Source of the DNA: Desulforamulus aquiferis
GTDB taxonomy: Bacteria; Bacillota; Desulfotomaculia; Desulfotomaculales; Desulfotomaculaceae
Reading direction: 5' to 3'
Assembly: GCA_004143605.1 (NCBI GenBank)
Contig: AWVY01000041.1
Location: forward strand, 1 to 59,208
DNA length: 59,208 nucleotides
Shown piece by piece: positions 1 through 59,208 of this stretch; the first letter of the stretch is position 1; each line of letters opens with the position of its first letter. A model generated the notes under the pieces. The model was not told the DNA's origin. It ran no database searches and was given only the letters and a program-made list of their open reading frames with translations. The position numbers and the translations under genes were made by a program.

Positions 1-946
1 TGTTCGTAAGCCCGGATAATTTCTATTACCAGGGGGTGCCGTACAATATCAGCCGCAGTCATCCATTGGAAAGAAATACCCTTAACTCCTTCCAAAACCC
101 TTTTAGCATCAATTAAGCCGGAATTTTGGCCCTTTGGCAAGTCTATTTGGGTAATATCCCCTGTAATTATTGCCTTGGAGCCAAATCCAAGTCTGGTAAG
201 AAACATTTTCATTTGCTCAGGCGTGGTATTCTGAGCTTCGTCTAAGATAATAAAGGAATCCTCGAGGGTTCTTCCACGCATATAAGCCAGCGGTGCAATT
301 TCAATAATATTTCTCTCTAGGTATTTTTGTGTGTGTTCCATTCCCAAAATATCATACAGACTATCATATAGTGGCCTCAAATAGGGATCAATCTTTTCCT
401 GAAGATCCCTGGTAGAAAGCCTAATTTTTCTCCTGCCTCCACTGCTGGCCTGGTAAGAATTAATCTGTTTATTTCTTTTTTTCGCAAAGCATTTACCGCC
501 ATAGCTACAGCAAGATAAGTTTTACCACTTCCCGCAGGTCCTATGGAAAATACAATATCATTTTTCCTGATATTATTAATATAATCCCTTTGCCCTAAGG
601 TTTTGGCCTTTAGCTGCTTTCCCCTGGCAGTTACCAGCACAATATCTTTGCCTAAACTTGAAAGTGCCCCTTTAACCCCAGATTTGGCAGACCTAATGGC
701 ATAGTTTATCTCATGCCTGCCAATATGATTGCCGGCTTGAAAGTACTCCTTTAGTTGAGAAAAAATCTCTTTCCCCTGTTCCACCTGTTCAGGTGACCCA
801 ATAATAGTTATTTCTTCTCCCCGGGCTATCACCCTTATTCCTAAACTTTGCTCCAACAAATTAAGGTGTTCGTCTTGTTTTCCAAATATGGCTGCAGCCG
901 CCTCATTATCGTTAATTACAACCTTTGCTTCAACACGTTCGGTCAA
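1..946 (-). CDS. phoH: PhoH family ATPase (frameshifted; last residues outside window)
   Basis: PhoH-like P-loop ATPase, a cytoplasmic nucleotide-binding protein linked to RNA metabolism in Firmicutes. The N-terminal part carries a KH-like region, and the Walker A motif GPAGSGKT lies near residue 138. After 'KLGFLPG' one base is missing (about 405-412); the next frame continues with the family sequence ([14 protein letters not shown]) and runs to [13 protein letters not shown] at base 1, so only a few C-terminal residues fall outside the window. The start is TTG, directly after a GAGGAGG ribosome-binding site, and it overlaps the yqfD stop (TTGA), which indicates translational coupling. It is the last gene of a yqfC-yqfD-phoH operon, the usual order in spore formers. 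Family assignment is firm; the molecular substrate is not known. Confidence 0.93.
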
Positions 947-2208
947 TAGTTAACCTCCTCATTAGCTTTAAAAGGTTTTCCCTGTCCTATATCTTCAATT
1001 GTCTCAATAAAAGCCCTGACCCTGATTAAGTCTTCAGTTTTCCCGGTACTTATCTCTTCCAATCTTTCCTCAACTATTCTAGCTCCATTTGGAAGTTTAG
1101 ATTTTGCTTCTTCTATGGCTTTTTGTCCTGCTACATTCTTTGCCCCTGTTTCGCCATGATTAACCCGCGTAATGACTTTTTCCTTAAATTGCACACTTAT
1201 AAGTTCGACGGGGATTTCGATATTCCTCCATTTTGGTAGACTTTTAGAGGTCATCTCTTCTTTATAGTGCTGGTAAGGAGAGTTTTTAGGACCTGATATG
1301 ATTATTTCCTTGCCCCCAAATTTAATACGGGTAGAGGTTTTTTGGCGCTCCGACATATTCTCCTTTATTTCGTTTAATGGACATTCACCATAGCCTCATA
1401 CCATACACGGGCCTGACAATACCTTTGGCCTGAACATAATGACTAATGAATTTTGCCTCAGGGGGATCCTGTCCCTCAGGTAAAGGTTGGTTAGTAGTAT
1501 CAGGTTTAACCTCTTCTTTAACCTCACCGCTGATTAAAATCTGCCCAGGGAGCACAGTATCCCCTTCCTTTGCTATCGCTTGTCCTTTGAGAACAAGCAC
1601 TTCTTTGATTAATCCAGCTTTAGCAGCCACGATATGGGCTGGCCCACGGTTTTCATCCTCCACAACCAGTTTACGCTCAGCAATCTCAATGGTAGCCCTG
1701 GTACCTTCAGGGTTACTCCTACCCAGGCAACAGAGGGAAGTTTTTCACGGATACTCTTCTCCACTTCCTTTGTATCCACACCCCATTTAGCTACTCCGGG
1801 CTTCAAGCCCGATTCAGCGGCATATTTTTTTATCTCATCCTTTGACAGTTTCTCAGCACCGGACACATCAACAAACCATACAAAGGAAGACAGGAAATAG
1901 AGAATGACTAGAAATGCAAGGCCACCAATGGCCAGCAATTTCCTCTTCTTAAGACGATCAACTAAAAAAGGTAGCCCAAAACGCTGATGAATCTTAAATC
2001 GACACTTGGTGGCCCTTGCGATATGGCGCAAGGGCCTTACATCACTAATCCTTACCTTAACCATAATTTGGTCTTTACCCAGCCTGGTTATATCCCATAG
2101 ATATATTCCCCTGCTGGTGGCCATATTTACATATTTCTCAAGAAAATCACCTTTAATAACCATAGATACATAACCCAAAATAAAGGATAGTATTCTGGCT
2201 AATACCAT
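943..2208 (-). CDS. yqfD: Sporulation protein YqfD (three frameshifts)
   Basis: YqfD is a membrane-anchored sporulation protein found throughout endospore formers and expressed with YqfC in the mother cell. The N-terminal part (1609-2208) holds a cytoplasmic region, a basic KKRK segment and one transmembrane helix at about residues 92-115, followed by an extracytoplasmic domain. The middle (1385-1663) and C-terminal (943-1356) pieces lie in other frames. I place breaks near 1700, 1400 and 1375. Span plus three bases gives 423 codons, close to the family's roughly 400 residues. The start ATG follows the yqfC stop by one base, and the stop overlaps the phoH start. Identification rests on sequence and on the yqfC-yqfD-phoH order. 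The exact biochemical role is unknown. Confidence 0.9.
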
Positions 2209-2506
2209 TTACCACACCTCCCCAGGCTCAAGGAAAGTGAGGGATTTAATCTGTCCATCTACGCAAATTTCATCTGTCTTAATATTTCTTACCATCAGGT
2301 CCCACCGATAATTCCGACCTCGCCATCCCCAACCTTGATCCGAACCTTATCTGAGTTATATTCCACGATACCCCTGTGATTTTCAATAAACACCTGTAAG
2401 TTGCCCACCAAAACTATTTTGGGCAAGTCCAACATTACATCGCTTGGGATCTCAAAAAATCAGAAAACTGCTTTTTCACTTTCCTTTGCAAATCCTTAAA
2501 GGACAT
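2209..2506 (-). CDS. yqfC: Sporulation protein YqfC (two frameshifts)
   Basis: Small sporulation protein of about 99 residues, partner gene of yqfD. Reading across two one-base losses (about 2455 and 2295) gives MSFKDLQRKVKKQF at the start, then a beta-rich core (DLPKIVLVGNLQVFIENHRG) and a C-terminal part with LMVRNIKTDEICVDGQIKSL, the pattern of the YqfC family (PRC/YabP-like fold). Span plus two bases is exactly 100 codons. The start ATG has a very strong ribosome-binding site, GAGGAGGGG, which lies inside an 11-bp hairpin described separately. The gene is too broken to appear as one frame but is complete. Confidence 0.85.
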
Positions 2507-2511
2507 TAAAA

Positions 2512-2549
2512 TCCCCTCCTCGGGATTATCTTTATGCACGAGGAGGGGA
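2512..2549 (-). promoter_or_regulatory. Hairpin burying the yqfC ribosome-binding site
   Basis: A perfect 11-bp inverted repeat (arms 2512-2522 and 2539-2549, 16-base loop) lies just upstream of yqfC. On the minus-strand transcript the first arm reads TCCCCTCCTCG, an anti-Shine-Dalgarno sequence, and the second arm CGAGGAGGGGA is the yqfC ribosome-binding site itself, with the ATG five bases later. Folding would hide the site. A short TTTT follows, so a weak terminator for the gene upstream is the alternative reading. Confidence 0.6.
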
Positions 2550-2559
2550 AAATTACTAA

Positions 2560-3039
2560 TTATTGGTACCTATTCCTTTTACGCCTTGCAACAGGTGGGC
2601 CAAGGATTTCTGAAAGAATTATTCCCTGACGAAGCATCCCAGGTCCCATGTCTTTATGGTCAAAACATTTATGGGAAACTTTTTCTTCACCTTTTGTTTT
2701 CTTTTTATTTCTTCTTGCATCTGCTGTATTTGGTTGCGCTGGAGGCTCCACAGCAGCAGTTTCAAACATTCTCGGTAGTTCTTCTTCCTGTTGATAAACT
2801 ATTTCCTCTGGAGGACCCATATCCAAAACATCCTTAGGATATCCAGGAGTAGGAGGGGTCGTTTCCTTTGCTTCCTCACCCTTTGGTCCCCATTTTCCCC
2901 GGAGATCCTGGGGTAATCTATAGGAACGAGGGGCTGGTTGCTCCTCTTCCCGTTCAGGCGCCGGCATCCTCCCTTTGGCTTTGTTGGCCAATGCTCTGAA
3001 TACTGCCCAGAGTATGGCCAAAATTATTAGATTTTCCAA
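2560..3039 (-). CDS. Hypothetical protein with N-terminal membrane anchor
   Basis: I do not recognise a named family. The 159-residue protein starts with a hydrophobic stretch (LIILAILWAVFRALAN) that could be a signal anchor, followed by a long proline- and charge-rich, probably disordered region, and ends with a basic tail (RRKRNRYQ) preceded by the hydrophobic ILSEILGPPV. The start is TTG, 15 bases after the floA stop. It lies between floA and yqfC, where B. subtilis has the unrelated small gene yqfB. The position suggests a membrane or sporulation role, but this is inference. It reads as one unbroken frame. Confidence 0.65.
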   Translation of the reverse strand: MENLIILAILWAVFRALANKAKGRMPAPEREEEQPAPRSYRLPQDLRGKWGPKGEEAKETTPPTPGYPKDVLDMGPPEEIVYQQEEELPRMFETAAVEPPAQPNTADARRNKKKTKGEEKVSHKCFDHKDMGPGMLRQGIILSEILGPPVARRKRNRYQ

Positions 3040-3053
3040 GGGGCATCACTTCC

Positions 3054-4063
3054 CTATTCCGTCTTCTTTCCCTTTGCCTGGTTCTCCTGATTACCAGGAC
3101 CGGATATGGACTCTCTCATCTTGGTATCTGCCAATATGTTTTGCATATTATAATAATCCATTACACCAAGTCTGCCGGAGCGGAAGGCTTCAGCCATAGC
3201 CCTGGGAACCTCAGATTCCGCTTCTACACCTTAGCCCGCATCTCTTCAACCCTAGCCTTCATTTCCTGTTCCTGGGCTACTGCCATAGCCCTGCGTTCTT
3301 CTGCCTTGGCCTGGGCAATGTTTTTATCAGCCTCAGCCTGATCGGTTTGAAGCTGAGCACCAATGTTACGACCTACATCCACATCAGCTATGTCAATTGA
3401 TAGAATTTCAAAGGCAGTACCAGCATCAAGCCCCTTTGATAAAACGGTCTTAGAAATGCTATCAGGATTTTCCAATACCATTTTATGGGTATCGGAACTA
3501 CCCACACTGGTTACAACACCTTCACCAATTCTAGCTATAATGGTTTCCGCACCGGCACCACCCACCAGGCGGTCGATATTGGCTCTAACGGTAACCCTGG
3601 CAACAGCCTTAACCTCAATACCATCCCTGGCCACAGCACTGATGATAGGTGTCTCAATAACCCTTGGGTTAACACTCATTTGAACAGCCTCCAGCACGTT
3701 ACGACCTGCTAAGTCAATGGCCGCTGCCCGCTCAAACTGCAGGGGAATATTTGCCCTTTCTGCAGCAATCAGTGCATCAACAACCCTATCAACATTACCT
3801 CCAGCCAGGTAATGGGCTTCCAACTGATCCACATTTACAGCCAAGCCTGCCTTGTCTGCCTTAATGAGGGGATTGACAATTTGTGCAGGTGGCACCCTAC
3901 GCAATCTCATACCAACCAGGGTGATTATACCCACCTTAACCCCTGCCGCCAGGGCCGAAATCCACAGCCCTACCGGTATGAAACTCATCAGAGTAACAAA
4001 AAGCACAACTCCAAGCATTACTAATACAAGAAAAGATAATCCGCCAATACTAATCAATACCAT
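3054..4063 (-). CDS. floA: Flotillin-like protein FloA (one frameshift)
   Basis: FloA (YqfA family, PF12127) forms flotillin-like assemblies that organise membrane microdomains. Residues 1-60 hold the membrane-inserted hairpin (hydrophobic segment from residue 7, then [12 protein letters not shown]). The long middle region has the SPFH-like fold, and the end is an alanine/glutamate-rich coiled coil ([21 protein letters not shown]). The frame breaks near 3222 after EEMRAKV; the other frame continues with [17 protein letters not shown] and [12 protein letters not shown], the conserved C-terminus, to a stop at 3054. Span plus one base is 337 codons, near the family's 331. It follows nfeD on the same strand, the classic NfeD-FloA pairing. 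Confidence 0.93.
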
Positions 4064-4120
4064 TTCCTCCTTTGGTAACTAAAAACTTATTTTTATTCTT
4101 CCCTGTCAAAGTCTGTCTTA

Positions 4121-4627
4121 TTAAACATTGTCGGTTGCTTTAACTACTACCCTCCCACCTTCAACTTTAATAACCAGCACCGGAGTCCCGGGACCAATAT
4201 AATCTCCTTCAGTAACTACATCTATCCTCTTACCGTCAATTAGTGCTGAACCTGCCGGTCGCATAGGTGTAGCTGCCACTCCAACTTTTCCAAGTAATTC
4301 CTCCAGATCTCGGCTGGGTGCCACATAACCTTCTTTACGGTCTTGACGATTGTCCAGCTTCACCCGGTTCCAAAAATTTATTTTGCCTGCTAGCCAAACC
4401 CCTCCAACCAGCACCACAAAGGTTACTACTAGTGCTACAGTTAATGCCTGAGTAGCTTGAAAGATATCGACCGATAAAAGCAGGACACCCCAACCAAGTA
4501 AAACAACGCCGAAAACCCCTGGCACGCCAAAGCCTGGTACAAAAAATACTTCCAATACCAGGGCGAATACCCCAAGGATAATGGCAAAGGCAGCCAACCA
4601 AGCAGACATCTCTGACAAAAATAACAT
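4121..4627 (-). CDS. NfeD family membrane protein
   Basis: Short NfeD protein of 168 residues: an N-terminal membrane domain with three or four hydrophobic helices (residues about 8-90, e.g. FALVLEVFFVPGFG) and a C-terminal OB-fold domain (GKVGVAATPMRPAGSALIDGKRIDVVTEGDYI). NfeD proteins work with flotillins and membrane proteases in membrane quality control. I chose the ATG at 4627 because AGGAGGTGA lies four bases upstream of it; a longer frame exists but lacks such a site. It is the first gene after the rpsU terminator and is followed by floA 57 bases downstream, so the two probably share a transcript. Confidence 0.88.
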   Translation of the reverse strand: MLFLSEMSAWLAAFAIILGVFALVLEVFFVPGFGVPGVFGVVLLGWGVLLLSVDIFQATQALTVALVVTFVVLVGGVWLAGKINFWNRVKLDNRQDRKEGYVAPSRDLEELLGKVGVAATPMRPAGSALIDGKRIDVVTEGDYIGPGTPVLVIKVEGGRVVVKATDNV

Positions 4628-4713
4628 AAGCTCACCTCCTGTCTTTAGAACCGGATTGCCCAAAAGGAGCTTCCCAGTTTTATTGGAAATATCTTACTAC
4701 AAAGCACTATGTT

Positions 4714-4747
4714 AAAAAATGCTTGGCATACCTATATGCCAAGCATT
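4714..4747 (-). terminator. Rho-independent terminator of rpsU
   Basis: Arms 4718-4730 and 4735-4747 form a 13-bp perfect stem (AATGCTTGGCATA / TATGCCAAGCATT) with a 4-base loop. On the minus strand a T6 run follows. It lies 21 bases after the rpsU stop and separates rpsU from nfeD-floA. Confidence 0.9.
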
Positions 4748-4767
4748 CCCTTTGTAATCATTTTTAA

Positions 4768-4945
4768 TTATCTGAAGCTTTTACGCTTACGTGCAGCCTC
4801 GGACTTCTTCTTTCTTTTTACACTGGGTTTCTCATAGTGTTCATGTTTACGTGCCTCGGCTAAAACGCCAGCCTTTTGACATGTCCGCTTAAAGCGCCGG
4901 AGGCACTGTCCAGTGTCTCGTTTTGCCTACTCTAACTTCCGCCAC
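4768..4945 (-). CDS. rpsU: 30S ribosomal protein S21 (two frameshifts)
   Basis: Small-subunit protein bS21, 59 residues. Reading across two one-base losses gives the N-terminus MAEVRVGKNETLDSALRRF, the conserved KRTCQKAG and the very basic C-terminus [14 protein letters not shown]. The losses are in homopolymers: an A run at 4921-4924 and a C run near 4902. The span is 178 bases; adding two gives exactly 60 codons. The GTG start at 4945 has AGGGAGG upstream. A ribosomal protein gene broken twice in 178 bases cannot be a real pseudogene in a living cell unless a second copy exists, so sequence error is the simple explanation. In B. subtilis yqeY follows rpsU; here it does not. Confidence 0.92.
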
Positions 4946-5067
4946 TCAATTTCCCTCCCTCCGCCAATCCATAAAACCAATTACAGTAACCACATCTATG
5001 ATAGGTAAAAACTCCAAAAAATCAATACCAGTTTATTATACAATGGCAACTTCTTTCAGTCAACAGT

Positions 5068-5411
5068 TTAGCCCGGTGGCCATTGCATTTGCCTTCCTCC
5101 AATTAAATGGAAGTGGATATGGTACACCGTTTGGCCTCCCTCTTCTTTGCAATTGGAAACCAGTCGAAATCCCTTCTCAGAGATGCCCAATTCCTTGGCA
5201 ATATTTGAGGCAGCAGTAATTATATGTCCCATCAGCCCAGAATCATCACTATTTAGGTCCACCAGGGTGGCTATATGCTTCTTGGTATAATCAGCACATG
5301 AACAGGAGCCACAGGACTTATATCCTTAAAGGCCAGTACTTTTTCATCTTCATATACTTTTTGCACGGGGATTTCCCCGGATATTATTTTGCAAAAGAGG
5401 CAGTCTTGCAC
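5068..5411 (-). CDS. HIT family nucleotide hydrolase, HinT type (one frameshift)
   Basis: Histidine-triad protein of 114 residues of the HinT / purine nucleoside phosphoramidase type. The N-terminal DCLFCKIISGEIP carries the zinc-type cysteines. The C-terminal catalytic signature is HIHFHLIGGRQMQWPPG, the normal HinT end. One base is lost near 5275 (IIPKKHI reads IIPRSI), in an A run. The GTG at 5411 follows GGAGGAGG by eight bases; the longer upstream frame has no ribosome-binding site. The substrate in vivo is unknown. It sits between mtaB and rpsU, as in related Firmicutes. Confidence 0.92.
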
Positions 5412-5510
5412 CAAAAACACCTCCTCCCACTGATAACTGGAAAAACACCTGAACATAGTCTTTCCTAAAAGTGTATTCAACACACCTTCAATATTATCCT
5501 GCAATGTAGT

Positions 5511-6820
5511 TTAAATTATTATGCCTTTTAATAGAGATTCTTCGGTTCCTATTAATTCAACCCTAACAATTTCACCCTTCAGGGATTGATCTCCTGGAAA
5601 TATTACTTTAAGGTAAGTATCAGTGTGCCCCTCCCAAAGCTCTAAATCCTGTTCATGGGGTTGTTCCACTAAAACCTCCACTATCCTTCCAACCTGCTGA
5701 AAAGCAAAATTATGGGATAGTTCCTTCCCAAGATCAATTAGCCGTTTACTACGGCTCTCCTTATCTTGTGCAGAAATCTGATCCGTGTATTCTGCTGCGG
5801 GAGTACCCTTTCTTGGTGAGTATTTAAAAACATGTATTCCGGCGAACCTGGCCCTGGCCACCGTTCTCATGGTATTCAAAAACATTTCTTCCGTTTCACC
5901 CGGAAAACCAACAATCACATCACTGGTGATGGCAACTCCATCAATGTTATCACAGATAACAGTAATAAGCCTCTCAAATTCATGGGTGTTGTAACGCCGC
6001 TTCATCTTTTCCAGAATACGATCGTCGCCACTTTGCAGGGGAATATGAAGATGCCGGCAAACATTACCATGATCTGCCACAGCGTTGATTAGGGCAAAAT
6101 TTATATCATGGGGTTCTACTGAGCCTAATCTTAGCCGCTTAAGGCCAGGAACTTTAGCCAATCTGTTTACCAGCCAGGCCAAATCCATATCCCGACCAGG
6201 TAAGTCCTGACCGTAGGCGCCAATGTGTATCCCAGTAAGCACTAGCTCTTTAAAACCCTGGGCAACCATTTCCTCCGCAGCCTTTAAGACATTTTCAGGT
6301 AAACGGCTTCTTACGGGTCCTCTGGCATAGGGAATAATGCAATAAGAGCAATAACTATTACAGCCTTCCTGGATCTTAAGGAAAGCTCGTGTTTTGCCTT
6401 GATCCCCAGGGGTGGGAAGTTCTTCAAAGGAATCACTCAGCATAATATCCTCAACAACATTAACAGGACCATTATCCTTGGAGTAATTCTCCACTAGGCT
6501 TACAATTCTACTGCGGTCTTTAGTTCCTACCACCAGATCAACTCCGGGTATTTCCAAAACCTCACCCGGGGATGTTTGGGCGTAGCAACTGTGACAGCGA
6601 TCACTGCAGCAGGGTTTTGCTTGACGGCCCGACGAATTATTTGCCTGGATTTTCGGTCCCCCAGGTGGGTTACTGTACAGGTATTGATAACATAAACATC
6701 CGCTGGCTGCTCAAACTCAACTACTTCATAACCAGCCTGACGAAATAAATCTCCGATGGCCGATGACTCGTATTGGTTTACCTTGCAGCCCAGTGTAAAA
6801 ATGGCGGCTGTTTTAGACAT
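5511..6820 (-). CDS. mtaB: tRNA t6A37 methylthiotransferase MtaB (one frameshift)
   Basis: Radical-SAM enzyme that turns t6A at tRNA position 37 into ms2t6A. It shows the three-cysteine N-terminal domain (LGCKVNQ, NTCTV, then a cysteine at the break), the radical-SAM cluster motif CNSYCSYC near residue 145, and a C-terminal TRAM-like region. The frame breaks near 6560, where AVIAVTGCYAQ is expected; this is one lost base, and span plus one gives 437 codons. The ATG at 6820 is eight bases after AGGAGG. It is downstream of rsmE by 12 bases and belongs to the prmA-rsmE-mtaB string that continues the dnaK operon. Confidence 0.94.
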
Positions 6821-6832
6821 ACACAATACCTC

Positions 6833-7570
6833 CTACCCGATTTCACCGTAGTGGAATAATACCATAGTCAAGGTCGCTGGTCCCGCAGTCTCGGTTCTTA
6901 AAATCCGCGAACCCAGTGTAACCCTATGACAGCCCTCTTTAACTGCCCTGTCAACCTCTTCCGGCTCAAAGCCCCCCTCAGGCCCGATAAATATATAAAC
7001 CTCCCGGGGCGATTCAACCAACAGCACCTTACTTAAATGCTGCATCTTTTCACCCTCCCAGGGCAGCAGCAGAAGAGCACCTGCGGGAATTCCCGTAAAC
7101 ACTTCTTCCCAGGAGGATAATCTATCAACCGATGGAATTTCGCTTCTACGGCATTGTTTGGAGGCTTCTAGGGCAACTCTCTGCCACCGTTCCTGTCGTT
7201 CTATAATCTTTTTTCCTTCTAGCCTTACCACCGAGCGCTTAGCCGCTAGGGGTATAATCCGGTGCACTCCTAATTCGGTACATTTTTGTATAATACTTTC
7301 CAGTTTATCCCCCTTAGGCAAACCTTGAACCAAGGTCACTTTAAGGTTTGGTTCAGATATCTGATCTTCTTTACCCAGTAGGCGACATTTTATTTCCTCT
7401 TTATGTATCTCAGATATCTCAGCCTTAAAAGCCTTACCTCTGCCGTCCAGGAGGGTTAAGGTAGCACCAGGTTCCATGCGTAATACCCTTACAATATGTT
7501 TTACATCCGGTCCGGTTATGACTGCACTATCTTCCCTTATCTGATGAGGCTCTATAAAAAAGCGGGCCAA
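6833..7570 (-). CDS. rsmE: 16S rRNA (uracil(1498)-N(3))-methyltransferase
   Basis: RsmE methylates U1498 of 16S rRNA using S-adenosylmethionine. The 245-residue protein has the N-terminal PUA-like region (MARFFIEPHQI, HIVRVLRMEPG) and the C-terminal SPOUT/trefoil-knot methyltransferase domain with IGPEGGFEPEEV and LGSRILRTETA, both diagnostic. It is one unbroken frame of the usual length. The TTG start follows GGAGGG. The gene begins three bases after prmA ends, so the two are co-transcribed. Confidence 0.97.
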   Translation of the reverse strand: MARFFIEPHQIREDSAVITGPDVKHIVRVLRMEPGATLTLLDGRGKAFKAEISEIHKEEIKCRLLGKEDQISEPNLKVTLVQGLPKGDKLESIIQKCTELGVHRIIPLAAKRSVVRLEGKKIIERQERWQRVALEASKQCRRSEIPSVDRLSSWEEVFTGIPAGALLLLPWEGEKMQHLSKVLLVESPREVYIFIGPEGGFEPEEVDRAVKEGCHRVTLGSRILRTETAGPATLTMVLFHYGEIG

Positions 7571-7573
7571 AAT

Positions 7574-8500
7574 TTATCCCTCCAAAGTGCTAAGATAGGA
7601 CACCCATTCCCCGTCTTCCCGTGTAGCTAGTACTATAAAACCGGCTTGTTCTAGTTTTTCCTTTACTTCCTCAGCCCTAAACCGAATAATTCCAGAGGTG
7701 ATAAAATACCCCCCCGGCCTGATAATCCCTGAAACATCCGGTGCTAGAAGGATAATAACATTGGCTATAATATTTGCAATTACAATGTCCAGCGGTCCCT
7801 CAACCTTGTCCAGCAGATTACCCTGACATACATCTACCTGTCCTTGAACTTCGTTTAGACCAATGTTTTCCCGAGCTATATCCACGGCCACTTGATCAAG
7901 ATCCACAGCAAAAACCTTTGCTGCCCCCAGCTTGGCTGCAGTAATTGCCAGTATCCCTGTACCGGTCCCTACATCTGCTACAGTTTCTCCTCCCTGGACT
8001 ATGTCTTCTAAAAACTCCATGCACATGGTAGTGGTGGGGTGATTTCCGCAGCCAAAGGCCATGCCAGGGTCTAGCTCCAACACTAGACGTCCCGGAGGTG
8101 GAGAATAGTCTTCCCAACTAGGCTTTACTGCCAGTTTCTTCCCAATCTCCACCGGCTTATAATAAGCCATCCAAGAGGTAGCCCAATCTTCTTCAGCAAC
8201 CCTAATGGTCTCCACCCTAGGAAGATTCTCCAAAGGTAATTCCGCCAGTCTAATCTGAATCGAAGCAAGCTTGTCCTCCAAATCCACATTATCCGGCAAA
8301 TAAGCTTTAACCACCGGCATAGGACGATTTAGTACTTCCTCCGGGAACTCATAATGATCCCATATATTAGCAGCTATATATCTAGAAATTAAGGCGGGGT
8401 CCTCAATCACAACCCCGCCAGCACCAAGTTCCTCAAAGATATTGCTGACCATATCTATTCCTTCATGGGGCACATGGACGGCAATTTCTAACCAATTCAC
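7574..8500 (-). CDS. prmA: Ribosomal protein L11 methyltransferase
   Basis: PrmA trimethylates lysines and the N-terminus of ribosomal protein L11. The protein has the N-terminal substrate-recognition domain (WLEIAVHVPHEGIDMVSNIFEE, GGVVIEDPA) and a class I methyltransferase domain with motif I VADVGTGTGILA, preceded by LDPGMAFGCGNHPTT, and the catalytic-loop motif IANIIANV. I prefer the GTG at 8500 (VNWLEIAV): it follows GAGGAGGG and matches where family members begin. A longer frame runs upstream to 8554. It is intact at about 308 residues and follows dnaJ by 37 bases. Confidence 0.96.
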   Translation of the reverse strand: MNWLEIAVHVPHEGIDMVSNIFEELGAGGVVIEDPALISRYIAANIWDHYEFPEEVLNRPMPVVKAYLPDNVDLEDKLASIQIRLAELPLENLPRVETIRVAEEDWATSWMAYYKPVEIGKKLAVKPSWEDYSPPPGRLVLELDPGMAFGCGNHPTTTMCMEFLEDIVQGGETVADVGTGTGILAITAAKLGAAKVFAVDLDQVAVDIARENIGLNEVQGQVDVCQGNLLDKVEGPLDIVIANIIANVIILLAPDVSGIIRPGGYFITSGIIRFRAEEVKEKLEQAGFIVLATREDGEWVSYLSTLEG

Positions 8501-8537
8501 GGCTTTATAGCCCTCCTCTTGGGTATGTCTTGGCTTA

Positions 8538-9661
8538 TCAGCCAATAAAAGCATCTTTCATTTTTTCAAAGATGTTTTTGTTGCCGCCCTGGGGGTTTTC
8601 TCCGCCCAAGCGGGCAAATTCTTTGAGTAGCTCTTTCTGCTTATCACTTAATTTTGTTGGAGTGGTTACCTTTACCCTCACATGCTGGTCGCCACGCCCA
8701 CTGCCATTTAGATACGGCACACCTTTCCTTTGATACGGAAAACGGTGCCGGTTTGAGTGCCTTCGGGCACCTTTAGTTCAGCAGTACCATCAAGGGTTGG
8801 AACCTCCACAACATCCCCCAGGGCGGCTTGGGCAAAACTAATATTCATTTCGTAAATAACCTCATTGCCATCCCTGGCAAAATCTTTATGGGGGCGAACT
8901 GACAAATAAACATATAGGTCACCCGGAGGACCACCCCTGATTCCTGCCTCGCCTTCACCATTTAAGCGTAATCTGGAGCCATCATCAACACCGGCAGGAA
9001 TTTTGATATGAATGGTCTTGGTTTTTCTGACCTGACCCATTCCCCGGCAGGTGGGGCAAGGCTTTTCAATTACTTTACCGGTACCTCGGCATTGCTCACA
9101 GGTTCGGCTTTGCACTATTCTGCCAAAGGGTGTGTTTTGGGCAATCTGAACTTGCCCGGTGCCTTGACAGATACCGCAGGTCTTGGTTTTACTACCAGGA
9201 GCAGACCCACTACCAGCGCAGGTGTCACATGTTTCAATCCTTGGTACCTGGATATCTCTCTCCAGGCCAAAGGCAGCTTCCTTGAAGGATATTTCCAGGT
9301 TAATCCTCAAATCACTACCCTTTTGGGGACCAGTGCGTTGGCGGCCCATGCCCCCAAAAAACATATCAAATATATCTCCCAAACCGCCGCCGAAGTCAGC
9401 ACCGCCAAATCCGCCAGCACCAAAACCTTGACCGTCGGTTGCTGCATGCCCAAATTGGTCGTAAGCAGCCCTTTTTTCCTGATCACTGAGCACAGCATAG
9501 GCCTCGGCAATTTCTTTAAATTTGGCCTCAGCTTCATCTTTGTTACCAGAATAGGCATCAGGGTGGTATTGTCGGGCCAGCTTACGGTAAGCTTTCTTCA
9601 AATCCTCTGGCGAAGCGTCCCGGGAAACCCCAAGCACTTCATAATAATCCCGTTTAGCCAT
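8538..9661 (-). CDS. dnaJ: Chaperone protein DnaJ (one frameshift)
   Basis: Hsp40 co-chaperone that stimulates DnaK ATPase. Order of domains: J-domain with HPD (residue about 33), glycine/phenylalanine-rich linker ([15 protein letters not shown]), four zinc-finger repeats ([32 protein letters not shown]), and the C-terminal client-binding domain. The frame breaks near 8722 (IKGKG reads IKGKVC), one G lost; the remaining C-terminus continues with [15 protein letters not shown] to 8538. Span plus one base gives 375 codons. The start has AGGTGGTG upstream. It lies 117 bases after dnaK, with a hairpin between the two. Confidence 0.96.
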
Positions 9662-9708
9662 ATTTCACCACCTAAAATCAAAAATTACAAAAATAGTATC
9701 ACTGGAAG

Positions 9709-9747
9709 AAAGGCACGCAATAATCATTCCCTTTAATGCGTGCCTTT
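9709..9747 (-). terminator. Hairpin between dnaK and dnaJ (attenuator or processing site)
   Basis: Arms 9709-9719 (AAAGGCACGCA) and 9737-9747 (TGCGTGCCTTT) form an 11-bp perfect stem. The T run on the minus strand is weak (TTTCTTCC). It may be a leaky terminator giving more dnaK than dnaJ, or a hairpin that stabilises the dnaK mRNA. Confidence 0.5.
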
Positions 9748-9778
9748 AAGAAACACTTATCTATTATATTACAGGGGA

Positions 9779-11629
9779 CTATTTATTGTCGTCTTTTTTC
9801 TCATCTTTAATTTCATAATCAGCATCTACCACATTATCCTTACCCGCTGTATCCCCGCAGGAACCTCCTGCACAACCTCCCTGGGCCTCCTGCTGTGCAT
9901 TTTGCTGATACATTGCTGAGGTTAACTCATATAAGGGTTTGGTTAATGCTTCCAGTTTATTTTTAATTTCATCAATGTCATTGCCACCAAGGGCAGCCTT
10001 AAGTTCCTCAATGGCCTTTTTCAGGTTATCCACCTGAGCTTGATCCGCCTTATCACCAAGATCGGTTATTGTTTTCTCTGCTTGATAAATCATGGTGTCA
10101 GCCTGATTTCTGATCTCAACGGACTCTTTACGCTTCTTATCCTCTTCGGCAAACTTCTCGGCATCATTAACCATCGTATTAATTTCATCATCCGATAAAC
10201 CGCCGGTTCCTGTAATAGATATACTCTGTGCTTTGCCTGTGCCCATATCCTTGGCGGACACGGATACTATACCGTTAACGTCTATATCAAATTTGACTTC
10301 AATCTGGGGTACGCCCCTTGGCGCCGGGGGAATTCCGGTAAGTTGGAACTTACCCAGGGTTTTATTATCCCCAGCCATCTGACGCTCACCTTGCAGCACG
10401 TGAATCTCAACCGAGGTCTGGTTATCAGCTGCAGTGGAGAAAATCTGGCTCTTTGATGTGGGAATAGTAGTATTGCGATCAATCAAGCGGGTAAACACAC
10501 CACCCAGGGTTTCAATGCCCAGAGATAAAGGGGTGACATCCAGTAGCAGGACATCCTTAACCTCACCGGCTAATACCCCTGCCTGGATGGCAGCACCTAT
10601 GGCTACACACTCATCAGGGTTAATACCCTTATGGGGCTCCTTGCCCAGGAATTTGCGTATTGCCTCCTGAACCGCTGGAATACGGGTAGAGCCACCAACC
10701 ATCAGCACTTTATTGATTTCATTAGCGCTTAATCCTGAGTCAGCTAAGGCCTGGCGTGTGGGGCCCATGGTTTTTTCCACCAGATCAGCGGTTAACTCAT
10801 CAAATTTAGCCCTAGTCAAATTAATATCCAAGTGAACCGGACCATCTGGCCCAACGGAAATAAAGGGTAAGTTAATATTTGAGGTTACTACACCAGACAA
10901 TTCAATTTTTGCTTTTTCAGCGGCTTCCTTTAGTCGCTGCATAGCCATTTTATCCTTGGCAAGGTCTATGCCGGTCTCTTTCTTGAACTCACTGGCCAGG
11001 TATTCCATTACCCGGTGGTCAAAGTCATCTCCACCCAGTCGGTTATTACCACTGGTGGCTTTCACCTCAAAAACTCCCTCACCAAGCTCCAGGATGGAAA
11101 CATCAAAGGTACCGCCGCCCAAGTCAAACACCAGGACAGTTTGATCCTCTCCCTTATCCAACCCATAGGCTAAAGCTGCAGCTGTAGGCTCGTTGATGAT
11201 CCTCAGTACTTCAAGCCCAGCAATCTTGCCGGCGTCCTTGGTGGCCTGACGTTGCGAGTCACTGAAATAAGCTGGCACAGTAATAACTGCCTGGGTAACA
11301 GATTGACCAAGGTAAGCCTCAGCATCTGCCTTTAGCTTTGACAGAACCATGGCCGATATTTCCTGGGGTGAATAGTCTTTACTCTCAATAGTTACCTTAT
11401 AGTTGGTCCCCATATGACGTTTAATTGAAAGGACTGTGCGATCGGGATTACTAACAGCCTGACGTTTAGCAACCTGCCCTACTAAACGCTCACCTGTTTT
11501 AGAAAAACCTACGGCAGATGGTGTTGTACGTGCCCCCTCGGCATTTGGAATAACTACCGCCTCTCCGCCTTCCATTACAGCAACGCAGGAGTTAGTAGTA
11601 CCTAAATCAATACCAATTACTTTTCCCAT
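9779..11629 (-). CDS. dnaK: Molecular chaperone DnaK (Hsp70)
   Basis: ATP-driven Hsp70 chaperone, 616 residues, intact. The nucleotide-binding domain shows [35 protein letters not shown] and [12 protein letters not shown]; the substrate-binding domain shows [14 protein letters not shown] and the lid helix; the C-terminus is a short acidic tail ([13 protein letters not shown]). The tail also has a [11 protein letters not shown] segment with two cysteines. The ATG at 11629 is eight bases after AGGAGG. It is third in the hrcA-chaperonin-grpE-dnaK order and is expected to be controlled by HrcA through the CIRCE element upstream of hrcA. The GrpE-type lysine/arginine-rich region is the normal Gram-positive form. 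Confidence 0.99.
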
Positions 11630-11664
11630 TGTTTTCAACCTCCTGAGAAAATTATGTTTAATTT

Positions 11665-12231
11665 TTAGGACCTGGCTACTTTAACCATAGCAGGTCTAAT
11701 TATCTTTCCTTTTAGAAAGTATCCTTTTCTTAGTTCCTCAACCACCGTATTTTCCGGACTCCCTGTATCCTCCACCTGCATAACAGCCTCATGGTGATTA
11801 GGATCAAATTGCTCTCCTACAGAAGGCACGGGGGTCAGCCCTTCATTGGTAAGTACCTCTATAAACTGACGGTGAATCATTTCTACCCCGCTGACAAACT
11901 TATCTCCACCATCACCGGAAGAAGCAAGGGCCCTTTCAAAATTATCCAGCACAGGTAGTAATTCCTTAATTAAATGCTCAGAACCATACTTTATAAGGTC
12001 TTCTCTCTCCTGGCGACTGCGACGGCGTAAATTTTCATAATCTGCTTGTAGCCTTAAAGCCCTGTTATTATTAGCCTCTGCCTCTGCGTTCTTTTCGTCC
12101 AGCAGCCTTTTAAGTTCAGCAGGGTCATGGGATACCTCGGTCTGATTGTCTGCCATTACTTCAGGTTCCAAAACTTCAGGTTCCACCACTTCCTTTTTTA
12201 ATTCTTCCTGATTTAAATTATTTTTGGTCAC
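11665..12231 (-). CDS. grpE: Nucleotide exchange factor GrpE
   Basis: GrpE releases ADP from DnaK. The 188-residue protein has an acidic, disordered N-terminus, the long dimerising helix ([19 protein letters not shown], then [15 protein letters not shown]) and the C-terminal beta domain with [12 protein letters not shown] and [21 protein letters not shown], which is diagnostic. I chose the GTG at 12231 because GAGGAG lies seven bases before it; the frame is open further upstream but that part overlaps the chaperonin's end. It is intact. It lies 35 bases upstream of dnaK. Confidence 0.96.
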
Positions 12232-12247
12232 TCTATCACTCCTCAAA

Positions 12248-13805
12248 CTACTGCTCATGGTTATCTCCAGCAGCCTGTTTATAATCTCTCATCTTTATAA
12301 TGGTATCAATCCTAAGTATGGCTTCAGCTATCTCACCTGCCGCCTTCAATGCATGGATTTTAACCAGGGCCGGATCCAATACACCCAGTTCCAGCATGTC
12401 GGCTATCTCCGGTGTCACAGTCCACTGCCAGGGAGCTATTATTTTGCTCCACCTGGCTGCCAATACGTCCCCTATTTTTTCCAAGGGATTAAAGCCAGCA
12501 TTGGAAACTATCTGAGCCAGAGGGCGTTTTAAAGCCTCTGCCACACAGTCAACACCATAGGCCGCCATACCACGGGTGTTTTCTCGGATCTTTTCTACCT
12601 CCCTGGCCACGCTAATTCCACTGAGCCTCCCCCGGGAACAACTCCCCCCTTGATAGAAGCTTGAACAGAACTAGCAGCATCCTTGGCAATGCGTTCCCTC
12701 TCACCCACCACTTCCTCGGTGGCCGCACCAACCAGCACAGTGGCCATCGGCTTGCCATAGCCATTTAATATCCAAACCTGCTCAAGTTTTTCGTCTTCAA
12801 GGACTCTGTTTGCCTTACCCAAGTATTTTTCTAGTTCCATGGACTCCTTTTTCAAACCGGTTCGTTTAATGATCCTGGCCCCTGTGTGCTCTGCTGCCCG
12901 GCGGAGTTCCTTTGCTAATACTCGTTGAACCACCATAATACCAGCATCGGTAAGCATTTCCTCTGCTATATCGTCAACTCCCCGATCCACCAGAACTAAA
13001 CCGACTCCCAGATTAATTATCCTTTGCACATTGGCTCTGAATTCACTCTGGAGTTCCAAATAACGTGCAAAGCCCGCTTCCGTGCTAAGGGCTCATCTTC
13101 AATTTCTTCAGGCTCCAGGGCATCATCAATAACCAGAATCTTAACATCATCCAGGTTCCTTGGCATTTGCTTATTAATGGTTTCCTTATTAAGGATTACA
13201 CCCATGAACACCTGGTTTGAGGCCCCTTCTTCAGAAACCACCGTATCGGCAAGCTTAAAATTGGGGTCCAATAACTTATTACGGCCAATTAAACGGGCAG
13301 ATTCCACCACCAAATCGGCAATATCCTGGTGCTCCCTACCAGCAACCAAGGCCACCTGATGAACCAAGAATGCCGCAAGTCCTCCATGGGTAGGGTTTTT
13401 TCCTTGATAGCTTCCAATGCTCGCCGCACCCCGGTTCTTATGCCCTCTATGACTCGGGCCACCGGTACCCCCTTAGCCACCTGTTCAACCCCGGCACCCA
13501 CCAGGCGCCTGCCATAACCGTGGCAGTGGTGGTTCCATCTCCTATCTCTTCCTGTTGGGCTTTAGCAATATTTATCACCATCCTGGCCGCCGGGTGGTTT
13601 GCTTCCATCATGGTAAGAATAGTTACCCCATCATTGGTAATTACCACTTCTCCAAACTTATCTACCAGCATAGTGTCAAGACCCTTTGGTCCTAGGGTTC
13701 CTTCCACCGCCGAGGCAATAGCCCTAACGGCATTTGAATTTGTCATCAGGCAGCCAGTTTTTCATTTACTTCAGCCCCCTGGCTGGCCTGCTGTTTGAGA
13801 CTCAC
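12248..13805 (-). CDS. Group III (archaeal-like) chaperonin in the dnaK operon (five frameshifts)
   Basis: A Cpn60/TCP-1 family ATPase of 520 residues that resembles archaeal thermosomes more than GroEL. Seen: [20 protein letters not shown], the phosphate-binding [19 protein letters not shown], a thermosome-type apical and intermediate region ([30 protein letters not shown]), and the C-terminal [13 protein letters not shown] and [14 protein letters not shown]. Group III chaperonins such as Ch-CPN of Carboxydothermus hydrogenoformans lie in the hsp70 operon of some Firmicutes and build a two-ring complex with a built-in lid, needing no GroES. This gene lies exactly there, between hrcA and grpE. 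Breaks are near 13750, 13500, 13370, 13060 and 12605; span plus five gives 521 codons. The GTG start at 13805 follows AGGAGGG. Function is inferred from the family. Confidence 0.9.
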
Positions 13806-13827
13806 TACAGTCCCTCCTTTAATAAAC

Positions 13828-14870
13828 TCAACCTTTACCCTTAAGAATACTCTCCAATACCCTGGAAAGATTCCTTGTCATATGATCCACCACTGTAACT
13901 ACTTTAGCATATTCCATTCTGGTTGGTCCCAAGACACCAATAGTCCCCAGGACTTTATTGCCAACCCTATAGCTGGCTGTAACCATACTGCAATTTTGAA
14001 TTTCTTGTCTGGCATTTTCATTGCCAATTTTCACAGTTACACCCTGGATTCCCTGGGAATGCTCCAGTATATCCCGCAGCATTTCCTCCTGTTCCAAAAG
14101 GGATAATAGAACCTTTACCTTATCAACATTGTGAAACTCCGGTTGATTGAGGATATTGAATACCCCGTCTAAATATATTTTATCCTCCGCCTCCGTTGTT
14201 AGCCTATCTTGCATCAGTTCAAGGGCCAAATCCAGTATATGCCTGTGCTTATGCAGCTCAAAATATACTTCTTTAATCAGTGCAAGTCTGATATTGTCCA
14301 TGTTTTTGCCCTGCAGCTTGGCGTTAAGGACACTGGATATTTGCTCCAAATCTTGTTGAGTAATACTCTCCGGTATAGACATTATTTGGTGCTGCACAGC
14401 TCCGGTATCCATCACTACAATCAATATTGCTTGGGCTGGTGCCATCAAGACCAGTTGAATATGTTTGAAGTTGCTTGTTGCCATTTGAGGTGACCGCACC
14501 AGGGCTGTATAGTTTGTCAGTTTGGCTAACATTCTGCCGGTCCGGTTAATCACTTCTCCGACTTCCCGAACTTTATTTTCATATCCCCGGTGATGGTGTT
14601 TTCTTCCTCCCTGGTTAGCTCTTCCCTCTGCATTAGACAGTCAACATAATAGCGATAACCCATATCTGAGGGAATACGTCCAGCTGAAGTATGTGGCTGT
14701 TCAATAAATCCCATTTCTTCTAAGTCAGCCATCTCATTTCTAATTGTTGCGGGACTTACCCCCAATTTATATTTACGGGATATAGTTCTGGAACCAACTG
14801 GCTCAGCAGTATTTATATAATCTTTAATGATGGCCAACAGAATCTGCTGTTTTCGTTCATCCATTTTCAC
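13828..14870 (-). CDS. hrcA: Heat-inducible transcription repressor HrcA (one frameshift)
   Basis: HrcA binds the CIRCE operator and represses the dnaK and groE operons; heat or loss of chaperone activity relieves it. The N-terminal winged helix reads [30 protein letters not shown] and [27 protein letters not shown], which is diagnostic; the C-terminal GAF-like dimerisation domain includes [11 protein letters not shown] near the end. One base is lost near 14560, and span plus one gives 348 codons. The GTG start at 14870 follows AGGAGGT. It is the first gene of the heat-shock operon, with the CIRCE element 38 bases upstream, so it is autoregulated. Confidence 0.96.
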
Positions 14871-14907
14871 GTCGGCACACCTCCTGACTACACCCTGATG
14901 CAGGGTG

Positions 14908-14934
14908 TTAGCACTCTAATGTGTTGAGTGCTAA
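14908..14934 (-). promoter_or_regulatory. CIRCE operator (HrcA binding site)
   Basis: TTAGCACTC (14908-14916), 9-base spacer, GAGTGCTAA (14926-14934): a perfect match to the CIRCE inverted repeat. It lies between the promoter and the hrcA start, so HrcA bound here would block the whole heat-shock operon. Confidence 0.98.
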
Positions 14935-14945
14935 TTCTAATTAAA

Positions 14946-14974
14946 AATTTAGCAAAAGCAAAATTATTTGTCAA
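14946..14974 (-). promoter_or_regulatory. Sigma-A promoter of the heat-shock operon
   Basis: On the minus strand TTGACA (14969-14974), 17-base spacer, TAAATT (14946-14951). The -35 is perfect, the -10 has four of six consensus bases. The CIRCE element starts 11 bases downstream of the -10, covering the expected transcription start. Confidence 0.85.
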
Positions 14975-15051
14975 GCAACTGCCATTGAAGTAATTATTAA
15001 AACAGTTATATTTTGCCATAACTAATGGATTTTAATTCTTTTTTCATCTAT

Positions 15052-16188
15052 TTAAACAAATTCACAGAAAACCCTATTTGCCACAGGTACGCCCTTGTCA
15101 GTTAATTTCAATATGCCCTTGTGCAGCTCCACTAAACCTTCCTGCTGCAATTTCTTAATCTGTTTTCCAAAAACCTCGCTCACGCAAACTCCAAATCGTG
15201 TCTTAAAGGCATTTAACTCCAAACCTTCAGTTAATCGAAGTCCCAGGAATATTGTATCCCCCATTTGCTCTTCCCGCCCTAAAGTACGGGATTCTTCTAT
15301 GGGTCTTCTCCCCGAAAATAGAAGTCTAGTGTATTCCTCTAGACTGCTGACATTGCTAAAACGGGTTCCATCCATAAATGAATGGGCAGCCGGCCCCAAA
15401 CCCAAGTAGTTATTATTGTGCCAGTAGATTAAGTTATGCTGGCATAGGAAATTGGGCCTGGCAAAATTGGATATTTCATACTGGCCATATCCCAAGGTTG
15501 ACAGGGTTTTGATTCCTAGCAGATACATTTCCAATTCCAATTCCTCGGGACAGACTTTAGTTTTTCCTGCATCCACTGCGTCCGCAAGGGGAGTTCCTTC
15601 CTCCAACTGCAGGCCATAGCAAGATAGGTGTTCCGGTCGCCATGCCGCCACTACTTCCAGTGTTCGTCTCCACTGTTCTAAGGTTTGGCCCGGCAATCCG
15701 AAAATCAAATCAAGATTAAGGTTATTAAATCCTGCCCTTCTGGCAAACTCTACGGCTTGTTCTGCCTCGCGAAAACTATGTATACGACCAATGGATCGCA
15801 ATAGATCTTGATGGGTGGATTGTACTCCTAAGCTTAGTCTATTGTATCCGGCCTCCTTAAGACCCTTTAGCTTTTCGAAGTCAACTGTACCGGGATTAGC
15901 CTCTATACTGATTTCAGCCTGGGATACAATATCAAATGCCCGATGTATCTGTTCCAAAATTCGTTCCAAATACCCGGGCATAAGACAAGTGGGCGTTCCC
16001 CCGCCCACAAAAATTGTAGCTATCTTTTTATTTTCTGGGCACAGGGTTTCCGAGTAAAAATTTATTTCTTTGATCAAAGAATCCAGGTAAGTATCTGCCT
16101 GTTCTCTATTTAGAGGATAAGAAACGAAATCACAGTAAAGACATTTGCGCAGGCAAAAGGGAACATGAATATACAGTCCTATGGCCAT
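15052..16188 (-). CDS. hemW: Radical SAM heme chaperone HemW
   Basis: HemW (formerly HemN-like) inserts heme into target proteins. The 378-residue protein shows the radical-SAM cluster motif CLRKCLYC in YIHVPFCLRKCLYCDF (residues about 7-22), the FVGGGTPTCL glycine motif, SIEANPGTVD, and the HemW C-terminal domain. It lacks the extra features of true coproporphyrinogen oxidase HemN, so heme chaperone is the better name. It is intact. No clear ribosome-binding site precedes the ATG; a GGGGTCAGG-type repeat fragment lies just upstream (16203-16218). It follows lepA by 67 bases, the same order as in B. subtilis. Confidence 0.93.
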   Translation of the reverse strand: MAIGLYIHVPFCLRKCLYCDFVSYPLNREQADTYLDSLIKEINFYSETLCPENKKIATIFVGGGTPTCLMPGYLERILEQIHRAFDIVSQAEISIEANPGTVDFEKLKGLKEAGYNRLSLGVQSTHQDLLRSIGRIHSFREAEQAVEFARRAGFNNLNLDLIFGLPGQTLEQWRRTLEVVAAWRPEHLSCYGLQLEEGTPLADAVDAGKTKVCPEELELEMYLLGIKTLSTLGYGQYEISNFARPNFLCQHNLIYWHNNNYLGLGPAAHSFMDGTRFSNVSSLEEYTRLLFSGRRPIEESRTLGREEQMGDTIFLGLRLTEGLELNAFKTRFGVCVSEVFGKQIKKLQQEGLVELHKGILKLTDKGVPVANRVFCEFV

Positions 16189-16255
16189 AGCTGTGTATGT
16201 CCGGGGTCAGGCACAGGTCCTAAATTTCTCAAATAACCGTTCATGTTACACCTCG

Positions 16256-18059
16256 TTACTTTTCTTCGATACTTAATACAGCCATGAAGGCTTCTTGAGG
16301 TATTTCCACGTTACCAACCTGCTTCATGCGCTTCTTACCTTCTTTTTGCTTTTCTAAAAGCTTTCTCTTTCGGGAAATGTCCCCACCGTAGCATTTAGCC
16401 AGAACATCCTTACGCTGGGCTTTGATAGTTTCTCTGGCAATAATCTTATTGCCAATTGCCGCCTGGACCGGAATCTCAAACATCTGCCTGGGTATTAAGG
16501 CACGAAGCCTCTCCACAAGAGCCCTGCCCCGGGTTTGGCCCGTTCTTTATGAATGATACAGGATAAAGCATCCAGGGGCTCGCCGTTCAACAGTATATCC
16601 ATCTTAACCAAATCAGATTGTCGGTAACCTGTCAATTCATAATCCAGGGAAGCATAGCCCTTGGTACGTGACTTTAATTGGTCAAAGAAATCAAAAATTA
16701 TCTCCGAGAGGGGTATCTCATAGGTCAACATAACCCTATTGACACCCATATATTCCATATTGCTGTAGACTCCACGCTTACCCTGACAAAGTTCCATAAC
16801 AGTTCCCACAAAATCCTTTGGTACCATAATGGTGGCCTTCACAAAGGGTTCCTCAATCATCTCAATGTTATTAACAGGAGGTAGATTCGACGGATTATCA
16901 ATCTCTACAACTTCACCTTTGGTGGTAGTCACCCGATATATAACACTTGGTGCCGTTGTGATTAAGCTTAGGCATACTCCCGTTCCAGACGCTCCTGAAT
17001 AATTTCCATATGTAAAAGGCCAAGGAAGCCACAGCGGAAACCAAAGCCGAGGGCCTCAGAGGTCTCTGGTTCATATATTAGTGAAGCATCGTTGAGCCGC
17101 AGCTTGTCCAAGGCATCCCTAAGATCTTCATAATCAACTGTTTCCACCGGGTACAACCCACAGAACACCATAGGTGTAACCTTACGGTAACCTGGTAGGG
17201 GCTGTGGCGCCGGGTTACTTGCTGATGTGATGGTGTCACCCACCCTTACATCCTGAACGTTTTTCATACTGGCTGCCACAAAACCAACTTCGCCGGTACT
17301 TAATTGATCAACAAAATTCATATTGGGATTAAAGACACCCACTTCATTGACTTCAAATTCCTTTTGGGTAGCCATCATTCTAATACGCATACCTGGCTTA
17401 AGAGTACCTTGAACAACCCTTATATAGGCAATGACTCCCCGGTAGGCATCGTAGTGAGAGTCAAAAATCAAAGCCTGCAGCGGTTCCTTGGGATTTCCCT
17501 TTGGTGGCGGAACCTTCCTAACCACTTGCTCAAGAATCTCAGGAATGCCTATACCGCTTTTCGCAGAAGCTAAAACCGCATCAGTGGCATCTAGCCCGAT
17601 GACCTCTTCAATTTCCCCTTTAACCCGCTCAGGCTCAGCACTGGGCAGGTCAATTTTATTTATTACCGGAATTATTTCCAAGTCATTTTCCAAGGCCAGG
17701 TAAACATTGGCCAAAGTCTGGGCTTCAATACCCTGGGACGAGTCAACAACCAGCAGAGCACCTTCACAGGCTGCCAAGCTCCTAGATACCTCATAGGTAA
17801 AGTCAACGTGCCCAGGGGTATCAATCAAGTTTAGTTGATATTCCTCACCATCGCTGCGGTATAAAAAGGCGAACTGCCTGCAGTTTGATGGTAATACCCC
17901 GCTCCCTCTCAAGATCCATTTTATCCAATACTTGCTCGGTCATTTCACGCTGACTTAGGCTCCGGTACTTTCCAATAATCTATCTGCCAATGTAGATTTA
18001 CCGTGATCAATATGTGCTATAATACAGAAATTCCTAATACGGTTTTGGGGCGTTGCCAT
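16256..18059 (-). CDS. lepA: Elongation factor 4 (LepA), four frameshifts
   Basis: Ribosome-associated GTPase that assists stalled or back-slipped ribosomes. The G domain begins [22 protein letters not shown], followed by [12 protein letters not shown] (switch), [17 protein letters not shown] and [10 protein letters not shown]. Downstream are the EF-Tu-like domain II, the EF-G-like domains, and the LepA-specific C-terminal domain with [25 protein letters not shown], which is diagnostic. Breaks lie near 17965, 17890, 16965 and 16510; the span fits 602 codons if three are losses and one is a gained T. The ATG at 18059 follows GGAGG. A good sigma-A promoter lies 45 bases upstream, so lepA-hemW is its own unit. 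Confidence 0.96.
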
Positions 18060-18100
18060 TACTTAATTCCTCCCTCATCCCAAAAACGACATACTATTTC

Positions 18101-18129
18101 ATTATAGCACCCCTTGGGCCTGTCTTCAA
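18101..18129 (-). promoter_or_regulatory. Sigma-A promoter of lepA
   Basis: Minus strand TTGAAG (18124-18129), 17-base spacer, TATAAT (18101-18106). The -10 is perfect and the -35 matches four of six. It lies 42 bases upstream of the lepA ATG. Confidence 0.75.
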
Positions 18130-18192
18130 CTTTACAATAAAACTAAATTTTCTCCTTAACCCATTGGTTTACTGCCTTAACTTTTTCTGAGT

Positions 18193-18501
18193 TTAGCAGC
18201 AGCTCCCAATGCTCTCTGCTTCGCCTTTTACAGAGGTAATATCCTGCAGGGCGGCTTTATAGTACTCAGCTGTTCTTAACTCCAGCTCACCAAAGTCTAT
18301 TTCCAGCATTTCACCCAGTAGATGAATTTCCACCCCGCCCTCACCATTTTTAAGTACCTCAAAGGCCCTCAGGGGTTCTTCAGGAAGTACTAAGAGATTA
18401 AAATGATTTGAGGTAGTATTTATACCTATAAATATCAGTGAAAGAAATACTAAAATGCTCAGCAGATAAAAAATTCGACGCAAAATAAGGCACCTCCCCA
18501 A
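18193..18501 (-). CDS. Small membrane-anchored hypothetical protein
   Basis: The 102-residue protein has one N-terminal hydrophobic helix (FYLLSILVFLSLIFIGI, residues about 11-27) and a soluble part with acidic LLGEMLEIDFGELELRTAEYY. I do not recognise the family. It lies between spoIIP and lepA, the place of yqxA in B. subtilis, and may be its counterpart by position only. The last residues (SIGSCC) may be wrong: one lost base would give an alanine/lysine-rich end instead. AGGTGCC upstream is only a weak ribosome-binding site. Confidence 0.55.
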   Translation of the reverse strand: MGRCLILRRIFYLLSILVFLSLIFIGINTTSNHFNLLVLPEEPLRAFEVLKNGEGGVEIHLLGEMLEIDFGELELRTAEYYKAALQDITSVKGEAESIGSCC

Positions 18502-18562
18502 CTCTAGGATGCGCCTCTAGCTTAAACAATATACATATTTTGCCAGATAACTGAGGCTGAAA

Positions 18563-19637
18563 CTAAATTACTTCCCCCGCATTTTCTTCTACTTGGTAAT
18601 CCAGTTCTAGATGGTTTAATGTTTCTTCTTCTAAATTTGTGACTTCTTTAGCCTTAAGCTTCTCCTTGAGCACCTCGCCAAGGGCTTCTGCAAACATCTC
18701 TCCGCTGGCCTTTGCTCCTCTAAAGAGTTCTCTACCGTACCCATTTCCACCAAAACGGCCCCAGGATGTAGAAACTGGTTATAGCGACCTTCCTTTACCT
18801 GGACTCCGATACATAGGCCAGGATATAGCTCATCCAATTTATCAGCTAACTGACAAGCAAAATTATAATTTTCTTTCCAGTTTGGAAAGGGTCTTCTGGC
18901 ATCCGAGCCTACAACCATTAAAATTGTAGCCACCTTATTGCCATTGATCTCCACCAAACTCTGTTCCCTGGTTTTTCCTGCATCCCTATGTATATCCAAC
19001 ATGGCAAGCATTTTGGGATATTTTGCCACCAATTCCCTGGCAGTTTTTTCCGATTCAATATAAGAGGTGGCATACTGCAAATCGTGGACCTTTTCCGACC
19101 TGACTACTCTAATAGAAAACTTCTTTTCCAAAACCTGTTGAATTTCGGCTGCCACTGCTACCACTCCACCTTTGCCGGCCACCCTCTCTGTACCTTCTGA
19201 AATAGCGTAAGCTTCTCCCGTATGTGTATTATAGATTGCCACAAGAATATCGCTGCTTAACTCTGGCTGAAGGACAGGTTCCTCTTCTATAATCTTTGGA
19301 GTTTCACTGATAACTGGTGCCCCACCGGCCACAGCTTTGGCCAATAAGGTATTTGGTCAAGAAGCATCCCGGTGGGACTGGTATTTATTCTGGCCAGTCC
19401 CGCCACCCATAGTATTATGGCATGTCCTTGGTTTTCCATCTCATCTGGGGTATCCAATCTTGCTAAAGCAGGCATAGAGGTTAAGACAAGTACCCTAGGA
19501 TCCTGTATTGTAGTTTTTACCAATAAGCCAACTGTTTCTCTTACTACCCCACCACTGTCACCAATTAATTTTAAATCTAGCACCTTATACCATAGGGATA
19601 CAGTTATGATTATCCCTATTATAAGTACAAAAAGCAT
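18563..19637 (-). CDS. spoIIP: Stage II sporulation protein P (two frameshifts)
   Basis: SpoIIP is a membrane-anchored amidase/endopeptidase that cuts septal peptidoglycan during engulfment, with SpoIID and SpoIIM. An N-terminal helix (FVLIIGIIITVSLWY) precedes an extracytoplasmic region, then the catalytic domain with VAIYNTHTGEAY, MLDIHRDAG and HPGAVLVEMGTVENSLEE. One break is near 19335, another near 18700; the second restores the C-terminus to 18563. Span plus two gives 359 codons. The true start is probably upstream near 19690: a GGAGGGG site is followed by a frame reading WDYFRRQFRYRKK straight into this one, but a homopolymer T run there prevents a firm choice. Confidence 0.93.
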
Positions 19638-19807
19638 TTTTTTTCTATATCTAAATTGTCTACGAAAGTAATCCCAAAAAATAAAATCACCCCTCCCGGC
19701 ATGGGGCTTGTTTTTATTATTGTTATGCCCAGGTAGGAGTAGGTATGAGAACTATATTAGGCACCCTAATAAAGCTAATGCGACACAGGTTCCAGCATTG
19801 GTATGCA

Positions 19808-19850
19808 AAATGCCCAACTTCCCCCTTTTACAAGAAGTAGTTGGGCATTT
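19808..19850 (-). terminator. Terminator after the holin-like gene
   Basis: Arms 19808-19819 (AAATGCCCAACT) and 19839-19850 (AGTTGGGCATTT), 12-bp perfect stem. It lies six bases downstream of the holin-like stop on the minus strand; a T run on both sides makes it possibly bidirectional. Confidence 0.8.
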
Positions 19851-19856
19851 TTGTGT

Positions 19857-20186
19857 TTAACGCACTACTGTTGGTACAAAGGCATCAATGATTCCAATGA
19901 CAAATGCAGAAATGAGAGCACCTAACAGGGTAACGGTGAGTAGGTTTGGAATAATGAATTGGGCCAAATAAATAACCACAGCGGCGGTAACAAAACCTAC
20001 TATGCCACGTCTTTGAGGCGAAATACGATCACCCAGAAGGCTTTCTGCTATGTAGCCTAATACTGCAATAACTACTGCCGCAATTAACGCCCCAATGAAG
20101 CCTCCATGAACTACAAAACCAGGCGAAAGCCAGCTAACAACTAAAAGTACCAGAGCAGATACGATAAACCTGATAACCATTCCCAT
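19857..20186 (-). CDS. Phage holin family (PF04020, YvlD-like) membrane protein
   Basis: About 109 residues, nearly all hydrophobic, with three or four helices: FIVSALVLLVVSWL, GALIAAVVIAVLGYIAE, GIVGFVTAAVVIYLAQF and ALISAFVIGIIDAFV. The motif LGDRISPQRRGIVGFV is typical of the PF04020 family, which includes YvlD. 'Holin' is a family label only; no phage genes surround it. I chose the ATG at 20186, eight bases after AGGGGGTGA; an upstream GTG lies inside that site. It occupies the place where gpr stands in B. subtilis between rpsT and spoIIP. Confidence 0.85.
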   Translation of the reverse strand: MGMVIRFIVSALVLLVVSWLSPGFVVHGGFIGALIAAVVIAVLGYIAESLLGDRISPQRRGIVGFVTAAVVIYLAQFIIPNLLTVTLLGALISAFVIGIIDAFVPTVVR

Positions 20187-20314
20187 CAACCTTATCACCC
20201 CCTAAATTTAAATCTGTAATTATGATTGACCAAATCCGGTTATGATATACAAAGTTAGCTTGCATTTTAAATTTGGTCGTGGTAAAATTGTCGTTGTTGG
20301 GGAGGTGAGAAAAT

Positions 20315-20581
20315 TTGCCTAATATCAAATCAGCTGCCAAGCGGGTTGAAATCACTCGTAAGCGTACTCTTCGGAATGCCCGCATAAAGTCCGCTGTAAA
20401 AACCGCTATCCGCAAGTATGAAGAAGCATTAGCATCTGCAAGCCAAGAACTGGCGCAGACCACTCTGCGTAAAGCTCTGGTTGCTCTTGATAAAGCTGTG
20501 ACCAAAGGCGTTTTACATAAAAATGCCGCTTCCAGAAAGAAATCTCGCCTAACTAAGAGATTCAACAAAATTGCTGGTTAA
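20315..20581 (+). CDS. rpsT: 30S ribosomal protein S20
   Basis: Primary binding protein of 16S rRNA, 88 residues, intact. MPNIKSAAKRVEITRKR, ALVALDKAVTKGVLHKNAASRKKSRL and the KRFNKI end are diagnostic. TTG start with GGGGAGGTGA upstream. It is the only plus-strand gene in the first 22 kb, flanked by a strong terminator 3 bases after its stop. In B. subtilis rpsT is likewise opposite to holA. Confidence 0.98.
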   Translation: MPNIKSAAKRVEITRKRTLRNARIKSAVKTAIRKYEEALASASQELAQTTLRKALVALDKAVTKGVLHKNAASRKKSRLTKRFNKIAG

Positions 20582-20582
20582 T

Positions 20583-20614
20583 AAAACCACCCGTTAAAAC
20601 GGGTGGTTTTTATC
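20583..20614 (+). terminator. Terminator of rpsT (shared with holA)
   Basis: AAAACCACCCGTT and AACGGGTGGTTTT (20583-20595 / 20598-20610) form a nearly loopless inverted repeat followed by TTTTTAT. A-rich on the left, T-rich on the right, so it can serve convergent rpsT and holA. Confidence 0.9.
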
Positions 20615-20617
20615 CTA

Positions 20618-21703
20618 TTATGGAATTGATTTTATATTCCCATCCCCTATCCTGTTTAAATTTATCAAGGTGTTTTCAATGGCAGGCAAAAAATCCTGCC
20701 GGCCCTTTTTAATTGCTGCATCCATGCTACTAAGCTGCTCCAAAGCATAGCGTAACCTTGCAGGACCACTTTTTCTGGCCTGTCCCAGGGCTTTTCGAGC
20801 TACAAAATCATGAACTCCAAGCCTCCCTGCAAGTTCCCTTTCCGGGCAGCCTTCTTTTACCAAAGCCTCTGCCTGAATGGCCAAGCGGAACTGCCGTCCC
20901 AGCATAGTTAGTATCTTCACAGGGGGTTCCTTCAGGGTCAGCAATTCCCTTATACCGGCCAAGGCCCTGGATAGATTACCTACTACAGCTTCATCAACTA
21001 CCGTAAAAATATTCTGCTCCAGATTGAGCACAACGACCATTTCAACATCCTGGGGGGATACCTCCTTTTTGTCCCAGGCAAAGGTCATCAGCTTTTCAAC
21101 CTCGTTATATAAATTCATTAAACCAAGTCTACCGTTGGCATCCACCAGCAGCCTTGCCGCAGGTGGAGAAATTTTCTTTCCTGCATGCTTAAACCTTTCA
21201 ATAACCCAGTTAACCATTTCTGCAGCCTTAAGGGATTTGAAATCTATAACCCGACCGGAAGACTCAATGGCTTTAAACAACTTTTTTCTACGGTCCACCG
21301 GGTCACCAGTAACAAATATTAGACATGTACTGGGAGAAGGATCATTTAAATATTTAAAGAAAAGTTCCTCATTGCCATCAGATTTATCCTGCTTTTCAAC
21401 CTTGGCCCCAGTGACCTTTGATTTTCCTTTCCCCTTAAACCACGGGGCTTTTTTGACAATAACCAATCTCTTTTCAGCAAGAAAAGGCAGATTCTCGGCC
21501 AGGGATATGACTGTGCTGATTTCAGTTCCAGTCCCTTCTCCATCTATTATATCAAGGTTAAAATCCGCAGCGCCAGGCAACAAATAATCCTTAAACATCG
21601 AAATTGCTTTTTCCTTTAGATACTCTTCTTCACCATGAAAAAGGTATACCGGGGCAATAATACCCCTTTCCAGGCTGTTTTTAAGTCCTACATAATACTC
21701 CAT
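20618..21703 (-). CDS. holA: DNA polymerase III subunit delta
   Basis: Clamp-loader delta subunit that opens the beta sliding clamp, 361 residues, intact. N-terminal YLFHGEEEYLKEKAISMFK, then LPFLAEKRLVIVKKAPWF, the middle LIFVTGDPVDRRKKLFKAI, the third-domain FTVVDEAVVGN and the C-terminal FVARKALGQARK are family features; an internal lysine-rich insertion (GKSKVTGAKVEKQDKS) lies near residue 95. It follows the MTH1187-type gene by two bases and is probably transcribed with it from the promoter at 22062-22090. Confidence 0.95.
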   Translation of the reverse strand: MEYYVGLKNSLERGIIAPVYLFHGEEEYLKEKAISMFKDYLLPGAADFNLDIIDGEGTGTEISTVISLAENLPFLAEKRLVIVKKAPWFKGKGKSKVTGAKVEKQDKSDGNEELFFKYLNDPSPSTCLIFVTGDPVDRRKKLFKAIESSGRVIDFKSLKAAEMVNWVIERFKHAGKKISPPAARLLVDANGRLGLMNLYNEVEKLMTFAWDKKEVSPQDVEMVVVLNLEQNIFTVVDEAVVGNLSRALAGIRELLTLKEPPVKILTMLGRQFRLAIQAEALVKEGCPERELAGRLGVHDFVARKALGQARKSGPARLRYALEQLSSMDAAIKKGRQDFLPAIENTLINLNRIGDGNIKSIP

Positions 21704-21705
21704 GG

Positions 21706-22026
21706 TTAGTCAGTACCACCCGGCCTAATTATTTTATTTTGAACAGCTAGTACCTTGGACTCCATTGTACCTTCTTTGTCCCTTCTATCATCTATGCGGA
21801 TGGTGGTACTCACCCTTGATGCACCTGCTAAAAAGGGCTGTTCGTGCATATTTGCTATAATTCCCATGATTATTGGCAGATCTCCCTCTATCACCGTGCC
21901 CATTGGGGTAAGCTGGTATTTTACCCCCTCGGATTGTTCTAAAACCTTGAGGCAACCGGCAACATAGTCACTTAAACTGGTTGAACCGGTCCCTAGGGGT
22001 ATAACAGTAATTTCCACCAAGGCCAT
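21706..22026 (-). CDS. MTH1187 family thiamine-binding protein
   Basis: DUF77/MTH1187 protein of 106 residues with a ferredoxin-like fold: ALVEITVIPLGTGSTSLSDYVA, LTPMGTVIEGDLPIIMGII and ASRVSTTIRIDDRRDKEGTMESKV are characteristic. Members such as YkoF-like and YqgV bind thiamine or related compounds; the ligand here is not shown. It is intact. GCGAGGTGA precedes the ATG. A sigma-A promoter stands upstream and holA follows immediately. Confidence 0.9.
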   Translation of the reverse strand: MALVEITVIPLGTGSTSLSDYVAGCLKVLEQSEGVKYQLTPMGTVIEGDLPIIMGIIANMHEQPFLAGASRVSTTIRIDDRRDKEGTMESKVLAVQNKIIRPGGTD

Positions 22027-22061
22027 TGTTCAATCACCTCGCATATATTTGTCCTTAAGTT

Positions 22062-22090
22062 ATTATATTACAGTAGCATGGTTATAACAA
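22062..22090 (-). promoter_or_regulatory. Sigma-A promoter of the thiamine-binding protein and holA
   Basis: Minus strand TTGTTA (22085-22090), 17-base spacer, TATAAT (22062-22067). Perfect -10, -35 four of six. It lies 36 bases upstream of the gene start. Confidence 0.7.
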
Positions 22091-22142
22091 AGGACTTTAC
22101 TTACTCCGCATAAGAATGAAAATTTACGGAGGTACTTTATTC

Positions 22143-22917
22143 ATGGATAAACAGACCTTTAGAAAAACCGTTTCCGCCTATATCCTAAGGGCAGTTCCTA
22201 AATCAATGATTTATAATCTGGATAATTTTGGATTAAGAATGAAAAAGGGCAAATACTGGATTGATCTGGCCCTAGATAATTTCTATAATGGCTATCATAG
22301 GCAGAACCCCCCCATGCGGGAAAAGTATATTGCGAGGTATTAGCACCCTTCATTAAGGATTTAAAAAGGGAAAGTGGTGTGAGCTTCTCTGATGTTAAGG
22401 CAAATTTTAATCGGGTTTATCCCTTGATCATTGGGACGGATGAAACCCAGGCATACTTGCCAAACATCTATTTGAAGAATTATATATTGCCTATGTGCTT
22501 GAAGAAGGGATGAGGATCTTCTTCCTGGATCAGGCTACCCTAGATCAACTTAATATACCTTTAGAGGAGCTGGATCATATAGCAAAAAGTAATTTTTTCA
22601 GGGATCTGGCAAAACCCATGCAGCTATTTGATCAACAACGGAAAATTTTTGGCTTTAACTATGGTGATTCTTATGACTCCAGCCGCCTGTTAGCAATATT
22701 GACAGCCTCAAGGGAAGGAACCCTCCCAAAGGATAGCCATTGGCTGGTAATGATACCTAATCGTGATGTGGTCTTATTGTTTACAAATAACAATTCTGCC
22801 CATACCAGACAGGCTATAATGATTGGGCAAAGCAGTTTCATCAATAATCCTTACCCCATTAGCAGCACCGTCTTTAAGCTGCATAAAGGAAATCTTGAGA
22901 TATTTAAGGGGTTATAG
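22143..22917 (+). CDS. DUF1444 family protein, YtpQ-like (two frameshifts)
   Basis: Plus-strand gene of about 258 residues, matching DUF1444 (YtpQ of B. subtilis) in its N-terminal FRKTVSAYIL, the central FIKDLKR and NFNRVYPLI, and the C-terminal MIPNRDVVLLFTNN and MIGQSSFINNPYPIS. Two one-base losses lie near 22335 and 22465; span plus two is exactly 259 codons. The ATG at 22143 follows GGAGG by ten bases. No biochemical function is established. It ends overlapping by 14 bases the convergent small gene at 22904. Confidence 0.8.
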
Positions 22918-23179
22918 TGCCTCCAAAAATACTGCCTCCCGCCTCAAAGGACAGGGTGAAGTTTAAAGTTGTGGTTGGATTAATAAAAATGGTAAGTTCC
23001 GCAGCAGCAGATAATCTTCTGGTACCGGGCGAATAGCTAATGTCAAAGGGTATTCCCGCCTTAATTAACAGGACCACCACCGCATTTAGCTGGCTAATCT
23101 GAATTGCATCAGTGCATAGCAAGGCCCTAAAAGTATCACTGGCAAGAAGAAATTCAATCTCCTTAATATAATCTGTCAT
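22904..23179 (-). CDS. Hypothetical protein, 91 residues
   Basis: I do not recognise it. The protein is acidic at the start (MTDYIKEIEFLL), with a hydrophobic VVVLLIKAGIPF segment and a threonine/phenylalanine-rich C-terminus (NPTTTLNFTLSFEAGG) that looks beta-stranded. No signal peptide. It lies between comEC and the YtpQ-like gene, convergent with the latter. It reads as one frame. Its reality is supported only by length, position and an aggravated lack of any alternative frame. Confidence 0.5.
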   Translation of the reverse strand: MTDYIKEIEFLLASDTFRALLCTDAIQISQLNAVVVLLIKAGIPFDISYSPGTRRLSAAAELTIFINPTTTLNFTLSFEAGGSIFGGTITP

Positions 23180-23241
23180 GGAACCATTTCCTTTTTAATA
23201 ATTAGAATATGTTAAACCTTTTACTTTTGGTTCGAGTAAAT

Positions 23242-25650
23242 TTATATTTTCCCAGTATGCACTACCCACCTTTTCCCAGTTGTGGAAAGGATTATCGCCC
23301 CATCACGATCAGTACGGTATATTCTGCAGCCTAATTCTTCTAAAACCTCCATGGTCTTTTTAGAGGGGTGCCCAAAGTTGTTATTTGCTCCAACCTGAAT
23401 CACTGCCACCTGGGGGTTTACAATTTGAAAAAAGTCCGGGTGAAAATATCCACTGCGTGGTGGGGAACCTTTAAGACATCTATATTTTCTATTTGTTCCT
23501 GAAGAATTAACTTTTCTTCAGCTTCAGTTTCAATATCTCCGGTGAACAATATATTTCTTTCCTGGTAGTTCAGCTTAAAAACGAGGCTGTTATTATTAGC
23601 ATCTGATCTGCTACCAATTAATAATTCAGAGGGTGCAAGAAATTCCAGGGTAATATTTGGCTCAACTTTTAATATATCTCCAGCTTTTGCTGCCCTAATG
23701 TCCAGCCCCATTTGTTCCATATCTCTCAACAGTTGATCGTAACCCTTATCCCCCATTGTTTCAGGTTCCAAGCCATAGGGTGAAACTATCAGCAGGTCTA
23801 CCGGCATGGCATCTATAACTGCCCTGGCCCCACCCACGTGATCCTCATGGGGGTGGCTTAAAATTAATGCATCCAATTTATTAATGCCTAATCTATGTAA
23901 ATATGGCACAACCACTTGCCGACCCACACCTTTGCCTGTTACCAATTCCTCTTTCCAGCCACCGGTATCTACCATGATTTTTTTACCTGCCGGGCTAATT
24001 ATAAGAATACTATCACCTTGGCCCACATCTATGAAATGTACCCGCAGCCCCTGATTTACCGGCCATAGGCACCAAAGCACCAGCAGCACCAGCAGCACCA
24101 GCAGCACCAGCAGCGCAAAGCCAGAAAGTGCTAAGTATCTGTTTCTTGGTTCCTTAGCTCTATTTATATATTCCCTTAGTTTTTCCTGCAGCCCTTGACT
24201 GCCCGACAGTTCCACCAAGCCCACTAATAATACATAGTAAAGTCCTATCACCCATAGAGGTGGGGCCGGGATATACCAGGCAGCTCCAGGAAGTGAGGCA
24301 CATAGCTTTACCAGCCAGATAAATAAATCAGTCAAAAAACCAGTCCCCATATTGATAAAGTCCGCCAGGGAAAGATTGATTATACCTGCAAATAGACCAA
24401 TGCCCCCAAATAGCATGGTCAGGGCTACTAAATGTACGGTAAGTACATTGGCCAGTATGGATACTGGCGAAACTAAATTAAAATATAGAACCACCAGGGG
24501 CAATGTGGCCAGTTGGGCAGCCAGGGGAACTAATATCAACATGGCAAGGTTTTTGGGCATGGTTGAGAAATAAGGTATCAGCTCGGGGTAATGTAAAGCA
24601 ACCCCCAGGTAGCGATAAAGGATAGCTGAAAGCCAATGTCAAAAAGACTCATGGGCTTAATAGCCAGCAATATTCCTCCAGCTAAAACCAACGTCGTAGG
24701 CCAGTCCTGTTCTCTTCCAAGATGATGGGCCAATAAAAGAAGAGAAGCCATTGCAGCTGCCCTAAACACCGGAGGCCCAAGTCCGGTCATTAATGCATAG
24801 AAGAAAATTAGCGGGATTGCCGTAAAAGCAATGCAGCCCTGGGGAATTTTCAAAAGTCTAATAAGGATTAATACTAGGGCAACAACTAAACCTACATGAT
24901 AGCCAGAGACACTAAGAATATGAACTAACCCCGTGGAATTAAAGGCTAGCTGCACATCCCAGGGTATCTCTCCCCTGGTACCGAAGATTATTCCTTTAAT
25001 AACTGAGGCTTGGACCTGAGGCATGGTCTTGTCAAATATTTGTTCCAAGCTCTCTCTAAGCCTATGGGCCCAAATAACTGCGAAATTTCCTCCCTGCCCC
25101 ATCAGGGTCACATCTGAAATTTCCTTAACATTTATGGTGGCAGAAATCCCTTGCTTTAGCAACCACTTCCCATAATCGAAAGCTCCCGGATTACCAGGGG
25201 GGTCCGGTATACTTAATTTACCTTGTAATTTAAGTATACTGCCATATTTAAACACCTTATCCTGGGGCATCTTGACCCTGAGCAAACATTCCTTTTCTAT
25301 GGTCTTTTGACCAGCAACCAAATTATTTAGCCTAATCTTATAAAATACTCCATCGGGTCTTATATCCGGGTAGTCCATAACCACACCAAGGAGCTTTACC
25401 TTTTGACCATTAAATTCTTCAAAATCCACTATTTGGGCAAGATGCCAGGAGGCTAGAAGACACCCAAGGGCTGCACAGGCACAAAAAGGACCCACGGATT
25501 ATACCGCCAGGTCCTTAATATGCCTATTCCCGCTGCCATCCAGGCCAGTACCGCCCCTGCCAAAGCTACGGTCATTTGTACTTTAAAAATCGCCCCCAGG
25601 ACTATACCTCCCGCCATGGCCAGCACCAAATACACTAGAGGCCTATTCAT
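23242..25650 (-). CDS. comEC: DNA internalisation competence protein ComEC/Rec2 (three frameshifts)
   Basis: ComEC forms the membrane channel for single-stranded DNA uptake. The gene reads in order: N-terminal membrane part (25453-25650), OB-fold region (GQKVKLLGVVMDYPDIRPDG), competence domain with LVHILSVSGYHVGLVVALV, further helices, and a C-terminal metallo-beta-lactamase-like domain with FIDVGQGDSILI, ILSHPHEDHVGGA, ILFTGDIE and VPHHAVD. Breaks are near 25470, 24570 and 23440; the last restores GANNNFGHPSKKT and ends at 23242. Span plus three is exactly 804 codons. The ATG at 25650 follows AGGTGG and overlaps the transglycosylase end. A 9-bp tandem repeat lies in one helix (see separate entry). 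ComEA lies just upstream. Confidence 0.94.
24076..24114 (-). repeat. 9-bp tandem repeat inside comEC
   Basis: Four perfect copies of AGCACCAGC plus three more bases. On the coding strand it encodes repeated Leu-Val-Leu in a membrane helix (residues reading LLVLLVLLVLLVLW). Length change in units of nine keeps frame and changes helix length by three residues. Confidence 0.9.
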
Positions 25651-25651
25651 A

Positions 25652-26270
25652 CTATCCACCTAGATACGATTGTCTATAGGACTTAACATTGGCTACATAG
25701 TTAATGGTCTCCCCATAAGGAGGGATGCCCTTATTCCTATCTACCGCACCCGGTCCGGCATTATATGCTGCCAGGGCCAGTTCAACATTCCCGTTATATT
25801 TATCCAGCATGGACTTTAAATAGCGAACACCACCATCAGCATTTTGCACAGGATCATAGGGGTTTGTTACCCCTAGGCTTTTGGCAGTCCCAGGCATTAA
25901 TTGCATCAAGCCCATGGCACCACTTTTGATACTGCCAGTGAGTTAAAGGAGGATTCTGCCCGGGCCACGGCCTTACAAAGGGCGGGATCTACACCATGTT
26001 TTTTAGCAGCTTCCTCAACGATGGATTCATACTCTTTAGCATTACCGACGGCTAAAATGCCGAGGCTGCAGCCCTAGAAGTGGATTTTATTTGATTAGCA
26101 GTATTTACGTTTATGCCTCTTCCTGCAAAATTACCCGCTGAGGCGGAAACAGCCTTTGCTAACAGCAGGGAAAAATCACTGTCATTTTTCCCAACACTCC
26201 TGGTACCGGCTTTTATATTTTGTTCCATTAACTGTAATTTAATTAACTGGGTCAGAAGGGAAATATCCAT
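25652..26270 (-). CDS. Lytic transglycosylase, SLT domain (two frameshifts)
   Basis: Peptidoglycan-cleaving SLT-type (goose-lysozyme-fold) transglycosylase of about 206 residues. The catalytic glutamate is in ARAESSFNS, followed by [46 protein letters not shown] and PYGETINYV, all hallmarks. The N-terminal 70 residues are a linker with no clear signal peptide, though MEQNIKAG suggests a cytoplasmic or cell-surface start region. Breaks lie near 26058 and 25925; span plus two is 207 codons. It lies between comEA and comEC. Confidence 0.88.
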
Positions 26271-26297
26271 AGCTACACTTCCTTACTGGCTTATTAA

Positions 26298-26894
26298 TTA
26301 CTGAATAGTAATTAGCTTTTCGATGCTGCTGTATTTTTTATCACCTATGCCAGAGACATTTTTTAATTCTTCTATACTTAGAAACGGTCCATTTGACTGT
26401 CTGTGCTCAATTATCCTTGCCGCCAGGGCAGGCCCTATTCCAGGCAAGCTTTCCAATTCTAAACTGGAAGCGTTATTTATATTGATAAGTCCACTTGAAC
26501 TGGCAGGGGGTGCCTTTAAAACCCCTTCCCTGCCAGTATCCCCCTGGGGCCAATTTTCATATAGATCTTGAATCAAGTAAGGAACTACAATCTTTTGTCC
26601 ATCCTTTAATGGTGCAGCAAGATTAACTGCACTAAGATCTGAATCTGTCAGAGCTACCGCTTGAATAACGGCATCATTTACCCTACTTCCTGCAGGAAGT
26701 CTGTAAACACCTGGCTTTTCCACCGCACCATCCACATGAATGATTATCTGTTCTTCCTGTAACGACTCATTTTCTGCCGGAATCAACTCAACGGACGACT
26801 TTGCACGACCAGCCCACTTAAAACCTGCTGTAAAGATCAAAATAGCCATAACAATAAGAATAACTGCCTGTTCCCTACGGCCTATGGTAAACAT
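26298..26894 (-). CDS. comEA: Competence protein ComEA
   Basis: DNA-binding receptor of the transformation machinery, about 198 residues, intact. A single N-terminal transmembrane helix (VILIVMAILIFTAGF) is followed by an SLBB domain (IIIHVDGAVEKPGVYRLPAGS) and, after a proline-rich linker, a helix-hairpin-helix domain (ININNASSLELESLPGIGPALAARIIEHR, GIGDKKYSSI). The ATG at 26894 follows GGGAGG; a longer upstream frame is unsupported. comEC is downstream with the transglycosylase between them. Confidence 0.95.
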   Translation of the reverse strand: MFTIGRREQAVILIVMAILIFTAGFKWAGRAKSSVELIPAENESLQEEQIIIHVDGAVEKPGVYRLPAGSRVNDAVIQAVALTDSDLSAVNLAAPLKDGQKIVVPYLIQDLYENWPQGDTGREGVLKAPPASSSGLININNASSLELESLPGIGPALAARIIEHRQSNGPFLSIEELKNVSGIGDKKYSSIEKLITIQ

Positions 26895-26975
26895 AGCGGT
26901 TCCTCCCATTCTATAGGAGTTATTCTACCGCCTTAGATATTTTCCTTCTATAATCCCACATTATTTTACAGTTAT

Positions 26976-27697
26976 CTACTTACTGGCTCTGTTATCATTC
27001 TGGCAATCAATAAGCAATTGACCCTGGGTATTTAATGTGGCCAATAGGACCTTTTCAGGATTAAGCCCCATTTCCTTAAGCTTGTCCTTCAGCCACTGTT
27101 CATCAAGGTTAACTTTATTTAAGTTTTCCTTCAGAATATCCCCATCCATCACCAGTACAGAAGGAAGTCCTTCATAGTCCGTTTGGATACCTAAATCTGC
27201 GGGTGTAACAGGGCGTTTTTGGGATTTGGGTAAAACACTCAGCCTGCCCGAGGGTTCCAAGATAGCATACTCTACATCCTGGATACCATAGTAGCCCTTT
27301 TCCCTCAACTGGCTGAGCAAATCATCTAGATTATAGCGAGAAGCCCTCATTTCATGCTTTAGCAAACGACCATTTTCAATGATTATCTGGGGGGTCCCAT
27401 AGAGTATTTTCCTTAAAGGTCGATTAACCAGAGTAATATATGAAAAGACTACTTCTAACACTCCAAGTGTAGCCAGGGGAACAATGCCATACCAAAGGGT
27501 ATATGGGGCGATTCCATTGGTATGGCAGCCAAGTCCGCAATAATGATGGCCACAACAAAATCAAAGGAAGATAACTGGCCAATCTCCCTTTTACCCATTA
27601 ACCTAACCACTAAAAGAACCACAAGATATATTATTATGGTTCTCCATATATGTGGAAATACATCTTCCAGTGCTACCACCTTCTCTCCTGCATACAC
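26976..27697 (-). CDS. DUF421 domain membrane protein, YetF-like (one frameshift)
   Basis: YetF/YdfS-type membrane protein. The N-terminal part has helices (WRTIIIYLVVLLVVRLMGKREIGQLSSFDFVVAIIIADLAA) and the C-terminal DUF421 domain shows GTPQIIIENGRLLKHEMRASRYNLDDLLSQLREKG and YAILEPSGRLSVLPK. One base is lost near 27475; span plus one is 241 codons. GTG start at 27697 is uncertain because no clear ribosome-binding site precedes it; an internal start is possible. Function is unknown; some relatives act in spore germination or stress. Confidence 0.85.
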
Positions 27698-27731
27698 TTT
27701 TATTATGCAGGAAGTTCAAGGTAGATATACA

Positions 27732-28294
27732 TTACTTTGTTTTAATTAACCTGCTTTTCGGAGCTGGGAATATTCCGCCCCGAACTGCCCTTGAATCTGC
27801 AACATTATAAAATATTCCCGGCTGAACCTCGTCTAAAATCTTTAAGGCGATTGGCAGGTACTTACGGTCTAACAAAACAAATAATATGGTCCTCTCTCCG
27901 CTTCTTCCACACCCGCAAACACTGGTTACACCAAATCCTTGTTCCCTGAATTTATCCGTTAATTTGTTTACATTCTCAGTTGCGGGATAAACTTGCATGG
28001 AAAGATGTCCAACAGCCAGCCATTCTTCTATTAATGAACCCACATAATTACCCGTGGCAAAACCTGCGGCATAGGCAATTATTTTAAATGGATCATCATA
28101 CCACCCCTGAACACTTCACCAAGGGCAATAATGAACACTGTTACTTCAACAAAACCTATTAAACTGGCAGCAACCTTTCTTCCCCTCATTAACATTAAAA
28201 GTCTCACTACATCAAGGGAAATATCAATAACCCTGGCAAAGAAGATGAACAGGTACGCTCCAATTGGAGACAACAAAAATTCCAACCCTAACAC
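27732..28294 (-). CDS. UPF0316 / DUF2179 family membrane protein (one frameshift)
   Basis: YebE-type protein: three N-terminal helices (IGAYLFIFFARVIDISLDVVRLLMLMRGRK, LIGFVEVTVFIIALGEVF, then IIAYAAGFATGNYVG after the break) and a C-terminal DUF2179 domain with DRKYLPIALKILDEVQPGIFYNVADSR. One base is lost near 28062; span plus one is 188 codons. The start could be the TTG at a later methionine-equivalent position. It is immediately downstream of the leuS terminator, so it has its own start of transcription. Function unknown. Confidence 0.85.
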
Positions 28295-28303
28295 CCCTTT
28301 TCT

Positions 28304-28335
28304 GAAAATAAAAAGACACCAAAAAGGTGTCTTTA
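28304..28335 (-). terminator. Terminator of leuS
   Basis: AAAGACACC, 5-base loop, GGTGTCTTT, then TTATTTT on the minus strand. It lies 13 bases after the leuS stop. Confidence 0.9.
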
Positions 28336-28347
28336 GTTTTACAAAAA

Positions 28348-30901
<2,554 letters not shown>

Positions 30902-30956
30902 AATAATCTATATCACTTGGAAATTTTACCACGATTCCAGCTATATTTCAACATTA

Positions 30957-32618
30957 CTAGGCTGTTTCTATTTTGGTTAAACTTTCTAATCCTAAGGTAT
31001 TGATTCCCTGCTCCCTAAGCTTAAACTTTTGAATCTTGCCGCTGGCAGTGGTTGATAATTATCCACAAAAGCACGTAGGATGGTATCTTATATTTGGCAA
31101 TTTTATCTACACAGTATTCCTGAATTTCTTCTTTGGTTAAACTAGCTCCCTCTCTAGGTTGAATGAAGGCCAATACCTCTTCACCATATTTCAAGCTGGG
31201 AACTCCAACCACCTGTACATCCTTAACCAACGGGTGGGTATAAAGGAACTCTTCAATTTCCCTGGGATAAACGTTCTCCCCGCCCCGGATAATCATATCC
31301 TTCAATCGTCCGGTAATCTTAAAATAACCCTTTTCATCGATGATGCCCAAATCCCCCGTATGGAGCCAACCATCCTTATCAATGGCCTGGGCAGTAGCTT
31401 CGGGCATTTTATAGTAGCCTTTCATTACATTGTAGCCCCTGGCACATATCTCTCCCTGGACTCCTGGTGAACATATCTCTCCAGTCTCAGGTCAATGATT
31501 CTAGCCTCAACATTGGGAATTACCCGTCCCACTGTTGCCACCCTTACTTCAATTGGATCAGCTGTACTGGTCATAGTAATTGCCGGGGAGGCTTCTGTTT
31601 GGCCGTAGGTAATGGTTATTTCACTTGCACCCATACGCTTAACCACAGACTTCATTACTTCGATGGGGCAGGGTGAGCCAGCCATAATGCCGGTTCGCAG
31701 ACTGCTGGTGTCATAATTGCCTTTATCCATTTGTTCCAGCTCCATAATAAACATGGTTGGAACACCATGCACCGCTGTACAGCGTTCCTTTTCAATGGTT
31801 TCCAAAACCCGAACCGGGTGGAACACCTCAAGGGGTACCATAGTAGCCCCGGATACCACACAAGTCATGGTCCCCAAAACACAACCAAAACAGTGGAAAA
31901 ATGGCACGGGTATGCAAAGCCGGTCACGGTTGCTAAAGGACATACAATCAGCAATACTATGGGCGTTATTAATAATATTGAAGTGGGTCAGCATTACCCC
32001 TTTTGGAAAGCCAGTTGTACCTGAGGTATACTGCATGTTTATGCAGTCATCCGGATCAAGGCTAGCCTGTCGGGCGTCTAATTCTTCATCAGATACCTGA
32101 CTAGCTAGTTCTAAAATGTCATTCCAGTTAAACATGCCTTGGGGGGTATTTTCACCAACAAAAATCACATTCTTTAGGAGGGGCAGCTTTTCGGCCTTTA
32201 GATTTCCAGGCTCACATTGATTTAGCTCTGGACATAAATCATTGATCATTTTCAAATAGTCGGAGGTCTTGGTACCATTGATCATTACAAGGGTAGTGGT
32301 GTCAGATTGCTTAAGGAGGTATTCTACCTCAAAGGATTTATAATTTGTATTTACTGTCACCAGCACAGCACCCATCTTTCCTGTGGCAAACTGCATTGTG
32401 ACCCATTCCGGCACGTTTGTAGCCCAAATTGCCACGTGCTCACCCTTTTGAATACCTAGGGCCATTAGCCCCTTGGCAACCTTACGACATAATTCATTAA
32501 ATTCTCGGTAGCTATACCTCAAATCACGATCAGTATAAACCAGGGCATCGTTATCAGGATTCTCTGCTGCTACACGGTCCAGTAAGGCCCCCACGGTAAT
32601 TCTGTCAAGTTTTTGCAT
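30957..32618 (-). CDS. AMP-forming acyl-CoA synthetase (three frameshifts)
   Basis: ANL-superfamily ligase of 554 residues that activates a carboxylic acid to its CoA ester with ATP. The signature [64 protein letters not shown] and the C-terminal catalytic lysine in TASGKIQKF are present. Breaks are near 31440, 31065 and 31045; span plus three is exactly 555 codons. The ATG at 32618 follows GGGAGGG. The gene is the first reading frame behind the T-box terminator. Its closest named relatives are medium- or long-chain fatty-acyl ligases (FadD / YngI type); the substrate is not shown by the sequence. A link to branched-chain (leucine-derived) acids is inference. Confidence 0.9.
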
Positions 32619-32695
32619 GATATCCCTCCCGTATTTTTTACAGAATCTTCTTTTTATTAAAGGTGCAATAAGCTTCATATGTGGCTTTGGTCTAG

Positions 32696-32945
32696 AAAAA
32701 TATATAAACCCCTCATCCCAATAAGGACGAGAGGTTTCTCCCGCGGTACCACCCTAGTTGACAGGTAAAACACCTGCCCCCTTGATAAAGCTATAACGGG
32801 CATCCCGGTCCGGTATACTTAATTTCCACCGAACAACTCCGGGGCGAGATTCAGTCCTTCATCCACCGCCTTGCACCCACCGGCGGCTCTCTGTAGGATT
32901 AATGGCCTTACTACTCCCCATCAACGAACTAAAATATTTACTATA
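32696..32945 (-). promoter_or_regulatory. T-box riboswitch, leucine-type specifier
   Basis: A T-box leader: Stem I region with GGGGAGTAGTAAGG (5' loop strand) and CAGAGAGCC plus GGTGGGTGCAAGG, then GGACTGAATCTCGCCCC (3' loop strand), the T-box AGGGTGGTACCGCGG at 32741-32755, and a terminator stem (32706-32719 / 32725-32737) with TATATATTTTT. The specifier loop is closed by GGGG/CCCC; the codon after GAA and before a purine reads CTC (32846-32848), a leucine codon. ATC would be the other reading but is followed by T. Uncharged tRNA-Leu would prevent termination and turn on the acyl-CoA synthetase and leuS. Confidence 0.93.
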
Positions 32946-32951
32946 GTGGCT

Positions 32952-32980
32952 ATTATAACCAAGTAAAGTGCTGGTGTCAA
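32952..32980 (-). promoter_or_regulatory. Consensus sigma-A promoter of the T-box operon
   Basis: Minus strand TTGACA (32975-32980), 17-base spacer, TATAAT (32952-32957): both hexamers are perfect. The -35 overlaps the stop codon of rsfS. Confidence 0.95.
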
Positions 32981-33351
32981 CGAATGCTGTGAAATTTATT
33001 TCTTAGCTGATAATTCAACAACCTGGGCATCTCCCAGAGCCTTTCAAGGTTATAAAAGTCCCTCTCCATCTCTTTAAAAACGTGAATTACAACATCACCA
33101 TAGTCCAGTAGAATCCAGTTTCCTTCACGGAATCCCTCAACACGTAGAGGTTTTACCCCTGCATCACGTAGTTGATCCTGAATGTGTTCCGCAACTGCCT
33201 GTACCTGGGTGCCGGACCTACCGGTGCAAATTAAGAAATAATCACAAATTATGCTGATATGGCTGATATCTAAAACCGTGATATCCATTGCCTTCTTATC
33301 ATCTGCTGCATTGCGAGCAAGATCCACAATTTGCTTTGGGCTTAGCGACAA
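32977..33351 (-). CDS. rsfS: Ribosome silencing factor RsfS
   Basis: RsfS (Iojap family) binds L14 and keeps ribosomal subunits apart when nutrients are low. The 124-residue protein has AADDKKAMDITVLDISHISIICDYFLICTGRS, VAEHIQDQLRDAGVKPLRVEGFREGNWILLDYGDVVIHVFKEMERDFYNLERLW, which is diagnostic. Intact. It follows yqeK by 58 bases, as in the B. subtilis yqeK-yqeL arrangement. Its 3' end contains the -35 of the T-box promoter. Confidence 0.96.
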   Translation of the reverse strand: MSLSPKQIVDLARNAADDKKAMDITVLDISHISIICDYFLICTGRSGTQVQAVAEHIQDQLRDAGVKPLRVEGFREGNWILLDYGDVVIHVFKEMERDFYNLERLWEMPRLLNYQLRNKFHSIR

Positions 33352-33409
33352 ATAAAACCACTCCTTGGAAACAGATTATTTTATTATACCCTAATTATAT
33401 CCTATTCAA

Positions 33410-33991
33410 TTATTTCCTAAAAGAACCTCTTACTCTAAGAAGTTCATTTCTAGCCTTAATACTTGTGGGATGCAGCAGACAGCCAATTTTTAAAGCATAG
33501 CGAATACTCTCGTCAAAACAACTTATCAGGGCCAGATCTAAATCCATTTCGACCTGCTGACGGATAATATCAACGTTCTTGAATTTTCGATTTGGCTCAA
33601 TTTTATCTGCTACAAACAATATTTTATCCAGTTGACTCATATATTCCGAACCAACAGTATGTAAAGCTATGGCATTTAGAATCTCTTGATCAGTTATCCC
33701 AAATTCTTCTCCGGCCATGATTGCTCCTATAGGTCCATGCAAAAGTATAGGCATGGCAAAGCCAAATTCGCTAATCTGAAGCTCCGCTTTCTTTGCCCTG
33801 GCCAACATTTCATTATCATCAAAATCCCTGGCAACATCATGCAGCAAGCCGGCTAATCTGGCCTTATCAGGGTCAGCATTATATTTTAGCGCCAGTTTTT
33901 CTGCGGTTTGGGCTACACCAACACTGTGTCTAAACCTTTCCTCAGGCATTATTAGCTCCAGACTATTCATTATATATTCTTCGTTATACAT
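33410..33991 (-). CDS. yqeK: Bis(5'-nucleosyl)-tetraphosphatase YqeK, HD domain
   Basis: HD-domain hydrolase that splits Ap4A symmetrically. RFRHSVGVAQTAEKLA gives the first metal ligand, AGLLHDVARDF is the HD motif, ILLHGPIGA is the third, and DKILFVADKIEPNR the fourth. The 193-residue protein is intact. ATG at 33991 follows GGAGGGGAG. It stands between nadD (with an RRM gene inserted) and rsfS, the standard nadD-yqeK-rsfS order. Confidence 0.95.
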   Translation of the reverse strand: MYNEEYIMNSLELIMPEERFRHSVGVAQTAEKLALKYNADPDKARLAGLLHDVARDFDDNEMLARAKKAELQISEFGFAMPILLHGPIGAIMAGEEFGITDQEILNAIALHTVGSEYMSQLDKILFVADKIEPNRKFKNVDIIRQQVEMDLDLALISCFDESIRYALKIGCLLHPTSIKARNELLRVRGSFRK

Positions 33992-34054
33992 TTTTTCTCC
34001 CCTCCGTTTTGCTTCTCCAAAGGGTCAGGCAAATACTCCCAGTACCCTCCACTG

Positions 34055-34087
34055 AAAAAACCTCCGTTTCCAACGAAGCGGAGGTTT
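34055..34087 (-). terminator. Terminator of the RRM gene
   Basis: AAACCTCCG (34058-34066) and CGGAGGTTT (34079-34087) with T6 following on the minus strand. It lies nine bases after the RRM stop. Confidence 0.9.
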
Positions 34088-34095
34088 CGTCATTA

Positions 34096-34352
34096 CTATG
34101 CTCGTTCGGCCTCGCGGCTCTTTGCCTCATTTACTGTAATAACACGACCGCCAAGTTCTGTTCCGTTTAAGGCTGCCACCATTTTTCAGCGTCTTGATCA
34201 TTGACCTCTACAAAGCCGAAGCCACGGGAGCGACCTGTTTCACGGTCTGTAATAACTCTGCTGCTTAGTACTTCGCCGTATTGTCCAAAGGCATCTTGTA
34301 GATCCTCTGCTTTGGTAGCCCAGGGAAGGTTCCCTACATATAACGTTGCCAA
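34096..34352 (-). CDS. RRM RNA-binding protein (one frameshift)
   Basis: A single RRM domain protein of 85 residues: RNP2 is LYVGNL (residues 4-9) and RNP1 is RGFGFVEV (about 43-50). After DAEK one A is lost (near 34180, an A run), and the other frame ends AALNGTELGGRVITVNEAKSREAERA at 34096. TTG start with AGAGGTGA upstream. These small bacterial RRM proteins are usually cold-shock or RNA-chaperone-like; the target is not known. It lies between nadD and yqeK with its own terminator. Confidence 0.9.
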
Positions 34353-34492
34353 TTATGTCACCTCTTTCCAATTGGTTCTGTGGTGCTTTCTTTCATGGCA
34401 GTATTATTTGCAGAACCTGTTCACTAAATGCAGTAACCCTGGGTTAAGATATTTCCATTTTAGGTAAGAATACCTTTATTAATTTTTCCTTG

Positions 34493-35101
34493 CTAAAAAC
34501 CTTGATAGATATTATTGTTCCTTATATACTCTTCCACAGGCTCTGGTAAAAGGTATTTGATGCTCCTTCCTTCCCTGACCCTGTTTCTAATATCCGTGGA
34601 TGATATAGATAAGGCCGGTACTTCCAAGGGAATAATATTCTTAAAAACATCCTTTGGCAAAGGCTTTAAGTTTTCGGCAAGCTTATTTAAATCATACCCC
34701 GGCCTGGTTGCCGCGACAAAATTACAAATACTAAGCAACCTTTCAGCCTCTTTCCAGGTCAGAATCTCTAAAACTGCATCTGCCCCGGTAATGAAATAAA
34801 CCTTATCAACATCGTATATTTCTTGTATAGCTACAACAGTGTCAATTGTATAGGAAGGGCCTTCTCTCTCCAGCTCGATAGTGGAAACCTCAAAATATTT
34901 GTTGGTTGCTGTGGCCATTCTAGCCATATTTACCCTGTGGTGAGGTTTTGATATTTCCTTAGCTGTTTTATGGGGCGGTCGAGCTGCAGGAATAAATATA
35001 ACCTTTTCCAGCCCAAATTGGTGTCTTACTTCTTCAGCCACCACAAGATGTCCATAATGAATAGGATCAAAGGTTCCGCCCATTATGCAAATTCGGCTCA
35101 T
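34493..35101 (-). CDS. nadD: Nicotinate-nucleotide adenylyltransferase
   Basis: NadD makes deamido-NAD+ from nicotinate mononucleotide and ATP. GGTFDPIHYGHLVVAEEV carries the nucleotidyltransferase (T/H)xGH motif, PPHKTAKEIS, ITGADAVLEILTWKEA and the C-terminal ISSTDIRNRVREGRSIKYLLPEPVEEYI, all diagnostic. 202 residues, intact. It stands upstream of yqeK (with the RRM gene between). Confidence 0.97.
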   Translation of the reverse strand: MSRICIMGGTFDPIHYGHLVVAEEVRHQFGLEKVIFIPAARPPHKTAKEISKPHHRVNMARMATATNKYFEVSTIELEREGPSYTIDTVVAIQEIYDVDKVYFITGADAVLEILTWKEAERLLSICNFVAATRPGYDLNKLAENLKPLPKDVFKNIIPLEVPALSISSTDIRNRVREGRSIKYLLPEPVEEYIRNNNIYQGF

Positions 35102-35205
35102 GGGAAATCTCGTTCCTTTCTCTAAAGGAGTCAGGTTGCTTAAGTCTAGGGACGGTTCTTTGACTCAATTTGTTTATGTTTATTCATGCTGCTTTATGGC
35201 ACCGA

Positions 35206-35664
35206 TTATTTTTTCGTAGGTTCTATCAAGGCCTCAGAGATTACCCTAGTGTCACCAATTACCGCCATGAAATTTGCATCTCCATCCCATCTAGGAACAA
35301 TATGTACATGTAGGTGCCCTGGAATCCCTGCCCCGGCAACCTTTCCTAAGTTGATACCTATATTGAAACCGTGGGGGTTTCCAAAGGCTGTCCGTAATGC
35401 CTGTACCATAAACTGCGTCATCTTATTTAATTCCATAAGCTCATCATCTGTAAGTTCTGTAATATCCCCCACATGCCTTTTGGGCGCAATGAGTAAATGA
35501 CCGTTATTATAGGGGAAAAGGTTCATTATTACAAAGGTTTTATCTCCGCGATGTATGACTAGGTTTTCCTTATCTTCATTGGAATTAAGCTTTTCGCAAA
35601 AGATACAGCCTGTTTGAGGCTTGCCAATATAAACTGATCTCCATGGTGCCCATAGATTTTCCAT
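35206..35664 (-). CDS. HIT family hydrolase (second HIT protein)
   Basis: 152-residue histidine-triad protein of the Ap4A-phosphorylase-like branch: MENLWAPWRSVYIG, GCIFCEKLNSNEDKENLVIHRG, VIMNLFPYNNGHLLIAPKRHVGDI, and the catalytic HLHVHIVPRWDGDANFMAV. Intact. ATG with AGGAGAG upstream. It differs in type from the HinT-like protein at 5068. Substrate not known. Confidence 0.9.
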   Translation of the reverse strand: MENLWAPWRSVYIGKPQTGCIFCEKLNSNEDKENLVIHRGDKTFVIMNLFPYNNGHLLIAPKRHVGDITELTDDELMELNKMTQFMVQALRTAFGNPHGFNIGINLGKVAGAGIPGHLHVHIVPRWDGDANFMAVIGDTRVISEALIEPTKK

Positions 35665-35828
35665 ATATTAACTCTCCTTCCTCCAGCTCTGTTTGGTTTA
35701 GTTCTATTTATCCTTGAAAATTCCTTTTTCTCCTCTATAGTTTACTACTTTTTATGAACTGAGGACTATTAATACCGATGTCTCCATAGGATAATCTAAC
35801 TCTAGTATTCAGGCAAAAGGGTGATAAC

Positions 35829-36080
35829 ATGTTTAAAAAAGATAAACTTCTGCATATTTTCATAAGTTTTTTACTCTTTATGACACTGATTCATTTCCTC
35901 CATCCCCATATTGCTGCCCTACTGACACTGGCCCTTGGGATAGCCAAGGAGATCTATGATCAGCTGTCAGGAAAAGGCACCCCGGAGTATAAGGACATAT
36001 TGGCAAATTTTTTAGGCATCTTAGCGGGATACATAGTTTTTTATTCAGTAATTGTTTTTGCCCTGGGGAAGCTTAATTAA
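35829..36080 (+). CDS. Small membrane protein, 83 residues
   Basis: Plus-strand gene: after a basic MFKKDKLLH, two hydrophobic helices (IFISFLLFMTLIHFL and IAALLTLALGIAKEIYD) and a third (ANFLGILAGYIVFYSVIVFALG). The HIF...LGIAKEIYDQ pattern recalls YfiM-type or VanZ-neighbour small proteins, but I do not claim a family. A GGGTGATAAC site precedes the ATG. It is convergent with eutA and followed by the terminator at 36097-36126. Confidence 0.65.
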   Translation: MFKKDKLLHIFISFLLFMTLIHFLHPHIAALLTLALGIAKEIYDQLSGKGTPEYKDILANFLGILAGYIVFYSVIVFALGKLN

Positions 36081-36096
36081 TGGTGCTAAATATGGC

Positions 36097-36126
36097 AAAA
36101 ACCCGCTGCCATATGGGCAACGGGTT
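36097..36126 (-). terminator. Terminator after eutA
   Basis: AAACCCGCTGCC (about 36099-36110) and GGGCAACGGGTT (36115-36126) form a GC-rich stem with one mismatch; on the minus strand it is followed by TTTTTGCC. It abuts the eutA stop and can serve the convergent small membrane gene too. Confidence 0.75.
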
Positions 36127-37590
36127 CTAATCTCTATTTTCAAAAATAAGTGTTTTGATTACCACAGGAACTGTGGCTCCATCCATGATGGGAACTCCGA
36201 TATCAATATAGTCCCCATCATCGGCAGTTATTTGATCTAAACAAATAACGCCACATTTTCCTCCGGTCAATACTCTTAATGTCTGGCCTAAAACCTTTCC
36301 GCAATCTTCTTCTAATATCATTATCAATGGTTGGGATTCTAAATATTCCTTTGTAACCTGTACGATTTCTGAGGCTATTTCCTGGATTCTCTTAAACCCC
36401 ATACCCCCTGGACCCTTCATTGCTATGGCAACTGGTTCTTTAAATCCATCAGAGTCATAGGCTGATAACTGGGCCTTAAGAATATTGCTAAACTCTATAA
36501 GATTTAGGGGCACTTCCTGAGCAAAGGGTTTTACTACGGGAATATTGCGCAGGGGTAAAAGTCTGGCGAAATATCTATCGTGCTCCCACTCAGGTTCATT
36601 GAATGGGTGCCGGCCCCAATTACCGTTGCCCGAATGGTTTCCCTCGGCCTGGTGAGCTGCCATTGCTCATCATTAAAGGCTTCTCTAAGGCTAGCCCTAA
36701 TAATGGACCAATATCTCCATACTTATTAAAATCTTGTACAATGGTAGCCTCATCACCAGAATATACAAAGTCCGCCACCCCGCCTGAAAAGCTGACTAAA
36801 TGTATAGGGTACTGATGCCTAAGGGGAGGTCCCATAAGAATCCGCTTGCTTATCGCCGGCAATATGCCTGGGTTTAATAAGTTTTTAATTGCCTTTGCCA
36901 TTTGCACAACGATGAAACGAAGCTGCTCAATACTTGGGCGCTGGCCAATTTGCCAGTGCTGACCACTCTCTTCAAGGACAATTCTTGCTGCAGGCGCCAG
37001 GTACTTTATACAATCCCTTTTGGGATCTAATTCGATCAGCCGTCCGCCTATATTGATGCAGGTAGAATCTATCGCCTTTCCTTCCTTAAAACAGCCAGGT
37101 TAGAAGTACCACCGCCCACATCTATATTCAGTACCACCCGGTGAAGCTCAGATGATATTGCTGCTGCCCCGGCACCCCTTCCAGCAAGGACAGACTCCAG
37201 TAATGGTCCGGCAGTTGCAACAACAAAATTACCGGCATAACCTGCCAGGGCATCTAATAGGCTTCTGGCGTTTTCCTTTTTCGCAGTTTCCCCCGTAATT
37301 ATTACCGCACCCGTATCTATTTCTTGTGGTTTAATGCCCGCCTTATGAAATTCCTTGTCAATGATCCCCTTAACACCCTGGGCATTAATCAGTTCCCTGG
37401 ACAATAACGGAGTAAAGTGAATATTGCTGCGGTAAAGGACTTCCTTCCCAATTATTGACATGCGTGGCACCATGGAGCCTGGTGCCGTATTGCACACCTG
37501 TATTCGGCTAACTACTATTTGGGTGGTGGTTGTACCCACATCTATACCCACACTAACTATTTTTTCAACATCTCGATTCGTACTATTCAC
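36127..37590 (-). CDS. eutA: Ethanolamine ammonia-lyase reactivase EutA (three frameshifts)
   Basis: EutA is a chaperone-like ATPase that exchanges damaged adenosylcobalamin in ethanolamine ammonia-lyase. It shows an actin/Hsp70-type fold: VSVGIDVGTTTTQIVVSR, TGAVIITGETAKKENA, VLNIDVGGGTSNLAVLR, then HLVSFSGGVADFVYS, VIGAGTHSMNLSGSTI and a C-terminus with LGQTLRVLTGGKCGVICLDQI. Breaks are near 37075, 36690 and 36560; span plus three is exactly 489 codons. GTG start with a GGGGGTG site upstream. It is the last gene of eat-eutB-eutC-eutA. Confidence 0.92.
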
Positions 37591-37598
37591 CCCCTGGC

Positions 37599-38378
37599 TT
37601 ACTGTAGGGTAAGCTTAACCCCACTGGCCTTAGCATCATAGATTTTCTTTAAGACTGTGGCCAGATGGCTCCCGCCTCAGCGGGAGGTGTACCTCCTTTG
37701 TGTATATTGGAAACCACCGAATGGTCTGCCATCAGCGTTTCTTTGTTGGGCTTGTAAATCATATAGGCGCTCATGCTATCCGAGGTTCCCAGTCCAGGCC
37801 TTTCACCTACCAATAGCACTATCACCTCAGCCTCCAGGGCCATGCCTATAACATCCATCACGGCGACTCGCCATATTTAACAAAGATATCCGTTCCCACT
37901 TGTAAATTATAGGCCGACAGCCCCTGTTTCAGAGCTGGTAGAATATCTTCTAAATTTGCTTCAATGGCCCTAGAACTTAAGCCATCAGCAATTATAATTT
38001 GCACCTGGGGGCTTCCTTGGCACTCCTTGCAAATTTTTGCTAAATCCTCTTCTGAAAGCATTCTGCCTAAATCAGGCCGGGTTAGATACTGATCTTTATT
38101 TTTAACCAAGGTCTGAACCTTCACCAGGTCAAATTTTGCTAAAAATTCCTCACTAACCTCTTTAAATACTGAATCCTGGGCAGTGGCATGATCGGCCTGA
38201 ATCTAAGTAGTGTCCTAGTAAGGGGTCTAGGCCCACTGCGCCAGACACCTATTCTTGCAGGAGTACATTGTTTGAAATACTCCAAGGCAGCACTGTCTTC
38301 CGGTTCAGGTATTAAAATCTCCCCTTGCAAGTCTACCGCAGCCAGATCCTCAAGTTCTTCAATTTGCTTTTCATTCAT
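37599..38378 (-). CDS. eutC: Ethanolamine ammonia-lyase small subunit EutC (three frameshifts)
   Basis: Light chain of the B12-dependent lyase that splits ethanolamine into acetaldehyde and ammonia. Seen: [90 protein letters not shown] and the C-terminal [15 protein letters not shown]. Breaks are near 38200, 37862 and 37680; span plus three is 261 codons. The ATG overlaps the end of eutB by eight bases, so the two subunits are coupled. Confidence 0.95.
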
Positions 38379-39752
38379 CCTTAAACACCTCCACGGCCTG
38401 CAAATATTGAAGGATCTCCTGCCTTGATGTTAGGCAGCCCTTTTCCATCAGCCCCATCTTTTCCATCCACTTTTCAAATTCAGGTAGAGGTCTCATACCC
38501 ATTAATTGACGTAAAGTAGCTGCATCATGGAAACTTGTGCACTGGTAATTTAACATCACATCATCACCCATGGGAATGCCCATAAAGTAATTCACCCCTG
38601 CCGATGTTAGTAAAACAGCCAGATTTTCAATGTCATTTTGATCGGCCTTCATATGATTGGTGTAACAGGCATCAACCCCCATGGGGACACCACTGAGCTT
38701 ACCCATAAAGTGATCCTCCAGGCCTGCCCTGATTACCTGCTTTGCATCGTATAGATATTCCGGCCCAATGAAGCCCACTACAGTGTTTACTAAAAAGGGT
38801 TGGAATTGTTTGGCTAGGCCGTAACAGCGGGCTTCCAGGGTAACCTGGTCTACTCCCAAATGTGCCTCAGAGGAAAGTTCGGACCCCTGGCCTGTTTCAA
38901 AATACATTACATTAGGCCGGTGGCACGGCCATACCTCAGCCCCACCTCCCTGGCTTCCTTTAGAATAGCTACGCTAATCCCAAAGGCATCGTTAGCTGCC
39001 TGGGTGCCTGCTAAACTTTGAAAAATAAGGTCCCCCGGTGCTCCCTTTTCAATTGCCTTCATTTGAGTAGTCACATGGGATAAAACACAGACCTGGTGGT
39101 ATATTCCATTCCTGTACAAAGTTATACATAGTTTCCAGGGATCTAGTGGTGCTGGCCACTGTATCCTCCACAGGGTTTAGACCTATTAGTGCATCACCTA
39201 CCCCATAGGTTAGACCTTCCCTCATGGAGCTCAGGATTCCCTCCGGACTATCCGTAGGATGGTTTGGCTGCAGTCTCATTCCCAGACAGTTATTCAAACC
39301 ATTGGTTGTGTTGCAATGGGCTGTAATGGGTATTTTATTAGCCCCATAGATTAAATCAAGATTTGACATTAGTTTAGCAACAGCTGCCACCATTTCACTG
39401 GTTAATCCCCTGCTTAAACGATGGATAGAGCCAATGTCGGCATGGTCACTTAATATAAATTCCCGAAGTTGTCCTACCGTCCATCCCTTGATTTCTTTAT
39501 AAATGGACTGGTTAATACCATCGTAAATGATTCTGGTTACTTCATCCTCTTCGTAGGGCACAACTGGATTGTTAAATAAATCTTCCAAAGTAAGCTCACT
39601 AAGGACGATTTTAGCTGCCACCCGTTCCCCGGCAGATTGTGCCGCTATTCCTGCTAAAATATCGCCGGATTTCTCCTCGTTGGCCTTGGCCAGCACCTCA
39701 CGAATATTTCGGAAAGAAAAGATCTGCCAAAAAGTTTAGTCTTCAGCATCAT
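38371..39752 (-). CDS. eutB: Ethanolamine ammonia-lyase large subunit EutB (about three frameshifts)
   Basis: Catalytic chain of ethanolamine ammonia-lyase, a TIM barrel that binds adenosylcobalamin at the subunit interface. Seen: LKTKLFGR, then VLAKANEEKSGDILAGIAAQSAGERVAAKIVLSELTLEDLFNNP, DHADIGSIHRLSRGLTSEMVAAVAKLMSNLDLIYGANKI, NHPTDSPEGILSSMREGLTYGVGDALIGLNPV, VLSHVTTQMKAIEKGAPGDLIFQSLAGTQAAN and YFETGQGSELSSEAHLG. Breaks are near 39720, 39100 and 38912. ATG pair at 39747-39752; the downstream one matches the family start. It follows eat with a perfect hairpin between. Confidence 0.96.
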
Positions 39753-39796
39753 AGACTATTCTTTCCTCCTCACCACTGGTATTTGTTTGTTGTGGT

Positions 39797-39826
39797 AGTT
39801 CCGGCAACCCCAAGGTTGCCGGAACT
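39797..39826 (-). promoter_or_regulatory. 13-bp perfect hairpin between eat and eutB
   Basis: AGTTCCGGCAACC (39797-39809) and GGTTGCCGGAACT (39814-39826) with a 4-base loop. No T run follows on the minus strand, so it is unlikely to terminate. It lies 44 bases upstream of eutB in the operon direction, and may control processing or the eat/eutB expression ratio. Confidence 0.6.
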
Positions 39827-39831
39827 TAATA

Positions 39832-41240
39832 TTAACCTAATTCCTCTTCGGCTTTTTTAAGGATAGCAAATTCCTCCTCAGGTGCCTTGGCCACTAAATG
39901 GTGGCGACTATAGAAGGCAAAATATGCTACAAAGATTGCATAAACCAGAGCGGTCCAAAGAATAACCTTCGGTGCATAAAAGAAACCTGCAAATAAGGCA
40001 ATCATTGCCAGTATTAGAGCAGCATAAGGAGTCACAGGATAAAAGGGAACTTTATAGGGCCTTTCCATATTAGGCTGCCTCTTCCTTAAAACTATGGCGG
40101 AAAGCATCATCATAATATAAGAAATAACTGCGCCAAATACTGCGATTTGTATTAAAACATCTCCATTTCCAAGGATGGCACCCACAATACCGATGGCACC
40201 ACCTACCAGCAGGGCCACATGGGGGGTACGGAAACGGGGATGAACTTTAGAAAGACCTCTGGGTAAGTAGCCCGCTCTGGAAAGGGCAAAGATAGCTCGT
40301 CCATAACCAAATATAATTCCGTTGAAGCTGGCAATAAGACCGGCTAAACCAATTAAAGCCAAACCCTTGACAGACCAATGAGCTTGCCCTAAAGCTAAGG
40401 CCAGTGCCTCAGGCAGAGGGCTGTCGGATTTACCCATGGCCTCTGCTCCACCAAGACCAACTGCTAAAAATAGCACTAGAAAAGCTGTGATAACCAGAGT
40501 TGCAATAGAAGTTATGAGACCCTTGGGCATATCTTTAGCCGGATTTTTACACTCCTCAGAAACCAGGGGAAGCCCTTCAATTGCCAGAAAAAACCATATC
40601 GCATAGGGAATTGCTGCCCAAACCCCCAGCCAGCCCATGGGTAGAAATTCAGTATTCCCTGCCGTGGGGGCAATTTCCCAAACCCTGCTCATGTCAAAAT
40701 GAGAGAAACCTACAACTGCAAAAATAGCCAAACCAATAATAGCAATGGATGTAACAGCCAGTTCAAAATTTAAGGTTGTCTTAGCACCTAGGGTATTCAT
40801 GGCTAAAAAAATACCATAGAAGCCTATGACCCATAACCAATCCGGGACACCGGGTATCAAAATATTTACATAGCCAACTATACCGTTCACAATAACAGCC
40901 GGGGCTAAAACATACTCTAGCACCACACCTATACCCGCTAAATATCCCCCCCAGGGACCATTGCTGATCTTCCAAAGGCATAGGCGCCACCGGCAAAGGG
41001 TATGGCAGTGGCTAGTTCGGCAATTGTTAAACACATAGTAATATACATAATAGCCATTAAAATAGTTGCGATAAATAACCCCCAGAACCCACCAGCAGCT
41101 ATACCAAAGTTCCAGCCAAAATAGTCGCCGGAGATAACATAACCTACTCCCAGTCCCCATAGCAGCAGAGGTCCGGCACATCTCTTAAGTTGTTGACTTT
41201 CATTTGTATTGACGTTGATGTTAGTTGCTAAATCACTCAC
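39832..41240 (-). CDS. eat: Ethanolamine permease Eat (one frameshift)
   Basis: APC-superfamily transporter of 469 residues, twelve helices. Start SDLATNINVNTNESQQLKRCAGPLLLWGLGVGYVISGDYFGWNFGIAAGGFWGL is the ethanolamine-permease N-terminus; later LVSEECKNPAKDMPKGLITSI and the helix pairs to the lysine/glutamate-rich end fit the family. One base lost near 40950 (GRSAMVPGG joins GPWGGYLAGIG); span plus one is 470 codons. GTG start with AAAGGAGAG upstream. It leads the eutBCA genes after a terminator, so termination control could set uptake and breakdown together. Confidence 0.93.
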
Positions 41241-41322
41241 ATTTTTCTCTCCTTTACGATATATTTATCAAACCAAAAAACTGTTTTTGCCGGACATCAC
41301 CCCTTATCTTTATAAAATAAAT

Positions 41323-41375
41323 AAAAAAGTCCACACAAGGTAGAAAGAGAGTAGCTTCTCCCACCTTATATGGAC
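41323..41375 (-). terminator. Terminator between the eutV-like gene and eat
   Basis: GTCCACACAAGGT (41329-41341) and ACCTTATATGGAC (41363-41375), 13-bp stem with G-U pairs and one mismatch; the loop holds a smaller hairpin. On the minus strand TTTTTTA follows. The position, in the leader of the ethanolamine genes, is the usual place of an EutV-controlled antiterminator. Confidence 0.85.
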
Positions 41376-41405
41376 CTCTTCGCCCCAGTTATTTTATTTT
41401 AAGTG

Positions 41406-41863
41406 CTACTGGATATTCTTTAGCTTTTCTTTACAGATGCTCATATCCAGAGCTTTCTTCAGAACTACCTTTTTTTGCTTCAAATCCAATATTTCTTGAT
41501 ATCTTGCATAGCCAAGCTGCAAGGCAGGCTCAAGTTCTTTCTCGGTAATTGGCTTTGTAAGATACCCCACAACCCCGGCATCCATCGCCTTCTAATTAGT
41601 TCCTCTTCGTTATAGGCGGTTAACAAAAGTACTGCACAAATTTTCTGCCCCACAATAAGTTTCGCAACCTTTATGCCATCTATTTTTTCCATTTTCACGT
41701 CCAGAATAGCCATATCCGGCTTAATCCTTTGAATTAAATCCAACGCTGCCTCACCATTGCCGGCTTCGCCAACCACTTTATGACCAAGCTCAGTGAGTAT
41801 TTCCTTTAAATCCATTCTAATTAGGACTTCATCATCTACTACTACTATACGCAACGGTTTCAT
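41406..41863 (-). CDS. eutV: EutV-like response regulator, no ANTAR domain seen (one frameshift)
   Basis: Receiver-domain protein of about 152 residues: LRIVVVDDEVLIRMDLKEIL, the phosphorylated aspartate in PDMAILDVKM, the LLLTAYNEEELIRKAMDAG block, and GYLTKPITEKELEPALQLGYARYQEIL. After a break near 41590, the frame continues through a coiled coil and stops at LKNIQ. EutV of other Firmicutes then has an ANTAR RNA-binding domain of about 60 residues; here the frame ends first and about 20 further codons in the other frames also run into stops before the terminator. Its partner kinase is the gene just upstream. The gene symbol is by context and is less certain. Confidence 0.75.
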
Positions 41864-43313
41864 CGTCAGCAGCCCCCCACCTCGGAACCTCAATTACCAC
41901 TACGGCACCATTGTTGTTATACATATTTATCCTTCCTCCCAGGCTTTCTGAAACTAAGGCCTGGGTTATCTGAAGTCCTAAATTTGCACTGGTCTCCCGG
42001 TTGAATCCCGCTGGAAAGCCCTTACCATCATCCCGTATAACTAATTTTACAGTGGTTTCTAATGTCTCAACTATAACAGAGATTTTACCTTGTGTTTTAT
42101 CAACAAATCCATGTTTCAATGAGTTTTGTAAAATTTCATTTACCACAATAGAGGTTGGTGTAGCCTGCTCCGAGGGTATTCTCAAAAACTCCCCCCGAAC
42201 CTCAATTGTAATATCCTGCTCCGGTGAAAGCATACTTTCAGTTAATATTTTCCCAATCCTTTTTAAGCACTCTGTTAGCTCAATTGATTCAGTGGTGTCC
42301 CTGGAAATAATGTCATGAACCAGAGCTATACAGCTTATTCTATTGATGCTTTCCTGAAAGGCAGCGGTGACATCTTTATTTTTTACCCTTCTCATTTGCA
42401 ATCGCATCAGACTGGCTATGGTCTGCAGATTATTTTTGACCCTGTGGTGAATCTCCTTAATAACTGCTGATTTAGCAATTAGCTGCTTCTCTTTCTTTCT
42501 TAATTCAGTGATATCCCTTAGTAAGTAGATGGTGCCACGAACTTCGATTCCTTCAATTATTGGCAGAGTTCTCACCAATACCGTATTCCCCTGAACATCT
42601 ACCTCTTGAGTATCAAATTTTCTGGAAAAAATAGGGCCTAACTCCGGTACCTTATTTATTAATTGGTCAATACTCATGCTAACGGGATTGAGCTCCCTGG
42701 TTAGTTCTATAAGTAATTCATGGGCAACATAATTGGCATAAACAAGCTTGTTTCTTGAGTCCACTATAAATAGAGCATCATGAATGAGGGTTGGCAGTAC
42801 TTCTCCTACCTCGGTCTGACTGAGTAAAGTATCCGTAAGCTTTTGAGTAGTCTTAGATAGAAATTCCATGGTCTTTTCCTGCCGCACCTGAGCAGAATTA
42901 TCTCTCTCCATTATGAGAACACCTATTGATTTGTTTGAGCTGTTTTTAATTGGTATTACAGTCTGGCTTATGGGATAACCTTCCTGGCTGGTACCTTGCA
43001 TATTAGGCACTGGTTTCCCAGTCTCAAAGGTTTGAAATACTGCTGGCTCATTACATCTAATTGCCTGCTGTCCCACCACACTGCTTTTATAAAGGGACGG
43101 GGCGGTTGATGGTTTAGCCTCTGCAACTACCACTGCAATGTCAGGTTCCTTGGTAAGAACGTCTATAAATATATCTGCCCCGGCCAAATCGGCAAAGTGC
43201 TGCAAATTACCTTGCAAATTACGCAACACAGAAATATCTTCTTCCTCAAGGGCTGTTTGGTCTTGACATAAATTAAACAGAACCTCTCTAGGTTCCCTTC
43301 CCATTGCTATCAC
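41832..43313 (-). CDS. eutW: EutW-like sensor histidine kinase
   Basis: Soluble kinase of 493 residues with no membrane helix. An N-terminal sensor region (PREVLFNLCQDQTALEEEDIS..., then GTSQEGYPISQTVIPIKNSSNKSIGVLIMERDN) is of the kind found in EutW and PdtaS; a PAS-like part contains LFIVDSRNKLVYANYVAHELL; the HisKA_2 phosphoacceptor is EIHHRVKNNLQTIASLMRLQ; the HATPase shows VVNEILQNSLKHGF and VIRDDGKGFP. EutW binds ethanolamine directly in Enterococcus faecalis. It is intact and overlaps the eutV-like gene by 32 bases. A terminator lies upstream. Confidence 0.9.
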   Translation of the reverse strand: MIAMGREPREVLFNLCQDQTALEEEDISVLRNLQGNLQHFADLAGADIFIDVLTKEPDIAVVVAEAKPSTAPSLYKSSVVGQQAIRCNEPAVFQTFETGKPVPNMQGTSQEGYPISQTVIPIKNSSNKSIGVLIMERDNSAQVRQEKTMEFLSKTTQKLTDTLLSQTEVGEVLPTLIHDALFIVDSRNKLVYANYVAHELLIELTRELNPVSMSIDQLINKVPELGPIFSRKFDTQEVDVQGNTVLVRTLPIIEGIEVRGTIYLLRDITELRKKEKQLIAKSAVIKEIHHRVKNNLQTIASLMRLQMRRVKNKDVTAAFQESINRISCIALVHDIISRDTTESIELTECLKRIGKILTESMLSPEQDITIEVRGEFLRIPSEQATPTSIVVNEILQNSLKHGFVDKTQGKISVIVETLETTVKLVIRDDGKGFPAGFNRETSANLGLQITQALVSESLGGRINMYNNNGAVVVIEVPRWGAADDETVAYSSSR

Positions 43314-43360
43314 AATCCCCTACCAGCTTTACTTTAATGTCAATTACCTTGTCATCTTTT

Positions 43361-43421
43361 GGTAAAAATAAAAAGAAGCCTAAGCTACCATGGTGCTTAC
43401 CACGGTATACTAGGCTTCTTT
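43361..43421 (-). terminator. Terminator upstream of eutW
   Basis: AAAGAAGCCTA (43372-43382) and TAGGCTTCTTT (43411-43421), 11-bp stem, with an inner ACCATGGT palindrome in the loop. On the minus strand it ends in TTTTTATTTTT. It separates the CBO0543 gene from eutW; 43422-43550 shows nothing else. Confidence 0.8.
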
Positions 43422-43550
43422 GCCTTCTTGATCATCGTTGTCGTTTTTTTATTTAGTTCTTAATTTATCTCTAGTAATATCTATTCTATATGCCTTAGCA
43501 TTATCCTGCAGAAAATAAATGTATACAATTTTATTTTTAGATAAATCTTT

Positions 43551-44098
43551 CTAAGGCTTTAGGGAGTATTTTTTCAAACAAACCATTACCCATTTAAGTA
43601 CAATTGCTATGGCAATGTAAATGGGAAAAGAATAAATATATTTCCATTTTAATAAAAGATAAAAATCCAGCCAAACCAATAATGGCTCTGATATAAATGC
43701 AAAAATTGCTGCGACAATTGTGTTAGCTATAATAAATGATTTCCATTTATCAAACTTCTGATATATTGCCATATAAATAACCGGCATTATACTCATATCA
43801 TAGGTTATAAATATATCAAACAAAGGTACAAGCTGATATTTATAATCCCATAAATCAAATTCCACCCCTATGGCATCAAAAATGACGATACAGTCATTAC
43901 CAAAAATCCATAGGTTAATATTTCAAATAACCGTCTGCGATCAATATATTTCCACCAGATTATCCAGGGAATTATAGTTAATGCTAATAATAGCCACCAT
44001 TCCCAGCGCAAAAAGACTTCTTTTAACCAAAATTCACGAAGCAAAATGTCTGCCTTTGATTGTGTCGCTATCTCTTTTTCGTGAAGTGATTGACCCAC
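43551..44098 (-). CDS. CBO0543 family membrane protein (one frameshift)
   Basis: Integral membrane protein of 182 residues with about five hydrophobic helices and tryptophan-rich membrane boundaries: WEWWLLLALTIIPWIIWW, RRLFEILTYGFLVMTVSSFLDAIG, LVPLFDIFITYDMSIMPVIYMAIYQ, FIIANTIVAAIFAFISEPLLVWLDFY, WKYIYSFPIYIAIAIVLKW. This DxxG...W.Y...P arrangement is the CBO0543 family found in spore-forming Firmicutes. One base is lost near 43882; span plus one is 183 codons. Function unknown. GTG start with GAAAGGAA upstream. Confidence 0.8.
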
Positions 44099-44185
44099 AT
44101 GATATTCCTTTCTTAATAAAATTTTTTATTATTATATCTCTAAAGGCTTGTTTCAAATCGCCATAACCCAGATTTCGGTGATAAT

Positions 44186-44219
44186 AAAAACCTTGAAGAA
44201 TATGAACATTCTTCAAGGT
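44186..44219 (-). terminator. Terminator of the nonulosonate operon
   Basis: ACCTTGAAGAAT (44190-44201) and ATTCTTCAAGGT (44208-44219), 12-bp perfect stem, followed on the minus strand by TTTTTATTAT. It lies 34 bases after the pseI stop. Confidence 0.92.
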
Positions 44220-44253
44220 CGTTTGCTAAATCTGCCTCATATTAAACCCCAGC

Positions 44254-45285
44254 TTAAGGGCGTGCCCTTTTTACATCTTGATTGACCTTTTTGCCAATTA
44301 GCAGATCATAATACTTAGGGGATAAGCCTAATCCCGGTCTAATAGCACGTAAATTATACTTGGTTAAGCATTCTCCCTTTTGAATATCTTCAGTTATATA
44401 TAATGAACGTCTAAGACTTAATGAGTCCTTCTCCTTTACCGTAGGCCCATAGGTTACCTCACCCAAGGCCTGCCAGGCCCTTTTTGTCTCGTCAACTAAG
44501 ATTTTCATTTCATCAGGTTCGAGGGAAAAAGCAGCATCAACTCCCCCCGAAGCCCTGGATAAGGTAAAGTGTTTTTCAACCACCGTTGCCCCTAGGGCAA
44601 CACTGGCCACAGCAACACCAACACCCAGGGTATGATCGGATAAGCCAACCTGGCACTGAAAAAGCTGCTGCATGTGAGGGATGGTAAGAATATTTGTATC
44701 TTTAGGAGATGCAGGATAAGTGCTGGTGCATTTAAGCAGAATTAAATCCCTACATCCAGCTTCCTTGGCAGTCCTAACCGCTTCATCAATCTCTGCAATT
44801 GTTGCCATTCCCGTCGAAATAATTATGGGTTTTCCCGTTTTAGCAACCTTACTTATTAAAGGTAAATCCGTTACCTCAAAGGAAGCAATTTTATAACAAG
44901 GAACGTTTAATTCCTCTAAAAATTCCAGCGCACTTGCATCAAAGGGAGTGCTAAAAACAATCATCCCCAACTCTTTGCCCCGATCAAAGATGGGCTTATG
45001 CCACTCCCAGGGTGTATATGCTTCCTGATAAAGGTTATAAAGGGAATACCCCTCCCACAAGCTGTCGGATTGGTTAATACAGAATTCCCCATGATTTAAG
45101 TTCAAGGTCATGGTATCTGCCCTATAGGTTTGTAGTTTTAAAGCGTGAGCCCCTGCTTTAGCAGCCGCCTCCACAATCTCAAGAGCTCTCTCCAGAGAAT
45201 GATTGTGATTACCTGACATTTCAGCGATTATAAAAGGTGGATTACCCAAGCCGATGGCCCTGTTATTAATAATTATTTGCTCCAC
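44254..45285 (-). CDS. pseI: Pseudaminic acid synthase PseI
   Basis: Condenses phosphoenolpyruvate with the 6-deoxy-altrose sugar to give pseudaminic acid. NeuB family: FIIAEMSGNHNHSLERALEIVEAAAKAGAHALKLQTYRADTMTL, FSTPFDASALEFLEELNVPCYKIASFEVTDLPLI, LLKCTSTYPASP, VGLSDHTLGVGVAVASVALGATVVEKHFTL and the C-terminal SAF domain (SLRRSLYITEDIQKGECLTKYNLRAIRPGLGLSPKYYDLLIGK). I chose the GTG at 45285 after GGAGGG; a longer frame overlaps pseH more. Intact, 343 residues. It is the last gene of the locus and starts inside the end of pseH, which suggests coupling. Confidence 0.93.
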   Translation of the reverse strand: MEQIIINNRAIGLGNPPFIIAEMSGNHNHSLERALEIVEAAAKAGAHALKLQTYRADTMTLNLNHGEFCINQSDSLWEGYSLYNLYQEAYTPWEWHKPIFDRGKELGMIVFSTPFDASALEFLEELNVPCYKIASFEVTDLPLISKVAKTGKPIIISTGMATIAEIDEAVRTAKEAGCRDLILLKCTSTYPASPKDTNILTIPHMQQLFQCQVGLSDHTLGVGVAVASVALGATVVEKHFTLSRASGGVDAAFSLEPDEMKILVDETKRAWQALGEVTYGPTVKEKDSLSLRRSLYITEDIQKGECLTKYNLRAIRPGLGLSPKYYDLLIGKKVNQDVKRARP

Positions 45286-45838
45286 CGTACTTTTCCCTCC
45301 ACTCAATAAATTTCTGTTCTTTATTTCTGCTCCAATCTTCATTAAATAATGCCATGACAATAACATCATGAAAGCTGTTATTTTTATAGATATGCTTTTT
45401 AAGCCTACCTTCCTCAACAAATCCCAGCTTCTGATGATAGTTAATACTTATATTATTAAAATCCAATACTTCAGTGCATAATTTTCTCAAAAGGTACTCC
45501 TCAAAGATACAACTTAATGCTAATAAGCCCATAATGGTCCCAGATCCTCTGGGTGCATCTCCTTCTCCGATATAAAAACCCCAATGGCACTTATTATGTT
45601 TAGGCTCAATATTGGAAAAATTAACAAAGCCTATTGGCTTTTCATTAAAAAGTAAGACCTTGCCAATAATTCCACTACCCTTGATTAGATTTTGAAACCA
45701 CCTATGATGCGCCTCTTCTGTGATAACACTTTCACTAAACATGTATTTACTAACATGATCTGAATTGCGCCAACTTAAAAGTATTTTCTCATGCTTTTCT
45801 AATATATTGGTTAGCTTATAATTTCCTGTCCCTTCCAT
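45266..45838 (-). CDS. pseH: PseH-type GNAT N-acetyltransferase
   Basis: GNAT acetyltransferase of 190 residues that adds the N4-acetyl group in the pseudaminic route (acting on the product of PseC). LLSWRNSDHVSKYMFSESVITEEAHHRWFQNL, IGFVNFSNIEPKHNKCHWGFYIGEGDAPRGSGTIMGLLALSCIFEEY and KLCTEVLDFNNISINYHQKLGFVEEGRLKKHIYKNNSFHDVIVMALF are the acetyl-CoA and substrate features. Intact. No ribosome-binding site stands out. It lies between the synthase-cytidylyltransferase fusion and pseI, in the usual pse order. Confidence 0.9.
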   Translation of the reverse strand: MEGTGNYKLTNILEKHEKILLSWRNSDHVSKYMFSESVITEEAHHRWFQNLIKGSGIIGKVLLFNEKPIGFVNFSNIEPKHNKCHWGFYIGEGDAPRGSGTIMGLLALSCIFEEYLLRKLCTEVLDFNNISINYHQKLGFVEEGRLKKHIYKNNSFHDVIVMALFNEDWSRNKEQKFIEWREKYGGANNY

Positions 45839-45860
45839 CTCAAATCATCCCTTAACCTAC

Positions 45861-47631
45861 TTACTTGTCTAGAGATGTTGCTTCAAATATTTCTTTGACT
45901 AATTCCTTATCGTCCTTCCATTTCAAAGCAATATGCTTATTGATTTTTGTTAACTGTGGCTTATCAATTAAATGTTCCCTCAGCTTAGAAAAATACAACG
46001 GCTCTCTCTTTATATCTAAATCAGAATATATGCGCTCAAATAACTCTAAATCTTTTTGTTCATCTAAAGTCAGCCGCCATTGCGGGTATCTAAACTCCTT
46101 AGGTAAGTCTACATAATTAACTGAGAAAAGCTTAGGATTATTTATATAATAAAAAGGTAAATATTCAGTATGAGTAAGTGGCTTTTTTTGTTGAAGCAGT
46201 CGGTAAAGTGACTCAACAGTGTATACATCACCTGCCGTACCAGGTGCGTGTTCTGAAGTTGGCATAGTCAAATCCTTGCCACTTTTCAAATGGCTTTCTA
46301 TAAGAAGATTCAATATTTCCGGAGCTACGGCAGGACAATCCCCTGTTACTCGCAGAAGAATATTGGCTCCTGTTTCCCGGGCTACCTTAGTTAATCTATC
46401 AACAACATTATCAGGCTCCCCCCTGATGACTTTTACTCTTCCATCAATTACATATTGTTCAAGGGGATCATCATCTGGCAAATGGGAAGTTGCCAATACC
46501 ACTTGATTAACATCAAGCACTTCTAAACAGTTAAGCAGACATCGTTCAATGGAGGCAAGACCATTAATTGGCAGGAGGGCTTTTTGGGGTAATCGAGTGG
46601 ATTTAAGCCGACAAACTACTGCAATAGTAATTCTAGGATATTCCAGTATTTCGGAAATAATTGTTGATCCTTTTTGATTTTATCCCTAGCTATACTTGGC
46701 GAGATTTCTTTAAACTCTAGTGGCATCAGGGACTTTTCTGAGGAGCACCGCTTATTAACTGTTTTATTTAATGAAATTATTTCACCTTTTTCAATATCAT
46801 GTTTTGCGACAACCCTAAGGCTATCCTTTAAATATTTCCTCTCGGAATCATTTATCTTAGTTGACCCCATGGCCTTCTCTGCCTCCCTCAATTTCGCAAC
46901 CATTAGGGAAAATTCATCTGGTTCTAAGGCAGAATAGTAATCATATCCCTTCTTACCTCGTTCTAGGGTAATATGCTTTTCTATTAAGGCTGCTCCGGCA
47001 AATAGAGCATATATTGGAAGGTCAATTGCTAATGGCTTTGATCCATCTTCATGATCAGCAAACCCAACCTGAAGTTATAGCGCTCTTTCAAATAACCAAT
47101 TCGCACTAAATTTGCATCCTCTGTTTTAGTGGGATAGCCTTGAAAACCATGGATTAAAACTAGTCTATCAATATGTTTCTGGTCTAGCCCTGAAACAAAT
47201 GCATCTATTTCATGGTCATACCATCCTCCAACACCCAGTAATGTTAGCCTTTCCAACATTAGAATCCCTTCTATTAATTCCTCTCCTTGAATGATTGTTG
47301 ACGGTATCTTTACGCCGTGAATAAATAAAGCAAATTTTTGGGCTAGTTCTAATCCCCATTGATCAAAGATATCAACCCATACCTCCAGACCTAATTGTTT
47401 TGTAAGGGATAATATGTCTTGCCATTTTTCCTCTTCAATAAATAAATCTTTATAACTCTTATAAAAGTTATATTCTTCGGTAGCTAAATGGTCATATTTG
47501 AACCACTGAAACTTCACTCCATCCGCTCCGGAATTAGCCGCTGCCTTAATCAAGGAATTCAGTATATTAACATCTCCCTGGTGCGCATTAGCTATTTCCG
47601 CAATCACTTTTACTTTTTCCATCAGTTCCAT
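45861..47631 (-). CDS. Fused NeuB-type nonulosonate synthase and cytidylyltransferase (two frameshifts)
   Basis: Two enzymes appear to be fused. First a NeuB/SpsE-like synthase: VKVIAEIANAHQGDVNILNSLIKAAANSGADGVKFQWF, VGGWYDHEIDAF, FADHEDGSKPLAIDLPIYALFAGAALIEKHITLERG and an SAF-like SLRVVAKHDIEKGEIISL. Then a cytidylyltransferase of the SpsF/CMP-KDO type: VVCRLKSTRLPQKALLPINGLASIERCLLN, HLPDDDPLEQYV, VKVIRGEPDNVVDRLTKV, LLRVTGDCPAVAPEI and QWRLTLDEQKDLELFERIY. Breaks are near 47030 and 46640. Reading through the second gives one 590-residue protein with no start codon or ribosome-binding site at the join; span plus two is exactly 591 codons. It likely makes a nonulosonic acid and activates it as the CMP form. 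Two separate genes remain possible. Confidence 0.8.
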
Positions 47632-47680
47632 CCCCCTAATTAATGCCCTTGCATATTTTAGGTTCGATCCACACCTGGAG

Positions 47681-48718
47681 CTAGACTATATACTCAAATA
47701 TCCTATAGCTACCTTTCCCATCAACTAATTTACAAGCATTATTACTCATTTCTAGACGCCTAGGATAATCATTGCATAGGGTTTTAACACAGCAGCAAAT
47801 ATGATCCTTTGTTATTGTTTGGGCATCTCCAGCGAATATTGCTGCACCATATTTGTTTTCATACAATTGGCTGGCATACTGATTTTCAGCTGTTTGGATG
47901 ATTATACTTGGCAAACCCATATAAGCCATCTCAGCCACAGTGCAACCTCCGGCAGTAAGACCTAGATCAGCCCACTGGAATAGTGAAGACATATATTTGA
48001 CATCTTGTAGAATTAATACATTACCATTTGCTGCCAAGGCCATTAATTTATCAGTGCTGGTATATGCGGGTCCAATGACTACCTTTATTTGTAAATCCAT
48101 TCCCAGATCGATTAAACCCTCCACAGCCTTTAGAGTAACTTGACCTGGATCTGCTCCTCCCATAGTAACCAGTATTTTTTTAGCTTCTTGAGCAATCTCT
48201 TGCTGTGTCCTTTGCAATTTGATAAACTCTCTTCGCAGCGTTATATATTTAGGCCCTAAAAGTAATCGAGTATATGTCTCCCGATTTGAATATAATCCTT
48301 TATTTGTATCTAACCCAGGATTTAAAATTATATCAGCAGGGTAATAATTGGCGTGGCCAAAATCATCTACAATTAGCAGCTTTAATCCCCATTCTTTGAT
48401 TAATCCTTGGTAATGGGAGTTATAATCATATCCATCGGCAATTACCCAGGTGATCCCCAATTCACGAGCTAATTCAGCAGTTAGCCTAGCATCATCAACA
48501 CTGCCAATCAATATATTGTCTTTAATTGTGGTTTTTATTTTTTCCTCATTAAGTAATCCTTTAAGTTTGCTAGGTAAAGCAAGGCATAGAAATGCTGCCT
48601 CTCCACCCATATCCTGCCAGGCCTGAGCTAAGGCCAGGGATCTCATCACATGGCCAATACCAATCTGCCCGGAAGCATCTGCCCTTAACAATAATTTTTT
48701 TCCCTTTGCAATCAGCAA
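47681..48718 (-). CDS. pseG: PseG-type UDP-sugar hydrolase
   Basis: GT-B-fold hydrolase that removes UDP from the 2,4-diacetamido-altropyranose intermediate. KLLLRADASGQIGIGHVMRSLALAQAWQDMGGEAAFL, WVIADGYDYNSHYQGLIKEW, LLIVDDFGHANYYPADIILNPG, ILVTMGGADPGQVTLKAVEGL and ADLGLTAGGCTVAEMAYMGLPSIIIQTAENQ are family features. Intact at about 345 residues. I prefer the TTG at 48718, five bases after AGGTGG; a GTG at 48727 lies inside that site. It overlaps the pseC stop closely, so the two are coupled. Confidence 0.9.
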   Translation of the reverse strand: MLIAKGKKLLLRADASGQIGIGHVMRSLALAQAWQDMGGEAAFLCLALPSKLKGLLNEEKIKTTIKDNILIGSVDDARLTAELARELGITWVIADGYDYNSHYQGLIKEWGLKLLIVDDFGHANYYPADIILNPGLDTNKGLYSNRETYTRLLLGPKYITLRREFIKLQRTQQEIAQEAKKILVTMGGADPGQVTLKAVEGLIDLGMDLQIKVVIGPAYTSTDKLMALAANGNVLILQDVKYMSSLFQWADLGLTAGGCTVAEMAYMGLPSIIIQTAENQYASQLYENKYGAAIFAGDAQTITKDHICCCVKTLCNDYPRRLEMSNNACKLVDGKGSYRIFEYIV

Positions 48719-48727
48719 ACTTACCAC

Positions 48728-49932
48728 CTAGTCCCCATAGCTGTAATAAGAGATCACTTTTTCAACAGCATCTATTACATCCTTTATATCTTGCCAATTC
48801 ATGGCCGGGAAAAGAGGTAAAGTGATCATTTCCTCATAAAGTTTTTCAGCCTTTGGACAGAGACCCTTGAAATATCCCAACCCTTGATAGTAAGGTTGAT
48901 AGTATACGGGAATGTAGTGTACATTAACCCCAATATTTTCTTTAAGTAAGGCCTCATAAATCTCCCTTCGACCAACTTTTAATTTATCAAAATTTAATCT
49001 GATAATATACAAATGCCAACTGGAAATTCTGTCCGTCAGCTCTGCCGGACAAATAATTTGTTCCATATCTCTAAAAGCAGCATTATAAGCTTGAGCATAA
49101 TCCTTCCTTGTTCTAATAAAATTATCCAATTTGCTTAGTTGACTAATGCCTAAGGCTGCTTGAATATCAGTAATCCTGTAATTGTAACCCAACATTTGCA
49201 TCTCATAGTACCAAGGCCCATGATTATCTAGCAGCTTATTGGTTTCTCTAGTAATTCCATGATTTCTAAATTGGATTAATCTTTGATAGTGCTCTTCCTT
49301 ATTAGTTGTAATGATGCCGCCCTCACCAGTGGTAATATGCTTAACTGGATGAAAACTAAACATAGTCATATCACTTAGTGAACCTACTTTTTTGTCTTTA
49401 TATATTGCTCCCAGGGCATGTGCAGCATCTTCAATAACTATTAGCTTATGCTTTTGAGCTATTTCCTTTATACAATCTAGATTAGCCGGCAACCCCGTTA
49501 AATCTACTGGTATGATCGCCTTGGTCTTAGCAGTAATTAACCTTTCGATTTCTTGGGGGTCTATATTATAGGTTTGATCGTTAATATCTGCAAATACCGG
49601 AGTTCCCCCCATATAAAGAACACAGTTTGCACTGGCCACAAAGGTTATAGGAGAGGTTATCACTTCATCCCCAACCCCAATGCCGGCAGCAAAGCAAGCT
49701 GCATGTAAAGCAGCTGTTCCATTGGAAAAAGCCACAGCATATTTGGCCCCAACATAATCGGCTATTTCCTTCTCAAACATGCCAATTGTTGGTCCCGTTG
49801 TTAGATAATCCCCCTTTAAAACATTGACAACCCTTTGAATATCTCCATCATCAAGCCACTGCTTGCCATAGGCAGATAATTTTTTCTGACGGGTTTCCCT
49901 CCATAAATGGCTAATTTATTATTTGTACTCAT
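48728..49932 (-). CDS. pseC: PseC-type aminotransferase (one frameshift)
   Basis: PLP-dependent DegT/DnrJ/EryC1 aminotransferase that adds the 4-amino group to the keto sugar made by PseB. Start LAIYGGKPVRK, then AVAFSNGTAALHAACFAAGIGVGDEVITSPITFVASANCVLYMGGTPVFADIN, VIEDAAHALGA, MTMFSFHPVKHITTGEGG with the PLP lysine in HPVKHITTGEGG, and HGITRETN later. One break near 49865; span plus one is 402 codons. ATG at 49932 follows GGAG. It follows the SDR epimerase by 48 bases. Confidence 0.92.
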
Positions 49933-49980
49933 TTTAGTACTCCTCTCCAAGAAAAAAATCCGATTCACCCTAATCGGAAA

Positions 49981-50915
49981 CTAACTCTGGAGCATGAGCC
50001 ACTCTTCTGTTCTTTTAATACCTTCTACCAGACTAACTTTTGGTTGCCAATCCAGTAGTTTTTTGCCTTGTCATAATTGCATAATAATCTAGGTATTTCA
50101 CTTTGAGGATGAATATGTGCAACATGTTGGATCTGACTAGGATCCTCCACAATTAGTGAGGCTAATTGATTTATAGATATATCTTCACCTAGTCCAGCAT
50201 TTACTATTTGTCCGTTTACCTGTTTAGAATAACCTGCTTTTACTACAAATCTTGCACAATCCTCAACATATAATAAATCTCTTGTTTGTGTTCCATCTCC
50301 ATATATCATAAGCTTTTTACCAGCTAGTTTGTTTTTAATAAATATTGCTACAACACCGCCTTCACCACCTGATTTTTGAAAAGGACCATAGGTATTAAAA
50401 GGACGAACTATTACAATGGGTAATGAATAAGCATAATAATATGAAAGAACCATGTTTTCAGCAGCAATTTTTGAACCTGCGTAGGGTGAAGCCGGCTTAG
50501 TCGGGTGTTTTTCAGCAATGCCTTTTTGATCAAAAGCTTTATCATAAACCATGCATGTGCTCATAAAGACCATTTTTACGTTATATAGCCTGCATTTTTC
50601 TAATATATTAAATGTGCCTATTGTATCATTATTAAAAGTAGTCTGTGGATCATCAATACTATCTTGAACATTTATACTGGCCGCTAAATGATAACAAATA
50701 TCTAATTTATTCTTAAAAATATTGTCAATAGTTTCTAAATCATTTATATCAGCCTTTTGAAAATAGATTTCTTTATTTTGAATAAACTCTTTTATATTTT
50801 GATATGATCCATTAGAAAAATTATCTACCACCCATACTTGATGACCATCTTTTATTAGTACCTCAACAACCCATCTTCCTATAAATCCAGCCCCACCAGT
50901 TACAAGAACCTTCAT
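49981..50915 (-). CDS. NAD-dependent SDR epimerase/dehydratase (one frameshift)
   Basis: Extended SDR protein, about 311 residues: VLVTGGAGFIGRWVVEVLIKDGHQVWVVDNFSNGSYQNI has the glycine-rich NAD motif, CYHLAASINVQDSI, FMSTCMVYDKA and the catalytic SPYAGSKIAAENMVLSYY. It resembles UDP-glucose 4-epimerases or related enzymes in sugar-nucleotide pathways. It is not needed for the standard pseudaminic route, so it may supply another sugar or modify one. One base is lost near 50040; span plus one is 312 codons, ending at 49981. ATG at 50915 follows GGGGTGA. Confidence 0.88.
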
Positions 50916-50927
50916 TTTTTCACCCCT

Positions 50928-51931
50928 TTATATTAAGTCCTGATCTAAGACTAGTTTTCTGACTTCGTCAATGGAAAGAACCGGTTGGTCAGTTGAGCTA
51001 TAGGTTCCTTCCTTTGCTTTTTTTGCGTTTGGATATCTAAATTCATTTTCAACACTAGCAGGAATAATAAACATATCTGGAAGTTCCCAGGCAATTAATG
51101 ACTCATCATAGGTCATTAATTCTTCAAACATTTTTTCACCGGGTCTCATACCAATTTCTTGAATCTTTATTTCCTTAATATTAATCTTGTGCTTGAAACA
51201 GGTTTCTTCTGTAATTACTTTAATTAGATCTTGCAATAATATTACCGGCATCTTTAGAACAATAATCTCTCCCCCCTTAGACTCCCTCATTGCTTTAATA
51301 GTTAATTCGGTGGCTTGGTTTACGGTCATCATAAAGCGACTCATTGCCGGATTTGTAACTGTTATTTTTCTGTCGTTAAGTATTTGGTTAATAAATAAAG
51401 GAATTACTGAGCCCCTAGATCCTATTACATTACCAAACCTAACTATGGAAAATATTGTTTTACTATTCCCTTTGTTCTGTCCTGAGGCAACAATCATTCT
51501 TTCGGCCGTAAGCTTTGTGGCACCATAAGTATTAGTAGGTGAAATGGCCTTATCCGAACTAGTAAAAGTCACTTTTTTTACATTTTGTGCCATTGCAGCT
51601 TTTATGACATTGTTTGTACCTACGATATTAGTCAATACCGCTTCATAGGGATTATATTCACAGGCAGGAACATGTTTTAATGCCGCAACATGAAATACAT
51701 AATCTATATCTTCCATCGCAGTTAACACCCGATCATAATCCCTGACATCGCCAATTAAATATCTTATGTCTTTTCTTGAACTGAAGCTGTTTTGCAACAT
51801 ATATTGTTTATATTCATCCCTACTTAAAATTCTTACAACTGTGGGATCATCAAGCAATATTTTTGTAACAAACTCTCCCCCACCGTACCAGTTCCGCCGA
51901 TAATTAATATTTTTTTATTTCTAAAGAACAT
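50928..51931 (-). CDS. pseB: PseB-type UDP-GlcNAc 4,6-dehydratase (one frameshift)
   Basis: Inverting dehydratase of the FlaA1/PseB family that opens the pathway by converting UDP-GlcNAc. Start KKILIIGGTGTVG, then ILSRDEYKQYMLQNSF, DYVFHVAALKHVPACEYNPYEAVLTNIVGTNNVIKAAM, SSDKAISPTNTYGATKLTAERM with the catalytic Tyr-x-x-x-Lys, FGNVIGSRGSVIPLFINQI and MRPGEKMFEELMT. One base lost near 51870; span plus one is 335 codons. ATG at 51931 follows GAGGAGGAG. It is the natural head of the sugar pathway, after two glycosyltransferases. Confidence 0.93.
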
Positions 51932-51963
51932 CTTACTCCTCCTCTCAAACTTAATATTTCAAG

Positions 51964-53383
51964 TTATAGCACCTCGACAGATTTCATCTTATTAATCTCT
52001 TCTATTAGAAGGTCCCAGAAAGCTTTTGGGGATATGCATAGTCTAAAAATTCCTTTCCCCGCTCTTTTGCAATCTCTTGTAATTTTTTATACCTAATAAA
52101 TTTTGTAAGATATTTTGCTAACTCAGCAGGCTCAGTAAATGTATAGTCTTTTAGCCTTTCATAATAATCAAATTCTCTATCACTAAGCATAAATAACGGC
52201 TTCCCAGCTAATACGGTTTCTAAACCAACTGTCGATAAATTAGTAATTACCATATCTACATTGGATAAAATGTCATATAAATTAACACCTTTTTTTGATA
52301 TAAGCTTTACAGACTCATACTTGTTGTCTAATTCATAATAGTTATCCATTAACTTGCTTTCAGGTTTTCGGGATAACTCCCAGGGATGCGGTTTAAGTAC
52401 GATTTCTAAGAGGGGATTTTGCGCTAATATATCAATTAACTCATTCCATTGCTTAACATAATTAGGTTGTGTAGCACACAGTACAGTTTTTTTCTTCGGA
52501 TTTAACTTATACAATTTCAGAAATTCTTCTTTGGGTAAATGTTCTTGAGTAAATATATCATCAAACCGAGGATGTCCGGTTATTGCTATTCTATCCTCCA
52601 CCAAACCTCTTTTTAGATACCAGTCTTTTTCATATTCGCCATAAACAGCCACTTTCGTTGAGAATACGGGAATATATGCTTCATCACCGCCTAAAAGCCC
52701 ATGCTGCATGCAAATACTGGGAATACCTAGATATGTTGCTATTATTGTTAGTACACGGCTTAATAAATCCTCAGTTGTTCCGACTACGACACAAGAAATA
52801 ATATTTTCCTTCAGATACCTATTGACTGCAGCAATGAATTGTACCATATGTCTAATTCTTTCTAAAAAAGAGGTGCGGAAATATTGATTGCCAAACACTG
52901 GGTGCTTATCAACTAATTTAAACAAAATGTTTGCCTTTTCAAGCAAACTATTTATTGATTCAGAGACGTCAACTTTATAGTCATTGATATAATGAACAGG
53001 TATACCTAGATAATCTTTTCTTTTCCATCGAGCAAAGATGATAGTTTGCTTTGCATCAAAATATTTGATATAGTTATTTTCTGAAAAGCGCAGGTAATCA
53101 TAATTCAGCAAAGTTTTACCTGGTTTTGTTTCTATTGGCATTTTTAATGGCTTTATCCACTGTTCATATTGGGGTTGTATATGGGCCATATCTAATATCC
53201 TACTGTTTAAATGCTTTTTAAACTCCGGGTCTGACATTTCTTCCCTTAGATCATGGTCTAAAAGTTGATAAAAATTAGCCAATTGGGGTAAAGGGACATC
53301 TTCAAAAACCAATTCTTTGAATACTTCAATAAAATCTAAAAATGTCAGCCAATAATTTTCTAAATATGCTTCTCTCTTTTGCA

Positions 53384-53387
<4 letters not shown>
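51964..53387 (-). CDS. GT-B glycosyltransferase-like protein (one frameshift)
   Basis: 474-residue protein with a C-terminal GT-B Rossmann region: CVVVGTTEDLLSRVLTIIATYLGIPSICMQHGLLGGDEAYIPVFSTKVAVYGEYEKDWYLKRGLVEDRIAITGHPRFDD and IVLKPHPW and VDMVITNLSTVGLETVLAGKPLFMLSD. This looks like CDP-glycerol glycerophosphotransferase / UDP-GlcNAc epimerase-like proteins in surface-glycan loci. The N-terminal 150 residues are unusual and unclassified. One break near 52015; the restored end is at 51964; span plus one is 475 codons. It starts with ATG ATG overlapping the GT2 stop. Its donor sugar is unknown; a CMP-nonulosonate is a reasonable guess from context. Confidence 0.75.
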
Positions 53388-54162
<775 letters not shown>

Positions 54163-54295
54163 TCATGATCACTCCCTAGACAAAACCATCTTTTTATCTC
54201 TTTTACTTTATGAATCCCTCCCGAAATATGTGTGAAAAATTAAGTATAAATGTATTTATTTGGAATCTTGAAAGTATCACCCTTGGGAATAGATG

Positions 54296-54345
54296 AAAAG
54301 AGCCGTCCCCTAACTTATTGATTTTAAGTCAGGGACGGCTCTTTT
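54296..54345. repeat. Perfect 14-bp inverted repeat (bidirectional terminator or repeat remnant)
   Basis: AAAAGAGCCGTCCC (54296-54309) and GGGACGGCTCTTTT (54332-54345), with an inner partial stem. T runs on both sides fit a bidirectional terminator. The GGGACGG[TC]TCTTT core recurs at 35149-35161, beside a GTCAGG motif there and a GACCTGACCCC at 54428-54437, so it may be a scattered repeat. The rest of 54163-54530 shows no gene; a weak promoter-like TTGACC is at 54425. Confidence 0.65.
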
Positions 54346-54530
54346 CCCCATTTACCAAACCCGCTGTTTTAGGAACAGGTACACTTCCCTTTGTAATTTT
54401 CAAATGGTAATTTATATTTAATAGTTGACCTGACCCCAAAGCTCTATTAATGTATATATGATAAAAGATATTATTGTGATAAATAGCAAAGTTAAATTTT
54501 TAGAACACTAAGATATTGAGAGCGGGGAAA

Positions 54531-57500
54531 ATGATGGAGGAAAATAAACAAATACAATCAACTAACATACCTGAGCTGATTACAGAGAAAAATGTACTTG
54601 GCCGCTGGGCCGGATTTTTTATAGAGCGATACCGAATCGTCTACTTGATAATTGCTGCTTTGATGATCTGGGGGGTTACTTCTTACTTTAAGATCCCTCG
54701 GGAATTACAACCAGAAATCATTTTACCCTTCGGTCATGTTATGACCATTTATAACGGTGCTGCTCCAGAGGAAATAGAAAAACTAATTACCGATAAAATT
54801 GAGAAAAAGATGGCCGAATTAAACAAAGTCAAAAATATATCCTCTTCATCTGGTTTTGGAGTTTCCTCAGTTTTTGTAGAATTTGAAGCTGGAGTAGACA
54901 TGGATGACATGATTGTGAAGATGCGCGAAAAGGTTTCTACAGTTAGAGGCGATCTCCCTAAGGATGCAGAACTGCCTGAGGTGTCCACCTTTGAAACCAA
55001 TAATTCGCCGATCATGATCATCAATATTACTGGTGACTATGATTTTGTTGTCCTCAAAAGTATCGCAAATAAGCTCAAGGACAGTATTGAAAACATAGAT
55101 GATGTATCTGACGTTCAAATTATTGGCGGACTCGAACGAGAAATTAAGATTATAGTAAATCCCCAAAGGTTAGCCCATTATGCTATATCTTTGGAACAGA
55201 TCAAATCCGCTATTAACCTGTCCAACATTAATTTTCCCGGTGGCAGTATTGATCTTGATTATAAAAACTATAATATTCGCACCGTGGAGAACTGGAATCT
55301 GTCGATGAATTAAATAATGTGATAATTACCTATCAAGGGAGCAGCCAGTATTTTTAAGGGATATTGCTCAAATTGAGGATGGTTTCGCTGAGGCCGATTC
55401 TTACTCCAGGTTATCCTCCGGTCTATATACTTCCAACCCATCGACAAAGGATTCTGTAGCACTTTCTATTAAGAAAAAAGAGTCTGCCGATGTAATCAAA
55501 ACCGCTCAAAAAATTTATGACAAGATACAATTAGAAAAGGGTAGTACATATCCCTCTGACCTCCAAGTTGAAATTAGCGGGGATACAGCTGTTTACGTTA
55601 AGGACCAATTAGGTGGGGTAACCGATAACGCATTTTCAGGCCTGTTGTTGGTTGGTGTAATTTTATTTCTGTTTATTGGTCTTCGGGAATCTGCAGTAGT
55701 CTCTATCGTTATCCCTCTATCCATATTTGCTGCCTTCGGTTTAATGAAGAGTTCTGGCATGACCTTCAATAATATTACCCTATTTTCTTTAATCCTTGCT
55801 GTAGGTATGCTGGTGGATAACGGCATAGTTATCATGCAAAATATTGATCGCTTGCGCTCAATGGGCTTGGAGTCTGCTAAAGCAGCAGCTGCTGCAACCA
55901 ACCAAATTGCTCCGGCCATAGCTTCTTCCACCCTGACAACTTTGGCTGCCTTTTTCCCAATTATGCTAACACCAGGTATAATGGGCCAATTTATTAAGCC
56001 AATTCCGCAGACAGTTATGTTTGCCTTAAGTGCTTCATTTATTGTGGCAGTTACTATTACCCTGCTCTGTGTTCCATGCTGCTTAAAAAACCCAAGGGTA
56101 GTGATATGAAACCTAGTAAATACTTAACTAGCAAGATGAAATATACTATCTCCCTGCTTTTTGTTGTAGCTTTACAATGTTGGCCTTTCGAACAGATAAT
56201 GGGGGTATCTTTGGCTTCGGCATTGCCTCGCTGATTTTTGCTGTTATATTTGGTAGCTCACTAATAATAAAATATTCCCGACAGCAACAAGGAAAAAGGG
56301 AGTCCTTAATACTAAAGAAATATGGTGAATTTATAGACAATATTATTCATAGTAGAAAGCGCAAGTGGGCTGTTCTAGGAATCACGTCTGTGGCCTTCGT
56401 ATTAAGCATTATGTTGATTCCCCTTGGACTATTGAAGGTTGAGATGTTTTCACCCACGGATTTTACTCGCTTATATGTAAATATAGAGACTCCCCGGGGG
56501 AGCACCCTTTCAACTACCTCGGCCATAGCAGAGGAAGTTGAAAGAAGGCTGTTTTCCTTCCCGGAAATTAAAAGCTTTGTTTCTAACGTTGGTATTACAG
56601 GCGCAGACAGCTTTGATGATTTTAGTGTAGGTATGGGAGCAACCCCTTATAAAGGTCGGGTTATCATAGATTTACATGACGAAAAGAATCGTGAACGCTC
56701 AAGTATGGAGTTAGCAGCTCTTATGCGGGAAAACCTGAAAGATATACCTGGAGCTAAAATTACAGTTAATGAAATGGAGAATGGTCCTCCAACGGATGCT
56801 CCAGTTGTTATTAACTTAAGGGGGGAGAACCTGGACGAGCTAAAAAAGGTAGCTAACGATTTTACTTCTATTTTGAAGAATATTGAAGGAACTAGGGATG
56901 TAAAGCATAGCATTCAGGAAGGCACACCTGAGCTACAGGTTAAAATAAATAAAGCAAAGGCTGCCAGTTTGGGTTTAGATGAGATGACCATTGCTTCAGG
57001 TGTCCGAAATGCGGTACATGGTCTAAAGGCTACCACATTTAGAAAAGATCAAGATGAGATAGACGTATATATTCGCACAACTAAGGATAAATTGTCCTCA
57101 ATTCAAGACCTAGAAGGCTTATACTTTTTCTCCCATGGAGGTCAACCAATTCCCTTTACTCAAGTAGCCGAACTAGTGGAAAGCAAAAGTGTAACAGCAA
57201 TTAGTCATGAAGATATGAAAAGACAGGTCACTGTTGTTGCAGAAACCACTACAGGTGTCATAGCGGGTGATATAATTAAAAAGTTCCAGGAATCCACCGC
57301 CGATTATCCTTTACCAACCGGATTGACAATTAAACTTGGGGGAGAGCATGAGGATATTCAAGAATCCTTTACTGATATGTTCACCAATATGCTTATTGCT
57401 GCCGTATTAGTATTTTTGGTACTGGCGGTACAATTTAATTCTCTGTCTCAGCCATGGATTATACTACTAAGTGTGCCTATGGCCATGATTGGTGTTTTGC

Positions 57501-57930
57501 CAGGTCTGGTGATTACAGGTAATAATTTTGGTTTTGTATCCTTTGTAGGTGTTGTCGCCCTAGTAGGTATTGCTGTTAACAATGCTATAGTACTAGTTGA
57601 TATATGAATTACATGCGAAAGAATGGTTTTGCAATAAAGGATGCAGTAAAAAAGGCAGTTATAGTTAGATTTGTACCGATTATGGCTACTACCATTACTA
57701 CAGCCGGAGGAATCTTACCCATTACTTTAAGCCAACCTTTCTTTGGTCCATTGGGTTACGCTGTAATTTTCGGTTTACTGGCCTCAACTGTCTTGACCTT
57801 GGTTATTATTCCTGTTCTTTATACCATGTTAGAGGAGCATAAACAAACAAAGCTAGATAATAAACGCAATCAGTCAATTCAAGGAGGAGAAAATTGTGAA
57901 AAAGATATTACTGTATTTTCTAGTAATTAG
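54531..57930 (+). CDS. RND efflux permease (about three frameshifts)
   Basis: AcrB/MdtB-type resistance-nodulation-division pump of about 1133 residues, longer than the usual ~1030. N-terminal IERYRIVYLIIAALMIWGVTSYFKIPRELQPEI, porter domain FGVSSVFVEFEAGVDMDDMI, the TM4 region with GMLVDNGIVIMQNIDRLRSMGLESAKAAAAATNQIAPAIASSTLTTLAAFFP, then a second half ending in FVGVVALVGIAVNNAIVLVDY and TTITTAGGILPITL. Breaks are near 55310, 56100 and 57605. Between the two halves (about 56110-56280) two extra hydrophobic segments, ISLLFVVALQ and IFGFGIASLIFAVIFGSSLIIKY, account for the extra length. Start ATG chosen at 54531; a TTG 15 bases upstream is possible. The adaptor gene follows. Confidence 0.9.
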
Positions 57931-58978
57931 CCTTATTTTGGCTGGTTGTGGTCAGGACAAGCAATCAGGGGATGTATCTACTGCTGGAAATAGCGAAGGT
58001 GTCTTTGTTAAAACCAGCCCGGTAGAAGCTGGTGAATTTACCCATTTTCTTTCATTACCAGGTCATTTACAACCGGCTGAACAGGCTTTCATCACTAGCA
58101 AGGTAAACGGAACTGTGCAATTTATTAACGCAGATATTGGCACTAAGGTTGCAAAAGGACAGACCTTATGTAAAATAGATGATACAACTTTTAAGCTACA
58201 GCATAAAAAATCCTCTTCTGATCTATCTGCAGAACAGATTAGATATGAGGATGCGGAAATAAACTATGCACGGATGAAGGCCCTATACGAAGCCCAGGCC
58301 ATTTCTCAATATGAATTTGAAAACATTGAAAGTCAATTCAAGATGGCCAAGGAGCACATTAACCGGGCCCAATATGATTTTGACTTGGCTACTGAAAACC
58401 TAAATTATACAAATATAACTAGTCCTTTAGCCGGAATCGTTAGTCTAAAGGACGTGTCTGAAGGGGAAAACATTAGTCCAGGAAATACTATATTTGCCGT
58501 TGTTAAAACAGATCGGATGTATGTGGAGACCGGAGTTGCTGAGCAGGATATAATTGCTATCAAACAAGGTCAACGGGTAAAGGTCATGGTTGATTCACTG
58601 CCGGGTAACACCTTTGAAGGATTTATCACCCATATAGGGCCAGTTCCTAATCCAACGACTAAAACCTACCCAATCAAAATTACTTTAGAAAACCGGGATG
58701 ATTTGCTCAAGCCGGGTATGTTTGCAACTGTAGAAATTTTACTTGCTGAACGTAAAGCCTCCCTTTCTGTACCAAAGGAATCTGTGATTACAGAAGATGG
58801 ACAAAAATATGTTTTTGTAGAGCGGGAAGGTAAAGTTGAGAAAAGATTAATAGAAATAGGTTACTCTAATGATACCCATTTTGAGATCCTTAACGGTCTA
58901 AAAAATGATGAAGTGGTTGTATCAGTAGGTCACGATGGTTTAACAGACGGTAGTACAGTAGAGATAGTTTCTAATTAG
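57896..58978 (+). CDS. RND efflux adaptor lipoprotein (membrane fusion protein)
   Basis: 360-residue membrane fusion protein of the HlyD/AcrA family. The N-terminal KKILLYFLVISLILAGCGQ has a lipobox (LAGC), so the protein is probably lipidated and held to the outer face of the membrane. A biotinyl/lipoyl-like domain (SLPGHLQPAEQAFITSKVNGTVQFINADIGTKVAKGQTLCKID), an alpha-helical hairpin (KMAKEHINRAQYDFDLATENLNYTNITSPLAGIVSLKDVSEGENISPG) and the beta-barrel region (VETGVAEQDIIAIKQGQRVKV) follow. Intact. GTG at 57896 follows GGAGGAG. It overlaps the pump's C-terminal coding region by 35 bases, so the two are translated together; the order pump-adaptor is reversed from the usual one. Confidence 0.92.
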   Translation: MKKILLYFLVISLILAGCGQDKQSGDVSTAGNSEGVFVKTSPVEAGEFTHFLSLPGHLQPAEQAFITSKVNGTVQFINADIGTKVAKGQTLCKIDDTTFKLQHKKSSSDLSAEQIRYEDAEINYARMKALYEAQAISQYEFENIESQFKMAKEHINRAQYDFDLATENLNYTNITSPLAGIVSLKDVSEGENISPGNTIFAVVKTDRMYVETGVAEQDIIAIKQGQRVKVMVDSLPGNTFEGFITHIGPVPNPTTKTYPIKITLENRDDLLKPGMFATVEILLAERKASLSVPKESVITEDGQKYVFVEREGKVEKRLIEIGYSNDTHFEILNGLKNDEVVVSVGHDGLTDGSTVEIVSN

Positions 58979-59033
58979 AATACATTACATATTGCCTAAA
59001 TTAATTATAATTTCGAAGATAGCAAAAGTAAGA

Positions 59034-59068
59034 AAAAGGTGGGACTAAAAGCCTCACCTTTTCTTTTG
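59034..59068 (+). terminator. Terminator of the efflux operon
   Basis: AAAAGGTGGG and CCTCACCTTTT (59034-59043 / 59052-59062) with one bulge, followed by TCTTTTG. It lies 55 bases after the adaptor stop. Confidence 0.8.
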
Positions 59069-59111
59069 TGATAGCTTATACATGTCAAATATCATAAACA
59101 AACTCATTAAG

Positions 59112-59145
59112 AAACCCGCCGTCTTAATCAAAAGACAGCGGGTTT
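59112..59145 (-). terminator. Terminator of the rRNA operon
   Basis: AAACCCGCCGTCTT (59112-59125) and AAGACAGCGGGTTT (59132-59145): 14-bp stem with one G-U pair. It lies 13 bases beyond the 5S end on the minus strand. Confidence 0.85.
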
Positions 59146-59158
59146 TATAAAATTACTC

Positions 59159-59208
59159 TGGCGACGACCTACTCTCCCAGGGGCTTGCGCCCCGAGTACC
59201 ATCGGCCC
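59159..59208 (-). rRNA. rrf: 5S ribosomal RNA, 3' part only
   Basis: The reverse complement reads GGGCCGATGGTACTCGGGGC, then GCAAGCCCCTGGGAGAGTAG and GTCGTCGCCA: the conserved 3' half of Firmicute 5S rRNA. The 5' part lies beyond the window edge. It is the end of an rRNA operon transcribed toward the efflux genes. Confidence 0.93.

Follow-up and report, generated by a model that had tools for sequence, protein, structure and literature searches.

A hairpin that encloses the yqfC ribosome-binding site and straddles a putative mother-cell promoter in Desulforamulus aquiferis and its relatives: a candidate read-through insulator

In IS10, RNA that reads through into the element folds over the transposase start, and the element's own RNA does not. 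In bacteriophage T4, the early read-through RNAs of gene e and I-TevI hide the ribosome-binding site in a structure whose 5′ strand contains the late promoters, so that late RNA lacks it; the effect is about 100-fold for gene e (PMC3014915, partial text). A large hairpin has been proposed to block read-through translation of sigG in Bacillus subtilis, and it cannot form from transcripts of the gene's own promoter (PMC5942855, partial text). A terminator has also been reported after yqfB in B. subtilis, with partial read-through into yqfCD (PMC3498285, partial text). We found no description of the layout presented here for yqfC in the open-access literature searched.

The window, a stretch of 59,208 nt from D. 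aquiferis contig AWVY01000041.1, carries on its minus strand nfeD, floA, a gene for a 159-aa protein, yqfC, yqfD and phoH, in that order (Table 1). Only 53 nt separate the stop codon of the 159-aa gene (2562-2560) from the yqfC ATG (2506-2504), and the hairpin and promoter elements all lie inside this interval. A Pfam scan of the 159-aa protein (2560-3039, between floA and yqfC) gave no match; relatives of the protein were seen at other Desulforamulus loci. The floA ORF stops early in the window. The yqfC and yqfD frames (943-2506) are broken in the window, unlike yqfC of the congeners, which is intact, and the breaks are probably indel errors of the draft. Because the broken frames fit such errors, the T run of the window may be inexact as well. 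The yqfC upstream regions of the congeners D. putei and D. aeronauticus are identical to the G001 and G006 loci.

Table 1. Positions of genes, promoter-like elements and hairpin parts in the window
Feature	Position	Strand	Remarks
yqfC (spore_yqfC family)	2209..2506	(-)	ATG 2506-2504; frame broken in draft; TIGR02856 64.5 bits, one internal TGA
yqfD	943..2208	(-)	three pieces by frameshifts; PF06898 on 1609-2208, 1385-1663 and 943-1356
Co-directional gene upstream of yqfC, 159 aa	2560..3039	(-)	10 nt between its stop codon and the 5′ arm
floA (flotillin-like)	3224..4063	(-)	PF12127, E 3.8e-139; part of the presumed read-through source
GTAATTTT, putative -35	2549..2556	(-)	gap of 11 nt to the -10 block; reaches the 5′ arm
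GCATAAAGAT, putative sigma-E/K type -10, in the loop	2528..2537	(-)	CATA invariant in the 31-sequence alignment
Predicted transcription start region, sporulation transcript	2521..2525	(-)	from promoter geometry
5′ (anti-SD) arm TCCCCTCCTCG	2549-2539	(-)	sequence and fold; within the promoter spacer
Hairpin loop TGCATAAAGATAATCC, 16 nt	2538-2523	(-)	sequence
3′ arm CGAGGAGGGGA	2522-2512	(-)	sequence and fold; contains the yqfC SD GGAGGGG (2519-2513)
TTTT after the stem	2508..2511	(-)	terminator-like tail, also part of the SD-start spacer; T5-T7 in most relatives

The preliminary description of this locus had placed the yqfC Shine-Dalgarno sequence (SD) in one arm of an 11-bp perfect hairpin, and the sequence and the minus-strand fold confirmed it: the 11 pairs are perfect, the SD lies entirely in the 3′ arm, 6 nt separate it from the ATG, and the 3′ arm is followed by TTTTA and then the start codon. 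The 121-nt minus-strand fold that includes the stem reached -35.2 kcal/mol (z -3.0), a value that one of 200 shuffles equalled or bettered; for a 71-nt plus-strand fold z was -4.18, and none of 200 shuffles did as well. The plus-strand scan also revealed a smaller alternative hairpin at 2509-2527 (-), AATCCC-GAGGAG-GGGATT, which would expose the SD core in its loop and whose upstream arm overlaps the predicted transcription start region. Hairpin-enclosed SDs alone are no rarity. With a 60-nt fold of -20 or better and at least six paired SD bases as the criterion, they occurred at 29 of 1026 SD-preceded ORFs, spurious ORFs included, in 1.2 Mb sampled from a Desulforamulus genome. The above-chance feature is the combination of the hairpin, a promoter -10 in its loop and a T run, not an SD in a hairpin alone.

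The comparison drew on yqfC-family matches in 58 of 60 relatives and 242 of 299 genomes of the phylum, and on 238 stretches from named genomes, of which 80 were kept. From these we took 199 loci, 198 of them with a start (L023, which had none, was dropped), and analysed 166 distinct upstream regions of sufficient length, split by origin into a Desulfotomaculales-centred set (n = 83; L001-L051 and L080-L139, a few outsiders included) and 83 others. Upstream of yqfC, where the preliminary description had suggested looking for conservation, the hairpin is kept in relatives. A strong hairpin, defined by an arm-to-SD energy of -15 or better, was present at 58/83 Desulfotomaculales-centred loci and 19/83 others; these counts and those of T runs below retain several loci, L188 and L163 among them, whose -10 scores poorly or stands far from the start and which are probably not the element. 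In the Desulfotomaculales-centred set (80 loci), own arms paired better than swapped arms (-18.3 vs -15.2 kcal/mol), and none of 2000 permutations did as well; nor did any of 2000 at the 73 loci tested in the remaining phylum. For this test 13 of the 166 entries were left out because of a poor -10 score. Pair types also switch on both sides of the stem (at SD position -4, for example, GC 19 and CG 19), with pairs picked by the folding program, and the swap test is the cleaner evidence of co-variation. When folds were computed without supplying the promoter position, at least five of six SD bases paired upstream of CATA in 70/78 Desulfotomaculales-centred and 29/63 other loci, against a background of 125/478 genes of a Desulforamulus genome scored with a fixed 31-nt boundary. 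RNAalifold on a MAFFT alignment gave almost no consensus stem, as variable loops push the arms out of register. Distant families carry quite different stem sequences with the same T tail (L053, L054, L064, L078, L178). The pattern GCATA..GGAGG..TTTTTNATG had a single match, at yqfC, in seven of eight congeners; it was absent from the eighth and from the window's own genome, and its reversed control had no match in any genome searched. A relaxed pattern, CATANNNT..GGNGG..TTTTT, run on nine congeners, was uninformative, being no commoner than its reversed control in several genomes, and we claim no genes from it. As an arrangement of sequence, the layout at yqfC is conserved in most of the Desulfotomaculales sampled.

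The loop of the hairpin holds the element that we take to be a mother-cell -10, by the letters of the sigma-E/K consensus. All 31 aligned sequences share CATA and the G of GTWAT, and CATA was present in 58/58 hairpin loci, as called by a -10 finder that favours it. GTWAT stands exactly 22 nt upstream of CATA at 44/58 strong-hairpin loci and at 14/25 loci with a weak or no hairpin. The promoter thus stays where the hairpin is missing, and therefore the two are separate modules. Across the 58 loci, the 5′ arm starts a median of 13 nt and ends a median of 2 nt upstream of CATA. It lies in the promoter spacer, and therefore RNA from the gene's own promoter should begin shortly ahead of the SD and lack the anti-SD arm. 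Sigma-E promoters of B. subtilis consist of a -35 block of 8 positions and a -10 block of 10, with a gap of 12 +/- 1 (PMC517825, partial text), and the window has this layout with a gap of 11 nt. In Clostridioides difficile, the -10 sequences of sigma-E and sigma-K are very similar and the -35 differs (PMC3789822, partial text). The two sigma factors are indistinguishable here by sequence alone, and sigma-E is preferred because yqfC and yqfD are sigma-E genes in both B. subtilis and C. difficile (PMC517825 and PMC3789822; also tables of PMC3498285 and PMC4703394; partial texts).

Co-directional genes lie close upstream of yqfC in the window and at most of the hairpin loci. We called as neighbour the nearest upstream ORF with homologues at other loci, which left 17 of the 83 Desulfotomaculales-centred loci uncalled. 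A strong hairpin accompanied a co-directional neighbour at 44/48 loci and a divergent one at 5/18 (Fisher 6.8e-7, relatedness ignored), counts that retain miscalls at L108 (start codon), L139 (antisense ORF) and L115 (-10). By family, the no-hairpin state falls in about three families (f5, f9, f14), so independent events are few. At L017, L047 and L118, the divergent loci inspected, the neighbour looks like selD by the sequence of its product. Five divergent loci still score as strong, L108 and L139 among them being partly miscalls, and at L111 a divergent gene and a hairpin occur together with an apparent remnant of a lost co-directional gene. L048 has a co-directional gene and a separate terminator-like hairpin before the promoter, with no straddling hairpin; at L014, L008 and L029 a separate terminator-like hairpin and the straddling hairpin are both present. 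L101, L003 and L015 (divergent by eye) are exceptions to the trend. Outside the Desulfotomaculales-centred set, 64/83 loci had no strong hairpin, though their called neighbours are co-directional.

We consider it probable, on the arrangement of these elements, that the hairpin, which surrounds the sporulation promoter of yqfC, insulates the gene from read-through. RNAs reading through from the upstream genes would carry both arms and fold, hiding the yqfC SD, and where a U run follows the stem, read-through transcription would probably also end. Once the mother-cell sigma factor has become active, transcription would begin downstream of the 5′ arm and produce a short leader unable to fold, from which yqfC, together with yqfD, could be translated with no protein, small RNA or ribosome needed for opening. 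The switch would be the choice of promoter. Against this reading stand the small number of independent family contrasts, the scarcity of strong hairpins outside the Desulfotomaculales-centred set, the divergent loci that still score as strong, the long loops, the short T run of the window and the single further gene in a sampled Desulforamulus genome for which the layout stood out. The suggestion of the preliminary description that an anti-SD hairpin could silence yqfC is thus supported as a prediction. Its further proposal, that a protein, a small RNA or a translating ribosome opens the structure, found no support, and promoter-like elements flank the anti-SD arm.

The sequence between the stem and the start codon bears on two other readings. 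The hairpin may be mainly an intrinsic terminator of the upstream operon, SD hiding being a by-product of sharing GGAGGGG with the stem, which we regard as plausible but on balance doubtful. Consistent with termination, a G+C-rich stem is followed directly by a U tract, and the T run tracks stem strength: a run of at least five T within 12 nt upstream of the start occurred in 49/58 strong hairpins vs 6/25 others (Fisher 2e-7; relatedness ignored), and in the rest of the phylum in 8/19 vs 5/64 (p 0.0012; relatedness ignored). A U-tract score of at least 2.5 was likewise reached in 49/58 strong hairpins vs 7/22 others, and the window scored 3.5 with its T4. Distant families combine unrelated stems with T5-T7 (e.g. 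L054, L178), and the terminator reported after yqfB in B. subtilis (PMC3498285, partial text) points the same way. However, 9/58 strong stems have T runs of 2-4, the window being among the short ones with TTTT vs T5-T7 in its congeners; the loops, at 13-18 nt, are long for an intrinsic terminator, and a terminator scan with loops of 3-8 missed the minus-strand stem because its loop is too long; and phoH and later genes would need a promoter of their own. The opposite reading, which we rate as rather unlikely, is a block of translation only: yqfD and phoH would still be transcribed, and the T run would merely reflect the composition of the spacer by chance. The SD does lie within the arm at hairpin loci, and the sigG hairpin of B. 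subtilis has been proposed to work in this manner (PMC5942855, partial text), but T runs of at least five are rare at that position (12/1026 ORFs in a sampled Desulforamulus congener) and accompany the hairpin. At the Syntrophomonadaceae-like loci L147, L148, L156 and L135, the stem apparently ends just before the SD and a TTG start follows the T run, possibly a terminator variant with the SD outside the stem.

Two further explanations were weighed. A regulated switch on the read-through RNA, such as a riboswitch, a thermosensor, a site for a small RNA or coupling to ribosomes that translate the upstream gene, would agree with the existence of an anti-SD hairpin and with the position of the upstream stop codon, which in the window precedes the arm by 10 nt. 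We judge it very unlikely: the hairpin matched no Rfam family, the loop is conserved like a promoter, and the upstream gene and its distance vary among lineages, which also makes opening by the upstream gene's ribosome improbable as a conserved mechanism. The Rfam search for a riboswitch or other known RNA family had returned two hits, both below the gathering score and eukaryotic. About as improbable is that the C-rich spacer serves the promoter or binds a regulator and pairs with the SD incidentally. The arm does lie in the promoter spacer, by construction in the arm-energy table and also in the free folds, but some lineages have the promoter without a C-rich arm (e.g. L010, L011, L047), and the arms co-vary with the SD flank.

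We also searched for the layout beyond yqfC. In the 60 relatives, a strict pattern that combined -10, SD, T run and ATG found yqfC and a few others, including spoIIP and a trypsin-like peptidase, and its reversed control found none. The identity of spoIIP rests on PF07454 matches directly downstream of the pattern sites, and the peptidase was named by eye from its sequence. At spoIIP, 19/32 loci had a usable -10, and 13 of these 19 paired at -15 or better; T5 or more occurred at 8/13 strong-pairing loci vs 1/6 weaker ones. Among CATA sites before starts in the congener sample and the window, 4/66 had z of -3 or lower vs 0/76 for four control motifs; yqfC was the strongest of the four, which included a peptidase of the trypsin-like kind. 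Besides yqfC, the only gene with a mother-cell-like -10 that stood out for the layout in a sampled Desulforamulus genome was a peptidase gene. In several genera, the trypsin-like peptidase gene has CATA within a hairpin and the SD in the 3′ arm (L234:11928 (+), L221:1500, L229:1500). The window's own spoIIP (18691-19780 (-)) has a GGCATAACAAT element and a GGGAGGGG SD upstream, and its straddling hairpin is weak by eye, unlike several other genera. Strong stems over the SD with T runs of 4-5 were also seen in sampled Desulforamulus at L259:13115 (+), L248:2236 (+), L284:12153 (-) and L286:5904 (-), genes whose mother-cell -10 is not clearly established.

More broadly, and tentatively, with a chance that we put slightly short of even, endospore formers may use a fused terminator, promoter and ribosome-binding site as a standard insulator of mother-cell genes that stand behind vegetative genes. 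In such an element the SD would form the 3′ arm, the U tract would serve as SD-start spacer and the loop would hold the developmental -10. Its gain and loss would follow the orientation of the upstream gene, and it would have arisen several times at yqfC and spoIIP. If the insulator reading of yqfC holds, a developmental gene could be kept silent in growing cells without a repressor, through placement of its promoter inside an RNA hairpin. Vegetative transcript reads over genes insulated in this way need not mean expression, insulated sporulation genes could be located by a simple sequence signature, and the correlation with neighbour orientation would serve as a natural experiment on why bacteria put hairpins there.

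Precedents for the logic exist in B. subtilis sigG and T4 gene e. As in these systems, the ribosome-binding site of yqfC lies in one arm, and the other arm lies upstream of the gene's own start as predicted from promoter geometry; a putative promoter of the regulated gene between or over the arms is likewise present at the level of sequence, as the fixed GTWAT-22-CATA. As far as the partial account of sigG goes, this gene (spoIIIG, downstream of spoIIGA-sigE) resembles what we predict for yqfC in that the hairpin is possible in read-through RNA only. However, sigG, which is a forespore gene, has a sigma-F/G promoter and its hairpin spans 20+ bp, whereas yqfC has a putative sigma-E/K -10 in the loop of a short stem, a T run, and a distribution over many genera. 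T4 gene e and I-TevI use a phage late promoter, in contrast to the putative cellular developmental promoter and terminator-like tail of yqfC. IS10 shares the read-through-only folding predicted for yqfC, but it is a mobile element and its arm comes from the element's end. The B. subtilis yqfB terminator, in the partial text that describes it, occupies the same place between the flotillin operon and yqfCD as the hairpin described here. What looks new is the gene, the putative sigma-E/K -10 in the loop, a terminator-like tail that is at the same time the SD-start spacer, the occurrence in many genera and the association with neighbour orientation.
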